Source: Alsobacter soli
GTDB taxonomy: Bacteria > Pseudomonadota > Alphaproteobacteria > Rhizobiales > Beijerinckiaceae
NCBI RefSeq assembly: GCF_003004785.1
Contig: NZ_PVZS01000026.1
Location: 1 to 55,003 of the forward strand
DNA: 55,003 bases
Reading direction: 5' to 3'
In this document: positions 1 to 55,003 of the stretch, in pieces
How the letters are laid out: each line of letters begins with the position of its first letter
Position numbering within the stretch: position 1 is the first letter of the stretch
Notes under the pieces: generated by a model
Databases searched by the model: none
Seen by the model: only the letters and a program-made list of their open reading frames with translations
What the model was told of the DNA's origin: nothing
Program-made: the position numbers and the translations under genes

Positions 1-314
1 CGGGCCTCGGCCAGCGACTTGCCCTGCTCGGTGGTGAGGAGCACGGCGAGCTCCTCCTTGTTCTTCTCGATGGCGGCGGCGAGCTTGCGCAGCTTGTCGG
101 CGCGCTCGGCGGCGGTGGTCTGGCGCCAGCTCTCGAAGGCCTTCTGGGCGGCCGCGATGGCGCGGCGCGTCTCGGCGGCGCCGCAGTTCGGCACCACGCC
201 GATGACCTCGCCGGTGGCGGGGTTGGTGACTTCGATGGTGGCGGCGGAATCGGCGCCGACCCACTCGCCCCCGATCAGGTTCTTCTCGCGCTGGAAGGGA
301 AGCTGCTTGGGCAT
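1..314 (-). CDS. gabD: NAD(P)-dependent aldehyde dehydrogenase, succinate-semialdehyde type (5' part only)
   Basis: Only the first 104 codons lie in the window; the gene runs off the left edge. The N-terminus (MPKQLPFQREKNLIGGEWV, then an NPATGEVIGVVPN stretch) is that of the aldehyde dehydrogenase superfamily and most resembles succinate-semialdehyde dehydrogenase, which oxidises succinate semialdehyde to succinate in GABA degradation. The visible part is the start of the NAD(P)-binding domain; the catalytic Cys and Glu are outside, so substrate choice is inferred from family likeness. The ATG at 314 has a strong GGAGG ribosome site 5 bases upstream. It may be read alone: 140 bases with a hairpin separate it from tamB. 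Glutarate-semialdehyde dehydrogenase (DavD) is the main alternative. Confidence 0.8.
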   Translation of the reverse strand, partial: MPKQLPFQREKNLIGGEWVGADSAATIEVTNPATGEVIGVVPNCGAAETRRAIAAAQKAFESWRQTTAAERADKLRKLAAAIEKNKEELAVLLTTEQGKSLAEA

Positions 315-353
315 CGGATCCTCCGGATGAGATTTGTCGGCCGGCATCCTAGT

Positions 354-390
354 GCGCCTTCGAATCCATTTGCATCCGATCCGAAGGCGC
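354..390. other. Hairpin in the tamB/gabD-like gap
   Basis: A 9-base inverted repeat (GCGCCTTCG at 354-362 and CGAAGGCGC at 382-390) with a 19-base loop sits between the tamB stop and the aldehyde dehydrogenase start, in the leader of the latter. No T-run follows on either strand, so it is not a standard intrinsic terminator. It could be a weak terminator for the tam operon or a leader structure. Confidence 0.4.
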
Positions 391-454
391 GCGGCGAGCC
401 TTTGCGCGCATTTTCTGCGAAGCTCACGGCGAGGGAAGGCCCGCGGATGCGACC

Positions 455-3400
455 CTAGTATTCGATTTCGTAGGCCGCCCCGGCGGAGGCGCCGCCGTTG
501 GCGCCCACCTGGCCTCGCAGCTTCACGTTCTTGGTCACGTCAATATCGACGCCCACGCCCGTGTCGGCGGCCGTGGAGCCGGCCCGCACGCCGAAGCGGA
601 TATGGCGGTTGATGTATCGGCTGACTCCCACCCCGACGCCGCCGCTGGCCCCGGAGGTGATGTCCAGGCTGTCGGCGCCGAGCGCCTTGCGCAGGCCGCC
701 GAGCAGGTCCGGCCCGCCGCCGCCCGAGAGCTGCGCGATCGTCTGCGCGAGCTGGAGCGCCTGGACGCCGGTCAGCCCGCCGGCGGCGCGGTTGAACAGG
801 ATGCGCGAAAGCACCTCGTCCTGCGGGAGCGGCGGCGTGGACGTGATGGCGAACTCGGGCTGGCTGGCGAGGCCGGTCACGGCGATCTGGGCGGTCACGT
901 CCGCGGCCTGGGTCTGGGCCAGGAAGTCGAGTTGGGGGGTGAGGTCGCCCGCGAAGGTGAGCCGGCCCCGGACGAGATCGATGCGCTGGCCGGCGAGATC
1001 GATGCGGCCGTTGCGCAGGTTGAACGCGCCGACGGCGTTGGGGTCCTTGCTGGTCCCGGTGAGGCGCAGGTCGCCCCCGAGCTCGGCCTGCAGGCCGCGG
1101 CCGCGGACGAAGATGCGGTTCTGGGCCGTCAGCGTGAGATCGAAGGCCGCCACGAAGGGCGGGCCGGCCCGCTTCGTGGAGGCCTTCCTGGCTGCGGCGA
1201 GGCGGGCGCGGGCGGCCGGACCTGGAGCGATGTGCTTCGTGTTGGGCAACGGCGCCGCGATGCTCGCCAGGCGCTCCGGGATGGAGACGTCCATGGAGAT
1301 CACGTCCACGCGCCCGGCGATCCGCGGGGTGCGCGCCAGCGCGCCGCTGAGCGCGACCGAGAGGTTGGCGGTGGCCGAGACCGTGTCGTTGGAGACCAGC
1401 TCCGCCTTTGTCCCGGTGATGCGGATGTCAGCCGGGAAGCCGGCGCCGGGGTCGACCCGCACGCGGCCGGTCGCGGACAGCGAGCCGCCATTGCGGGTGG
1501 CGGCCGTGAGGCGCTCGATGGCGACCTCCTCGCCGCGGGCCGCGAAGCGCCCCTCGATGGCGGTGAGCCGGATGCCGGCGACGGGATCCGTGAAAGCGCC
1601 GCCCGTCAGGGTCGCGGCGCCGCCGAGCCGCGGAGCGGAGACCGGTCCTTCGACCCGCAGGTCCAGGTTCAGGCGGCCGGTGACCCGCTGGCCGCTGGCG
1701 GCGAGCAAGCCATTCGCGAGCGAGGCGTCCAGGGGGCCGCGCACGGTCAGGTCCAGGGCGCCGGCAGCGCCCAGCGGAGCGGAGCCGCCCACCTTCAGGG
1801 AGGCGCCGGGCCCGGCGGACACGGTGGCGTTCACCGTCGCGCGCTCGCCCTCCAGGCGGCCATCGGCCTTCACGTCGAGCGCGGGGACGCCGGCGGCGCG
1901 GCTGGCGGCCGTAGCCACTTTCGACAGACTGAGGCGATAGGGGCCGGTCGGCGCGGATGCCGTCCCGCCCAGTTCGGCGTGCGCGTCCAGGGTTCCGGCG
2001 AGCCCGAGTCCAGGCGACACGATGTCGGCGACCGACAATGGAATGCGGGTCGCGTCGGCCGTGAGAGCGAGCTTCGAGCCGGCGCGGCCCGCGACGCGGA
2101 GCCGGCCCGCGCCGGCGGCGAGGGTCAGCGCCGGGATCACGACGTCGCCATTCTCGATCGTGAGCGACGCCGGGCCCGCCAGGGCGAGGTGCTGCCGGTT
2201 GCGGGCGAGGCTCAACGCCGAGAGGTCGACCCGGATCGGCGGGCCCGGGAGGAGGCGGCCCTCCGCCTTCACGTCCATGTCGCCGTCGGCGGCCAGGGTG
2301 AAGGCGCTGGCCTGCTGGGAGCCGCGGCTCGTCAGTCGCACGGCCCGGAAGCGGGTCCCGGCGAGCACGGCTTCGTCGGCGGACGCCGACCCATCGATCA
2401 CGGGAGAGCCGTAGAGGTCAGCGGCCGTGATATGGGCCTCCAGTCGACGCAGGCTCTGGCCCGCGACTCCAATGCGTTCGCCGGTGGCCGCAATGGATGC
2501 GTTCTGCTTTCCGTCGGGCGCCGACAGGTCCAAGGACGCGTCGAGTCGTCCGGAGAGGGGCACGAGCGCCAGGGCCGAGAGGTCGTTCAGGTCGGAGGCG
2601 ACCAGGCCGACCTTGCCGGCCAAAAGCCGGCGTTCGTCCACCGTGACCCCGCCGGAGAGGCGCACCGAACCGACCGACAGGTCGAGATCGTCGAGCCGGG
2701 TGTTCGGGCCCTGGCGGGCCAGGTGGAGGCCGCCGCGGGCGGGCTTTCGGTCCACCTCGCCGTCCAGCTTGAGGCGGGCGTCCAGGTTTCCGGTCACGTC
2801 CGTCGCGGTGAGGTCCGCAGCCAGGCGGGGGATCGGCTTGCCGAGGGCCCGTGCGTCCCGAATGGCGAAGTTCGCCTTGACGTCCGGGCGCTCCAGCGAG
2901 CCGGTCAGGTTGGCGGTCGCGTCCGCGCGCCCGGTGATGCGCTCGTCCACGCGCTTCAACTCGGGAAGCGTGAGCTTCGCGACGAGATTGGCTCCCGCGG
3001 TGGTGGCGTCGCCATCAAGCTGCGTCTGTATATTGGGGCCGTCGATGCGAAGGTTCATGAAGCCAAGCCCGCCCGGCAGGCGCCGGGCAAGGCCCTTGAT
3101 GGTCACGTTCCCTGCAAGAGCCCGGTCGAGCGGGGGCACGCCGACCTTGGCGTCCGTCAGCTGTCCATCCAGGGCGGCGTCGATTCGATACCGGCCGGGG
3201 TCGCCCGTGAGCCGGGCCTGGAGTTTGGCGGAACCGCCGAGTTCGCGGCCGACCAGGCCGGAGAAGGCGCCAATCCGCGGGATGCGTGCGTCGGCCGTTC
3301 CGTCCAGCTTGCGCCGGCCGACCACGCCGGTCCAACTCGTGTCCAGGGTGGCGGTCGACAACCGGGCCTCGGAGAGGTCGGCGTTGAAACTGGCGTCGAC

Positions 3401-4744
3401 CTTGCCGCGGGCCACCATGTCCAGGCGGTCGCCGAGGGCGCGGGCCTCGCCGGGGTCGGCGGGCGCGAGCCCTCGGGCGTGGGCGTCGAAGCTGACGGCA
3501 GAACGCGGATCGGGCGCGCCCTGGGGCGCGGGGACGATGTTCAACGCCCCCGTGACCGAAGCGACCTTGCCCCAGGGCACAGAAATCTCCCGTCCATCCA
3601 GGTTCGCCTGCACAGTCGGCGAGGTCGCCGGACCTTTGGCGGTCCCATCCAGCACCAGCCGGCCGATCTCGGCCTCGCCGGCGCGGGTGCGGCCGCCCTC
3701 GGTCGGAACCGAGCGGATCGCCAGCCGCAGGTCGATGTTGTTCTGCGGATCCACCGCGCCGGTCACGTTGAGGCGCGCCGCGCGGGCGGCGATGTCCAAC
3801 TGGCGCACGTTCAGCGCGCCGTCGTCGCCGACCAGCACGTCGCCGGCGAGATCCGTGGAGCCGGCGAAAATCGGGGCGACCACCGGCGGTAGCAAGGCGG
3901 AGATGCGGGCGCCGAGCGCCAGGGCCACCCGACGGGCCGCGCCTTCGCGGGTCACGGTCGCGCGGCCCTGGGCGCCGAGGTCCGGGCCCGAGACGAAGTT
4001 CAGGCTTGCGGCGAAGTTGTCGAGCGGGCCCTCGCCCTGCACCTTGAGGTCGATCGGGGGCTGGCCGGGGAGATTGACGGCCTTCGCGATCAGGCCGCCC
4101 TGGGGTTCGTTGAAATCGACGTTGAGGGCGAGCCGCGAGCTCTGCGGAACGTAGTTGAGGGTCACGGCGAAGCGGCCGGGGGCGTCCGTGCGGGTCGCCT
4201 GCAGGCGCAGGTCGAGGCCTTCGGCCGGATTGCCCAGCACCGTGCTTCCCGCGGCGGCGATGCGGGCCGCCTGGCCCAGGACGGGCTCGCCCAGCGCCAG
4301 GTCCTTCATGTTGAAGGACTTCACGATCAGCTTCACGGGCAGGGCCGGGAGAGCGGGCGCCTCGGCCGCGTTCGCGACATCCGTTTCGTTGGGCCTTGGA
4401 CGGCGGACGACTTCCAGGCGATCGATCTCAAGCGCGTCGATTTCGAGGCGACGCGACAGGAGCGCGGTGCGGCGCCAGACGAGGCGGGCGCGGTCGAGCG
4501 TGATCCAGACGCCATCCTTGTCGGAGACCTGGACGTCGCGGATGACCGCGTCGGACGACAGCGCGCCTTCCACCGATCCGATGCGGACGCGATTCTCGGG
4601 CGTAGAGAGAGCCCATGAGAACAGCTTGGCGAGCGTGCTCTGGTCGCTCTCCTGCGCCCAGGCCGGGCGATCGGCCTCGGCCCAGGCGCCGGCGAGGGCG
4701 GCGACACCAAGTAGGGCGAGGAGGGCGGCGCGCAGCTTGCTCAT
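455..4744 (-). CDS. tamB: Translocation and assembly module inner-membrane protein TamB
   Basis: The product is a 1429-residue, very long repetitive beta-rich protein (AsmA/TamB type) that would span the periplasm and work with TamA in outer-membrane protein assembly or lipid transfer. Residues 1-30 form an uncleaved signal anchor or signal peptide (LLALLGVAALAGAWA). The middle consists of repeating beta-strand units (runs such as LDGTAKGPATSPTVQANLDG). The last ~350 residues form the conserved TamB (DUF490) C-terminal domain, ending in a predicted strand that ends with tyrosine (AAYEIEY). The start ATG overlaps the tamA TGA by one base (TGATG), which implies translational coupling. Length is typical of alphaproteobacterial TamB. 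Confidence 0.93.
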   Translation of the reverse strand: MSKLRAALLALLGVAALAGAWAEADRPAWAQESDQSTLAKLFSWALSTPENRVRIGSVEGALSSDAVIRDVQVSDKDGVWITLDRARLVWRRTALLSRRLEIDALEIDRLEVVRRPRPNETDVANAAEAPALPALPVKLIVKSFNMKDLALGEPVLGQAARIAAAGSTVLGNPAEGLDLRLQATRTDAPGRFAVTLNYVPQSSRLALNVDFNEPQGGLIAKAVNLPGQPPIDLKVQGEGPLDNFAASLNFVSGPDLGAQGRATVTREGAARRVALALGARISALLPPVVAPIFAGSTDLAGDVLVGDDGALNVRQLDIAARAARLNVTGAVDPQNNIDLRLAIRSVPTEGGRTRAGEAEIGRLVLDGTAKGPATSPTVQANLDGREISVPWGKVASVTGALNIVPAPQGAPDPRSAVSFDAHARGLAPADPGEARALGDRLDMVARGKVDASFNADLSEARLSTATLDTSWTGVVGRRKLDGTADARIPRIGAFSGLVGRELGGSAKLQARLTGDPGRYRIDAALDGQLTDAKVGVPPLDRALAGNVTIKGLARRLPGGLGFMNLRIDGPNIQTQLDGDATTAGANLVAKLTLPELKRVDERITGRADATANLTGSLERPDVKANFAIRDARALGKPIPRLAADLTATDVTGNLDARLKLDGEVDRKPARGGLHLARQGPNTRLDDLDLSVGSVRLSGGVTVDERRLLAGKVGLVASDLNDLSALALVPLSGRLDASLDLSAPDGKQNASIAATGERIGVAGQSLRRLEAHITAADLYGSPVIDGSASADEAVLAGTRFRAVRLTSRGSQQASAFTLAADGDMDVKAEGRLLPGPPIRVDLSALSLARNRQHLALAGPASLTIENGDVVIPALTLAAGAGRLRVAGRAGSKLALTADATRIPLSVADIVSPGLGLAGTLDAHAELGGTASAPTGPYRLSLSKVATAASRAAGVPALDVKADGRLEGERATVNATVSAGPGASLKVGGSAPLGAAGALDLTVRGPLDASLANGLLAASGQRVTGRLNLDLRVEGPVSAPRLGGAATLTGGAFTDPVAGIRLTAIEGRFAARGEEVAIERLTAATRNGGSLSATGRVRVDPGAGFPADIRITGTKAELVSNDTVSATANLSVALSGALARTPRIAGRVDVISMDVSIPERLASIAAPLPNTKHIAPGPAARARLAAARKASTKRAGPPFVAAFDLTLTAQNRIFVRGRGLQAELGGDLRLTGTSKDPNAVGAFNLRNGRIDLAGQRIDLVRGRLTFAGDLTPQLDFLAQTQAADVTAQIAVTGLASQPEFAITSTPPLPQDEVLSRILFNRAAGGLTGVQALQLAQTIAQLSGGGGPDLLGGLRKALGADSLDITSGASGGVGVGVSRYINRHIRFGVRAGSTAADTGVGVDIDVTKNVKLRGQVGANGGASAGAAYEIEY

Positions 4745-6726
4745 CAGAAGGACTGCCCGATGCCGATATAGACCGCGACCGGCTTGTCGCCCTTGCGCGG
4801 ATTGAGCGGGGCGGCGATGTCGAGCCGGATCGGACCCACGGCGGTGTAGTAGCGCAATCCCAGCCCGGCCGCGACGCGGATGGGTTCGTTCAGGCGCGGG
4901 AAGCGGTCGGCGTAGGCCTGGCCGGCGTCCACGAAGGGCACGACGCCGATCGTGTCCGTCACCTTGATGCGGGCCTCGATCGAGCCGTCGATGAGGCTCT
5001 TGCCGCCGATGGGGAAGCGGCCGATCTGGGGGCTCAGGCTCTGGTAGCGGTAGCCGCGCACGGAGCCGCCGCCGCCGGCATAGAAGCGGTAGTTGGACGG
5101 GATGTCCTCGAGGTCGCCGCCCAGGATGGAGCCAAGGCCGATGCGAGCCGCGAGGATGTAACGGGCGTCCTTGTCCAGCGCCCAGTAGGTGGACGCGTTG
5201 GCCTTCGCGACCGTCATGCCGACCGTGGAGCCCAGGAAAGTTGGGTAGGGCGTCACGGACGCCGTGAGCCTGACCCCGCGCGTGGGATCCAGAGGCTTGT
5301 CGGTGGAGTCGTAGGTGTAGGTGATCGGGACGCCGACGAGCGTATAGGTGACCTCGCCCAAGGCGTCGCTGGTCTGCCCCCGCTCGGCCTTGACGCCAAT
5401 TTGCAGCGAGCTCGTGTCCGAGAAACGGTGGCGGATGTCGACTTCTGCGCCGGCCCGGCGGTCCGTATAGGCGTAGCCCTTTTCCCGCGCCGCCTGAGCG
5501 GAGACCAGCAGGTCGTTGCGCGTGCCCCAGAGCCCGGGCTTCAGGAACGTGAAGCCGAACCGGCCGCCGAGATCGGAGCGTTGCAGGCGCTTCTCGTCGC
5601 GCACCCAGGCGGGCTCGCCGATGGCGCGCCCGGCGTAGAACGTGGAGGCCTCGAGCCGCAACACCTCGCCGCCGCCGAAGAGATTGCGGTTGGTCCAGTA
5701 GGTTCGCACCTCCGGGCCGTCGATGGTGGAATACAGCGCCGAAACCCCGAAGGCGTGGCGCTTGCGTTCGGTCAGCTCCACGAAGATGGGAAGCTGCCCA
5801 TTCGCATCCAGCTTTTCGGCCTCGCGGATGCGCACTCCGCCCAGCGCCTCGATGCGGCTGACCGACTTGCGGATGCCGTTCAGAGCAGTCGGCGAATAGG
5901 GATCGCCGGGCTGGGCGTAGATGAAGGAGCGGACCACGGCGTGGTCGACGTCCGGCGCGCCGGACACGGTGATGGGTCCCAGGTTGGCCACGGGGCCGGC
6001 CCGCACGCGAAGGGTGACATCCATCGCGCGAGCCGGATGGAAGACGACGGGCTGTCGCGAGGTTACCTTGGCGAAGGGATGCCCCTGTTCGCGGAAGTGG
6101 TCGACGATGGCGGCCTCGGCCGCCACGACCTCGGCGGAGCGGGCCGGATCACCCGGCTTGGCCTTCACCACGCGCGCAGGCAGCTGATCGGGCGTGAACG
6201 GCTGGCCCGTCGCGTCGTCGAGCACGAAAATGTTGCGGAAGACGTATTGCGGGCCGGGGTTGGCCACGATGCGGATCGGCACGCGGGCCCTGCCCCGGTA
6301 GGCGGTCACCGCGCGAGCCGCGGCTTCCGTTCGGTTCTGGCCGAGCATGAGAGGCACACCGGCCACGTCGATCGTGACCGCGGCGTCGTAGTAGCCCAGG
6401 CCCCAAAGGGCGTCGACGATCTTGGGCAGGTCGCTTTCCGCGAGGCGCACCAGCTGGTCGGGAGCGCCCGGCGCTTCCGTGCGCAGTCGTTGGAGGCTGG
6501 AGGCGTCCTCGATGGCTGCCTTCGCCTCCTTCGGGGCGCCCTGTGTGTCGATGGTGAGGTCGTAGGGATAGGCGTTGGCCGAAGGCTCGGGCGGCTTCTC
6601 GCCGAAGCCGAGCGCACCCAGCAGGTCGAAGGCCTGCGCCGATGGCCCCGGCCCGGGCCCAAGGCCCGCCAGGACACACGCGCACGCCACGACCAAACGT
6701 CGACCCACCAAGAACGCTCCCCTCAC
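4744..6726 (-). CDS. tamA: Autotransporter assembly factor TamA (Omp85 family)
   Basis: This 660-residue Omp85-family outer-membrane protein has a signal peptide (to about residue 32), POTRA domains over roughly residues 60-320 (e.g. GPITVSGAPDVDHAVVRSFI) and a C-terminal 16-strand barrel with the Omp85 motif GGGGSVRGYRYQSL, ending LRYYTAVGPIRLDIAAPLN and a terminal Phe. With TamB it forms the TAM complex that inserts outer-membrane proteins. The listed start is a GTG at 6726. A better start may be the GTG at 6708 (MGRRLVVACACVLAG), because an AGGGGAG ribosome site lies 8 bases before it and the signal peptide then has a normal positively charged N-terminus. It is the first gene of a two-gene operon with tamB. 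Confidence 0.93.
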   Translation of the reverse strand: MRGAFLVGRRLVVACACVLAGLGPGPGPSAQAFDLLGALGFGEKPPEPSANAYPYDLTIDTQGAPKEAKAAIEDASSLQRLRTEAPGAPDQLVRLAESDLPKIVDALWGLGYYDAAVTIDVAGVPLMLGQNRTEAAARAVTAYRGRARVPIRIVANPGPQYVFRNIFVLDDATGQPFTPDQLPARVVKAKPGDPARSAEVVAAEAAIVDHFREQGHPFAKVTSRQPVVFHPARAMDVTLRVRAGPVANLGPITVSGAPDVDHAVVRSFIYAQPGDPYSPTALNGIRKSVSRIEALGGVRIREAEKLDANGQLPIFVELTERKRHAFGVSALYSTIDGPEVRTYWTNRNLFGGGEVLRLEASTFYAGRAIGEPAWVRDEKRLQRSDLGGRFGFTFLKPGLWGTRNDLLVSAQAAREKGYAYTDRRAGAEVDIRHRFSDTSSLQIGVKAERGQTSDALGEVTYTLVGVPITYTYDSTDKPLDPTRGVRLTASVTPYPTFLGSTVGMTVAKANASTYWALDKDARYILAARIGLGSILGGDLEDIPSNYRFYAGGGGSVRGYRYQSLSPQIGRFPIGGKSLIDGSIEARIKVTDTIGVVPFVDAGQAYADRFPRLNEPIRVAAGLGLRYYTAVGPIRLDIAAPLNPRKGDKPVAVYIGIGQSF

Positions 6727-6841
6727 CGGGAGCGAACGCGCGCGACGCGTCCTTGTTCCCGAGGTTTCCGCCCGGGCAGGTTAGCGGAGGCTACCGGAGG
6801 TTGCACAGGCCCAATGTGGGTTGCGGATCCGGTGGGCCGGC

Positions 6842-6932
6842 TTTGCGAGCGCAGCGAAGCGATCCAGCGGAGGTATTCCCCCTGGATTGCTTCCTCGCTT
6901 CGCTCCTCGCAAAAGCGAGGAGGCTGGATCAC
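6842..6932. repeat. Dispersed palindromic repeat, copy 1
   Basis: The gap between the TRAP permease stop and tamA carries a compound inverted repeat: AGCGAAGCGATCCAG near 6853 pairs with CTGGATTGCTTC near 6882, followed by the perfect hairpin CTCCTCGC-AAAA-GCGAGGAG at 6903-6922. The core (GCGAGG..GCGAAGCGA..GCAATCCA) recurs at 12571, 48511, 54848 and 54924. It resembles short extragenic palindromes common in Hyphomicrobiales genomes. On the minus strand it could also end TRAP-operon transcripts. Confidence 0.6.
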
Positions 6933-8806
6933 AGGAAGCCGATGGAGATCCACGGGACCGCGGCCACGACGATGAGGCCGATGATCAGCGCGATCAGGTA
7001 GCCCCAGATCGGCCGCATGCCTTCGTCCGGGCTCACGCGGCCGATGGCGCAAGCGGCGTAGTAGCCGACCCCGAACGGCGGGGCGAAGAGGCCGATACCC
7101 ATGGAGAGGATCACCACCATGGCGTAGTGGACCTCATGCACCCCGAGCTGGCGGGCGATGGGGAACAGGAGCGGGCCGAACAGCACGATGGCGGGAATGC
7201 CCTCCAGAACGCTGCCCAGGATGATGAAGGCCACGATCGAGACGGCGATGAAGCTCGCGCCGCCGCCCGGCAGCTTCGACATCATGGCGGCTAGGTCGCG
7301 AGAGAAGCCGGACTGGGTCAGCGACCAGGCCATTGCGGTCGCAGCGCCGATGATGAACAGGATGGCCCCGGAGAGCGCGGCCGTCTCCACCAGCATGGGG
7401 CCGAGGCGGCTCCAGTTGAACTGGCGGTAGATCACCAGGCCGGCGACCATCGAGTACACGATGCCGATGGTGGAGACTTCGGTGGCGGTGGCGACGCCTT
7501 CCACCACGGCTGCCCGGATGATGAAGGGCAGGGCCAGGGCCGGAACAGCGATCACGAAGGCGCGGCCGATCTCGCCCCGGCTCGCCCGGCGCACGTGCGA
7601 CAGGTCCTCGTTGCGATAGCGACGCCAGACGACGGCGCAGAGCGTGGCGGCCAGGATGACGCCGGGCAGCATGCCGCCCGTGAACAGGGCTGCGATGGAC
7701 ACGCCCGTCACCGACCCGATGGTGATCAGCACCAGGCTCGGCGGGATGGTCTCCGTCTGGGCGCCCGTGGCCGAGAGCAGGGCGACGAGGTCGCCTGGCT
7801 TCGCGCCGCGCGCCTTCATCTCGGGAAACAGCACCGGCGCCACGGCCGCCATGTCGGCCGCCTTCGCGCCCGAGATGCCGGAGACGAGGTACATGGCGCC
7901 GACGAGCACGTAGGAGAGGCCGCCGCGCACGTGGCCGAGCAGGCTCGCCAGGAACTGCACCATGGCCCGGGCCATGCCGGTCATCTCGATCAGCAGCCCA
8001 AGGAACACGAAGAGCGGCACCGACAGCAGGATGAGGTGCGACATGCCCTCGTCCATGCGGCCGATCACGACCAGCATGGGGACGCTCGTGGTCGTGGCCA
8101 GGTAGCCGAAGCTCGCCAGCCCGAACGCGAATGCGATGGGAACGCCGGACAGCACCGTGACGGCGACGATCCCGACGAAGAAGATGAGCAGGTTGATGTT
8201 GCCCAGCGGCTTCAGGACCGGGCTCGCGTACCAGATCAGGGCGCTCACGACGGCCACGCCGACCAGGGCGCCGACCGTCGTGCCCACATCGGCGACCCGC
8301 AGGAGCCGCAGCAGAGCCAGCACGATCATGAGGCTGGCGCCCACGCAGAGCGCCGCCGCGCGCCAGGAGTTCTGGATCTCCAGCGCAGGGGTCGTGATGT
8401 AGCTTTCCTCGTAGGCGTAGTCGAACGCCGGGTAGACGATCATGAGCAGGAAGGCGAGCGCGGCCGCCAGTGCGACCGCGTCCAGGAACGCGCGCGCGCG
8501 CGGGCCCACCTTGCCCACGAGCGCGGTCATGCGCATGTGCTCGCCGCGCCCGAACGCCACCACGGCGCCCAGCATGGCGAGCCAGAGGAACAGGATCGAG
8601 GCGAGTTCGTCCGACCAGACCAGCGGCTTGTGGAGAACGTAGCGCGCCACGATGCCGGCGAAGAGCACCACCACCTCGGCCGCGACCAGGATGGCGGCCG
8701 GAATCTCGACCGCCGTTCGGATCCCGGCCTCAAGCCGGCTTGCCCAGTTGCGCGAGCCGGGGGCGACCGCGGCCGCCCCCGCATCCAGGGTGTGTGCTCC
8801 AGCCAT
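6929..8806 (-). CDS. dctQM: TRAP transporter fused small and large permease (DctQM)
   Basis: The product is a 625-residue membrane protein. Residues ~30-190 match the DctQ small subunit (four helices, with LVWSDELASILFLWLAMLGA) and residues ~200-625 the DctM large permease (SGVPIAFAFGLASFG, IALLSATGAQTETIPPSL-like and FAPPFGVGYYAACAIG segments). In a TRAP system this membrane unit imports a carboxylate or similar organic anion, driven by an ion gradient and fed by the DctP binding protein. The DctQ and DctM units are two genes in many systems and fused here. The start was set at ATG 8806, 5 bases after the dctP stop; the longer open frame to 8878 overlaps dctP and is not conserved in character. 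Confidence 0.92.
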   Translation of the reverse strand: MAGAHTLDAGAAAVAPGSRNWASRLEAGIRTAVEIPAAILVAAEVVVLFAGIVARYVLHKPLVWSDELASILFLWLAMLGAVVAFGRGEHMRMTALVGKVGPRARAFLDAVALAAALAFLLMIVYPAFDYAYEESYITTPALEIQNSWRAAALCVGASLMIVLALLRLLRVADVGTTVGALVGVAVVSALIWYASPVLKPLGNINLLIFFVGIVAVTVLSGVPIAFAFGLASFGYLATTTSVPMLVVIGRMDEGMSHLILLSVPLFVFLGLLIEMTGMARAMVQFLASLLGHVRGGLSYVLVGAMYLVSGISGAKAADMAAVAPVLFPEMKARGAKPGDLVALLSATGAQTETIPPSLVLITIGSVTGVSIAALFTGGMLPGVILAATLCAVVWRRYRNEDLSHVRRASRGEIGRAFVIAVPALALPFIIRAAVVEGVATATEVSTIGIVYSMVAGLVIYRQFNWSRLGPMLVETAALSGAILFIIGAATAMAWSLTQSGFSRDLAAMMSKLPGGGASFIAVSIVAFIILGSVLEGIPAIVLFGPLLFPIARQLGVHEVHYAMVVILSMGIGLFAPPFGVGYYAACAIGRVSPDEGMRPIWGYLIALIIGLIVVAAVPWISIGFL

Positions 8807-8811
8807 GGCGA

Positions 8812-9828
8812 TTACGACAGCTTGCCCACGGCCTTCTCGAGAAGGCCCCAGGCCTCGTCGCCGTACTTGCCCTTCCACTCGGAGTAGAAGCCGGCGGAGC
8901 GGAGCTTGTCGCGGAAGGGGGCCGGGTCGGGCTGGTTGAACACGAGGCCCTTGCCCTCGAGCTCGCCCTTGAGGCCGGCGTTCAGCTTGGCGACGTCGGC
9001 GCGCTCCAGCATGGCGGCGGCGTTCAACTCACGCGCCACGATGGCGCGGTCAGCCTCGGGCAGCTTCTCCCAGGCGCGACGGTTCGCCAGCAGGTGGAAG
9101 CCGTCCCACATGTGGTTGGTGAGGGAGCAGTACTTCTGCACTTCGTAGAGCTTGGCGGTGGAGATGATCGCCAGCGGGTTCTCCTGGCCATCCACCACCT
9201 TGGTCTGCAGCGCCGAGTAAACCTCGCTGAAGTTGATCGAGGTCGGGGCGGAGTCGAAGGCCTTGTACATCGACGTCCAGAGCGGGCTGACCGGCACGCG
9301 GATCTTGAAGTTCTTGAGGTCGTCCGGCGTGTTGATCGGCTTGTTGGACGAGGTGGTCTGGCGGAAGCCGTTGTCCCAGATCTTGTCCATGACCATCAGG
9401 CCGGACTTGGCGATCTGGCCCCGGACATAGTTGCCGAGGTCGCCGTCCATGGCCTTCCAGACCGTGCCGTAGTCCGGGAAGGCGAAACCGATGCCGTTGA
9501 TAGAGGCGGCGGGGACGAGCGTCGACAGGATGAGGCCCGAGAGCGTGAACAGCTCGACGCCGCCGGAACGGATCTGGCTCAGCATGTCGGTGTCCGAGCC
9601 GAGCTGGTTGTTCGGGAACATCTGGATCTCGATGCGCCCGTTCGTGGCGGCCTTGATCTTGTCCGCCGCCTCCTGGGCGCGCACGTTCAGCGGATGGGAG
9701 ACCGGCAGGTTGTTCGCGAACTTGTAGGTGAACTCGGCGGCTTTCGCGCGGCCGATGATCCCGAACGTTCCGACAGCGAGGGCGGCGCCGGTGGTTGCGA
9801 GAAGTTCGCGGCGGTTCAGGCGTGACAT
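8812..9828 (-). CDS. dctP: TRAP transporter substrate-binding protein, DctP family, Tat-type signal
   Basis: This 338-residue periplasmic binding protein begins with a twin-arginine-like leader (MSRLNRRELLATTG, hydrophobic stretch, cleavage near AKA-AEF), so it is probably exported folded. The body is a typical DctP fold: ANNLPVSHPLNVRAQEAADK at the N-terminus, the conserved Arg in KIRVPVSPLW that binds ligand carboxylate, and a VVDGQENPLAI segment. It hands its ligand to the DctQM permease encoded 5 bases downstream. The ATG at 9828 was preferred over the open frame to 9957 because only this start yields a signal peptide. No regulator is adjacent. The divergent acyl-CoA ligase suggests the ligand is an organic acid activated to a CoA ester, which is inference. 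Confidence 0.92.
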   Translation of the reverse strand: MSRLNRRELLATTGAALAVGTFGIIGRAKAAEFTYKFANNLPVSHPLNVRAQEAADKIKAATNGRIEIQMFPNNQLGSDTDMLSQIRSGGVELFTLSGLILSTLVPAASINGIGFAFPDYGTVWKAMDGDLGNYVRGQIAKSGLMVMDKIWDNGFRQTTSSNKPINTPDDLKNFKIRVPVSPLWTSMYKAFDSAPTSINFSEVYSALQTKVVDGQENPLAIISTAKLYEVQKYCSLTNHMWDGFHLLANRRAWEKLPEADRAIVARELNAAAMLERADVAKLNAGLKGELEGKGLVFNQPDPAPFRDKLRSAGFYSEWKGKYGDEAWGLLEKAVGKLS

Positions 9829-10021
9829 CTGGCGGTCTCTCTCCCCAGAGGGCGAGACAAACCTGCGCGGGCCGACCTGAGCCGTGCATCCCTCGCAGAG
9901 GCGTTCCGTCTCACCCCGTGTTGCTTTTCTTGTCCAAACGATGATCCATTCGGCCATCGAGGACGGCTCAATCTAGACAGAAAGCCCGTCCGGTCAACGT
10001 GATACCGAGGGAGGGGGCGTG

Positions 10022-11653
10022 ATGTCAGGGGAAAACCAGCGGATTCGGGGCGGGATTCCGCGGGTCTCGAATCGGGTGATGAACCTGGCCCACCTGCTTG
10101 ACCAAGCCGCCCGCCGCTTCCCCGACCGGGACGGCTTCGTGTGGGGCGAGCGCTCCTGGACCTGGGCCGAGATGAGCGCGCGCGCCCAGGCGCTGGCGGC
10201 CGCGCTGCGCGCGCACGGGGTGGAGAAGGGCGACCGGGTGCTGGTGCACGCGAAGAACTGCGAGGAAATGTGGATCTCGCTGTTCGCCACGTTCCGGCTC
10301 GGCGCGGTGTGGGTGCCCACCAATTTCCGCCTGGTGCCGGACGAGGTCGCCTATCTGGCGACGGCCTCGGGGGCGAAGGTATTCCTCTGCCACGCGGACT
10401 TCCCGGCCCATGCGGCCGCGGTGCGGGCAGCGAGCCCGAACCTCGCCCTGCTCGCGAGCTTCGAGCCGGCCGCCTTCGCCGAAACGAGCGTCGGCGCGCT
10501 GATCGAGGCCCATGCGGGCGCAGAGGTCGCGCTGGCCGACGTCGAGTATGACGACCCGTGCTGGTTCTTCTTCACGTCGGGGACAACAGGCCGGCCGAAG
10601 GCGGCGGTGCTGACGCATGGCCAGATGGCCTTTGTGATCACCAATCACCTGTGCGACCTCACGCCCGCCACCACGGAGCGGGACGCCTCGCTGGTGGTCG
10701 CGCCGCTGTCCCACGGGGCCGGCGTGCACCAACTGGTGCAGACGGCCCGGGCGGTGAAGACCGTGCTGCTGCCCGGCGAGCGCTTCGACGCCGAGATCGC
10801 CTGGACGCTCGTGCAGGAGCATGGCGTCTCGAACATGTTCACGGTTCCGACCATCCTGAAGATGCTGGTCGAGCATCCGTCCGTGGACCGCTACGACCAC
10901 TCCTCCCTGCGCTACGTCATCTACGCCGGCGCGCCCATGTATCGCGAGGACCAGAAATACGCCCTGAAAAAGCTCGGTCCCGTGATCGTGCAGTATTTCG
11001 GGCTCGGCGAGGTGACCGGGAACATCACCGTGCTGCCCGGCGCGCTGCACGAGGCCGAGGACGGTCCTCACGTGAAGCTCGGCACGTGCGGGTTCGAGCG
11101 CACCGGCATGCAGGTGCAGATCCAGGATGACGCGGGCGCCGAAGTCCCCTACGGCCAGCAGGGGGAGATCTGCGTGTGCGGGCCGGCGGTGTTCGCGGGG
11201 TACTACGAGAACCCCGAGGCGAACGCGAAGTCGTTCCGCAACGGCTGGTTCCGCACGGGCGACCTTGGCTTCATGGACCCGGAGGGCTTCGTGTACATCA
11301 CGGGCCGGGCCTCCGACATGTACATCTCGGGCGGGTCCAACATCTATCCGCGCGAGATCGAGGAAAAGATCCTGACCCACCCGGCCATCGCGGAGGTCGC
11401 GGTGCTGGGCGTGCCCGACCCGACCTGGGGTGAGATCGGCGTGGCCGTGTGCGTGCCCAAGGCCGGCGCGGTGGTGGAGGAGGGCGAGTTGATCGCCTGG
11501 ATGGGCGACAAGGTCGCCCGCTACAAGCTGCCCCGGAAGGTGTTCTTCTGGGAGGCGCTGCCGAAGTCCGGCTACGGCAAGATCACCAAGAAGATGGTGC
11601 GCGAGGAGCTCGAGGCCCGCGGCCTCGTTTCCGCCGAGGGGCTGCGCTCGTGA
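10022..11653 (+). CDS. AMP-forming acyl-CoA ligase (long-chain/aromatic acid type)
   Basis: The product has 543 residues and belongs to the ANL superfamily: it adenylates a carboxylic acid with ATP and transfers it to CoA. Visible motifs are the P-loop TSGTTGRPK (residues 185-193), YFGLGEVTGN, the hinge region GWFRTGDLGFMDPEGFVYITGR and the catalytic-lysine segment PKSGYGKITKK near the C-terminus. The substrate cannot be read from sequence. A ribosome site GGGAGGGGG precedes a GTG-ATG pair; the ATG at 10022 was chosen. A start at 10079 (MNLAHLLDQAA) would also fit the family. The stop overlaps the next gene by 4 bases (GTGA), so the two are co-translated. It is divergent from the TRAP operon, 193 bases away. 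Confidence 0.9.
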   Translation: MSGENQRIRGGIPRVSNRVMNLAHLLDQAARRFPDRDGFVWGERSWTWAEMSARAQALAAALRAHGVEKGDRVLVHAKNCEEMWISLFATFRLGAVWVPTNFRLVPDEVAYLATASGAKVFLCHADFPAHAAAVRAASPNLALLASFEPAAFAETSVGALIEAHAGAEVALADVEYDDPCWFFFTSGTTGRPKAAVLTHGQMAFVITNHLCDLTPATTERDASLVVAPLSHGAGVHQLVQTARAVKTVLLPGERFDAEIAWTLVQEHGVSNMFTVPTILKMLVEHPSVDRYDHSSLRYVIYAGAPMYREDQKYALKKLGPVIVQYFGLGEVTGNITVLPGALHEAEDGPHVKLGTCGFERTGMQVQIQDDAGAEVPYGQQGEICVCGPAVFAGYYENPEANAKSFRNGWFRTGDLGFMDPEGFVYITGRASDMYISGGSNIYPREIEEKILTHPAIAEVAVLGVPDPTWGEIGVAVCVPKAGAVVEEGELIAWMGDKVARYKLPRKVFFWEALPKSGYGKITKKMVREELEARGLVSAEGLRS

Positions 11654-12525
11654 CGGAGGTGGTGAGAGCGCTCGCGCATCCCGGGCCGGCTGCGGCCAAC
11701 CGCATCGAGAGCCTGGAAGGGCGGGGCGTCGCCGTTTCGGGCGCGCTGGCGCCGGGGAAGAGCATCAACGCGGCGATTTCAGAGTTGATGCTGGGAGCCG
11801 GCATCCGGGGCGGCACGCTGGAGTTGGAGGGAGGGGCGCTCGGGCCCTTCACCTATGTGCGCCCGGCGCTGTCCACGGATGGCCTGCATGCGGCCTGGTA
11901 CAGCGCTCCGTTCACGCCCGCGGGCGTCACGAGCCTGGAACGCGCCAACGTGACTTTCGGGACGCGGGACGGGGCGCCCTTCGTGCACGTCCACGGCGTT
12001 TGGATCGAGCCGGATGGCCGGCGCACGGGTGGTCACATGATGCCGCACGAGGCCTTCGTGGCCGAGCCGATCGCGGCGCGCGGCTGGGGGCTGGCGGAGC
12101 ATGGCGTCGACGCGGTCGAGGACGAAGAGACGGCGTTCAAGCTTTTCGAACCCGTGCGCCTGGCCGAGCCGGGCGCGCCGGGCTCCGGCCCACGCACTGT
12201 GCTCGCCCGGATCAGGCCCAACGAGGACTTCTGCGGCGCGCTCGTCACGCTGGCGCAGCGGCACGGCTTCCGCAGGGCTGTGGTGCGAGGGAGCGTCGGC
12301 AGCCTGATCCAGCCGCTCTATGTGGACGGGCATCGGGTGGCCGATATCGCCACGGAGGTGTTCGTGACCCGGGGCGTCGTAGCGCCCGACGCGTCGGGTT
12401 CGCTGGGGGCCGAGGTCGACATCGTGCTCGTCGATCCGCAGGGCGAGATGCACGAGGGGCGACTCGTTCCCGGGCAGGCGCCGGTCTGCATCACCTTCGA
12501 GGTGGTGCTGGAGGAGGCGGGGTAG
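11650..12525 (+). CDS. Tandem PPC (DUF296) domain protein
   Basis: The 291-residue protein contains two copies of the PPC/DUF296 fold. The first (about 20-140) keeps the metal-site pattern of stand-alone PPC proteins: HVHG with His113 and His115, and GGHMMPHE with His129. The second (about 183-291, ARIRPNEDFCGALV to ITFEVVLEE) lacks these histidines. It starts at a GTG inside the stop of the acyl-CoA ligase. No DNA-binding AT-hook is seen, so a transcription role as in plant PPC proteins is unlikely. The coupling to a CoA ligase suggests a metabolic or regulatory partner role, which is inference; no function is established. Confidence 0.85.
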   Translation: MTEVVRALAHPGPAAANRIESLEGRGVAVSGALAPGKSINAAISELMLGAGIRGGTLELEGGALGPFTYVRPALSTDGLHAAWYSAPFTPAGVTSLERANVTFGTRDGAPFVHVHGVWIEPDGRRTGGHMMPHEAFVAEPIAARGWGLAEHGVDAVEDEETAFKLFEPVRLAEPGAPGSGPRTVLARIRPNEDFCGALVTLAQRHGFRRAVVRGSVGSLIQPLYVDGHRVADIATEVFVTRGVVAPDASGSLGAEVDIVLVDPQGEMHEGRLVPGQAPVCITFEVVLEEAG

Positions 12526-12570
12526 GCCTGGGCCGGCCTGTCCACGCCTGGTCCGACGCGGACAAAGGGC

Positions 12571-12601
12571 CGTCCAGTCCTCGCTGCGCTCGCAATGACG
12601 G
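12571..12601. repeat. Dispersed repeat, copy 2 (partial)
   Basis: The stretch TCCTCGCTGCGCTCGCAATG followed by ACGG matches one arm of the dispersed palindrome also present at 6842 and 54924. It lies 46 bases after the PPC gene stop. Confidence 0.5.
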
Positions 12602-12619
12602 AAAGAATGGCCGCACAGC

Positions 12620-12642
12620 AAAACGCCCGGCATGGCCGGGCG
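12620..12642 (-). terminator. Orphan intrinsic terminator reading on the minus strand
   Basis: A perfect 8-base stem (CGCCCGGC at 12624-12631, GCCGGGCG at 12635-12642) with a 3-base loop is followed on the minus strand by TTTTGC. No minus-strand protein gene lies upstream of it: the next feature in that direction is the trehalase promoter region. It may end a small RNA transcribed from about 12650-12900. On the plus strand there is no T-run, though it could still weakly stop the ligase-PPC transcript. Confidence 0.5.
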
Positions 12643-12853
12643 CTTGACTAGGCTGAGACCCCCAAGTCGGGTGAGGCAGGATAGGCTCCCGCTCTTTGTC
12701 GGCGCGCGTTCTGGTCTTGCCTTCGTCGGTCGCGGGTGATCAGGCCGGCCGGCTGGAATCACGTGCACAAACAGTAAGCAAGGATTCGATCCGACTGTAA
12801 AGTGTATGTTGCCTTCGTGTTATTCCTGACACGATCCCCTAAAAAGCGTCAGT

Positions 12854-12866
12854 TGTGCACTGCACA
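12854..12866. promoter_or_regulatory. 13-base palindrome in the trehalase upstream region
   Basis: TGTGCA-C-TGCACA is a perfect inverted repeat of operator size in the AT-richer part of the gap, 146 bases before the trehalase ATG. No regulator gene adjoins it, so the cognate protein is unknown. Confidence 0.35.
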
Positions 12867-13011
12867 GTTCCGCCTTTCGATTGAGCCTCGTCCGGAATCT
12901 TACCAAGAAGAACTGTCGGTCCAACGGGCCGATGATGAATCAATGGTCGTTCGCCGCGTGAGAGCGCCCATTTTCTGATCCCCACCAGGCTCCCGGTCCG
13001 GCCGGTCTCCC

Positions 13012-14646
13012 ATGGCATTCGAAGCGCTTTCCTTTCACCGTCCTCCGGTCGCCCTCCGCTTTCCGGGCGAGGACCAGCTGCCGCCCTCCCGCCTTTTCCG
13101 CGAGCTGTTCGAGGCTGTGCAGTCCGGGCGCCTTTTCCCGGATTCCAAGACTTTCGCCGACGCCACGCCCCGCCGCCCCGCGGCCGAGATCCTGCAGTCC
13201 TTCGAGGCCGATCGTGCGCGGCGCGACTTCGACCTGGCCGGCTTCGTGGCGGCGCACTTCACCCTGCCCCCGGCGATCGAGACGGGATTCATGACGCTGG
13301 CCGGTCGCTCCGTTCCCGACCACATCGACGCGCTGTGGCCGCTGCTGGAGCGCGGCGCGGAAGCGCCCCCTGCCGGATCCTCCCTCCTGCCGCTCGCCAA
13401 GCCCTATGTCGTGCCCGGCGGCCGCTTCGGCGAGATCTATTACTGGGACTCCTACTTCACCATGCTCGGCCTCGTGCGGAGCGGGCGTGAGGACCTCGCC
13501 CATGGCATGGTCGAGAACTTCGCCCACCTGATCGACCGCTATGGTCACGTGCCGAACGGCAATCGAAGCTATTACCTCACCCGCTCGCAGCCGCCGTTCT
13601 TCGCCCTGATGGTCGCCACGCTGGCGAGCTGGCGGAACCACGCGGCCACCTACGTCGAGTTCCTGCCGGCGCTGGAACAGGAATACGCCTTCTGGATGGC
13701 CGGCTCCGAAGGGCTCGCGCCCGGGCAGGCCCATCGACGGGTCGTGCGGCTGCCGGACGGCTCGCTGCTCAACCGGTACTGGGACGACCGCGCCACGCCG
13801 CGCGACGAGAGCTGGCGCGAGGACATCGAGACCGCCGAGGCGGCTCCGCATCGCGACCCGACCGAAGTTTGGCGCGACCTTCGCGCCGCGGCCGAGAGCG
13901 GGTGGGACTTCTCAAGCCGGTGGCTGGGCGACGACGGCGGGCTCGATTCCATTCGAACGACCCGCATAGCGCCCATCGATCTCAACTGCCTGATGCTGCA
14001 ACTCGAGATCACGCTCGGGGAGGCTTATAACTGGGCCGGGCACAAGGCCGAGGCGAGCGCGCTCAAGCAGGCCGCCTTGCGGAGGCAGGACGCCATCCAC
14101 CGGCATTTCTGGGACGGGCGGCGGGGCGTCTTCGGCGACCTGCTCTGGGACGAGGGCCGCCTCACCGCCGTGACCAGCGCCGCGACGCTGTTTCCGCTGT
14201 TCCTGGGATTGACGACCGGAGGGCGCGCCCGCGCCGTGGCCGCGGCCGTTCGCTCGCAATTGCTGGCGCCAGGCGGCCTCGTCACCACTCGGGTCCGCTC
14301 GGGCGAGCAATGGGACGAACCGAACGGCTGGGCCCCCCTGCACTGGGTCGCCGTCTCCGGCCTCACCCAGTACGACGAGCACGCGCTCGCCGGGGAGATC
14401 GCGCGGCGCTGGATCGCCAAGGTGGGTCACGTCTTCGCGGCGACGGGCAAGCTGATGGAGAAATACGACGTCCTGACCGAGGACCTCGCGGCGGGCGGGG
14501 GCGAGTATCCCAACCAGGACGGGTTCGGCTGGACCAATGGCGTCACGCGCGAGCTGATGGCGCGCTATCCCGCCTTCGCGGAGGAGGCGCCGGCCGCCAT
14601 GGCGAGCGTGGCGAACGCCAGCGCCGCAGAGAGCGCCGCCGGGTAG
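13012..14646 (+). CDS. treF: Alpha,alpha-trehalase, GH37, probably cytoplasmic
   Basis: This 544-residue GH37 trehalase hydrolyses trehalose to two glucose units. Both family signatures are present: PGGRFGEIYYWDSY at residues 135-148 and QWDEPNGWAP at 433-442, plus the glycine-rich GGGGEYPNQDGFGWTNGV near the end. No signal peptide is visible (MAFEALSFHRPPVALRFPG), so it is likely the cytoplasmic TreF form rather than periplasmic TreA. This implies use of imported or self-made trehalose, for example after osmotic stress. The last 82 bases overlap the tail of the YoaK-type gene on the opposite strand. The gene stands alone with a long upstream region. Confidence 0.92.
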   Translation: MAFEALSFHRPPVALRFPGEDQLPPSRLFRELFEAVQSGRLFPDSKTFADATPRRPAAEILQSFEADRARRDFDLAGFVAAHFTLPPAIETGFMTLAGRSVPDHIDALWPLLERGAEAPPAGSSLLPLAKPYVVPGGRFGEIYYWDSYFTMLGLVRSGREDLAHGMVENFAHLIDRYGHVPNGNRSYYLTRSQPPFFALMVATLASWRNHAATYVEFLPALEQEYAFWMAGSEGLAPGQAHRRVVRLPDGSLLNRYWDDRATPRDESWREDIETAEAAPHRDPTEVWRDLRAAAESGWDFSSRWLGDDGGLDSIRTTRIAPIDLNCLMLQLEITLGEAYNWAGHKAEASALKQAALRRQDAIHRHFWDGRRGVFGDLLWDEGRLTAVTSAATLFPLFLGLTTGGRARAVAAAVRSQLLAPGGLVTTRVRSGEQWDEPNGWAPLHWVAVSGLTQYDEHALAGEIARRWIAKVGHVFAATGKLMEKYDVLTEDLAAGGGEYPNQDGFGWTNGVTRELMARYPAFAEEAPAAMASVANASAAESAAG

Positions 14647-15221
14647 AGCAGGGCCTCCAGGCCCATGCGCCCATGCGCGATCGCGCCGAGCCCGGCGCCG
14701 GCCAGCATGGAGATCCAGACCAGCAGATGGGAGGTCCAGCCCCAGCGCGGGCCCACGCCGGCGAGCGCCTGGGCGAGCGCGTTTCCGGCGCTGAACAGCG
14801 TGCCCGTGACGAAAGTGGTCCCGGGCCGCGCGCCTGCCTTCAGCTGCAGGGCCGCGTTCTGGGCGCCCATCGCGAAGGCGAGAGGCAGCATGGCGACCGC
14901 CTCGGGTTCGTGCAGGATGGGCGCGGCCAGCGCGATGGCGAGGCAGAGGGCCTCGAGGCCCAGCACCGCCGGCGCGCGTCGCCCCCCGGCGAGCAGCGCG
15001 ACCAAACCGCCCGTTACAGCCCCGGCGAAGAACATGGCGAGCAGGCTCGCCGGCCAGAACACGTGGGCCCAGTCCCCGTGAGCCGCCAGAATGCCGAGCT
15101 GGGTCGTGTTGCCGCTCATGAAGGACGTATAGAGCCCGCCCAGCCGCAGGAAGCCGATGGCGTCCACATAGCCCGCGAGGGCGGTCATGAGCAGGCCGAC
15201 AGGGAGGGCGATGCGGTTCAC
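14565..15221 (-). CDS. YoaK/DUF1275 family membrane protein
   Basis: The 218-residue protein has about six hydrophobic helices and matches the DUF1275 (YoaK) family: LMTALAGYVDAIGFLRLGGL, then YTSFMSGNTTQLG, which is the family hallmark, and AMGAQNAALQ in the centre. The function of this family is not established; a transporter role has been suggested for relatives. The start is a GTG at 15221. The 3' end overlaps the trehalase 3' end by 82 bases in antisense orientation. It is divergent from the response regulator gene at 15346, with 124 bases between them for both promoters. Confidence 0.85.
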   Translation of the reverse strand: MNRIALPVGLLMTALAGYVDAIGFLRLGGLYTSFMSGNTTQLGILAAHGDWAHVFWPASLLAMFFAGAVTGGLVALLAGGRRAPAVLGLEALCLAIALAAPILHEPEAVAMLPLAFAMGAQNAALQLKAGARPGTTFVTGTLFSAGNALAQALAGVGPRWGWTSHLLVWISMLAGAGLGAIAHGRMGLEALLYPAALSAALAFATLAMAAGASSAKAG

Positions 15222-15345
15222 GGCGATCCCGGGGGAGGTCTCGCGCCGATCGTGGCACGAAGCTGCGGCTGCGGGAAAGGGAGGGCCGCTTCGCGCCGGC
15301 GGAAACCGGTGCTAACACGGGCGTTGCGGGAGGGAGCCGCGACGC

Positions 15346-16017
15346 GTGCGTATCTTGCTGGTTGAAGATTCCGAGGACCTGGGCGACGCGGTCGCCTCCA
15401 AGCTGCGGCTGTCGGGCCACGCGGTGGAGTGGGTCCGGGACGGGAACGCGGCGGCGGAACTGGCCGCGGGCGAGAGCTTCGACGCCATTCTGCTCGACAT
15501 CAATCTTCCAGGCCGGGACGGCTTTTCCGTCCTGTCCGGTCTGCGCGCCGGCCGCATCGCCACGCCGGTGCTGGTCATGACGGCACGGTCCGAGATCGAC
15601 GACAAGATCGGCATCCTCGACCTCGGGGCTGACGACTACCTGGTGAAGCCGTTCGACCTGCGTGAGCTGGAGGCGCGGCTGCGCGCGCTGATGCGCCGGC
15701 CAGCGGGGGCCCTGGCGAGCGCGGTGACCATCGGAGACCTCGTGATCGACCACGCGGCGGGGCTGGCGCGCCTCGGCGCGACGCCGCTCGACCTGGGGCG
15801 GCGCGAGTTTCGGCTGCTCGAAATCCTGACCAGCCGCCTCGGCCAGGTCATCCCCAAGCAGCGCATCATGGACCAGCTGTTCAGCCTGGACGACGAAGTC
15901 TCCGAAAATGCGGTCGAGCTCTACGTGTCGCGGCTGCGCCGGAAGCTCCATGGCACGCCGCTCAGCATCGTGACCGTGAGAGGCGTCGGCTATGCGGCTC
16001 GCACCCACGCGGCGTGA
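15346..16017 (+). CDS. OmpR/PhoB-family response regulator (TctD-like)
   Basis: The 223-residue regulator has an N-terminal receiver (MRILLVEDSEDLGDA; phospho-acceptor Asp51 in LLDINLPGRDG; Lys in YLVKPFDLREL) and a C-terminal winged helix (LDLGRREFRLLEIL to ENAVELYVSRLRRKL, ending TVRGVGYAA). It would control transcription in response to the kinase encoded next. It starts at a GTG with a GGGAGGGAG-type site upstream. The coding end overlaps the kinase start by 26 bases. The pairing resembles TctD-TctE regulators of carboxylate uptake; the target genes are not evident. Confidence 0.93.
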   Translation: MRILLVEDSEDLGDAVASKLRLSGHAVEWVRDGNAAAELAAGESFDAILLDINLPGRDGFSVLSGLRAGRIATPVLVMTARSEIDDKIGILDLGADDYLVKPFDLRELEARLRALMRRPAGALASAVTIGDLVIDHAAGLARLGATPLDLGRREFRLLEILTSRLGQVIPKQRIMDQLFSLDDEVSENAVELYVSRLRRKLHGTPLSIVTVRGVGYAARTHAA

Positions 16018-18466
16018 CGGATTCTCCATTGGCCGGCGGCTGCTGGTCGCGGCCACGGCCGCGCTCGCGATCGCCATGGCGGCGCTGGTGGCGATCAGCG
16101 CCTTCTATGCGCGCCAGGCGGCCGACGCGGCCTTCGACCGGCTTCTGGCGGCCTCGGCCCTCTCCATCGCCGGCGCGGTGCAGGCCGAGGAGGGAAAGGT
16201 CGCCGTCGAGGCGCCCGTTGCGGCGCTCGCCATGCTGGGTTTCGCGGCGGAGGACCGCATCTTCTACGAGGTGGTCGACCCGGACGGGAAGCCGGTCACC
16301 GGCTACGCGGACCTTGGCGAAGGCCTGGCGGCGGCGCGCTCCGCCGATCCCGTGTTCCAGAACCGCACCTTCCGCGGGGACCCGATCCGGGTGGTGACGG
16401 TCGGCCGCTTGGTCGCGCTCGGCGACCGCGCCGGGTGGGTCACCGTGCGGGTCGGCGAAACGCGGGACGCCCGGGCGCTGCTCGCGTCCGAATTGACGCA
16501 GCGGGCCGTGTGGCCGCTGCTGGCGCTGGCGGCGCTCGCCCTGGCGCTGGTGCATTTCGGCGTGCAGCGCGCGCTGCGCCCGCTACGCGCCATCGAAAAG
16601 GAGCTGCGCGGCCGCAGCCCCAACGAGCTCGCGCCCCTGCAGGCGCCTGTTCCGCGCGAGGTGGATGAGCTCGTCACCGCCCTCAACGACTTCATGGGCC
16701 GGCTCTCCAGCGTCTTCGGACGGCTGAGCTCGCTGTTGGCCGACGCCGCGCATCAGGTGCGCACCCCGCTCGCCTCGCTGCGCGCCCAATCCGAGATCGC
16801 GCTGGAGGAAACGGATCCGGCGCGCCTGCGTGACCGTCTCGGACGCATCCACGCGAACGCCGCGCAGGCGGGCCAGATCGTCGGCAAGATCCTGACGGAC
16901 GCGACCCTGATCCATCGGCTGGAGAGCCGGGACGCGGCGCCCACGCGCGTGGCGGGCATCGTGGAAGAGGCGCTCAAGGCCCTCGATCCCAAGGATCTGC
17001 AGCGCGTGCGCAGCGCGATGGACCCAGCCGCGGCCTCCGCGGTGATCCACGGCGACCGGGTCGCGCTTCGCGAGATGCTGCGCAACCTCGTGGAGAACGC
17101 CCTGCTGCATGCGCCCGAGGGGCCCGTCGAGGTCGTTGCTGAGGCGGCGGGACCGGGCCGGGTGGCGCTCCGCGTGCGGGACCGCGGCCCCGGCATTCCC
17201 GACGAGGAGAAGGAGCTCGTGCTGCAGCGCTTCCGGCGCGGGCGGAGCGCCCGCGAGGGAACGGGCTCCGGGCTCGGCCTGGCCATCGTGGAGCAGGTGG
17301 CGCAAAGTCATGGCGGCGCCCTGCGGCTGTCGGATCGCCCCGGCGGCGGGCTCGAAGCGGCTGTCGATTTGCAGGCGGAGCCCGGCTCGTCGCGGCCAAG
17401 CCTCGTGGGGGCGCTCGCCGCGGTGGCGCTGCTGAGCGTAGCTGTAGCTGCGGGGTCCTCCCGGGCCTGGGCGGCCGAGCCGGTCGTGACCGCCTTCGGG
17501 GAGGCCGCGGACCGGCACGCGCTCGTGATCGCCGGCGCGACCGACAAGGCGCAGTTCGCGCCCCTCATCGAGGACTTCCGCTCCCAGCACGCCGGGGCGC
17601 CTGTGATCTACCTGGAGCTGGACACTACGGACCTGCAGGAACGGTTCCTCGCGGGCCGGCTGCAGCCCGCGCCGGACCTCCTGGTGAGTTCGGCCATCGA
17701 CCTGCAGGTGAAGCTGGCGAATGACGGCTACGCGCTGGCGCACGAGTCCGCGTTTACCCGCGCGCTCCCGTCCTGGGCGCGCTGGCGCAACGAGGTGTTC
17801 GGCTTCACCTTCGAGCCGGCCGTCATCGTGTACAATCCGGACCTCGTGCCGGATCCGCCCCGGTCCCGGTCCGCCCTGGTGCAGATGCTCGACCGCGCTC
17901 CGGAGCGCTTTCGGGGCAAGGTCGCCACCTACGACATCGTGCGGAGCGGGGTGGGGCACCTCCTGGCGGCGCAGGACGCCCAGGTGTCCTCATTATTTTG
18001 GCGCGTGACGAGCGCGTTGGGCGGCGCGGGGGCGCAACTCGTCTGCTGCACGGCCGAGATGATCGACAAGGTCGAGCGGGGGGAGCTGGCGCTCGCCTAC
18101 AACGCGCTCGGCTCCTACGCCTACGCCCGCAAGGCGCAGGGATCGCGCATCGGCATCGTGGCGCCCAGCGACTACACGCTGGTCTTGAGCCGCGTGATGA
18201 TGATCCCGCGCAGCGCGCCGCACGGGGAACTGGCGCGGTCCTTCGTCGACTACGTGCTGTCGCCGCGCGGCCAGGCGGTGGTGGCCCACGGGGCCGGGCT
18301 CGGCGCGATCCTGGGGGAGGGGCCTGGAACGGCGGCCGCCTTCACGGCCGAAGCCAGGGGACCGCTGCAGCCGATCACCATCGGGCCCTGGCTGCTGGCC
18401 TTCCTGGACCAGCAGCGCAAATCCCGCTTCCTGCAGAGCTGGCTGCAGATCGTGTCGCCGAACTGA
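15992..18466 (+). CDS. TctE-like sensor histidine kinase fused to a periplasmic substrate-binding domain
   Basis: This 824-residue single frame combines two normally separate proteins. Residues 1-190 hold a helix (18-38), a periplasmic sensor of the 2CSK_N type and a second helix (about 172-190). A HAMP-like linker follows, then the H-box DAAHQVRTPL with His254, the N-box with Asn369, DRGPGIP (397-403) and GTGSGLGL (423-430). A third hydrophobic segment lies at 471-488. Residues ~497-824 resemble iron(III)-type ABC substrate-binding proteins (DLLVSSAIDLQVKLANDG, AVIVYNPDLVP, LALAYNALGSYAYA). By topology the kinase is cytoplasmic and the binding domain periplasmic, so ligand could act directly on the kinase. 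An internal GTG at 17405 could make a separate binding protein, but it lacks a ribosome site and a charged signal N-terminus. Confidence 0.88.
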   Translation: MRLAPTRRDGFSIGRRLLVAATAALAIAMAALVAISAFYARQAADAAFDRLLAASALSIAGAVQAEEGKVAVEAPVAALAMLGFAAEDRIFYEVVDPDGKPVTGYADLGEGLAAARSADPVFQNRTFRGDPIRVVTVGRLVALGDRAGWVTVRVGETRDARALLASELTQRAVWPLLALAALALALVHFGVQRALRPLRAIEKELRGRSPNELAPLQAPVPREVDELVTALNDFMGRLSSVFGRLSSLLADAAHQVRTPLASLRAQSEIALEETDPARLRDRLGRIHANAAQAGQIVGKILTDATLIHRLESRDAAPTRVAGIVEEALKALDPKDLQRVRSAMDPAAASAVIHGDRVALREMLRNLVENALLHAPEGPVEVVAEAAGPGRVALRVRDRGPGIPDEEKELVLQRFRRGRSAREGTGSGLGLAIVEQVAQSHGGALRLSDRPGGGLEAAVDLQAEPGSSRPSLVGALAAVALLSVAVAAGSSRAWAAEPVVTAFGEAADRHALVIAGATDKAQFAPLIEDFRSQHAGAPVIYLELDTTDLQERFLAGRLQPAPDLLVSSAIDLQVKLANDGYALAHESAFTRALPSWARWRNEVFGFTFEPAVIVYNPDLVPDPPRSRSALVQMLDRAPERFRGKVATYDIVRSGVGHLLAAQDAQVSSLFWRVTSALGGAGAQLVCCTAEMIDKVERGELALAYNALGSYAYARKAQGSRIGIVAPSDYTLVLSRVMMIPRSAPHGELARSFVDYVLSPRGQAVVAHGAGLGAILGEGPGTAAAFTAEARGPLQPITIGPWLLAFLDQQRKSRFLQSWLQIVSPN

Positions 18467-18472
18467 AAAGGC

Positions 18473-18991
18473 TCAGCCGCCTGTCTTTCGCCGGGTCCAC
18501 TGGGCGAAGGCGAAGGCCAGGGCCTGCACGCGGCGCCGGTCGTTCAGCTCGGTCTGCCGCCAGTCGCCGGCGGAGCCCGAGTACTGCTGGACCATGAGCG
18601 GGAAGCTGAACCCGCCGAGGGAGACGTCGCCCTGGAGGAAATCGCTCTCCTGCCCCCCGCCGCCCTTGCCGCCGCGACCCGCGGCGGGGCCGGCGGTCGC
18701 CGTCATCGAGATGCCGGTCAGCACGACGTACAGCACGGGCGCGCGGCGGTCGTTGGTGATGCGGCCGGCGAACTGGGCCACAAGCTGGCGATGCACCTCC
18801 GACCCCAGGACGGCGGCGAAGCCGTTGAGGCCCTTGGCCTCGAGCGGGCGGATGTCGACCGAAACGCCGCTGATCGGGCCAGCGGGCTGGGCCCGGGCTG
18901 CGCCCGAGCCGGTGAGGGCGGCCGCAAGCGCGGCCGCTCCAAGCCCCAGAACCGCGCGGCGGTCAGACGAACGCGACGTCCACGATTTCAT
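18473..18991 (-). CDS. Small exported protein of unknown function with Tat-like signal
   Basis: The 172-residue protein starts [18 protein letters not shown], a twin-arginine-like leader followed by an Ala/Leu/Gly core and likely cleavage near AARAQ. The mature part includes a run of Gly and Lys (GRGGKGGGG) around residues 106-114 and no recognisable domain. The start lies inside the 3' end of greA (29-base overlap), so it is probably co-transcribed with greA. It ends 6 bases from the convergent kinase fusion gene. The open frame extends upstream to 19033, but only this ATG gives an export signal. I do not recognise the family. Confidence 0.65.
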
Positions 18992-19439
18992 AGCTCTTGC
19001 CTCCACCAGGCGTGTTGACCTCGACTGAATCACCAGTCTTCTTCCCGATCAACGCGCGAGCAATGGGGGAGGTTATGCTCACTTTGCCGGACTTCACGTC
19101 GGCCTCGGATTCCCCGACGATCTGGTAGGTCTTCGTCTCCTCGGTGTCCTCGTCGATCAACTTGACGGTGGCGCCGAACTTGATCGTCGAGCCCGAGAGC
19201 TTGGAGACGTCGATGATCTCCGCGCGCGAGAGCTTGTCTTCCAGCTCCGCGATGCGGCCCTCGTTAAGGGACTGGGCTTCCTTCGCGGCGTGGTACTCCG
19301 CGTTCTCCGAAAGGTCGCCATGGGAGCGCGCTTCAGCGATCGCCTGGATGATGCGCTGGCGCTCGACCTGCTGGCGGTGCTTCAACTCCTCTTCGAGGGC
19401 CTTGTACCCAGGAGGGGTCAGCGGAATCTTTTCCATCAT
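18963..19439 (-). CDS. greA: Transcription elongation factor GreA
   Basis: At 158 residues this is the standard GreA length. The N-terminal coiled coil ([18 protein letters not shown], with the acidic tip [14 protein letters not shown]) enters the RNA polymerase secondary channel and stimulates cleavage of backtracked transcripts. The C-terminal globular domain carries the family end [11 protein letters not shown]. The ATG at 19439 is followed directly by a second ATG ([11 protein letters not shown]); related GreA proteins begin MxEKIP or MEKIP. Upstream lies the carB terminator, so greA most likely has its own promoter within 19440-19470 or is reached by readthrough. Confidence 0.95.
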
Positions 19440-19463
19440 TGCATCCGTTCGATCGAAAATCCG

Positions 19464-19515
19464 AAAAAAGCCGCCGTTCCCCGGGTTCCCTTTTCGGGAG
19501 CCCGGACGACGGCGG
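19464..19515 (-). terminator. Intrinsic terminator downstream of carB
   Basis: On the minus strand an interrupted stem (CCGCCGTC..CCGGGCTCCC pairing with GGGAACCCGG..ACGGCGG, loop GAAAA) is followed by TTTTTT. It sits 51 bases after the carB stop and before greA. Confidence 0.85.
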
Positions 19516-19565
19516 ATTGCTTTCGGACGATGGGGCCCGCCCAAGCCAGTTGAACTTGGCGGACC

Positions 19566-22898
<3,333 letters not shown>

Positions 22899-23043
22899 GT
22901 CGCTCTTCGTCATGGCTCGACCCTGCCGGAGCAGGATCTCGGTTTCGACAGTGGTCGCATGCCGGTCGCGAAAAGCCGGAAACCACCTTTTCGCAGCATG
23001 CTTCCGGGCGCCAGGACGGGTCGCCCCGCCTGGACGCGCGCAC

Positions 23044-23079
23044 AAAAAAAGGCCGCGCCTTTGGCCATCGAAACGGCCT
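23044..23079 (-). terminator. Terminator-like hairpin in the carB leader (possible attenuator)
   Basis: Reading toward carB on the minus strand, AGGCCG, an 18-base loop, then CGGCCT runs straight into TTTTTTT. It lies about 145 bases before the carB ATG. Two internal GGCC copies could pair with the stem arms and form alternative hairpins. The only minus-strand gene further upstream is the methyltransferase at 24.4 kb, with gtrA-like on the opposite strand between them. It is therefore either an attenuator of carB or a stop for distant antisense transcription. Confidence 0.6.
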
Positions 23080-23194
23080 GAGCGCGTCCTCGCGGGAACC
23101 TTGATCAGGTTTCGGGCGGGGACGCCGGTGTTCGAGGACTTCCCGCCGAAAGTCGGGTGTCCTTAGACGAGAATCGTCCGGCTGGGAAGGGGCT

Positions 23195-23695
23195 ATGTCG
23201 GCGCAGGCGTGGATGGCGCGTTCGCACAGGGTTGACCGGCGCGGCCCCGGGCTTCACAAGCCGCCCATGCACGAAACACCGTCGCTCGTCGCCGCACTCG
23301 GCCGCCAATTCTCCGCCTTCGCGGGCGTCGGCGTCGTGGCGGCGGCCGCGCATTACTCCGTGCTGGTCGCCCTGGTGGAGGGCGCGCATGCGCCCGTGGT
23401 GGCTGCGACGCTGGCCGGCTACATCGTGGGCGGCGTGATCTCCTATGCGCTGAACAGGCGCTACGCTTTCCGCAGCGATCGGCCGCACGGTGAGGCCACC
23501 TGGCGCTTCGCCCTGGTGGCGGGGGTGGGATTCGTGCTCACCGGGTTCGTCATGGCGCTGCTGAACGGGCGCTGGGGCATGCCGTACCTGCTGGCCCAGG
23601 TGGTCACGACCGGGATCGTGATGTTCTGGAGCTTCGTGGCGAACCGGTGGTGGACCTTCCGGGGCCATCCGGAGGTCCCGCCGGCCCCACCCTAG
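23195..23695 (+). CDS. GtrA-like small membrane protein
   Basis: The product has 166 residues (142 if it starts at the in-frame ATG at 23267) and four hydrophobic helices typical of the GtrA family (FAGVGVVAAAAHYSVLVALVE, ATLAGYIVGGVISYALNRRYAF, and VMFWSFVANRWWTF near the end). Relatives move or flip undecaprenyl-phosphate-linked sugars for surface polysaccharide modification. The ATG at 23195 has an AAGGGG site just before it, while the ATG at 23267 has none, but family members usually begin close to the first helix. No glycosyltransferase adjoins it, so the substrate is unknown. Confidence 0.8.
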   Translation: MSAQAWMARSHRVDRRGPGLHKPPMHETPSLVAALGRQFSAFAGVGVVAAAAHYSVLVALVEGAHAPVVAATLAGYIVGGVISYALNRRYAFRSDRPHGEATWRFALVAGVGFVLTGFVMALLNGRWGMPYLLAQVVTTGIVMFWSFVANRWWTFRGHPEVPPAPP

Positions 23696-23741
23696 GCTCC
23701 GGGCGCGGTTTCGTCAGGCGCGCGGCAGTCCTGTTTCGCGT

Positions 23742-24458
23742 TCAGGCCTCGTCCGGCCGCGTGGCCACGAAGGTCATGCGGGCCTGGTTGTGGCCGATGT
23801 TCGGGCGGCGGCGCTCGGCTTCGAAGCCGGCGTTCTCAAGAATCGAAAGCATGGCGTTCTCGTCGTAGGTGGCGAGGCCGAGCTCGTTGCGCAGCTTGCG
23901 GTAGTCGGACAGCGCGGTGCGCACCAGGCCGGCGCCGGCGGCGAGGAGAAAGCCTCCCTCGTAGCCGAAGCGGAGCAGGGCTGCGGCGTCGGTAACGGGG
24001 CTGACTTCGGGCGGAATCACGTCGCCCAACACGAGGTGGCCGCCGGGGCGGAGCAGGGATCGCCATACGCCCAGCAGGCGCTCGAATTCGGCGCGGGGCA
24101 GGTATTGGAGCAGCGAGTTGACGACGATGAGGTCGGTCGCCTCGGCTTGGAGGCCTTCGACCTGCTCGGGCGAGAGGACCAGGATGGCGGCGTCGTCCGC
24201 GTAGCGCTCGCGGACACGGGCCAGGACGCCGGGTGCGGCGTCCGACAGGATCAGCCGGGAACAGGCGGCCGCCACCGTGCGGGCCTCGGCGGCTTCGCCG
24301 CAGCCGTAGTCGATCACCACGGGCCTTCGGTCGGGGCAAAGCTCGCGGGTCAGGGCCGCGACGTCGCCAGCGACCATCCGGGCATGCAGGAGCTTGTGGC
24401 GGTCGTTGACGTAGATGGAATGGTCGCCGTCGAAGAACTCGCGCCAGGACATCGCCAT
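23742..24458 (-). CDS. Class I SAM-dependent methyltransferase
   Basis: The 238-residue protein has the Rossmann methyltransferase core: VVIDYGCGEAAEARTVA is the SAM-binding motif I, followed by LILSDAAPGVL (motif II), DLIVVNSLLQYLP (motif IV) and LRPGGHLVLGDVI. The start MAMSWREFFDGDHSIYVNDR is preceded by GGAGGGG at good spacing, which rejects the much longer open frame to 24866. The C-terminus (YDENAMLSILENAGFEAERRRPNIGHNQ) resembles small-molecule or quinone methyltransferases, but the substrate cannot be read. It lies between the cytochrome c gene and gtrA-like. Confidence 0.85.
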   Translation of the reverse strand: MAMSWREFFDGDHSIYVNDRHKLLHARMVAGDVAALTRELCPDRRPVVIDYGCGEAAEARTVAAACSRLILSDAAPGVLARVRERYADDAAILVLSPEQVEGLQAEATDLIVVNSLLQYLPRAEFERLLGVWRSLLRPGGHLVLGDVIPPEVSPVTDAAALLRFGYEGGFLLAAGAGLVRTALSDYRKLRNELGLATYDENAMLSILENAGFEAERRRPNIGHNQARMTFVATRPDEA

Positions 24459-24549
24459 TTTCCCCTCCGGCGGTCTGCTTTCGCGTCCTCCGGTTGCGGG
24501 GCGATTGTAGCCAGCCTTGGCGGCTTGGAAAGATGGTCTGGAGCGGGGC

Positions 24550-24894
24550 CTAGCGCTTCTTTTTCTTCGGGTTGAGGCTGTCGATATAGGCGACGAGATC
24601 TTCGACCTGATCGGCCGAGAAGCTGAATTCAGGCATCTCGACGCCTTCGTGGCCGACCGTGATGCCTTCGGCCAGAGCCTCCTGCAGCTCGTCGACGGGG
24701 TAGCGCTGCGCCAGCGTGCGGAAGGGCGGCGACTTCGGATTTCGGCTCGCGCCGGTCTTTCCCACCGCGTGGCAGGGGCCGCAGTTCTGTTCGGCCAGGA
24801 TGCGGCCCCGCTTGAGGCTGGCGGCCTCGGCGAAGCCCGATCCGACGCAAGCCGCGGCCGCGACAATCAGGAGGTCCCGCAAGCGCCTAACCAT
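24550..24894 (-). CDS. Small class I cytochrome c
   Basis: The 114-residue protein has a signal peptide (MVRRLRDLLIVAAAACVGSG, cleavage near AEA), one haem-binding CGPCH motif (Cys38, Cys41, His42) and a likely axial Met87 in EMPEF, ending in a basic KKKKR tail. It is a periplasmic monohaem electron carrier of the cytochrome c class I type. Its partner oxidase is not adjacent. The ATG at 24894 has a GGGGAG site 7 bases upstream. It is 92 bases upstream of the methyltransferase on the same strand, and a terminator separates it from carA. Confidence 0.9.
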   Translation of the reverse strand: MVRRLRDLLIVAAAACVGSGFAEAASLKRGRILAEQNCGPCHAVGKTGASRNPKSPPFRTLAQRYPVDELQEALAEGITVGHEGVEMPEFSFSADQVEDLVAYIDSLNPKKKKR

Positions 24895-25006
24895 GGATGG
24901 CTCCCCGGCCACAAACGATCCGAATCGGGGGACCCTGATGGTGGAGCTTCCGATCGCCACGCACAAGCGCGGGGCTGAGCGGGTTGCATTCCGACCCTGG
25001 CGCAAC

Positions 25007-25036
25007 AAAAAAGCCCGCCCGGAAGACCGGACGGGC
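25007..25036 (-). terminator. Intrinsic terminator downstream of carA
   Basis: On the minus strand a 10-base stem (GCCCGTCCGG, loop TCTT, CCGGGCGGGC) is followed by TTTTTTG. It starts 23 bases after the carA stop and isolates carA from the cytochrome c gene. Confidence 0.92.
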
Positions 25037-25058
25037 TCGAATTCCGACGCGCGCCGCT

Positions 25059-26279
25059 TCAGCGCCGGTGCGAGTCGATCATCTCGACGAAGCGGTCGAA
25101 CAGGTAGTGGCTGTCCTGCGGGCCCGGCGAGGCTTCCGGGTGGTGCTGCACCGAGAAGGCTGGGCGGTCCGTGAGGGCGATGCCGCAGTTCGAGCCGTCG
25201 AACAGGGAGACGTGCGTCTCCTTGGCGTTGGCCGGCAGGGTGTCGCGATCCACGGCGAAGCCGTGGTTCATGGACACGATCTCCACCTTGTCCGTGGTGA
25301 AGTCCTTCACCGGGTGGTTCGCGCCATGGTGGCCCTGGTGCATCTTGGCGGTCTTCGCGCCGACGGCGAGCGCCAGCATCTGGTGGCCCAGGCAAATGCC
25401 GAAGGTCGGCACCTTCCTGTCCAGCAACTCCTTGATGACCGGCACGGAGTATTCGCCCGTCGCGGCGGGGTCGCCGGGGCCGTTGGACAGGAAGACGCCG
25501 TCCGGCTTCAGGGCCAGCACGTCTTCGGCCGTGGCGGTCGCGGGCACGACGGTGACCTTGCAGCCGCGGTCGGCCAGGAGGCGCAGGATGTTGCGCTTCA
25601 CGCCGTAGTCGATGGCGACGACATGGCGCTGGGGGTTCTCCTCGCGGCCGAAGCCCTGGCCCCACTTCCAGCTGGTCTCGTCCCAGCTGTAGCGCTGGGC
25701 GGCGGTGACCATGGGCACGAGGTCGAGGCCGTCCATGGACGGGAGGGCGGCCGCCTGCTGCTTGAGCGCCTCGATGTCGAAGACGCCGTCCGGCGAATGG
25801 GCGATCACCGCGTTGGGCATGCCCCTCTCGCGGATCAGGGCGGTGAGAGCGCGGGTGTCGATGCCGGCGAGGCCGACGATGCCGCGGGCCTTGAGCCACT
25901 GGTCGAAGTGGCGGGCGGCGCGCCAGTTGGACGGATCCGTGATGGCGGTGTGCAGGATGACGCCGCGCACGCCGGAGTTGGCGGCCATGTTGACGGTCTC
26001 GACGTCCTCGTCGTTCACGCCGACATTGCCGATATGCGGGAAGGTGAAGGTGATGATCTGGCCGGCGTAGGACGGATCCGTCAGGATCTCCTGGTAGCCG
26101 GTCATGGCCGTGTTGAAGCAGACCTCGCCCGTCGCGGAGCCCTCGGCGCCGACGCCGAAGCCTTCCAGCACCGTGCCGTCCGCCAGCACGAGAAGCGCGG
26201 TCGCGCGCGGCTCCGCCCAGCCGCCGTGATCGGTCGCGCCCTGGGAGTGCCCGGGCGTCTGGTCTTGAAGGGTCGCCAT
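25059..26279 (-). CDS. carA: Carbamoyl-phosphate synthase small (glutaminase) subunit
   Basis: The 406-residue subunit hydrolyses glutamine and passes ammonia to CarB. The N-terminal CPSase domain (LVLADGTVLEGFGVGAEG, TGYQEILTDPSYAGQIITFT) is followed by a class I glutamine amidotransferase domain with the nucleophile Cys in GICLGHQML and the His/Glu pair in SVQHHPEASPGP. The start ATG has an AGGA site 7 bases before it. It is transcribed in the same direction as carB but separated by more than 2 kb, three genes and its own terminator, so the subunits are made from different transcripts. A strong nested hairpin lies in its leader (26353-26390). Confidence 0.96.
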   Translation of the reverse strand: MATLQDQTPGHSQGATDHGGWAEPRATALLVLADGTVLEGFGVGAEGSATGEVCFNTAMTGYQEILTDPSYAGQIITFTFPHIGNVGVNDEDVETVNMAANSGVRGVILHTAITDPSNWRAARHFDQWLKARGIVGLAGIDTRALTALIRERGMPNAVIAHSPDGVFDIEALKQQAAALPSMDGLDLVPMVTAAQRYSWDETSWKWGQGFGREENPQRHVVAIDYGVKRNILRLLADRGCKVTVVPATATAEDVLALKPDGVFLSNGPGDPAATGEYSVPVIKELLDRKVPTFGICLGHQMLALAVGAKTAKMHQGHHGANHPVKDFTTDKVEIVSMNHGFAVDRDTLPANAKETHVSLFDGSNCGIALTDRPAFSVQHHPEASPGPQDSHYLFDRFVEMIDSHRR

Positions 26280-26352
26280 TTTCGTCCTAAATCCTGCCGC
26301 CCGGGCGCGGCTTGGCGCCGCGTCAGGAGCGTTGCACTACCGCCGCACGCTC

Positions 26353-26390
26353 GCGGCCCGGGTCCCTGGGGACCCGAGCGCCGGGCCCGC
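26353..26390. promoter_or_regulatory. Nested hairpin in the carA/yqeY divergent gap
   Basis: An inner perfect palindrome (CGGGTCCC-TG-GGGACCCG, 26359-26376) is enclosed by near-matching GC-rich arms (GCGGCCCGG and CCGGGCCCGC). It lies about 75 bases upstream of the carA start and 144 upstream of yqeY. There is no T-run. It may be a leader structure or a terminator-like barrier between the divergent genes. Confidence 0.4.
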
Positions 26391-26533
26391 AACCTAGGGG
26401 GACGGCGGCGCGGCGTCAACCGGAAACAATCCGGAATTTCACAACGGCTTTCAGTGACTTACCCTGAGCGTCGCCATTCGGATCGCGAATCGGGCCTGTG
26501 CCCGGCGAGCCGCAACCAGGAAAGAAGAGCGCC

Positions 26534-26986
26534 ATGCGCGAGCAATTCACCACTGCGCTGAAGGACGCCATGAAGGCGGGCGACAAGCGTCGCATCTCCA
26601 CCATCCGCCTGATCACGGCGGCGCTGAAGGACCGCGACATCGAGGCCCGCGGCGCGGGCAAGGAGCAGCTGGGCGAGGACGAGATCCTCGGGCTGCTGCA
26701 GAAGATGATCAAGCAGCGGCAGGAGTCGCTGAAGATCTACCAGGACGCGGGCCGCGCCGAACTCGCCGACCAGGAGCAGGGCGAGATCGAGGTGATCACG
26801 TCCTTCCTGCCCCAGCAGATGGACGAGGCGGAGGTCTCCGCCGCCATCGACGCCGCGGTCGCCGAGACCGGCGCCGCCGGCCTGCGCGACATGGGCAAGG
26901 TGATGGCCGCCCTGAAGGAGCGCTACGCTGGCCGCATGGACTTCGGCAAGGCGAGCGCCGCCATCAAGGCGAAGCTGCAGGGCTGA
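26534..26986 (+). CDS. yqeY: YqeY/GatB-like domain protein
   Basis: The 150-residue helical protein is related to the C-terminal tRNA-binding region of the amidotransferase subunit GatB (MREQFTTALKDAMKAGDKRR, LGLLQKMIKQRQESLKIYQDAG, FLPQQMDEAEVSAAI, MGKVMAALKERYAGRMDFG). The function of the stand-alone protein is unproven. A frame start at 26498 exists, but MREQF at 26534 matches the family and has an AGGAAAGAAG-like site. It occupies the place upstream of dnaG that rpsU holds in enterobacteria. A GC-rich hairpin follows. Confidence 0.92.
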   Translation: MREQFTTALKDAMKAGDKRRISTIRLITAALKDRDIEARGAGKEQLGEDEILGLLQKMIKQRQESLKIYQDAGRAELADQEQGEIEVITSFLPQQMDEAEVSAAIDAAVAETGAAGLRDMGKVMAALKERYAGRMDFGKASAAIKAKLQG

Positions 26987-26995
26987 AGCCCGCCC

Positions 26996-27021
26996 CAGGC
27001 GCCGGCCGCAACCGGCGCCTG
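26996..27021. other. Strong hairpin between yqeY and dnaG
   Basis: A perfect 10-base stem (CAGGCGCCGG, loop CCGCAA, CCGGCGCCTG) starts 10 bases after the yqeY stop. No T-run follows, so it may be a processing or pausing site, or a weak terminator, inside the yqeY-dnaG-rpoD cluster. Confidence 0.5.
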
Positions 27022-27166
27022 CAACCGCCGCTCGGTCGTCGATGGCGGCATGGGCGTTCTGATCGTCGGGATCCAGAGCAGCTTGCGAATGGGCGCTGCT
27101 CCCGACGGCCTGTGAATCATGGGGACGGCTCGCCCACCGCTTCAAATTTCCGCTAAACCCATCCCA

Positions 27167-29104
27167 ATGCGCTTTCCTCCCGGGCTCCTCGACGAGATTC
27201 GCGCGCGGCTGCCGGTGTCGGCGGTCGTGGGCAAGCGCGTGCGCCTGCAGAAGGCGGGGCGCGAGTGGAAGGGGCTGTCGCCCTTCAACGCCGAGAAGAC
27301 GCCGTCCTTCTTCGTGAACGACCAGAAGGGCTTCTTCCACGATTTCTCCTCCGGCAAGCACGGCGACATCTTCGCCTTCGTGATGGAGACGGAGGGGGTC
27401 GCGTTCCCGGAGGCGGTGGAGCGGCTCGCCGGCATGGCGGGCGTCCCGATGCCCAAGGTCTCGCGCGAGGCGGAGGAGCAGGAGAAACGGGTGCGCGGCC
27501 TCAACGTGGTCATGCAACTCGCGGCGGACTTCTTCCGCTCGCAGCTGGAAGGGCGGATCGGGGCCAAGGCGCGGGCCTATTGCGAGGGACGAGGGCTCGG
27601 GCCCGAGGTGCGCGAGCGCTTCGGCCTGGGCTATTCCAGCCCGGAGCGGCACGCCTTGAGGGACTACCTCGCCGGCAAGGGCGTCTCCGTGGACGCGATG
27701 ATTGAGACGGGGCTCCTCGTGCACGGCGAGGACGTGGCGGTGCCTTTCGACCGGTTCCGGGACCGGCTGATGTTCCCGATCTGCGACATCCGTGGCCGGG
27801 TGATCGCCTTCGGGGGCCGGGCGCTCGCTCCGGAAGTGCCAGCCAAGTACCTGAACAGCCCGGAGACCTCGCTCTTTCACAAGGGCGCGGTGCTCTACAA
27901 CCACCACAACGCCCGCAAGGCGGCCCACGACCGCGGCACGGTGATCGCGGTGGAAGGCTACGTGGACGTCATCGCCATGACGACCGCGGGGTTCCCCCAT
28001 GCCGTCGCCCCGCTCGGGACGGCGCTCACCTCCGAGCAGCTGGCGCTGCTGTGGCGCATGGCGGACGAGCCGATCCTGTGCTTCGACGGCGACAAGGCCG
28101 GGCGCCGGGCGGCCTACCGGGCCATCGACGTTGCGCTGCCGCAGCTCGAGCCGGGGAAATCCGTGCGCTTCGCGCTATTGCCGGAGGGGCAGGACCCTGA
28201 CGACCTTGCGCGCTCCGGGGGCGGGCAGGCCATCGCGCGCGCGCTGGACGCGGCGCTACCCATGGCCGAGCTGCTCTGGCAGCGCGAGCTGGAGGCCGGC
28301 CCGCTCGACACGCCCGAGCGCCGGGCGATGCTGGAGAAGCGGCTGAAGACGTTGCTCTCGGGGGTGCGGGACGAGGACCTGCGCCGGCATTATCGGGCCG
28401 AGATGGACGCGCGGATGCGCGAGCTGCTGCCGCGCCCCCAGTATGGCCACCGCCAGGCCGGGCAGCGCCAGCACGCGGGTCCTCAGCGCGGGGCCATGCG
28501 CGGCCGCGATCCGCGGCGGGGCGGCGGGTTCCCACCCGAGCCGCTGCGCGCGTCCGAGAGCCTGGCGCGCTCAGCGCTGTTCTCGCAGGCCCCCGCGATC
28601 TCGCCGCGGGAGGCCCTGATCCTGGCGGCGTTGGCGAGCCACCGGGACCTCCTGTCGGCGCAAGCGGAGGCCCTTCTGGAGCTGGACCTGGAGCATCCTG
28701 ACACCCGGCGGCTTCGCCAGGCGCTGGTGGACATCGACGCTCACCTGGATGCCGGAGCCGCGGACGAGGTGCGCGCGGCCCTGGACGCGCAGGGGTTGGG
28801 TCCGTTGCTGGCCCGCGTGGAAGCCGCCGTGCGGCCCGGGGATCGCTGGTGTCTTGACTCTTCCGCCGATCCCGTCGAAGTGAGAGAAGGCCTTCGTCAG
28901 GCCACGACCTTGCATCACAAGGCGAGGACGCTACATAAGGAACTCGGAATGGCCGAAATGGCCTTCGCCCAGGATCCTTCCGAGGCGAACCAGGCTCTGA
29001 TGCTGGATCTGAGGTTGCAGCTGTCCACCATCGAAGGGATGGAGGCTGAGATCGAGAAGCGGGGTCGGGACGACCCGCTTGCGGATCCCGACCAGGGCGA
29101 CTGA
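27167..29104 (+). CDS. dnaG: DNA primase without zinc ligands
   Basis: The 645-residue primase makes RNA primers for replication. It has the N-terminal CHC2-type domain, the RNA polymerase core with TOPRIM motifs (VEGYVDVIAM; LCFDGDKAGRRAA) and a C-terminal helical helicase-interaction region. The four zinc ligands of E. coli DnaG (Cys40, His43, Cys61, Cys64) are replaced by Ser38, Asn41, Asp59 and Ser62 (GLSPFNAEKTPSF; GFFHDFSSGKHGD), although the surrounding fold is conserved. I recall the same pattern in other Hyphomicrobiales, so it is probably not a defect. The start at 27167 (MRFPPGLLDEIR) matches the family; the open frame from 27119 is not needed. Confidence 0.95.
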   Translation: MRFPPGLLDEIRARLPVSAVVGKRVRLQKAGREWKGLSPFNAEKTPSFFVNDQKGFFHDFSSGKHGDIFAFVMETEGVAFPEAVERLAGMAGVPMPKVSREAEEQEKRVRGLNVVMQLAADFFRSQLEGRIGAKARAYCEGRGLGPEVRERFGLGYSSPERHALRDYLAGKGVSVDAMIETGLLVHGEDVAVPFDRFRDRLMFPICDIRGRVIAFGGRALAPEVPAKYLNSPETSLFHKGAVLYNHHNARKAAHDRGTVIAVEGYVDVIAMTTAGFPHAVAPLGTALTSEQLALLWRMADEPILCFDGDKAGRRAAYRAIDVALPQLEPGKSVRFALLPEGQDPDDLARSGGGQAIARALDAALPMAELLWQRELEAGPLDTPERRAMLEKRLKTLLSGVRDEDLRRHYRAEMDARMRELLPRPQYGHRQAGQRQHAGPQRGAMRGRDPRRGGGFPPEPLRASESLARSALFSQAPAISPREALILAALASHRDLLSAQAEALLELDLEHPDTRRLRQALVDIDAHLDAGAADEVRAALDAQGLGPLLARVEAAVRPGDRWCLDSSADPVEVREGLRQATTLHHKARTLHKELGMAEMAFAQDPSEANQALMLDLRLQLSTIEGMEAEIEKRGRDDPLADPDQGD

Positions 29105-29316
29105 TCCCAGGTTCCCCGCCTCACGAGGGCAAGCGGGAAGGTGTGCTGGGGCACGAAGGACGCCGGTCTGGCGCGGGTAGGTTAAGGGTGACTTAAACGA
29201 TTCGCGAGTTTGATCGGAACTACGGTTGGCACGGGCGGACGGACTGAGGTCCTTTCCGCCCTGCATTGCGTTGGATGAGACCCGCGGCCGGCGGGGCAGG
29301 CTTGGAGCGACCGGGC

Positions 29317-31314
<1,998 letters not shown>

Positions 31315-31320
31315 TGCGGA

Positions 31321-31348
31321 AAGGCCCCCGGAAACGGGGGCCTTTTTT
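31321..31348 (+). terminator. Intrinsic terminator after rpoD
   Basis: AAGGCCCCCG, loop GAAA, CGGGGGCC, then TTTTTT begins 7 bases after the rpoD stop. The reverse strand ends in TTT only, so it mainly serves rpoD but may also help end the convergent lysE-type gene. Confidence 0.95.
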
Positions 31349-31377
31349 GTTGGACGTCTTGCTCTTGCGACGGACCC

Positions 31378-31956
31378 TCAGCCCAGGGCGGAGGCCGCCA
31401 TTGCGGAAGCGAAGGCCGCGAGCACGCCTGCGCCGGCCCGGTCTAGCGCGCGGCTCGGGAGGTGATCCGCCAGTTCGCGTGCGATCCAGCACCCCAGGGC
31501 GCCCCAGGCCAAGCTTGTCAGCAACGCTGTCGAGGCGATTCCCGCCACAAAGGGGAGCAGCGCCTCAGGTTCGGCGGGCGCCAGGCTGAGCGCAAAGACG
31601 AGCGCCTTGGGATTGACCAGGGTCGTCATCAGCGCCTGGGCCGGGCCAATGGAAGCGGCGCCGGGCCGAGCCGGGCCGCGCCAGAGACGTCTTGCGCAGC
31701 ACAGGAGCCAGGCGGCGCACAGCACCCGGACGCCGGAGGCCGCCCATGGGAAGTCCGCCAGGATCGGGCTTGCGTAGCGGGCCAGCAGGGCCACCGACGC
31801 CAGGTATCCCAGAGCAGTGCACACGGCGAGCCCGAGCAGGCGTCGCCAATGGCCGCGCTGCGCCCCGGCTGACGCCAAGAGGGCGTTTGTGGGACCTGGC
31901 GCGGCCAGGAGGGCCGCCGCGGCGACAAAGGAGGGGAGGGGGAGCGGGGGGGGCAT
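31378..31956 (-). CDS. LysE/RhtB-family exporter
   Basis: The 192-residue membrane protein has about five or six helices with the LysE-family marks PGPTNALLA near the N-terminus and [13 protein letters not shown] in the middle. Members export amino acids or related small molecules. The substrate is unknown. The gene is convergent with rpoD, with the rpoD terminator between them. It begins at an ATG without a clear ribosome site. Confidence 0.85.
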
Positions 31957-32291
31957 GGCGCTCGCGTAGCAGGAGCGCTTGCGGGCAGTCGTTGATTAGG
32001 AGTCACGACGCGCCCAAACGCGAACCGCCACGGTTGGGGCGAAGCGCGTACATCCGGCGTCTTCGGTCCCTTGCGTGGCGGCGTTTCGGCGGCGGAGCTT
32101 TGCGGCTCGACGCCGCCGTCTGATCTCTAGATGGGGTTGCTGCTCCCGATTGCAAGGCCCGGCGGCGCCGAGCGCGCGCGGCGGCGGCCCCGGCACGCTC
32201 ATTCGGAACAGGCGCGCGGCCGGCCGCGTTGCACAGCGGTCCCGGGCCGCATGGCCGGCGGGACGTTTCGCGATTCGAGGGAGTTCAACAG
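31957..32291. other. 335-base divergent gap with an EcfG-type promoter
   Basis: This lies between the LysE-type gene (minus) and the secreted-protein gene at 32292 (plus). It contains several GC-rich inverted segments and the stress-type promoter at 32205-32230. No open frame here looks like a gene. Confidence 0.5.
32205..32230 (+). promoter_or_regulatory. EcfG-type (general stress response) promoter
   Basis: GGAAC (32205-32209), 17-base spacer, CGTT (32227-32230) matches the alphaproteobacterial general stress sigma factor consensus as known from Methylobacterium, Sphingomonas and rhizobia. It lies 61 bases before the start of the secreted-protein gene at 32292, leaving a normal 5' leader. 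Confidence 0.65.
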
Positions 32292-32888
32292 ATGCGCAGG
32301 ATGATCATTCTGGCGGGCGCGCTCGCCTGCCTGCCGATGGCGGCCCACGCGCAATCCGACGGACGCGACTGGGACAGGCGCGGCGACTGGATGCAGCAAA
32401 CGGGCGATCGAGGGGACTGGCGCGACAGTTCGGACCGCGATCGCTTCGACCGCGGCCGGGGCATGGAGGAATCGCGTGACGCCCGCAGCGGCTGGCGGGA
32501 CCAGGGGCGCTCGCGCGACGGCGAGGACGAAGACCATGGTCGCGGCGGAATGGGCATGGGCATGGACCACGAGGAGATGATGCGCATGCATCATCGCATG
32601 ATGCGCCAGGGCATGGGCATGGGCATGGGCGGGATGGGCCGCGCAGGCGCGAGCTTCATGCTGCGGGCCGGCGACGTCCGCCTCGGGGTGCGCTGCAGTC
32701 CCTCCGAGACCATGAAGGCCTGCGTGGACGCCGCGACGGACCTGATGGACCGGGCCAAGACCCTGTCGACAGGCGGCATGTCCGGCTCGTCCTCCACCAC
32801 GGCTCCGTCCACCTCCGGGTCGGGCGCCGGAACTCCGGGCTCGACGAGCCCTGGAACAGGCGGCGGAGCGGCTGCTCCCAAGCCGTGA
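32292..32888 (+). CDS. Secreted Asp/Arg- and Gly/Met-rich protein of unknown function
   Basis: The 198-residue protein has a clear signal peptide (MRRMIILAGALACLPMAAHA, cleaved before QSD). The mature part is low-complexity: a charged region rich in Asp, Arg and Gly, then a Gly-Met-His stretch (DHEEMMRMHHRMMRQGMGM) around residues 97-118, then a short ordered segment (RLGVRCSPSETMKACVDAATDLMD) with two Cys, then a Ser/Thr/Gly tail. The His/Met-rich part could bind metal such as copper, which is inference. The ordered segment recalls small conserved periplasmic proteins, but I cannot name a family. It has its own EcfG-type promoter and is followed 75 bases later by a BA14K gene. Confidence 0.75.
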   Translation: MRRMIILAGALACLPMAAHAQSDGRDWDRRGDWMQQTGDRGDWRDSSDRDRFDRGRGMEESRDARSGWRDQGRSRDGEDEDHGRGGMGMGMDHEEMMRMHHRMMRQGMGMGMGGMGRAGASFMLRAGDVRLGVRCSPSETMKACVDAATDLMDRAKTLSTGGMSGSSSTTAPSTSGSGAGTPGSTSPGTGGGAAAPKP

Positions 32889-32963
32889 GGCGAAACGGCG
32901 CGCCGGGACCCAAGCCGGTCCTGGCGCGTTGACGCGGAGACAACGACAAATGGAGCAATCCCC

Positions 32964-33425
32964 ATGAGCCTGGCTCTCCCGCGCAGTACCTTCATGATCT
33001 TCGCCGCCGCTTCGCTGGCGGGCGCGGCCATGATCGCGGCCCGTCCGGCCGCGGCCGCCCCCGCAGCGCCGGCCCTCGTGGCCCAGTCCGCCGACGGCGG
33101 CGCCGTCACCCAGGTCCAGTGGAGTGGGCGCCATTGGGGCGGCCACTATGGCGGTCGTTATGGCGGCGGCTACGGCCGCCACGGCTACTACCGCCACGGC
33201 GGCGGCTGGGGCGGCGGCGCGGCTGCGGCCGGCATCGCCGGCCTCGCCACGGGCGCCATCATCGGCGGCGCTCTTTCGCAGCCCGCCTATCCGGCCTACC
33301 CCGCCTACGGCGCAGTCGAGAGCGGCGGCGATTCCACGGCCTACTGCATGCAGCGGTTCAGGTCCTACGATCCGGCGAGCGGCACTTACCTGGGCTACGA
33401 CGGCATGCGCCATCCCTGCCCGTAA
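32964..33425 (+). CDS. BA14K-family secreted protein
   Basis: The 153-residue protein has a signal peptide (to about residue 32, AAAA), a Gly/His/Tyr-rich stretch (residues ~55-75, HYGGRYGGGYGRHGYY), a hydrophobic Ala/Gly helix with IAGLATGAIIGGAL, and the C-terminal BA14K motif YCMQRFRSYDPASGTYLGYD. The family was named for a Brucella immunoreactive 14-kDa protein with lectin-like activity; related proteins are common in Hyphomicrobiales and are surface- or membrane-associated. A GGAG ribosome site precedes the ATG. It is probably co-transcribed from the stress-type promoter at 32205 and ends in a terminator. Confidence 0.88.
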   Translation: MSLALPRSTFMIFAAASLAGAAMIAARPAAAAPAAPALVAQSADGGAVTQVQWSGRHWGGHYGGRYGGGYGRHGYYRHGGGWGGGAAAAGIAGLATGAIIGGALSQPAYPAYPAYGAVESGGDSTAYCMQRFRSYDPASGTYLGYDGMRHPCP

Positions 33426-33448
33426 TCGGCCAGCCTGCATGAGCAGAG

Positions 33449-33475
33449 AAGAGCCCGCTTCGGCGGGCTCTTTTC
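33449..33475 (+). terminator. Intrinsic terminator after the BA14K gene
   Basis: GAGCCCGC, loop TTCG, GCGGGCTC, then TTTT, with flanking AA/TT pairs. It starts 24 bases after the BA14K stop. Confidence 0.9.
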
Positions 33476-33548
33476 GTTCAGCCACGGATGCGGGCGCATA
33501 AGCGCCGGATCGCTTTCGTCGGGACGCCAATGCCACTACAAGCGCCCG

Positions 33549-34946
33549 ATGAGCGAAGCGACACTCTCCCGGCCGACCCGCTCCGCGTGGATCGGAGAGA
33601 TCCGGTCCACCCTGGCCCTGAGCTGGCCCCTGATCCTGACCAACGTCGCCCAGACCGGGATGACGGCGACGGACGTGCTCATGCTTGGCCGGCTCGGTCC
33701 CGAGGCCGTCGCGGCCAGCGCCCTGGGAGCCAACCTGTACTTCTTCTTCCTGATGTTCGGCATCGGGGTGATGAGCGCCACCTCGTCCCTGGTGGCCGCG
33801 CAACGGGGGCGGATGGCGCATTCCGTGCGAGAGGTCCGGCGCATCCTGCGGCAGGGAATCTGGGCGGCCGTGTGCATCAGCGTTCCGTGCTGGGCGGCGC
33901 TGTGGAACGGCGAGACCGTGCTGCGCTGGCTGGGGCAGGACCCCAAGCTCGCGGCGGAGGCCGGAGCCTATCTGCACACGCTGCAGTGGAGCATCCTGCC
34001 GTTCCTGCTTTACCTGGCGCTGCGCTCGTTCATGGCGGCCATGGAGCGGCCCGCCTGGGCGATGGCGGCCGTGTTCATCGGGCTTGGGGCGAACGCGCTG
34101 GCGAACTGGCTGCTCATCTTCGGCCACTGGGGCTTCCCCAGGCTCGGCGTGCCTGGGTCGGGACTGGCCACGCTCTGCGCCACCACGCTCATGGCGCTGG
34201 TGCTTGTCGGTGTGCTGATGTCCGACCGGCGTTTCCGGCGCTATCGCGTGTTCGGCCGTCTCTGGCGGCCCGACTGGTCGCGCTTCCGCGCGTTCTGGCG
34301 GCTCGGCCTGCCGATCGGCGTCACCGTGCTGTTCGAGGCCTCCATCTTTCAGGCGGCGGTGGTGCTCATGGGCCTGATCGGCGAGACGGCCCTGGCGGCC
34401 CATGCCGTAGCTATCCAGATCGCCTCCCTGACGTTCATGGTCCCGCTTGGCATGGGGCAGGCCGCCACGGTGAGGGTGGGGCGAGCCTTCGGAGCCCGCG
34501 ACCCGCACGGGGCGACGCTTGCCGGCTGGACGGCCTTCGCGCTCGGGGTCGGCTTCATGGCCTGCACGGCGGTGCTGATGGTGAGCGCCCCCAACCTGCT
34601 GATCGGGGCGTTTCTCGATGTTTCAGCCCCGACCAACGCGCATGTGGTGGAGACCGCCACCCTGTTCCTTGCGTTTGCGGCGCTGTTCCAGGTGGCCGAC
34701 GGCGCGCAGGTGGTCGGGGCCGGCATGCTGCGGGGCCTGCATGACACGCGCGTGCCCATGTGGTTCGCGGCCCTGGGCTATTGGGGCCTCGGCTTCCCGC
34801 TCGGCGCGACGCTTGCGTTTCCGCTTCATTGGGGAGGGGCGGGGGTCTGGGCCGGGCTCGCCGCGGGCCTCGCCGTGGTCGCCGTGCTGATGCTGTGGCG
34901 GTGGGCGCGTCGAGACGCCCTGGGCCTTGTGCCTCGGATGCGTTGA
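33549..34946 (+). CDS. MATE-family multidrug/metabolite exporter
   Basis: The 465-residue protein has twelve predicted helices in two homologous halves. The first begins ALSWPLILTNVAQTGMTATD, and the second begins AFWRLGLPIGVTVLFEASIFQ. Such NorM-like exporters expel cationic drugs or metabolites using a sodium or proton gradient. Features include DVLMLGRLGPEAVAA and a QVADGAQVVGAGMLRGLHDT stretch typical of helix 10-11. The ATG has no clear ribosome site. It is read alone between a terminator and the phytochrome promoter region. Confidence 0.92.
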   Translation: MSEATLSRPTRSAWIGEIRSTLALSWPLILTNVAQTGMTATDVLMLGRLGPEAVAASALGANLYFFFLMFGIGVMSATSSLVAAQRGRMAHSVREVRRILRQGIWAAVCISVPCWAALWNGETVLRWLGQDPKLAAEAGAYLHTLQWSILPFLLYLALRSFMAAMERPAWAMAAVFIGLGANALANWLLIFGHWGFPRLGVPGSGLATLCATTLMALVLVGVLMSDRRFRRYRVFGRLWRPDWSRFRAFWRLGLPIGVTVLFEASIFQAAVVLMGLIGETALAAHAVAIQIASLTFMVPLGMGQAATVRVGRAFGARDPHGATLAGWTAFALGVGFMACTAVLMVSAPNLLIGAFLDVSAPTNAHVVETATLFLAFAALFQVADGAQVVGAGMLRGLHDTRVPMWFAALGYWGLGFPLGATLAFPLHWGGAGVWAGLAAGLAVVAVLMLWRWARRDALGLVPRMR

Positions 34947-35112
34947 TCCGACGCTATGGACGCAACTTACCCTCGCAAGGTAGGCTGCGCGCAACGCGAC
35001 CAGGAGCTGTTCCCCCCGATGCTCTTCAGCGATCCCCCGGCGGGCTCCTCGCGAGCCGAAGCCATGCGCGCCAACGACGACGGGCCGGACGGCGAATTTT
35101 TTCGCGCGGCCT

Positions 35113-35137
35113 GGAACCTTCCGCCCGGCGCGACGTT
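35113..35137 (+). promoter_or_regulatory. EcfG-type promoter of the heme oxygenase-bacteriophytochrome operon
   Basis: GGAAC (35113-35117), 16-base spacer, CGTT (35134-35137), 77 bases before the heme oxygenase start. It fits the general stress response consensus exactly in both boxes. It lies in a 268-base gap that has no other supported gene. Confidence 0.68.
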
Positions 35138-35214
35138 TGCAGGCTTCGCTGGATCGGTCCCGTTCCCGGCGGCCTTGTCGCGCGGGCTGCGCTTCCCCTG
35201 AATTCGGGTTGTGC

Positions 35215-35772
35215 ATGCTGCTCGACCGGCTCAAGCGCGAGACCCGCGCAGACCATGACAGGATCGAGGCGGATCTGGACCTGCTCAGGCCCAATCTGTC
35301 GCTGGCGGACTACGTCGGACTGCTGCAGCGCTATCACGCCTTCTTCCGGCGCTGGGAGCCGCGCGTCGGCGCGCTGGTCGGCGACGAGGCCTTCTTCGGT
35401 CCTCGGCGAAAGCTCGGGCTGCTGGCGGACGACCTCGACCAGCTCGGCGCCAAGCCGTCGACGCTCACGGCGCCCGTGCCGGCGTTGGCCAGCAGGGCCG
35501 AGGCGATGGGGTCGCTTTACGTGCTGGAGGGATCAACCATGGGCGGTCTGGTGATCGCCAGGCATATCGAGGGCGTCCTGGGCCTGCGTGGTCCAGGAGC
35601 GCGGTATTTCAGCAATTACGGCCGCGACGCCGCGGAGCGGTGGCGCACGTTCCGGGCCGCCCTGGCCGACATCTCGCGTCCCGAGGACGAAGACGCCATC
35701 GTGGCCGCCGCGCGCGGGACATTCGTTCTGCTGAACCGCTGGCTCTGCCCCCAGGAGCCTGCCCATGGGTGA
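35215..35772 (+). CDS. bphO: Biliverdin-producing heme oxygenase
   Basis: The 185-residue heme oxygenase opens haem to biliverdin IX-alpha, the chromophore of the phytochrome encoded next. The proximal haem ligand is likely His14 (KRETRADHDRIEAD), and the distal glycine-rich helix reads VLEGSTMGGLVIARHI. The start MLLDRLKRE at 35215 matches the family. The open frame from 35137 overlaps the promoter and is rejected. Its stop overlaps the bphP start by 8 bases, so the two are coupled. Together they supply and use the bilin pigment. Confidence 0.92.
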   Translation: MLLDRLKRETRADHDRIEADLDLLRPNLSLADYVGLLQRYHAFFRRWEPRVGALVGDEAFFGPRRKLGLLADDLDQLGAKPSTLTAPVPALASRAEAMGSLYVLEGSTMGGLVIARHIEGVLGLRGPGARYFSNYGRDAAERWRTFRAALADISRPEDEDAIVAAARGTFVLLNRWLCPQEPAHG

Positions 35773-37984
35773 AGCGCTGAACGATCCAATGCTCGACAGC
35801 TGCGCGCGCGAGCCGATCCGCACGCCCGGCAGCATCCAGCCGCATGGGGCCCTCTTCGCCCTGACGCCCGGGGAGTGGCGGCTGGCGCAGGCCAGCGCGA
35901 ACGCAGACCGGGTCCTGAACTGCTCCGTGGAGAGCGCCCTCGGGCAGCCGATCAGCGCGGTGCTGGCCGACGGGGCAGACGACATCGCCGCCGTGCTGGC
36001 GGGCGGGGGCGAGTTTCCGCCCTCGCGCGTGCTGCGCATCGCCGGGGTTGACTACCACCCGGTGTCGCACTGGTCCGGCGGGGTCATGATTCTCGAGCTG
36101 GAGGAATCCGCGCGGGGAGCGAACGTCCGGCTCGAGGACGCCTATGGGGACGTCCGGCGCTTCGCCCAGGAGATGCAGGACAGCCACGACGAGCGGGACG
36201 TCGCGCAGAGCGCCGCGGATACGGTTCGCCGCATCACGGGCTTCGACCGCGCGCTGATCTACCGCTTCGACGAGAACTGGAACGGCGTCGTGCTGGGCGA
36301 GAGCCGCAATGACGCCCTGCCGTCGTACCTGCACCTGCGCTTCCCGGCGTCGGATATCCCGGCGCAGGCGCGCGAGCTCTACCGCCTGAACCGCGTGCGC
36401 CAGATCCCGAACGCGGCTTACGACCCCGCGCCCATCCTGCGCGCGCCCGGCGTCGCCTCGCCGGAGCCTCTCGACCTGTCCTACTCGGTGTTGCGGAGCG
36501 TGTCGCCCGTGCACCTCGAGTACATGCGGAACATGGGCACGGCGGCGTCCATGTCCATTTCGATCGTCGTGAACGGCCGGCTCTGGGGGCTGATCTCCTG
36601 CCACAGCGCAGAACCGCGCCGGGCGCCCCAGCCGGTGCGTACGGCCTGCGACTTCATCGGGCAGATCATGGCGATGCGCCTGGCCGGCCTGGACCTCTAC
36701 GCCGAAGCCTCCGAGCGCGTGCGCCTGCAGAGCGTCCACGCCCGCCTGCTCACCGCAATGGCCCTGGCGCCAAACCTCCTTGTGGGCCTGACCCAGGACG
36801 GCGGAGCCCTGCTTGACCTGACGGGAGCGGCCGGCGCCTCCGTGGTGTCGGACATGGAGGTCCGATCCGTGGGGCAGACGCCGGACGACCGCGCGGTCCG
36901 CGCCATCGCGGGCCGGCTGTCCAGCCTGACGGAAGACGGCGTCTACGTGACCGAGTCGCTGGCGCGTGACATCCCGGAAGCGGCGGAGCACAGGGACAGC
37001 GCGAGCGGCCTCCTGGCCATCTCGATCTCGCAGATCCACCCCAGCTACGTGCTCTGGTTCCGGCCCGAGGTGATCCGGACCGTGCACTGGGCGGGCGAGC
37101 CCGCCAAGACGCGCGAGCCCGGCTCCGAGCGGCTGTCGCCGCGCAAGTCGTTCGAGTCCTGGAAGGAGACCGTCCGGCTCACGGCCGACCCCTGGTCGCA
37201 GCCGGCCGTCGACGCCGCCCGGGCGCTGCGAACCTCCGTGGTCGACATCGTGCTGCGGAAGGCCGAGCAGATGGCCGAGCTCACGGGCGAGCTCGAAAAG
37301 TCCAACAAGGAGCTCGAGGCTTTCTCGTATTCCGTGTCGCACGACCTGCGCGCGCCGTTCCGGCACATCGTGGGCTACGCGGAGCTCTTGCGGGAGCGGC
37401 TCAGCGGCACGCTGGACGACAAGGGGGCGCATTACCTGGAGACCATCATCCAGTCAGCCTTCTCGGCCGGCCGGCTCGTGGACGACCTGCTGAGCTTCTC
37501 CCAGGCCGGGCGCGTCACCCTGCATCCAGTCCGCGTGGACATGGGCAAGCTGGTGGAGGAGGTGCGCCGGCTGCTATCGCCTCAGACCGCGGGCCGTTCC
37601 ATCGAGTGGAAGATCAGCAAGCTCCCGCCCGTGCACGGGGACCCGAGCCTGCTGCGCCAGGTCTGGCAGAACCTGATCTCCAACGCCGTGAAATACACCA
37701 GCGGGCGCGAGACGGCCCTGATCGAGATCTCGGCGGAGAAGAAGGCCAACGAGACCCTCTTCACCGTCCGCGACAACGGGGTCGGCTTCGACATGACTTA
37801 TGTGGGCAAGCTCTTCGGCGTGTTCCAGCGGCTGCACCGGGCCGAGGAGTTCGAGGGCACCGGCATCGGCTTGGCCAATGTGCGCCGCATGGTGGAGCGC
37901 CACGGCGGCCGCGTATGGGCGGAAGGCGTGCTCGACCAGGGCGCCACGTTCCACTTCACTCTTCCCAACCCGGAGGCCCGCTGA
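35765..37984 (+). CDS. bphP: Bacteriophytochrome histidine kinase
   Basis: The 739-residue red/far-red photoreceptor has PAS-GAF-PHY photosensory domains followed by a histidine kinase. Cys13 (DSCAREPIRTPGSIQPHG) is positioned to bind biliverdin covalently, as in bacterial phytochromes. The GAF domain has FPASDIPAQARELY with Asp197. The kinase has the H-box FSYSVSHDLRAPFRH with His526, NLISNAVKYTS and DNGVGFD, ending with GTGIGLANV. An AGGAG site lies 8 bases before the ATG. It is the second gene of the operon. Its stop overlaps the next start by one base (TGATG). Confidence 0.95.
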   Translation: MGEALNDPMLDSCAREPIRTPGSIQPHGALFALTPGEWRLAQASANADRVLNCSVESALGQPISAVLADGADDIAAVLAGGGEFPPSRVLRIAGVDYHPVSHWSGGVMILELEESARGANVRLEDAYGDVRRFAQEMQDSHDERDVAQSAADTVRRITGFDRALIYRFDENWNGVVLGESRNDALPSYLHLRFPASDIPAQARELYRLNRVRQIPNAAYDPAPILRAPGVASPEPLDLSYSVLRSVSPVHLEYMRNMGTAASMSISIVVNGRLWGLISCHSAEPRRAPQPVRTACDFIGQIMAMRLAGLDLYAEASERVRLQSVHARLLTAMALAPNLLVGLTQDGGALLDLTGAAGASVVSDMEVRSVGQTPDDRAVRAIAGRLSSLTEDGVYVTESLARDIPEAAEHRDSASGLLAISISQIHPSYVLWFRPEVIRTVHWAGEPAKTREPGSERLSPRKSFESWKETVRLTADPWSQPAVDAARALRTSVVDIVLRKAEQMAELTGELEKSNKELEAFSYSVSHDLRAPFRHIVGYAELLRERLSGTLDDKGAHYLETIIQSAFSAGRLVDDLLSFSQAGRVTLHPVRVDMGKLVEEVRRLLSPQTAGRSIEWKISKLPPVHGDPSLLRQVWQNLISNAVKYTSGRETALIEISAEKKANETLFTVRDNGVGFDMTYVGKLFGVFQRLHRAEEFEGTGIGLANVRRMVERHGGRVWAEGVLDQGATFHFTLPNPEAR

Positions 37985-38448
37985 TGGCCGAGCTGAGACC
38001 CATCCTGCTCGTGGAGGACAGCTCCCGCGACGTGGAGCTGACCTTGGCGGCCCTGGCGAAATGCCAGCTCGCCAACGAGGTCATCGTCGTGCGGGACGGG
38101 GCCGAGGCTCTGGACTACCTTTACGCTCGCAACGCCTTCCAGGATCGGGAGCGCGGCGACCCGGCCGTGGTGCTGCTCGACCTCAAGCTGCCGAAGATGG
38201 ACGGCCTCGAGGTCCTGGAGCAGATCAAGAAGGACCACGATCTTCGCCCCATCCCTGTCGTGATGCTCACATCTTCGCGAGAGGAGCGGGATCTGGTGCG
38301 CAGTTACCAACTGGGGGTCAACGCTTTCGTGGTGAAGCCCGTTGATTTCCAGGAGTTCTTCAAAGCCATCCAGGAGCTTGGCATGTTCTGGGCGATCCTC
38401 AACGAGCCGCCGCCTCCGGGCAGCCGCTTGCGTTCTTCCCAGGGTTGA
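37984..38448 (+). CDS. Single-domain response regulator, phytochrome partner (Rcp1-like)
   Basis: The 154-residue receiver (LRPILLVEDSSRDVELTLAA) has the phospho-acceptor Asp66 (VVLLDLKLPKMDGLEVL), a Thr in VVMLTSSREERD and Lys in FVVKPVDFQEFF. It resembles Rcp1-type response regulators found next to phytochrome kinases, with a C-terminal tail (FWAILNEPPPP) that promotes dimers in relatives. It has no output domain. It would accept phosphate from BphP and pass it on or act by binding. It is coupled to bphP by a one-base overlap. Confidence 0.92.
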   Translation: MAELRPILLVEDSSRDVELTLAALAKCQLANEVIVVRDGAEALDYLYARNAFQDRERGDPAVVLLDLKLPKMDGLEVLEQIKKDHDLRPIPVVMLTSSREERDLVRSYQLGVNAFVVKPVDFQEFFKAIQELGMFWAILNEPPPPGSRLRSSQG

Positions 38449-38467
38449 GCGCGTGCCGGGCAGCAGA

Positions 38468-39481
38468 ATGGTCAAGATCCTCCTCGTCGAAGATTCGGAG
38501 CTGGACGCCGATCTGGTCGGCGAATACCTGCGCAAGAGCGGGCTGAGCTTTTCCGTCACACGGGTCGAGGATCGGGCGGGCTTCGAAGCGGAGCTCGCGA
38601 AGGGCGGCTACGACCTCATCCTCTCCGACTTCTCGCTTCCAAGCTTCGACGGGATGGCGGCCCTGGCCCTGAGGCGCGAGCGGGCCCCCAACGTGCCGTT
38701 CATCTTCGTGTCCGGCGTGCTCGGCGAGGAGATCGCGATCGAGTCGCTGAAACAGGGCGCGACGGATTACGTGCTGAAGCCCCGATTGCAGCGCCTGGGC
38801 CCCTCGGTGGAGCGCGCGCTGCGGGAGAGCGAAGCCCAGAGCCTGCGACGGCGCGCCGAGGAGCGGACGCGCCTGCTGGTGGCGGAGCTGAGCCACCGGG
38901 TGAAGAACACCCTGATGACCGTGATCTCCATCGCCCAGCAGACGCTGCGACGGAGCGACGACCTGAAGGCGTTCGAGACGGCCTTCCTGGGGCGCATGCA
39001 CGCGCTCGCCGGCGCCCATTCGCTGCTGCTGCGGGCCAACTGGGGCGACATGGACCTGGAGGAACTCCTGTCGGAGTCGCTGAAGCCGTTCCGGCGAGGG
39101 GACGGCCAGCACGTGCTGCTCCACGGGCAGGATGTCCAGCTGCCCCCGCAACACGCCCTGACGGTGAACCTGATCATCCACGAACTGGCGACCAACGCGG
39201 CCAAGTACGGCGCGCTCGCCTCGGATGGCGGCCGGATCTTCGTGGACTGGACGGTGGAAGACCGCGGCGGCGCGGATCACCTTCACCTGACCTGGCGGGA
39301 GCAGGACGGTCCGCCCGTCAAGGAGCCGCTGAAGCGCGGCTTCGGGTCGACGCTGATCCAGCGCAGCGTCGGTTTCGAGCTGGGCGGGACCGTGTCGCTG
39401 CGCTTTCCGCAGACGGGCGTGGTGTGCGAACTGGATTTCCCGCTTGCGCCGGAGCCGCGAGACATCGAGATCCAGACCTGA
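38468..39481 (+). CDS. Receiver-HWE histidine kinase hybrid
   Basis: The 337-residue protein has an N-terminal receiver (ILLVEDSELDADLV; Asp54 in LILSDFSLPSFDG; Lys in YVLKPRLQ) followed by an HWE-family kinase. The H-box is LLVAELSHRVKNTLM with His143. The N-box LIIHELATNAAKYGAL (His238) and the LTWREQDGP segment (Trp276, Glu278) supply the residues that name the HWE class. No transmembrane segment exists, so it is soluble and takes its input through the receiver. HWE kinases feed the PhyR general stress pathway in alphaproteobacteria. The ATG at 38468 was chosen; a GTG at 38453 with AGGG upstream is a possible alternative. It is the fourth gene of the phytochrome operon. Confidence 0.93.
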   Translation: MVKILLVEDSELDADLVGEYLRKSGLSFSVTRVEDRAGFEAELAKGGYDLILSDFSLPSFDGMAALALRRERAPNVPFIFVSGVLGEEIAIESLKQGATDYVLKPRLQRLGPSVERALRESEAQSLRRRAEERTRLLVAELSHRVKNTLMTVISIAQQTLRRSDDLKAFETAFLGRMHALAGAHSLLLRANWGDMDLEELLSESLKPFRRGDGQHVLLHGQDVQLPPQHALTVNLIIHELATNAAKYGALASDGGRIFVDWTVEDRGGADHLHLTWREQDGPPVKEPLKRGFGSTLIQRSVGFELGGTVSLRFPQTGVVCELDFPLAPEPRDIEIQT

Positions 39482-39501
39482 GTTCCAGCGCGCGGCGGGC
39501 C

Positions 39502-39903
39502 TCAGGCCCGCATGGCTCCGGGCTCCCGGACCGCGCCGAACGCCTTCTCCATGGCGCGGCGAAGCGCGATCTCGTCGTAGGGCTTGGCGACCTGCGGCAG
39601 GGAGCGGAACGGCTGCGGCAGCACGGGCGTGTCGGCGTAGCCGCTGCAGAACAGCACGGGCACGCCGCGCTGAGCCAGCAGTTCGGCGACCGGATAGATC
39701 AGCCGCCCGCGCACGTTCACGTCCAGGATGGCGGCGTCCAGCCGCTCGGACCGAGCGGCTGATTCAGCCTCCTCGATCTGCGAAAAAGGGCCGACGATCT
39801 CGCAGCCCATGTCATTCAGAATATCCTCCAGCGCGAGCGCCACCAGGAGTTCGTCCTCGACGACGAGGACCCGCAAGCCGGAGAAATCAATCATGGATGC
39901 CAT
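39502..39903 (-). CDS. Single-domain response regulator resembling FAT GUY receivers
   Basis: The 133-residue receiver (RVLVVEDELLVALALEDIL) has the phospho-acceptor Asp61 (AAILDVNVRGRLIYP) and VPVLFCSGYAD followed by VAKPYDE with Lys107. The FCSGY segment sits where FAT GUY receivers such as SdrG and MrrA have FATG-type motifs; those proteins act between HWE kinases and PhyR in the general stress response. The likely start is ATG 39894 (MIDFSG), because an EcfG-type promoter ends at 39904 and transcription would begin near it. It is convergent with the phytochrome operon, 20 bases from the kinase stop. Its role as a phospho-shuttle is inference. Confidence 0.9.
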   Translation of the reverse strand: MASMIDFSGLRVLVVEDELLVALALEDILNDMGCEIVGPFSQIEEAESAARSERLDAAILDVNVRGRLIYPVAELLAQRGVPVLFCSGYADTPVLPQPFRSLPQVAKPYDEIALRRAMEKAFGAVREPGAMRA

Positions 39904-39928
39904 AACGCAGAGCGGGGCTGCGGGTTCC
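39904..39928 (-). promoter_or_regulatory. EcfG-type promoter of the convergent response regulator
   Basis: On the minus strand GGAAC (39928-39924), 16-base spacer, CGTT (39907-39904). The -10 box touches the first ATG at 39903, so the transcript should start around the second ATG (39894), giving an mRNA with almost no leader. Confidence 0.65.
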
Positions 39929-40009
39929 GGGGTTTACGCAAGTTAGTCTAGCCGCCAGCCTAATCCTTCCTTGACCGGGCCCTTCCGCCCGAGTCGTCCG
40001 GAGCCGACA

Positions 40010-41179
40010 ATGGACCGCGCCCTTGCCCATGCGCTCGATCTTCTCGAGCGCATTCCCCTCGTGGATGGCCATAACGACCTGCCCTACGTGATCCGCGCCG
40101 ATCGGGCGGCGAGGGGCGACGTCGCCGCCTGGGAGCCTGGGCGGGTGCATCAGGACCACGACACGGACCTCCCCCGCCTCAAGGAGGGCCGGGTAGGCGC
40201 CCAGTTCTGGGCGGCCTTCATTCCCACGCACTCGCCCCATCCGGGTCGGACCGTGATGGAGGTGATCGACGTCATCCTCCAGATGGAGCAGCGCTATCCG
40301 GACCTGCTGCTGCCGGCCCGGAAGGCCGCAGACGTCGCCCGCGCGAAGGCGGCCGGCAAGATCGCGTCCTTTATCACGGTGGAGGGCGGGGTCGGCCTGG
40401 AGAACAGCCTTGCGCCGCTGCGCGTCTTGCATGCGGCGGGCATGCGGCTGATGACTCTCTGCCACAATGAGACCCTGGACTGGGTGGACAGCGCCACAGA
40501 CGCGCCCCGGCATGGCGGGCTGACCGCGTTCGGGCGGGCCGTCGTGGAGGAACTGAACCGCCTCGGCGTCATCATCGACCTGGCGCACGTCGCGCCCACG
40601 GTGATGCACCAAGCGCTCGACGTCTCACGGGCCCCGGTGGTCTTCAGCCACTCGAACGCGTTCGCGCTTTGCGATCATCCCCGGAACGTGCCGGACGATG
40701 TGCTGGCGCGGGTGAAGGGCAAGGATGCGGTCGTGATGGCGACCTTCGTTCCGGCTTTCATCAGCCAGGAGGTGCGGGACTACTACAGGCCCCTGAGCGA
40801 CCGCTGGGGCAAAGCCCCGCTGTCCACTCCGGAACAGGCGCCCGCGCCCCCGAACGGAGCGGCTCCGCGGGCGACCCTGGAGCAACTCTGCGATCACATC
40901 GAATACTTCGTCCAGCGAACCGGGCTGGCCCATGTGGGCATCGGCTCGGACTACTACGGCGGGCGCGTGCCCGTCGGCCTGGAGAACGTGAGCCGTTTCC
41001 CGCACCTTCTGGCCGAACTCATCAGGCGTGGGTGGTCGGATGACGCGATCGCCGGCATCGCAGGCGGCAACTTCGTCCGAGTTTTCCGCAAGGTGGAGGC
41101 GGTCGGCCGTCGCCTGCGCAGAAGCGAAACGCCGCGCGTCGGGCACGCCGCGGACTATGACCGTGAGACGGGCGGCTGA
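40010..41179 (+). CDS. Membrane dipeptidase (renal dipeptidase family, M19)
   Basis: The 389-residue metallo-peptidase has the zinc site VDGHNDLPYVIR near the N-terminus, the bridging Glu in FITVEGGVGLEN, further His ligands in IIDLAHVAPTVMH and VVFSHSNAFALCDHPRNV, and the metal-binding HVGIGSDYYGG near the C-terminus. The family cleaves dipeptides, often with D-residues at the C-terminal side. No signal peptide is seen, so it is probably cytoplasmic. A GGAG site lies 7 bases before the chosen ATG; the open frame from the TTG at 39971 is unnecessary. Confidence 0.93.
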   Translation: MDRALAHALDLLERIPLVDGHNDLPYVIRADRAARGDVAAWEPGRVHQDHDTDLPRLKEGRVGAQFWAAFIPTHSPHPGRTVMEVIDVILQMEQRYPDLLLPARKAADVARAKAAGKIASFITVEGGVGLENSLAPLRVLHAAGMRLMTLCHNETLDWVDSATDAPRHGGLTAFGRAVVEELNRLGVIIDLAHVAPTVMHQALDVSRAPVVFSHSNAFALCDHPRNVPDDVLARVKGKDAVVMATFVPAFISQEVRDYYRPLSDRWGKAPLSTPEQAPAPPNGAAPRATLEQLCDHIEYFVQRTGLAHVGIGSDYYGGRVPVGLENVSRFPHLLAELIRRGWSDDAIAGIAGGNFVRVFRKVEAVGRRLRRSETPRVGHAADYDRETGG

Positions 41180-41186
41180 GCTCCGC

Positions 41187-41423
41187 TCAGGCCCAGATCA
41201 CGGACGCGGCCTCAGCCGGGACAGGATCGCGCGATGGAAAGCCCCAGAGCCGCGGCCTGCGCACCGTCGGGCGCGGCGCAGCGATGGCCAGAACGTCGCC
41301 GTCCTTCTGGAAGGCGGCGGGATCATAGGCGAGGGCTCCTCCAGCCGCGCCTGCGATGACGTTGCGCAGCAGGTCCATGCCCTCGGGATCGATCTCGATG
41401 GCGCGAGCATCCAGGTACGGCAT
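41187..41423 (-). CDS. Small hypothetical protein (78 residues)
   Basis: A 78-codon frame (MPYLDARAIEIDPEGMDLL) has a strong GGGAGG ribosome site before the ATG and ends 7 bases from the convergent dipeptidase stop. It has no signal peptide, membrane segment or recognised motif; its C-terminal half is basic and proline-rich. I do not know the family. Confidence 0.55.
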   Translation of the reverse strand: MPYLDARAIEIDPEGMDLLRNVIAGAAGGALAYDPAAFQKDGDVLAIAAPRPTVRRPRLWGFPSRDPVPAEAASVIWA

Positions 41424-41599
41424 GGCCTCCCCCCATTGATTCGCCCAGCCCGGGCGGCCGCTCTTGCAGCGCTCACGTCAACGCTCATCGAGGAGGCTTG
41501 TTCCCGGCGTTAGCACAATCTTAACGGGTTCTTCGTTGTCGGACCGGGTGGCCGGTGATAGCGTGCCCGCCCGTTGCGGCGCCGTGAAGAGGGCGGGGC

Positions 41600-42004
41600 A
41601 TGACAGCGACGATCGCAATCGCCGAAGACGAGGCAGACCTGCGCGACGCAGTGGTGGAATACCTGTCGCAGCATGGGTTTCGCGTGCTGTCGGCCCGGGA
41701 CGCCGCGAGCTTCCGCGCCCTGACCCAGGACGAGCCGATCTCCGTCGCCGTGCTGGACATCTCCATGCCTGGCGAGGATGGGCTGTCCCTGGCCCGATGG
41801 CTGCTCGAGCAAGGCGCCCCGGGCATCATCTTCGCGAGCGCCCATGGGGCGGAGATCGATCGGGTGGTGGGTCTGGAACTCGGGGCGGACGACTACCTGG
41901 TCAAACCGTACGATCTCCGCGAGTTGCTGGCCCGTGTCCGCTCGGTGCTCAGGCGACTGGACGCGCCTGCGCCACCCTGGGCGACGGCCGACGCGGCCAT
42001 CTGA
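41600..42004 (+). CDS. OmpR-like receiver lacking a DNA-binding domain
   Basis: The 134-residue receiver (IAIAEDEADLRDAVVEYL) has phospho-acceptor Asp53 (AVLDISMPGEDGLSLA) and ADDYLVKPYDLRELLARVRSVLRR, a tail typical of OmpR-family receivers just before their winged helix. The frame stops 12 residues later, so no output domain exists. The following 33 bases and the next gene do not continue it. It could be a stand-alone receiver or a decayed OmpR-type regulator. No kinase is adjacent. Confidence 0.88.
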   Translation: MTATIAIAEDEADLRDAVVEYLSQHGFRVLSARDAASFRALTQDEPISVAVLDISMPGEDGLSLARWLLEQGAPGIIFASAHGAEIDRVVGLELGADDYLVKPYDLRELLARVRSVLRRLDAPAPPWATADAAI

Positions 42005-42037
42005 ACGACCCTGCCATCCTGAAAGCGGAGCCCCGCC

Positions 42038-42736
42038 TTGGCGATCCGATGCAACCTGTGCGGCGGCAAGTCCTTCACGGACATGCCGAAGCGCCCGAAG
42101 GCGCGCTGCGCATCCTGCGGGTCGCTCGAGCGAACGAGGCTCGTGGGACTTCACGTCCAGGAGCGGCTGAGCCTTCCGCCGGACGCCCGCATCCTGCACT
42201 TCGCGCCCGAGCGAGGGCTCGCGTCCATCCTGCGGGCCCGGGGAGGACCAAATTACCGGGCCGTGGACATCGATCCGAGCAAATATCCAGGCCTCGACGC
42301 CGAGCCCTTCGATCTGTGCCGGGACGTGTTCGACCTTCCGCGCGGGTACTACGACCTGATCGTGCACAACCACGTCATCGAGCATATCCGCTGCAGCTAC
42401 ACGGTTCCGCTGATCCGCCTGGCCCAGGCGCTGGCGCCAGAGGGTGTCATGCTGTTCACCATGCCGATCTTGCCGGGCGGGTTCAGCGAGGAACTGGTGG
42501 ACCTGCCCGAACACGAGATGGTCGCGCGGTTCGGCCCCATGATCCATGTCCGGCGCTTCGGGGCCGACTTCATCCCGCAGACGATCGGCATGATCTTCCG
42601 CACGCCGGCGCGCTACGACGTGACCGCGCGGTTTTCCGAGCAGCGGCTGCGCGAGATCAATCTGCCCGAACATCACTGGCGGCAGTGGACGGGGGCGAGC
42701 GTCTTCGAGGTGAGGGCGTCGGACCTGCGGGTCTGA
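42038..42736 (+). CDS. Zinc-ribbon SAM-dependent methyltransferase
   Basis: The 232-residue protein begins with a CxxC..CxxC ribbon (RCNLCGG and RCASCGS), followed by a methyltransferase core: ILHFAPERGLASIL (motif I variant), YRAVDIDPSKYPGLD (motif II), YYDLIVHNHVIEHI (motif IV) and LAPEGVMLFTMPIL. Methyltransferases of this arrangement occur near surface polysaccharide and aminoacyl gene sets, but the substrate is unknown. The start is a TTG at 42038 with a GGAG site 7 bases upstream; the first ATG nearby is out of frame. It is directly convergent with the hemoglobin gene. Confidence 0.85.
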   Translation: MAIRCNLCGGKSFTDMPKRPKARCASCGSLERTRLVGLHVQERLSLPPDARILHFAPERGLASILRARGGPNYRAVDIDPSKYPGLDAEPFDLCRDVFDLPRGYYDLIVHNHVIEHIRCSYTVPLIRLAQALAPEGVMLFTMPILPGGFSEELVDLPEHEMVARFGPMIHVRRFGADFIPQTIGMIFRTPARYDVTARFSEQRLREINLPEHHWRQWTGASVFEVRASDLRV

Positions 42737-43123
42737 TCAGGCGCGGTTGTGCATGTGCCGGGCGAGGGCCTCCACGCGCGGCATCACCGCCTCGGTCACG
42801 CCCGGATGACGGACGGTCTCGGCCCAGGCCTGCCGGAAGCAGATAAGCCAGCCCTCGATCTCTTCCGGCCCGATGGGCGCGTGGAGATGGCGGGCCCGCA
42901 GCATGGGCGGGCCGTTCTTCTGGACGTAGACCGGTGGGCCTCCCAGCCAGCCCGTGAGGTAGTCGAACAGTTTCTCCTCGCTGCCGGCCAGGGACGCAGG
43001 ATGCACGGCGCGGCACGCCGCGGCTTCAGGCAGCGCGTCCATGAGGTCATAGAAACGGCGGGTCAGCGCCCGGATTGTCGGCTCGCCGCCGATCAGCGCA
43101 TAGAGGCTCGTGTCGGTCGTCAT
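42737..43123 (-). CDS. glbO: Group II truncated hemoglobin (trHbO type)
   Basis: The 128-residue 2-on-2 hemoglobin has the B10 Tyr25 (RRFYDLMD), the LTGWLGGPP turn, the proximal His79 (MLRARHLHAPIG) and Trp92 at G8 (GWLICF), all marks of group II. Such proteins bind oxygen or NO and peroxide and are linked to oxidative and nitrosative stress. The ATG at 43123 was taken over the longer open frame because the preceding part is Arg/Ala-rich and non-homologous. The stop abuts the methyltransferase stop with no gap. Confidence 0.92.
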   Translation of the reverse strand: MTTDTSLYALIGGEPTIRALTRRFYDLMDALPEAAACRAVHPASLAGSEEKLFDYLTGWLGGPPVYVQKNGPPMLRARHLHAPIGPEEIEGWLICFRQAWAETVRHPGVTEAVMPRVEALARHMHNRA

Positions 43124-43169
43124 GGCCGCACCGCTTAGCGCAGGGCGGCGCGACGGCAAAGCCCCGGTT

Positions 43170-43388
43170 TCAAACCTTGGGCCGGCGGCCGGCGCGCTCG
43201 TTGCGCTCGGCCTCGGACATCGGCACGGCAGGCGTGCTGCCGACCGTCTCGCCCGGGGGCGAGCCGGGGGCGATGCCGCCCGGCTCCAAAGGATCGACAT
43301 CCTCGTCCGCAACGGGCAGTTCGGGAATGCCCGGCTTGCGCTGCGGGTCCGGTTCGTCTTGCGGCAAAGGGGGCTGCTTGGCGGACAT
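43170..43388 (-). CDS. Small proline-rich hypothetical protein (72 residues)
   Basis: A 72-residue, Pro/Glu/Gly-rich, apparently disordered protein (MSAKQPPLPQDEPDPQRKPG) ending in a basic tail (ERAGRRPKV). It has an AGGAG ribosome site 7 bases upstream. There is no signal or membrane segment. Similar short disordered proteins are annotated as hypothetical in Hyphomicrobiales. A near-match to an EcfG promoter (GGAAC-N17-CATT, 43433-43408) precedes it but has one mismatch. Confidence 0.6.
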   Translation of the reverse strand: MSAKQPPLPQDEPDPQRKPGIPELPVADEDVDPLEPGGIAPGSPPGETVGSTPAVPMSEAERNERAGRRPKV

Positions 43389-43434
43389 GGCGCGTCTCCT
43401 GACCCACAATGGCGGAGACGCGGCCGAGGTTCCG

Positions 43435-43641
43435 CTAGCCGCCGTGCCGCGACTCCGATCCCATGAATTGGAGCAAGGCCATGGCGACAGCATGGTACCG
43501 CTGCCGTTCCTGATCGGAGAAGTCCCGCTCAAGGTCGAAGCCGATGGCGCTGTCGTCATCCAGCCGCATCGGGTGCTGCGCAAACGCCTCAGGCATGAGG
43601 TTGGCGATGTAGCTCGCCACTTGGTGAACGTCCTTCTCCAT
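43435..43641 (-). CDS. Small hypothetical protein (68 residues)
   Basis: A 68-residue acidic protein (MEKDVHQVASYIANLMPEAF, then ERDFSDQERQRYHAVAMALL) appears mostly helical and has no signal peptide. An AGGGG site precedes the ATG. It lies just upstream of the proline-rich gene on the same strand and could be co-transcribed. I do not recognise the family. Confidence 0.6.
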   Translation of the reverse strand: MEKDVHQVASYIANLMPEAFAQHPMRLDDDSAIGFDLERDFSDQERQRYHAVAMALLQFMGSESRHGG

Positions 43642-43733
43642 TTGTCGCCCCTGTTATCGATTTCGCCTTGGCCGTCGGGGGAGCTGGCGTACGTATACGA
43701 GGCCTGTCGCCGGTCGGATCAGCGGCCCGGGAT

Positions 43734-45869
43734 CTAGGCCGCCAGCCGGCGCCATCCCGTCGCCTGGATGCGGAACTCACCCACGAGATCGTTCAAGCGC
43801 TCCACCTCGTCCGTCAGGGACGCCGCCGACGCGGCGCTCTCCTCGGCGAGGGCGGCGTCCTGCTGGGTGACATGCTCCATCTCGGTGACGGCCTCGCCCA
43901 TGGCGGCGATCTGGCTCATCTGCTCCGAGGCGGCGGTGGAGATGCCGTCCACGTCGGCCGCCACCTGCCGGGCCGCCGCCACGATCTGGGCCAGCGCCTC
44001 GCCGGTGGAGCGCACCAGGGCTGCGCCCTGAGTCACCTCCGCCGAGGAGGACGCGATCAGCGCGCTGATGTCGCGGGACGCCTCGCCGGCGCGCTGCGCG
44101 AGCGTGCGCACTTCCGACGCCACGACAGCGAAGCCCTTGCCGGCTTCGCCGGCCCGGGCGGCCTCCACCGCCGCGTTCAGGGCCAGCAGGTTGGTCTGGA
44201 AGGCGATGTCGTCGATCACTGTGGTGATCTCGTTGATGCGCTGGGACGCGCCCTCGATGCGGCTCATGGCGTCGACCGCCTGCTGCACCACGCCGCCGCC
44301 CTTCTCGGCCACCGACATCGCCTTGCTCGCCGCGCCGGCGGCGTCGTGGGAGGATGTCGCGGACGCGCGCACGGAGGCGGCGAGCTCGCGCGCGCTCGCG
44401 CCCGTGTGGTCGAGCGAGGCCGCCTGCTGCTGCGTGCGGCGCGCGAGGTCCTCGGACGCGCCCGCGAGCTCGGCCACGTGGGTGCGGATGGTCCCGACGG
44501 AGGTCATCACCTCGGCGATGGCCTGCTGCATCTGGCTGGCGGCCTCGTTGAAATCGCTCCGCAGGCCCTCGTATTCCGGCGGGAACGCCTGTTCGATGCG
44601 CATGGTGAGGTCGCCGGTGGAGAGGGCCTTGAGCCCCTCGGCCAACATGGAGACCACGTGCGCCTGCTGGCGCGTGAACTCGGCGCGGGCCGCCTCGTTC
44701 CTGCGGCTCTCGAGCTCCCGCGCGTCCCGCTCGTGTTCGGCGCCGCGCCGCTCCTCCTCGGCCTCATGCTCGAGCCGGGCGCGATCCAGCGCCGCCTGCC
44801 GGAACGTCTGGACCGCCTGCGCCATCTGGCCGATTTCGTCCGCCCGGTCGGCGGCCGCGATCTCCACGTCGGTTCGGCCCGACGCCAGGGCGAGCATGGC
44901 GTCCCGCAGGCGCGCCAGCGGCCGGGCCGTCGTGCGGCTCACGAGGACCGCGCAGGCCACCCCGAAAGCGAGGCCGGCCAGGATGGCGGCCAGGATGATC
45001 CGCTGCGTCAGCGCCTGGGCGTCCGCGAGCCGCTGGCCGGCCGCCTCGCCGTCGGCGGCCGCCTTGCGCTCGAGCTCGGACAGGGTCGGGCCGATGACGT
45101 CGAAGGCGCCGGTGAGCTTCTCGGCGGCCTGCATGTAGGCGTTCTCGGCCTCGGTCCAGGCTGCGAAGCGGGAGGCGTAGGTCTCCAGGTCAGCCGCCAG
45201 CGACGACTTCGCCGCCTCGTCGAGGTGGAGACGCGCGATGGCGCGCTCGACCCGTCCCTTGCTGACCTCGAACTCCCCGAGCTGGCTGTTGTCCGTGGTG
45301 CGCCTGTATTCGGATTTGGCCGCCCGCATGGCGGCAAGGGCCTGGAGCATGCGCTCGGAGAGCAGGGCGTCTTCGTCGTCGATCTCGCCCCGGACGCGGC
45401 TCGTCACCTTGTCGGCGGCTTCCGCGAGGCCGCTGGCGAGACCATCGAACCCTTCCGCCCCGATGGTCTGCTTCAGCTTCTGCACGGACTGGAAGCTCTC
45501 GGCCACCGCGACTCCGTGGGCGCGGGCGGCGGCCAGTTCAACGCCGTAGCGTTCATGCAGGGGAAGACGCTCCAAGGTGGCTGCGAGAGCGGACGCGGTC
45601 CCGAGCGCGGCCGAGAACCGCTCGACGTCAACGTCGTCCCGGCGGAACCGCAGATCGCGGCTGATGGCCTTGAGCTCAACCTGCGCCAGGCCGAACTGGC
45701 GGGCCGTCTGCCGAATGGCGCCATATTGCTGGGCTTCCTCAAAGGCGCCCGCCACGCGCCGGCTTCCATCGAAATACGCGCCTGCGACAACCAATAGCCC
45801 CAGCATGGATGCACAACTCAGGGCTGTAATGCGTGTCGCGATCGAAAATTTGTTAAGCGATATGGCCAT
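43734..45869 (-). CDS. Methyl-accepting chemotaxis protein
   Basis: The 711-residue chemoreceptor has TM1 at about 13-33, a large helical periplasmic sensor (helical-bundle type), TM2 near 290-310, a HAMP domain ([19 protein letters not shown]), a second linker and possible HAMP ([15 protein letters not shown]) and the C-terminal signalling hairpin with the conserved tip [18 protein letters not shown]. The sensed ligand is unknown. The GGAG site supports ATG 45869 over the frame start at 45884. No CheA or CheW gene is in the window. An AT-richer gap with a 13-base palindrome lies upstream. Confidence 0.93.
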
Positions 45870-45938
45870 GGCGCGGCTCCGCAAAGACGTCGCCTTGCAT
45901 AGCCCTCAAGAGGTGAAAAAAGCTTTGAATCACGGTTG

Positions 45939-45951
45939 CTCAAGTCTTGAG
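45939..45951. promoter_or_regulatory. Palindrome upstream of the chemoreceptor gene
   Basis: CTCAAG-T-CTTGAG is a perfect 13-base inverted repeat, with another CTCAAG copy at 45905-45910, in an AT-richer stretch between the chemoreceptor and phaC. It looks like an operator, but no regulator is adjacent. Confidence 0.4.
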
Positions 45952-46026
45952 TATGGAATCGCAGAAACAGGCGCTCGTCAGCTGCGATTATCTTGGATCA
46001 ATGGGGCTTGTTTCAACCTGGGCGTG

Positions 46027-47856
46027 TTATTTCTGGAGAACATAGGAGCCCGGCGCGTCCTCCAGCGCCGGGTAGCCGGCCTCCTCGCTGCCGAGCGGCG
46101 GCGGAGCGTCGAGGCTGTTGCTGGAGCGCGCGTCCAGCCATCGGAACCAGGCCGGCCACCAGGAGCCCGAGCCCGCGGTGGACTGGACCAACCATTCGTC
46201 CGCGCTCAGGCGGTGCGCGCCTTCCGGCTTCACCGCCATGCGATAGTGGCGATCCTTGCGGCCGGGTTCGCTGACGATACCCGCGTTGTGGCCGCCGCTG
46301 GTGAGGACGAAGGTGACGTCGGTTTCGGCCAGGTAGTGGATCTTGTAGACGGAACGCCAGGGCGCGACGTGGTCGCGCTCCGTGCCGACCGCGAAGATCG
46401 GCAGCCGGATGTTCTGGATGGCGACAGGGCGCCCTTTCACCATGACGCGCCCGGACGCGAGGTCGTTGGCGAGGAAAAAGCGGCGCAGATATTCCGAGTG
46501 CATGCGATAGGGCAGGCGGGTCGCGTCGGCGTTCCAGGCCATCAGGTCGTTCAGGGGCGTGCGCTGGCCCATCAGGTAGTCATGCACCAGCCGCGACCAG
46601 ATCAGGTCGTTGGAACGCAGCATCTGGAAAGCGCCCGCCATCTGGGACGCGTCGAGCGTGCCTTCCTCCCACATCATGCTCTCGAGCAGGGAGACCTGGC
46701 TGTCGTCGATGAAGAGCTGGAGCTCGCCGGGCTCGGTGAAATCGGTCTGCGCCGCGAACAGGGTCATGGAGGCGAGCCGGTCGTCGCCGAACTCCGCCAT
46801 GGCGGCCGCGGCCAGGGACAGGAGCGTGCCGCCGAGGCAATAGCCGGCGGCGTGGACCTTCCGCTCCGGCGCGATGGCGCTGATCGCGTCGAGCGCGGCC
46901 ATCACGCCCAGGCGGCGATAGTCGTCCAGCGAGAGATCCCGATCTTCCGACGTGACGTTGCGCCAGGAGATGCAGAACACGGTGTGGCCGCTGTCGACCA
47001 GGTGGCGCACGAGCGAGTTCTGGGGCGACAGGTCCAGGATGTAGTATTTCATGATCCAGGCCGGCACGAGCAGCACGGGCTCCCGGCGCACCTGCGTTGT
47101 GGTGGGCGCGTACTGGATCAACTCGATCAGTCGGTTGCGGAACACGATCTTGCCGGGCGTGACGGCTACGTCGCGTCCAACCTGGAAGGTCTCCGCGCCT
47201 GCGGGCGGTCGGCCGGCCAGGTTGCGGGTCGCGTCCTCCATCCAGTTTGCGAAGCCCTGCGCCAGGTTGAGGCCGCCGGCCTTCGCGGTCCGCTCCAGGA
47301 TCTCCGGGTTGAGCCAGGGCCAATTCGAGGGCGAGGCCACGTCGAGAGCCTGGCGGGCGGTGAAGGACACCACATCCTGGTGGTGTGGCGACACGCCGTG
47401 GACGCCTCGCGTCGCTTCCTCCCACCAGCGCTGCGCGAGCAGGAACCCCTCGCTGATCAGCCGGTAGGGCGGGGCGCTCCAGGCGGGACCACGGAAACGG
47501 TTGTCACCGGGGCGGGCCTCCGCCAAGGGCTCCGGCTCGGCGCCGCGGGCCATGGCGCCGGCGGAGTCCGCCAGCTTCATGGCCATGCGCCAGGCCTCGA
47601 GCGCCAGCTCCAGCCGCTTGCCGGGCGAGACCGCGAGGTGGATGGCCCAGTCGGCCATGGCCAGGGACAGGGCCGTGGGCGACAGCCCGCGCGTGGCCTC
47701 GGCGACCATGGCGGTCGCGAAGTGATCGAGATCCTCCAAGGTCTGGATAGGCCGGCTTCCGTCGGCCGGCTCGGCGGGCGCCAGGTAGTCGGGGTGAACC
47801 GGGCCGGCCGGCGCGGGCGCGCTCTCGACACGGACGGGAAGTGGGAGCTCGTTCAT
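46027..47856 (-). CDS. phaC: Poly-3-hydroxyalkanoate synthase, class I type
   Basis: The 609-residue synthase polymerises (R)-3-hydroxyacyl-CoA into storage polyester. An N-terminal PHBC_N segment (LSPTALSLAMADWAIHLA) precedes the PhaC catalytic domain. The modified lipase box GYCLGG has the nucleophile Cys340, with Asp495 (GTERDHVAPW) and His523 (LTSGGHNAG) completing the triad. There is no neighbouring phaA, phaB or phaP, so it is probably an additional or stand-alone synthase. A GGAG site precedes the ATG at 47856. It is divergent from the oxidase subunit IV peptide gene, with 134 bases between. Confidence 0.95.
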   Translation of the reverse strand: MNELPLPVRVESAPAPAGPVHPDYLAPAEPADGSRPIQTLEDLDHFATAMVAEATRGLSPTALSLAMADWAIHLAVSPGKRLELALEAWRMAMKLADSAGAMARGAEPEPLAEARPGDNRFRGPAWSAPPYRLISEGFLLAQRWWEEATRGVHGVSPHHQDVVSFTARQALDVASPSNWPWLNPEILERTAKAGGLNLAQGFANWMEDATRNLAGRPPAGAETFQVGRDVAVTPGKIVFRNRLIELIQYAPTTTQVRREPVLLVPAWIMKYYILDLSPQNSLVRHLVDSGHTVFCISWRNVTSEDRDLSLDDYRRLGVMAALDAISAIAPERKVHAAGYCLGGTLLSLAAAAMAEFGDDRLASMTLFAAQTDFTEPGELQLFIDDSQVSLLESMMWEEGTLDASQMAGAFQMLRSNDLIWSRLVHDYLMGQRTPLNDLMAWNADATRLPYRMHSEYLRRFFLANDLASGRVMVKGRPVAIQNIRLPIFAVGTERDHVAPWRSVYKIHYLAETDVTFVLTSGGHNAGIVSEPGRKDRHYRMAVKPEGAHRLSADEWLVQSTAGSGSWWPAWFRWLDARSSNSLDAPPPLGSEEAGYPALEDAPGSYVLQK

Positions 47857-47940
47857 CGGGGGTCTCCAGACCCACCCATCAGGGCACGCCAGAATGGAAA
47901 AGACATTGCCCTATCGCAAGCGGACTGCGTCGCTCCGGGA

Positions 47941-47965
47941 GGAACCCCTGCTGCCTCGACCCGTT
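47941..47965 (+). promoter_or_regulatory. EcfG-type promoter of the oxidase subunit IV peptide gene
   Basis: GGAAC (47941-47945), 16-base spacer, CGTT (47962-47965). It lies 26 bases before the gene start, with a GGAGG ribosome site in between. Confidence 0.62.
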
Positions 47966-47990
47966 TCCCCGCGATCGAAGGAGGTCCGCC

Positions 47991-48146
47991 ATGGACACGC
48001 ACAGCATGCACTCCGTCCCAGACGTCACGCCCGACATCGACTTCGAGGAGCACGAGCGAACCTACCGGGCCTTCGTGCGCCTCGCCAGGTCGGTGGCGGT
48101 CGCCATCCCGCTGATCCTGGCGTTCATCTTCTACTGGACCCGCTGA
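47991..48146 (+). CDS. aa3-type cytochrome c oxidase subunit IV-like peptide
   Basis: The 51-residue membrane peptide (PDIDFEEHERTYRAFVRLAR, then one helix VAIPLILAFIFYW) matches the alphaproteobacterial aa3-oxidase subunit IV family (PF07835-like), a single-helix accessory subunit. No other oxidase subunit gene is near, so it is encoded away from its complex or is a paralogue. A perfect GGAGG ribosome site lies 7 bases upstream, and an EcfG-type promoter further up suggests stress induction. A 13-14-base palindrome follows at once as a likely terminator. Confidence 0.82.
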   Translation: MDTHSMHSVPDVTPDIDFEEHERTYRAFVRLARSVAVAIPLILAFIFYWTR

Positions 48147-48149
48147 CCA

Positions 48150-48182
48150 AGCGCCCTCTCCCGACGGACGGGAGAGGGCGCT
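48150..48182. terminator. Long hairpin between the convergent small genes
   Basis: A perfect 14-base arm (AGCGCCCTCTCCCG) with loop ACGGA and the matching arm (CGGGAGAGGGCGCT) starts 4 bases after the oxidase peptide stop. There is no T-run, but the position between convergent genes suggests a bidirectional terminator. Confidence 0.6.
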
Positions 48183-48202
48183 AGACCCGAGCGGGGCTCC
48201 CG

Positions 48203-48415
48203 TCAGTCGTCATCCTCGCTCGAAACGATGTCGCAGGCTTCGTCCGTGGCCTCCTCGGTGAAGCCTGGCAGGGGCTGGCTGGCGTCGTCGCCGCAATAGG
48301 TGTCGACGAGGTTGTCGCGCTTCAGGATCTCTGCCGCCGCGCGCGCGTCGTTCTGCTGGGCCCAGGCGGCGCCGGGGACCAGGATCAGGGCGGCCAGGAG
48401 CGTGGTTCGAATCAT
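48203..48415 (-). CDS. Small secreted protein of unknown function (70 residues)
   Basis: The product has a signal peptide (MIRTTLLAALILVPGAAWA, cleaved before QQN) and a 51-residue mature part with two Cys (TYCGDD, EACDIV) and an acidic end. An AGGAG site lies 6 bases upstream of the ATG. It may be a small periplasmic protein; I know no family. It is convergent with the oxidase peptide gene. Confidence 0.7.
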   Translation of the reverse strand: MIRTTLLAALILVPGAAWAQQNDARAAAEILKRDNLVDTYCGDDASQPLPGFTEEATDEACDIVSSEDDD

Positions 48416-48510
48416 GGTCTCTCCTCTTGGGGGGCGAACAGGTTGCCCCTCAAAGACGACGGCTCCGTGGCGGTTCCACCCTTTCGGCAGCCTTCATTCG
48501 CATCCGGAAG

Positions 48511-48545
48511 GGTCTGGATCGCTTCGCTACGCTCGCGATGACGGC
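48511..48545. repeat. Dispersed repeat, copy 3 (partial)
   Basis: The stretch GGATCGCTTCGCTACGCTCG followed by CGATGACGG is a variant of the palindrome at 6842 and 54924. It overlaps the last 19 bases of cueR and the gap after it. Confidence 0.45.
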
Positions 48546-48952
48546 GAGGGGCTAGGCGTCTGGTTCGCCTGGGCGAGGTCGTCCAGGATGGGACAATCCG
48601 GGCGCTGGTCGCCCGCGCAGCACTGGGCGAGGTGGCGGAGAGTGGCGGCCATGCCCTGCAACTCGGCGATGCGGCGCTCCAGGTCGGTCACGTGCTTCAG
48701 GGCGAAGGCCTTCACGTCGGCGCTGGCGCGCGTCTTGTCCCGCCAAAGGTTCAGCAACTCGGCGGTCTCCTCCATGGAGAAGCCGAGCGAACGGGCGCGC
48801 TTGACGAAGCGCAGCGTGTTGACGTCGTCCGGGCCGTACACCCGGTACCCAGCCTCGGTGCGCGCGGCGGGGCGGATCAGGCCGATGGACTCGTAGTAGC
48901 GCACCATCTTGGCGGACACGCCGGAGGCGCGGGCCGCTTCGCCGATGTTCAT
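48527..48952 (-). CDS. cueR: Copper-responsive MerR-family regulator CueR
   Basis: The 141-residue regulator has an N-terminal helix-turn-helix ([20 protein letters not shown]), a dimerisation helix, Ser77 at the position that marks monovalent-ion sensors, and the metal loop [10 protein letters not shown] with Cys112 and Cys120. These match CueR, which senses Cu(I) and activates copper export. The ATG overlaps the copA stop by 4 bases (ATGA), so it is the second gene of a copA-cueR operon and would regulate it through the dyad at 51476-51506. Confidence 0.93.
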
Positions 48953-51447
48953 GGGCGAGCCTCCCGAAGCACGGGCCGGAATCCGCGCAGGCGGAGCGCG
49001 TTCGTGACCACGCTGACGCTGGAGAAGGCCATGGCGAGGCCGGCGAACATGGGCGACATGGTCACGCCGAACAGCGGATAGAGCGCGCCCGCCGCGACCG
49101 GGATCAGCACGACGTTGTAGCCGAAGGCCCAGGCGAGGTTCTGGCGGATGTTGCGGATGGTGGCGCGGCTGAGCGCGACGGCGTTGGCCGCGCCTGCAAG
49201 GTCGCCGGACATCAGCACCACGTCGGCGCTTTCGATGGCGATGTCCGCGCCCGTTCCGATGGCGACGCCCACGTCGGCCTGGGCCAGCGCCGGCGCGTCG
49301 TTCACTCCGTCGCCGACGAAGGCCACCCGGGCGACCCCATCCGCCTGCAGGCGCTTGACCACGTCCGCCTTGTCGGTGGGCAGCACCTCGGCGATCACCT
49401 CGTCCACGCCCAGCCGCCGCGCGATGGCCTGCGCCGTGGCGCGGTTGTCGCCAGTGATGATCACGATCCTGAGGCCTTGCGCGCGCAGCGCGTCCAGGGC
49501 CGCGGGCGTGGTGTCCTTGATGGGGTCGGACACGGCCAGGATGGCGGCGAGCCGGCCGTCCAAGGCCGCATAGAGCGGCGTCTTGCCCTCCGAGCCCAGG
49601 CGGGCCGCCGTTTCGGCGAAGCCCGCCGGGTCGAGGCCGAGACGGACCATCAGGCGGTCGGCGCCCACATCGACCTTGCGCCCCTCCACGGTGGCGCGCA
49701 CGCCAAGCCCGGGAACGGCCTCAAAGGTCGTCGGCGCCGGCAGGTCGAGGCCTTCCCGGCCGGCCGCCGCCACGATCGCGGCGCCGACCGGATGCTCCGA
49801 ACGGCTCTCCACGGCCGCGACGAGCCGCAGCACTTCCTCCCGCGTGAAGCCGGGGGCCGTCTCGATGTCGGTCAGCTCCGGCTTGCCGCGGGTCAGCGTG
49901 CCGGTCTTGTCGAGGGCGGCCACGGTGGCCTCGCGCAGCTGCTGCAGCGCCTCGCCGCGGCGGAACAGGATGCCGAGCTCGGCGGCCTTGCCAGTTCCGA
50001 CCATGATGGAGGTCGGCGTGGCGAGCCCCATGGCGCATGGGCAGGCGATGATCAGCACCGCCACGGCGTTCACCAGGGCGTAGGTGAGGGCCGGGGAGGG
50101 GCCCCAAACCAGCCACGCCACGAATGTCAGGGCCGCGACGGCCATGACCGCGGGCACGAACCAGAGGGTGATCCGATCCACCACGGCCTGAATGGGCAGC
50201 TTGGAGCCCTGAGCCTGCTGAACGGTGCGGACGATCTGGGCCAGCAGGGTGTCGCCCCCGACCTTGGCGGCGCGGAAGCGCAGAGCGCCGTTGCCGTTCA
50301 CCGACCCGCCGATGACGCGGTCGCCGGCGGCTCGGCTGGCCGGGATCGGCTCGCCGGTGATCATGGATTCGTCCACGTAGGACGAGCCCTCCACCACGAC
50401 GCCATCCACCGGCAGCCGCTCGCCCGGGCGCACAGCCACCACGTCGCCTACGCGCACGGCTTCGATCGGGACTTCGACCTCCTGGCCATCCCGCACCACG
50501 CGCGCGGCCTTGGCTTGCAGAGTCAGCAGGCGGCGGATGGCTTCGCCCGCCCCGCCGCGGGCCCGGGCCTCGAACCACCGGCCGAGCAGGATGAGGGCCA
50601 CCACCACGGCGGCGGCCTCGTAGTAAGTGAAACGCGCGCCTTCCGGCAGGAGCCCGGGCGCGAAGGTCGCCACGACGGAGTAGCCATAGGCCGCAAGGCC
50701 GCCGAGCGCGACGAGGCTGTTCATGTCGGGCGCGAGCCGCGCCAGCGCGGGCCAGCCCTTGCGCTGGAAGCGCAGGCCGGGGCCAAACAGCACGAAGGTG
50801 GCGAGGACGAAGGAGACGAGCCCCAAGGCCCGGTCTCCGAATGTCATCATCAGCCAGTGGTGGAAGGCGTCCGAAAAGTGCGCGCCCATTTCGATGACAA
50901 GCAGCGGGGCCGCGCCCAGGGCGGCCAGGATCACGTCGCGCTTCAGGCCGGCGATCTCGGCGGCGCGCGCCTCGCGCTCGCGGTCGGTCTGGTCCTGGCC
51001 CGACAGGGCGGGCTCGGCCTCATAGCCGGCCTCCTCGACCGCGGTGATCAGGTCCGCTGAGGGAACGCCGAACGAGCGGACGGAAGCGCGCTCGGTGGCG
51101 AGGTTCACGGTGGCGTCCACGACCCCGGGCACGCGCTTCAGCGCGCGCTCGACGTGGCTGACGCAGGACGCGCAGGTCATGCCGCGGACGGCGAGCTCGA
51201 CGGTCGTCTCAACCGGTTCGTAGCCGGCGTCCAGGATGGCCTCGGCTACGGCCTTCACGTCGGCGCCGGCCGACAGGGACACGGTCGATCGCTCGGTGGC
51301 CAGGTTCACGTTGGCGGCCGTGACGCCCGGGACCGCCCGGATGGCGCGCTCCACCCGGCCGACGCAGGACGCGCAGGTCATGCCCTGGACAGGGATCTCC
51401 ACTTGGGTGGTCGGTTCGGCTCGCGCCCGGGTCGCTGTGGCCGCCAT
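48949..51447 (-). CDS. copA: Copper-exporting P1B-type ATPase
   Basis: The 832-residue pump expels Cu(I). It has two N-terminal heavy-metal-associated domains (GMTCASC with Cys25 and Cys28; again with Cys92 and Cys95), transmembrane helices, the CPC motif in [15 protein letters not shown], the phosphorylation motif [17 protein letters not shown] in the actuator domain and [10 protein letters not shown] in the hinge. The AGGAG site 5 bases before ATG 51447 sets the start. It is transcribed with cueR from the MerR-type promoter upstream and is divergent from the HlyD/FtsX/ATPase exporter. Confidence 0.96.
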
Positions 51448-51475
51448 GGGGGACTCCTCTCGATGGTCGGCAGTG

Positions 51476-51506
51476 CATATGGGGCTTCCCATGGTGGGAA
51501 GGTCAA
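51476..51506 (-). promoter_or_regulatory. CueR-type promoter of copA
   Basis: On the minus strand TTGACC (51506-51501) is followed by a 19-base spacer and CATATG (51481-51476). The long 19-base spacer is the hallmark of MerR-family promoters. The dyad ACCTTCCC..GGGAAGCC lies within it, close to the CueR operator consensus. It points only toward copA; the divergent exporter gene starts 106 bases beyond. Confidence 0.75.
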
Positions 51507-51612
51507 GAGCGCAGTCCATAACAGGGCGCCGGCTCGAGGCAGATGATCTATCTCATGGCGAGCCTTGTCGGACGGGCGCAGAACATCCACAAGATCACCC
51601 CCGAGGTCGACT

Positions 51613-52884
51613 GTGGACCAGACCAACACCGCCCGGGCGCCCACGTCCTACCGCCAGGCGCCGCCTCGCTCCCGCATCCGCACGGCGCTCGCGTTAGCCT
51701 GGAGGGGCTTTCTGACGCTGGGCGTCGCCGCCCTCATGGGCCTGGGCCTGGCGCGCTGGTATTTCGGACCGGAGGTGACAGCCTATCCGGTGGTCAAGGC
51801 CGACCTCGTGAAGACCGTGGTGGCCAGCGGCCACGTGGAGACGCCGTACCGGGTCGACATCGGCAGCCAGATCACGGGCGTCGTGGACGAGGTGCTGGTC
51901 GACGAAGGGCAGACCGTCAAGCGGGGGCAGCCCCTCATCCGGCTCGAGCGCGAGGAACTGCAGTCGGCGATGGTGCTGGCCGAGGGCGCAGTGGCCCAGG
52001 CCGAGGCGCGCATGCGCCAGATGCGCGAATTGACGCAGCCCGCGGCCCAGGAGACGCTGAAGCAGGCCAGGGCCACGCTCGCGAACGCGGAGGCGACCTA
52101 CGAGCGCGCCCAGCGCCTCGCCAAGGGCGGCTTCGGCACCCAGGCGGCGCTGGACGAGGCCACCAAGAACCTGGACGTGGCGCGCACGCAGGCCCGCACG
52201 GCGGAGTTGCAGGTCTACACGTCGAGCCCGGGCGGCAGCGATTACGTGATGGCCGAAACGCAGCTCGCCCAGGCCCGGGCGGCGCTTGCGACCGCCAAGG
52301 CGCGCCTTGGCTACAGCCTGATCACGGCGCCGCGCGACGGCGTGCTCATCAGCCGCAACGTCGAGAAGGGTGCGGTGGTGCAGCCCGGCAAGTCGCTGCT
52401 GGTGCTCGCCCCCACAGGCGACGTGCAGCTCGTCGTGCAGATCGACGAGAAGAACCTCGGCCTGCTCAAGGTGGGGCAGTCCGCCCTGGCGTCGGCCGAC
52501 GCCTATCCCGACCTGCGGTTTCCGGCGACGCTCAGCTACATCAACCCGTCCGTCGACATCAACCGAGCCTCCGTGGAGGTGAAGCTCACCGCCAAGGACG
52601 CGCCGGACTACCTGCGGCAGGACATGACCGTGTCGGTGGACATCGAGGTCGACCGCCGCGGGGGAGCCCTGGTCGCGCCCGCGCGCGTGGTCCACGACGC
52701 CAATGGCGGCGCGCCTTTCGTGCTGGTCTCCAACGGTGGACGCGCGCACGACCAGCCGGTGAAGCTCGGGCTGCGGGCAGGGGACCGGGTGCAGATCCTC
52801 GACGGGGTGAAACCCGGAGACCTCCTGCTCCCGGTCTCGGCAGGCGTCCGCGCCGGGCAGCGGATCAGGGCGGTCCAGCCGTGA
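51613..52884 (+). CDS. HlyD-family periplasmic adaptor of an ABC exporter
   Basis: The 423-residue protein has one N-terminal helix (residues ~27-47), a biotinyl-lipoyl-like domain split around a long coiled coil (LAEGAVAQAEARMRQMREL onward, about 95-215) and beta-barrel and proximal domains (LGYSLITAPRDGVL, VQPGKSLLVLAPTGDVQL). It is the periplasmic bridge of the exporter encoded downstream, as DevB or MacA. The GTG at 51613 with GAGG upstream was chosen over the TTG at 51565. Its stop overlaps the permease start by 4 bases (GTGA). Confidence 0.9.
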   Translation: MDQTNTARAPTSYRQAPPRSRIRTALALAWRGFLTLGVAALMGLGLARWYFGPEVTAYPVVKADLVKTVVASGHVETPYRVDIGSQITGVVDEVLVDEGQTVKRGQPLIRLEREELQSAMVLAEGAVAQAEARMRQMRELTQPAAQETLKQARATLANAEATYERAQRLAKGGFGTQAALDEATKNLDVARTQARTAELQVYTSSPGGSDYVMAETQLAQARAALATAKARLGYSLITAPRDGVLISRNVEKGAVVQPGKSLLVLAPTGDVQLVVQIDEKNLGLLKVGQSALASADAYPDLRFPATLSYINPSVDINRASVEVKLTAKDAPDYLRQDMTVSVDIEVDRRGGALVAPARVVHDANGGAPFVLVSNGGRAHDQPVKLGLRAGDRVQILDGVKPGDLLLPVSAGVRAGQRIRAVQP

Positions 52885-54099
52885 GGCGCTGGCTGCCCTT
52901 CGAATGGATCGCGGCCCTGCGGTTCCTGGCCGAGGGGCGGATGCAGACCGGGTTCATCCTGGGCGGCATCGCCATCGGGGTGGCGGTGATCGTGTTCATG
53001 TCCGCCATGCTCAGCGGGCTGCAGGCGAACTTCATCAAGCGCGTGCTCACCTCGCAGCCGCAGATCCAGCTGATCCCGCCGGATGAGGTGGCGCGCCCGC
53101 TGCGGGGCGGTCCGCACGAGATCGAGGCGGCCATCGTGCAGCGGCCGTCGCAGCGGATCCTGAGCATCGACCAGTGGCGGACGATCCGCGAGGCCATGAC
53201 GGCGCGGGCGGACGTGGTCACGGTTTCCCCCAGCGTCTCCGGCGCGGGGCTCGCGGTTCGCGGGTCGGCCGGGCGCAGCGTCACGCTCACGGGCATCGAG
53301 CCGGAGCACTATTTCCGGATCGTGCGTGTGCCCGACTACATCGTGCAGGGCGAGACGCGGCTCGGCACGGACGACATCCTGATCGGCACCGAACTCGCCA
53401 ACGACCTGGGCGTGACGCTCGGGGACCGCATGCACGTCACCACCGCGCAGGGTGGCGACCGGGTGCTGACGATCCGGGGCATTTTCGACCTGGGCAACAA
53501 GGGGGCCAACCAGCGCAGCACCTTCGTGGCGCTGCGCACGGCGCAGAGCCTGTTCAACCTCATCGGCGGCGTCACCTCCATCGACATGACCGTGAAGGAC
53601 ATCTACGCGGCGGAGACCATCGCGCGCGAGATCTCGGCCAGCCTGCCCGTGCAGGCGGACAGCTGGATCAAGACCAATGCGCAGTTCTTCACCGCCGTGC
53701 GGGCGCAGCAGAACTCGAACACGCTGATCCGCCTGTTCGTTGGCCTTTCGGTCGCCTTCGGCATCGCCGCGGTGCTGATCGTGTCGGTGATCCAGCGCTC
53801 CAAGGACATCGGGATCCTGCGGGCCATGGGGGCGCGCAAGGGCCAGATCCTGCGCGTGTTCCTGATCCAGGGCGGCGTGCTCGGTTTCTTCGGGTCGCTG
53901 GTCGGCTCGGCCATGGGCGCGGGAGCGCTCGTCCTGTGGCACAGCGTCGCCCGGCAGGCGGACGGGTCGGAGCTGTTCCCGCTGATCCTGTCGCCCGGCC
54001 TGTTCGTCGTGGCGACGCTGATCGCGACGGTCACGGGCGTGGGGGCCGGAACCGCGCCGGCGCTGCGGGCCGCGGGGCTGGACCCGGTGGAGGCCATCC

Positions 54100-54107
<8 letters not shown>
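52881..54107 (+). CDS. FtsX-like ABC exporter permease (DevC/MacB-like)
   Basis: The 408-residue permease has an N-terminal helix ([20 protein letters not shown]), a large periplasmic domain and three C-terminal helices with the FtsX signature ([24 protein letters not shown] is in the loop before the last helices). It starts at a GTG inside the adaptor stop. Unlike MacB, the ATPase is not fused and is encoded separately. The gene order adaptor, permease, ATPase matches the DevBCA layout. The exported substrate is unknown. Confidence 0.9.
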
Positions 54108-54807
<700 letters not shown>

Positions 54808-54847
54808 GAACTGCGGCGACCCGAGGCCGCCTGCCGGTTCTCCGGAC

Positions 54848-54880
54848 CTGCGAGGAGCGGAGCGACGGAGCAATCCACGG
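54848..54880. repeat. Dispersed repeat, copy 4
   Basis: GCGAGGAGCGGAGCGACGGA then GCAATCCACGG is a close match to the repeat core. It pairs in inverted orientation with copy 5 at 54924. Confidence 0.6.
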
Positions 54881-54923
54881 GCACGGCGCGTCCGCGTCCA
54901 TCAACAGCATGGACGCCCGGCGC

Positions 54924-54966
54924 CCCTGGGTTGCTTCGTCGCCCTTTGGGCTCCTCGCAAGGACGG
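54924..54966. repeat. Dispersed repeat, copy 5 (inverted relative to copy 4)
   Basis: GGGTTGCTTCGTCGCCCTTT then GGGCTCCTCGCAAGGACGG is the reverse complement of the repeat core. With copy 4 it forms a 43-base-spaced inverted pair downstream of the ABC exporter. The remainder of the gap to the window end shows no gene. Confidence 0.6.
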
Positions 54967-55003
54967 CGGAGGGGGCGGTCAGCCTGCGGCGGGAGGCGGC
55001 GCC

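Follow-up and report, generated by a model that had tools for sequence, protein, structure and literature searches.

An Agp1-type phytochrome module with EcfG-type promoters at both of its transcription units in Alsobacter soli

A cluster of five genes in the soil bacterium Alsobacter soli raises the question of whether red-light sensing by a bacteriophytochrome could be wired to the general stress response. The cluster lies in a window (the whole stretch of DNA that was analysed) of 55,003 nucleotides from contig NZ_PVZS01000026.1. A first-pass annotation had described four overlapping or closely spaced genes for a heme oxygenase, a phytochrome, a receiver and a receiver/HWE kinase, followed by a convergent receiver gene 20 bases away, with a perfect GGAAC-N16-CGTT site on both units. 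All five genes and both sites were confirmed at the positions first noted.

35113..35137, + strand: EcfG-type promoter of the bphO-bphP operon, GGAAC-N16-CGTT, perfect match
35215..35772, + strand: bphO, heme oxygenase for biliverdin (Pfam Heme_oxygenase, 37.6 bits, cut-off 23)
35765..37984, + strand: bphP, bacteriophytochrome histidine kinase, PAS-GAF-PHY-HisKA-HATPase (Pfam)
37984..38448, + strand: RR1, single-domain receiver of the phytochrome type (AgR/Rcp1 kind; structural relatives, motifs)
38468..39481, + strand: Rec-HWE histidine kinase, 337 aa (Pfam Response_reg, 60.1 bits; HWE_HK, 89.4 bits)
39502..39903, - strand: RR2, convergent ExsF-like single-domain receiver (Pfam Response_reg, 34.5 bits, cut-off 30.2)
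39904..39928, - strand: EcfG-type promoter of RR2, perfect match

The bphP gene overlaps bphO, the RR1 gene overlaps bphP, and the 20 bases separate the stop codons of the Rec-HWE kinase and RR2 genes. The catalytic residues of the module proteins are intact.

A known gene order and its spread

The locus is a regulatory variant of the known agp1-agR-exsG/exsF-type module, with BphP, a single receiver and a second histidine kinase in one operon and a single receiver gene convergent to it. In Agrobacterium, agp1, agR and exsG form one operon and exsF lies on the other strand beside exsG (PMC1552090); compared by the text and legend of that paper, order and orientation are the same as in Alsobacter. 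The differences are that bphO heads the operon in Alsobacter and that both units carry EcfG-type sites. For PMC1552090, PMC6180224, PMC6879726, PMC5898713, PMC12148442 and PMC12172448, and for the Sphingomonas comparison in PMC5863495, our statements refer to the accessible parts of these papers.

The same gene order had been proposed as something to look for elsewhere, and we found the convergent module in at least 15 loci, the window included. As the Agrobacterium cluster and 14 further loci share the layout, the gene order itself is not new, and we rejected the layout as a novelty. The survey covered the best 80 of 192 genome-contig loci and 10 plasmid loci (50 listed of 510 matching records), and the 39 of these 90 loci with a frame scoring >250 bits to BphP were taken further. 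Among these listed matches, the order HisKA kinase, RR1, Rec protein occurred in 36 of 39 loci. At least five of 397 genomes of the order, including the source genome, had a match at E<=1e-60, which is a lower bound, as five candidates were scored per genome. An orthologue of bphO is found at the same place in loci L045 and L046.

The phytochrome, the receivers and the Rec-HWE kinase

BphP contains the motifs CAREPI at Cys13, PASDIPAQAR and PRKSF, and an N-terminal Cys serves as the chromophore attachment site of bacteriophytochromes. Relative to His526, position H+1 is Asp and position H+4 is Ala. The kinase Agp1 has the same two residues, and their roles in it have been described (PMC8292422). 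With the chromophore Cys, the PAS-GAF-PHY-HisKA-HATPase order and these two residues, BphP has the features of an Agp1-type kinase; at a cut-off of E<=1e-30, nothing else in the genome matched. Its score against the NCBIfam equivalog NF041576 was 345.8 bits, below the cut-off of 1040, and none of the NCBIfam matches listed was above its cut-off. The best solved relative of RR1 is 5brj (221 bits over 141 residues), which we take to be the Agrobacterium receiver protein; Rcp1 and RcpA were also matched, and the Asp, Thr and Lys receiver motifs are present.

HWE kinases are defined by a His in the N-box and a W-x-E motif. The Rec-HWE protein has the HWE_HK domain (PF07536, 89.4 bits against a cut-off of 22.8), the box His in HELATN, and WRE, together with Asp54 and His143. 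No part of it is strongly hydrophobic (the mean over 19 residues peaks at 1.4), and Pfam detected no sensor domain besides Rec. Residues 3-149, which comprise Rec and the linker/signalling helix, align to LvrB without a gap, and this match ends at residue 150. The kinase part aligns to the LOV histidine kinases 5epv/6ph4, by which the CA part was recognised, while the Pfam match to HATPase_c_2 was below the cut-off. In its Rec-DHp-CA order, with a phosphorylatable Asp and no other sensor, the protein fits the LvrB/PakF kind.

FAT GUY receivers are defined by a FATGY-type motif, and RR2 had been described as FAT GUY-like. In kinship this stood, as its nearest solved relatives are 2lpm (1.2e-21), presumably Sma0114, in which FATGYG is read, and SdrG (5ieb, 4.8e-15). 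In the motif it did not, as FATGY is absent from RR2, which reads FCSGYA. The counterpart is FCSGYA also in L045, FCTGYA in L046, and VCSGYAE or VCSGYVE in eight Rhizobiaceae copies, in a comparison covering the loci other than L172-L175. Two FATGYG receivers are encoded elsewhere in the source genome (C2 and C34). RR2 ranked third among 20 of the genome's receivers against the Sma0114 stretch and fourth among 16 against the SdrG stretch, where both FATGYG receivers outrank it; given this rank and its motif, we rejected RR2 as the SdrG orthologue.

EcfG-type sites at the two units

The EcfG promoter consensus is GGAAC-N16/17-CGTT, and both units carry it upstream in the right orientation. Between the bphO site and the bphO ATG lie 77 nt, whereas the RR2 site directly abuts the annotated RR2 ATG. 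At the composition of the window, perfect sites with an N16 or N17 spacer are expected about 0.0017 times per 300 nt on one strand; as both sites are moreover kept in the genus mate Alsobacter metallidurans, they lie beyond chance. The bphO site is perfect there and at the same position (-77 vs -76), embedded in otherwise unalignable DNA, with only 6/16 spacer positions and 14/50 positions in each ungapped flank being identical. We therefore rejected the idea that this site was kept merely through regional conservation. The RR2 site is also perfect and at the same position, with 11/16 identical spacer positions, but counts less as evidence because its surroundings are better conserved. The motif was validated within the source genome, as perfect divergent sites lie between phyR and the ECF sigma gene at both phyR/ecfG loci; L155 contains 8 sites and L156 contains 14, one of which belongs to both, compared with 0.24 and 0.28 in shuffles. 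Positional conservation in the genus mate and this validation make EcfG control of both units, as originally suggested, highly probable at the sequence level.

As the -10 element touches the annotated RR2 ATG, transcripts probably start inside the annotated frame; the next ATG, at 39894, appears the likelier start. A leaderless transcript was considered as an alternative.

For the other modules, we scanned 350 nt upstream with start codons partly hand-set from BLAST offsets, and 400 nt in a second scan that added to the 15 loci; L112 was scanned from the bphP start although a heme-oxygenase match lies upstream. Among the matches listed, 3 of 15 convergent modules have a perfect site no more than 150 nt from the first gene found and 2 of 15 have one before RR2; a fourth first-gene site lies at -265 in L172. 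In the distant MAG SZAS-4, a perfect N17 site is present at -94 of bphO, which is weaker support because that genome has little motif excess (53 vs 45 for the control). L046 has a site with one mismatch at -30 before RR2. The upstream scan found no EcfG-type site before either unit of the eight Rhizobiaceae copies, and the EcfG link thus does not characterise the module in general.

In Sinorhizobium meliloti, exsG/exsF are direct targets of the EcfG-type RpoE2 and are described as a kinase/response regulator pair, with the exsG promoter printed as GGAAC-N16-CGTT (PMC6180224). An exsG/exsF pair under EcfG-type control has therefore already been published, but no phytochrome is linked to the pair in the accessible text. 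A whole phytochrome operon under a predicted EcfG-type promoter looks new: we found no report of one in the literature searched, with subscription journals mostly outside it, and no paper there that treats bacteriophytochrome, general stress response, HWE and EcfG jointly.

Proposed signal flow and its alternatives

For the working of the module, we propose the following scheme, which, taken as a whole with its placement under EcfG, we regard as evenly poised. BphP in the Pr state would autophosphorylate, as Agp1 does, and pass phosphate to RR1, as partner and possible sink, and to the Rec domain of the Rec-HWE kinase. Once phosphorylated, Rec would bring the signalling helices together as a coiled coil and release the kinase, as in LvrB. 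From the kinase, phosphate would go to RR2 and perhaps also to PhyR or the FATGYG receivers. Under red light this phosphate flow would fall, although light polarity and the Pr/Pfr ground state of BphP are not readable from sequence. EcfG released under stress would raise chromophore, sensor, kinase and RR2 jointly, which would make stressed cells responsive to light; PhyR-EcfG activity may itself be trimmed by light.

Known systems provide analogies for the individual steps. Agp1 phosphorylates AgR, whereas ExsF as substrate of ExsG is a suggestion only (PMC1552090). In Leptospira, LvrA phosphorylates the Rec of LvrB (Rec-DHp-CA) and raises its kinase activity (PMC5863495, PMC13269768); unlike in Alsobacter, no phytochrome is involved and the target is LvrC. 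Rhodopseudomonas palustris has, like Alsobacter, phytochrome kinases, a single receiver and a downstream REC-histidine kinase (bphP2/bphP3-lhfD-lhfE), with LhfD taking the phosphate of BphP2/P3 (PMC6879726). By analogy with LvrA-LvrB and LhfE, light control of the Rec-HWE kinase through its Rec is plausible, and we consider signalling from BphP to this kinase rather probable. LvrB has been likened to Sphingomonas PakF, which is phosphorylated by KipF in the stress response (PMC5863495) and itself phosphorylates SdrG and PhyR (PMC5898713). By description, KipF-PakF thus resembles the proposed scheme in that a kinase phosphorylates a sensor-less Rec kinase feeding a stress relay (SdrG-PhyT-PhyR), but differs in having no light input in the accessible text of both papers.

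Different wirings must be weighed against this scheme. It is very improbable that the promoter matches are accidental in an ordinary Agp1-type cluster with other promoters. The genome contains 134 perfect sites against 68 for the reversed control pattern, so about half are background, and in 12 of the 15 convergent modules among the matches listed, the 150 nt next to the first gene found contain no perfect site; yet here two adjacent units both carry perfect sites that recur at the same positions in the genus mate, the bphO one in unalignable flanks. We also think it unlikely that another signal mainly gates the Rec-HWE kinase, with BphP and RR1 forming a branch of their own or a phosphate sink. 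In R. palustris, redox gating of LhfE acts through Cys262, and anaerobic cells at low light can do without light sensing by BphP2/P3 (PMC6879726); LvrA prefers its own receiver (PMC5863495). On the other side, Pfam found nothing besides Rec as a sensor in the Rec-HWE kinase, and a Rec protein follows the HisKA kinase and RR1 in nearly all of the listed loci.

The direction of output is more evenly contested. EcfG might turn on a module that signals, via RR2 or a different receiver, to a target outside the stress response, with no feedback to PhyR. RR2 departs from the canonical FAT GUY type and canonical receivers are encoded elsewhere in the genome, the Rhizobiaceae copies have no EcfG-type site, and the R. 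palustris REC-HK drives an antenna operon via LhfA rather than a stress response, with no stress promoter reported in the accessible text (PMC6879726). On the other hand, in Alphaproteobacteria it is HWE/HisKA2 kinases that coordinate how the stress response is activated (PMC12148442), and the Rec-type PakF feeds SdrG and PhyR. Output of the module into PhyR is therefore conceivable but somewhat doubtful. The closed loop, in which stress induces the whole module and BphP, depending on its light state, determines the flow from the HWE kinase to RR2 and PhyR, is a tentative proposal that we rate no higher than one-way wiring.

In the accessible parts of the literature searched, light reaches the alphaproteobacterial stress response through LOV-HWE kinases. 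There, too, a light-controlled HWE kinase acts on PhyR (RT-HK, in a genome with two PhyR copies; PMC12148442), but the photosensor is fused to the kinase, whereas in Alsobacter a red-light HisKA kinase would act via Rec. If true, the closed loop would provide a phytochrome input through a Rec-HWE kinase with an unfused photosensor; if EcfG controls both units, light sensing would belong to the stress programme. PMC1552090, as far as accessible, left open the roles of the second kinase and the convergent receiver in Agp1-type clusters, and the Alsobacter promoters give this question of an ExsG/ExsF-type role a concrete candidate pathway of stress sigma factor, red-light kinase, Rec-HWE kinase, receiver and PhyR. 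A phytochrome that drives c-di-GMP is described in PMC12172448. PhyR was present in all six relatives tested.

The phytochrome module and its gene order

The module lies on contig C19 of a 5.19-Mb genome, between a MatE transporter gene that ends at 34946, upstream of bphO, and an M19 dipeptidase gene on its other side. All five encoded proteins scored over the Pfam cut-off for the domains named here:

35215-35772, plus strand: bphO, Heme_oxygenase
35765-37984, plus strand: bphP, PAS_2, GAF, PHY, HisKA and HATPase_c
37984-38448, plus strand: RR1, single-domain receiver, Response_reg
38468-39481, plus strand: Rec-HWE, receiver-HWE kinase, Response_reg and HWE_HK
39502-39903, minus strand: RR2, convergent single-domain receiver, Response_reg

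The nearest named relative found was Alsobacter metallidurans, with 84% identity of the Rec-HWE kinase; G010, a genome of the same genus with matching site letters, is taken to be this species. We compared the five proteins with 80 genome loci (the best 80 of 192) and 10 plasmid loci, and analyzed the 39 loci that had a reading frame with more than 250 bits to BphP. The order kinase, RR1, Rec protein was found in 36 of these 39, in several of which the kinase is not a phytochrome and the Rec protein is not an HWE kinase. RR2 is convergent in ten, namely the A. metallidurans locus (L045), a distant SZAS-4 MAG locus (L046), and eight Rhizobiaceae loci (L157-L163 and L166), and co-directional in three (L048, L059, and L164). 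Four more genomes of the order (L172-L175) also carry the convergent module, which gives 15 modules with the window counted; the search for the same gene order that had been proposed in the first-pass annotation thus yielded 14 loci beyond the window. bphO is directly upstream in five of the 15 (window, A. metallidurans, SZAS-4, L172, and L173). Full-length orthologues were rare in the family sample (59 genomes, own included), with only the genus mate, besides the own genome, among the matches listed. The gene order of the module is already known from the Agrobacterium agp1-agR-exsG operon with its convergent exsF (PMC1552090).

Three loci had individual features. The plasmid-borne module of Sinorhizobium sp. 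B11 (L159) lies near kaiB and kaiC genes, and the module of Shinella sumterensis (L166) has just downstream of it a second phytochrome gene, of the HWE type, as well as a heme oxygenase gene. In Falsirhodobacter deserti (L065), the bphP match is split over three adjacent reading frames, perhaps because the gene is disrupted or the sequence is faulty.

Predicted EcfG-type promoters of both transcription units

The window contains six perfect EcfG-type sites (GGAAC-CGTT, spacing 15-18), compared with a mean of 1.14 in shuffled sequences, none of 100 of which reached six. The whole genome has 134 perfect sites (spacing 16-17) versus 68 for the reversed control pattern, and a single site is therefore about as likely as not to be background, position aside. 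For validation of the motif, we read the region of contig C89 with both phyR genes (C89:108000-138500), in which two phyR/ecfG pairs lie about 18 kb apart. This region has 21 perfect sites, eight around one pair (L155; shuffles 0.24) and 14 around the other (L156; shuffles 0.28), with one site in common. Each locus has a divergent pair of perfect sites between its PhyR match and an ECF sigma gene; at the second, the pair falls within the longest phyR reading frame, yet upstream of the PhyR match. Two more HWE/HisKA_2 kinases and a receiver are also encoded in this region, a stress-regulon hub. In A. metallidurans, 117 sites compare with 62 matches to the control pattern, and sites cluster densely around its phyR. 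This genome (G010) has a single phyR at E<=1e-60, and a site at its C2:1454260 is identical to one before the second phyR of the window's genome.

Perfect sites had been claimed for both units of the module, and this was borne out. The bphO site ends at -77 relative to the start codon in the window and at -76 in A. metallidurans, with 6/16 identical spacer positions and 14/50 identities in the ungapped flank on each side. The RR2 site is perfect in two of the 15 modules, again the window and A. metallidurans, at an identical position, and its surroundings are better conserved than those of the bphO site (spacer 11/16 identical). In the SZAS-4 locus, bphO is preceded by a perfect N17 site (-94), which weighs less because that genome shows little overall motif excess (53 versus 45 for the control); it encodes two phyR genes, one of which does have adjoining sites. 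A perfect site is also present at -265 in L172, and L173 has one-mismatch sites at -144. In total, a perfect site was within 150 nt of the scanned start in 3 of 33 loci (29 + 4). Before RR2, one-mismatch sites (spacing 16-17) were found in L046, L172, L174, and L175, and in the eight Rhizobiaceae loci the 350 nt before each unit contained no correctly oriented perfect site. With this pattern of presence and absence, the predicted promoter link of the module is well supported yet confined to a few lineages.

Known so far are the module itself and EcfG-type control of the related exsG/exsF pair; new is a whole phytochrome operon under predicted EcfG-type control, in Alsobacter. We found no report of an EcfG-controlled phytochrome operon in the literature searched. 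The result would matter more if light proved to act on PhyR.

Some further perfect sites were noted. In L172 (8247, plus strand) and L175 (8184, plus strand), two genomes of one genus, a site lies just past RR2 and is directed away from it. Three others are in the window:

6735-6759, minus strand: N16 site, 8 nt ahead of the gene (4744-6726, GTG start) for an Omp85-type protein, with a TamB protein next
32205-32230, plus strand: N17 site, 61 nt ahead of a gene (ATG at 32292) whose small, secreted-looking product had no Pfam match; a BA14K protein follows at 32964
41480-41504, minus strand: site with a possible 78-aa minus-strand gene 56 nt downstream; a single receiver is encoded close by at 41600-42001 (plus strand)

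Signalling proteins and possible route

BphP has the Cys in CAREPI, the PASDIPAQAR and PRKSF motifs, and the kinase boxes, with His526 as the phosphoacceptor. The residues at H+1 (Asp) and H+4 (Ala) match the kinase Agp1, unlike the phosphatase DrBphP with His and Glu (PMC8292422), and on these grounds the window's BphP should be a kinase of the Agp1 type. The likeness concerns kinase activity; Agp1 is described as active in the dark Pr state, with transfer almost absent in red light (PMC8292422). The best solved relative of RR1 is 5brj (221 bits). The HWE kinase has the HELATN and WRE boxes; its Rec domain and linker give a gapless 147-residue alignment with LvrB, and its kinase part aligns with LOV-HWE kinases.

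RR2 had been regarded as FAT GUY-like. Its kinship to 2lpm, which we take to be Sma0114, and to SdrG held, but its motif reads FCSGYA (VCSGYAE or VCSGYVE in the eight Rhizobiaceae counterparts), and FATGYG receivers on contigs C34 and C2 of the same genome outscore RR2 against both references. RR2 is better named ExsF-like than FAT GUY. As the -10 element abuts the annotated ATG of RR2, translation more likely begins at the ATG at 39894.

Several precedents combined make signalling from BphP to Rec-HWE plausible, and on the same grounds Rec-HWE might in turn signal to RR2 and PhyR. LvrA is reported to phosphorylate LvrB via Asp56, which raises LvrB autokinase activity; the same source proposes a branched phosphate flow and likens LvrB to Sphingomonas PakF, the phosphorylation target of KipF (PMC5863495), and the structural basis of LvrB activation is treated in PMC13269768. 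PakF is described as phosphorylating SdrG and PhyR, with a relay SdrG-PhyT-PhyR (PMC5898713). The REC-histidine kinase LhfE reportedly acts downstream of two phytochromes, which pass phosphate to LhfD (PMC6879726), and direct RpoE2 targets are stated to include exsG and exsF (PMC6180224). Finally, a light-controlled HWE kinase is reported to signal to one of two PhyR copies (PMC12148442), and the window's genome likewise has two PhyR copies.
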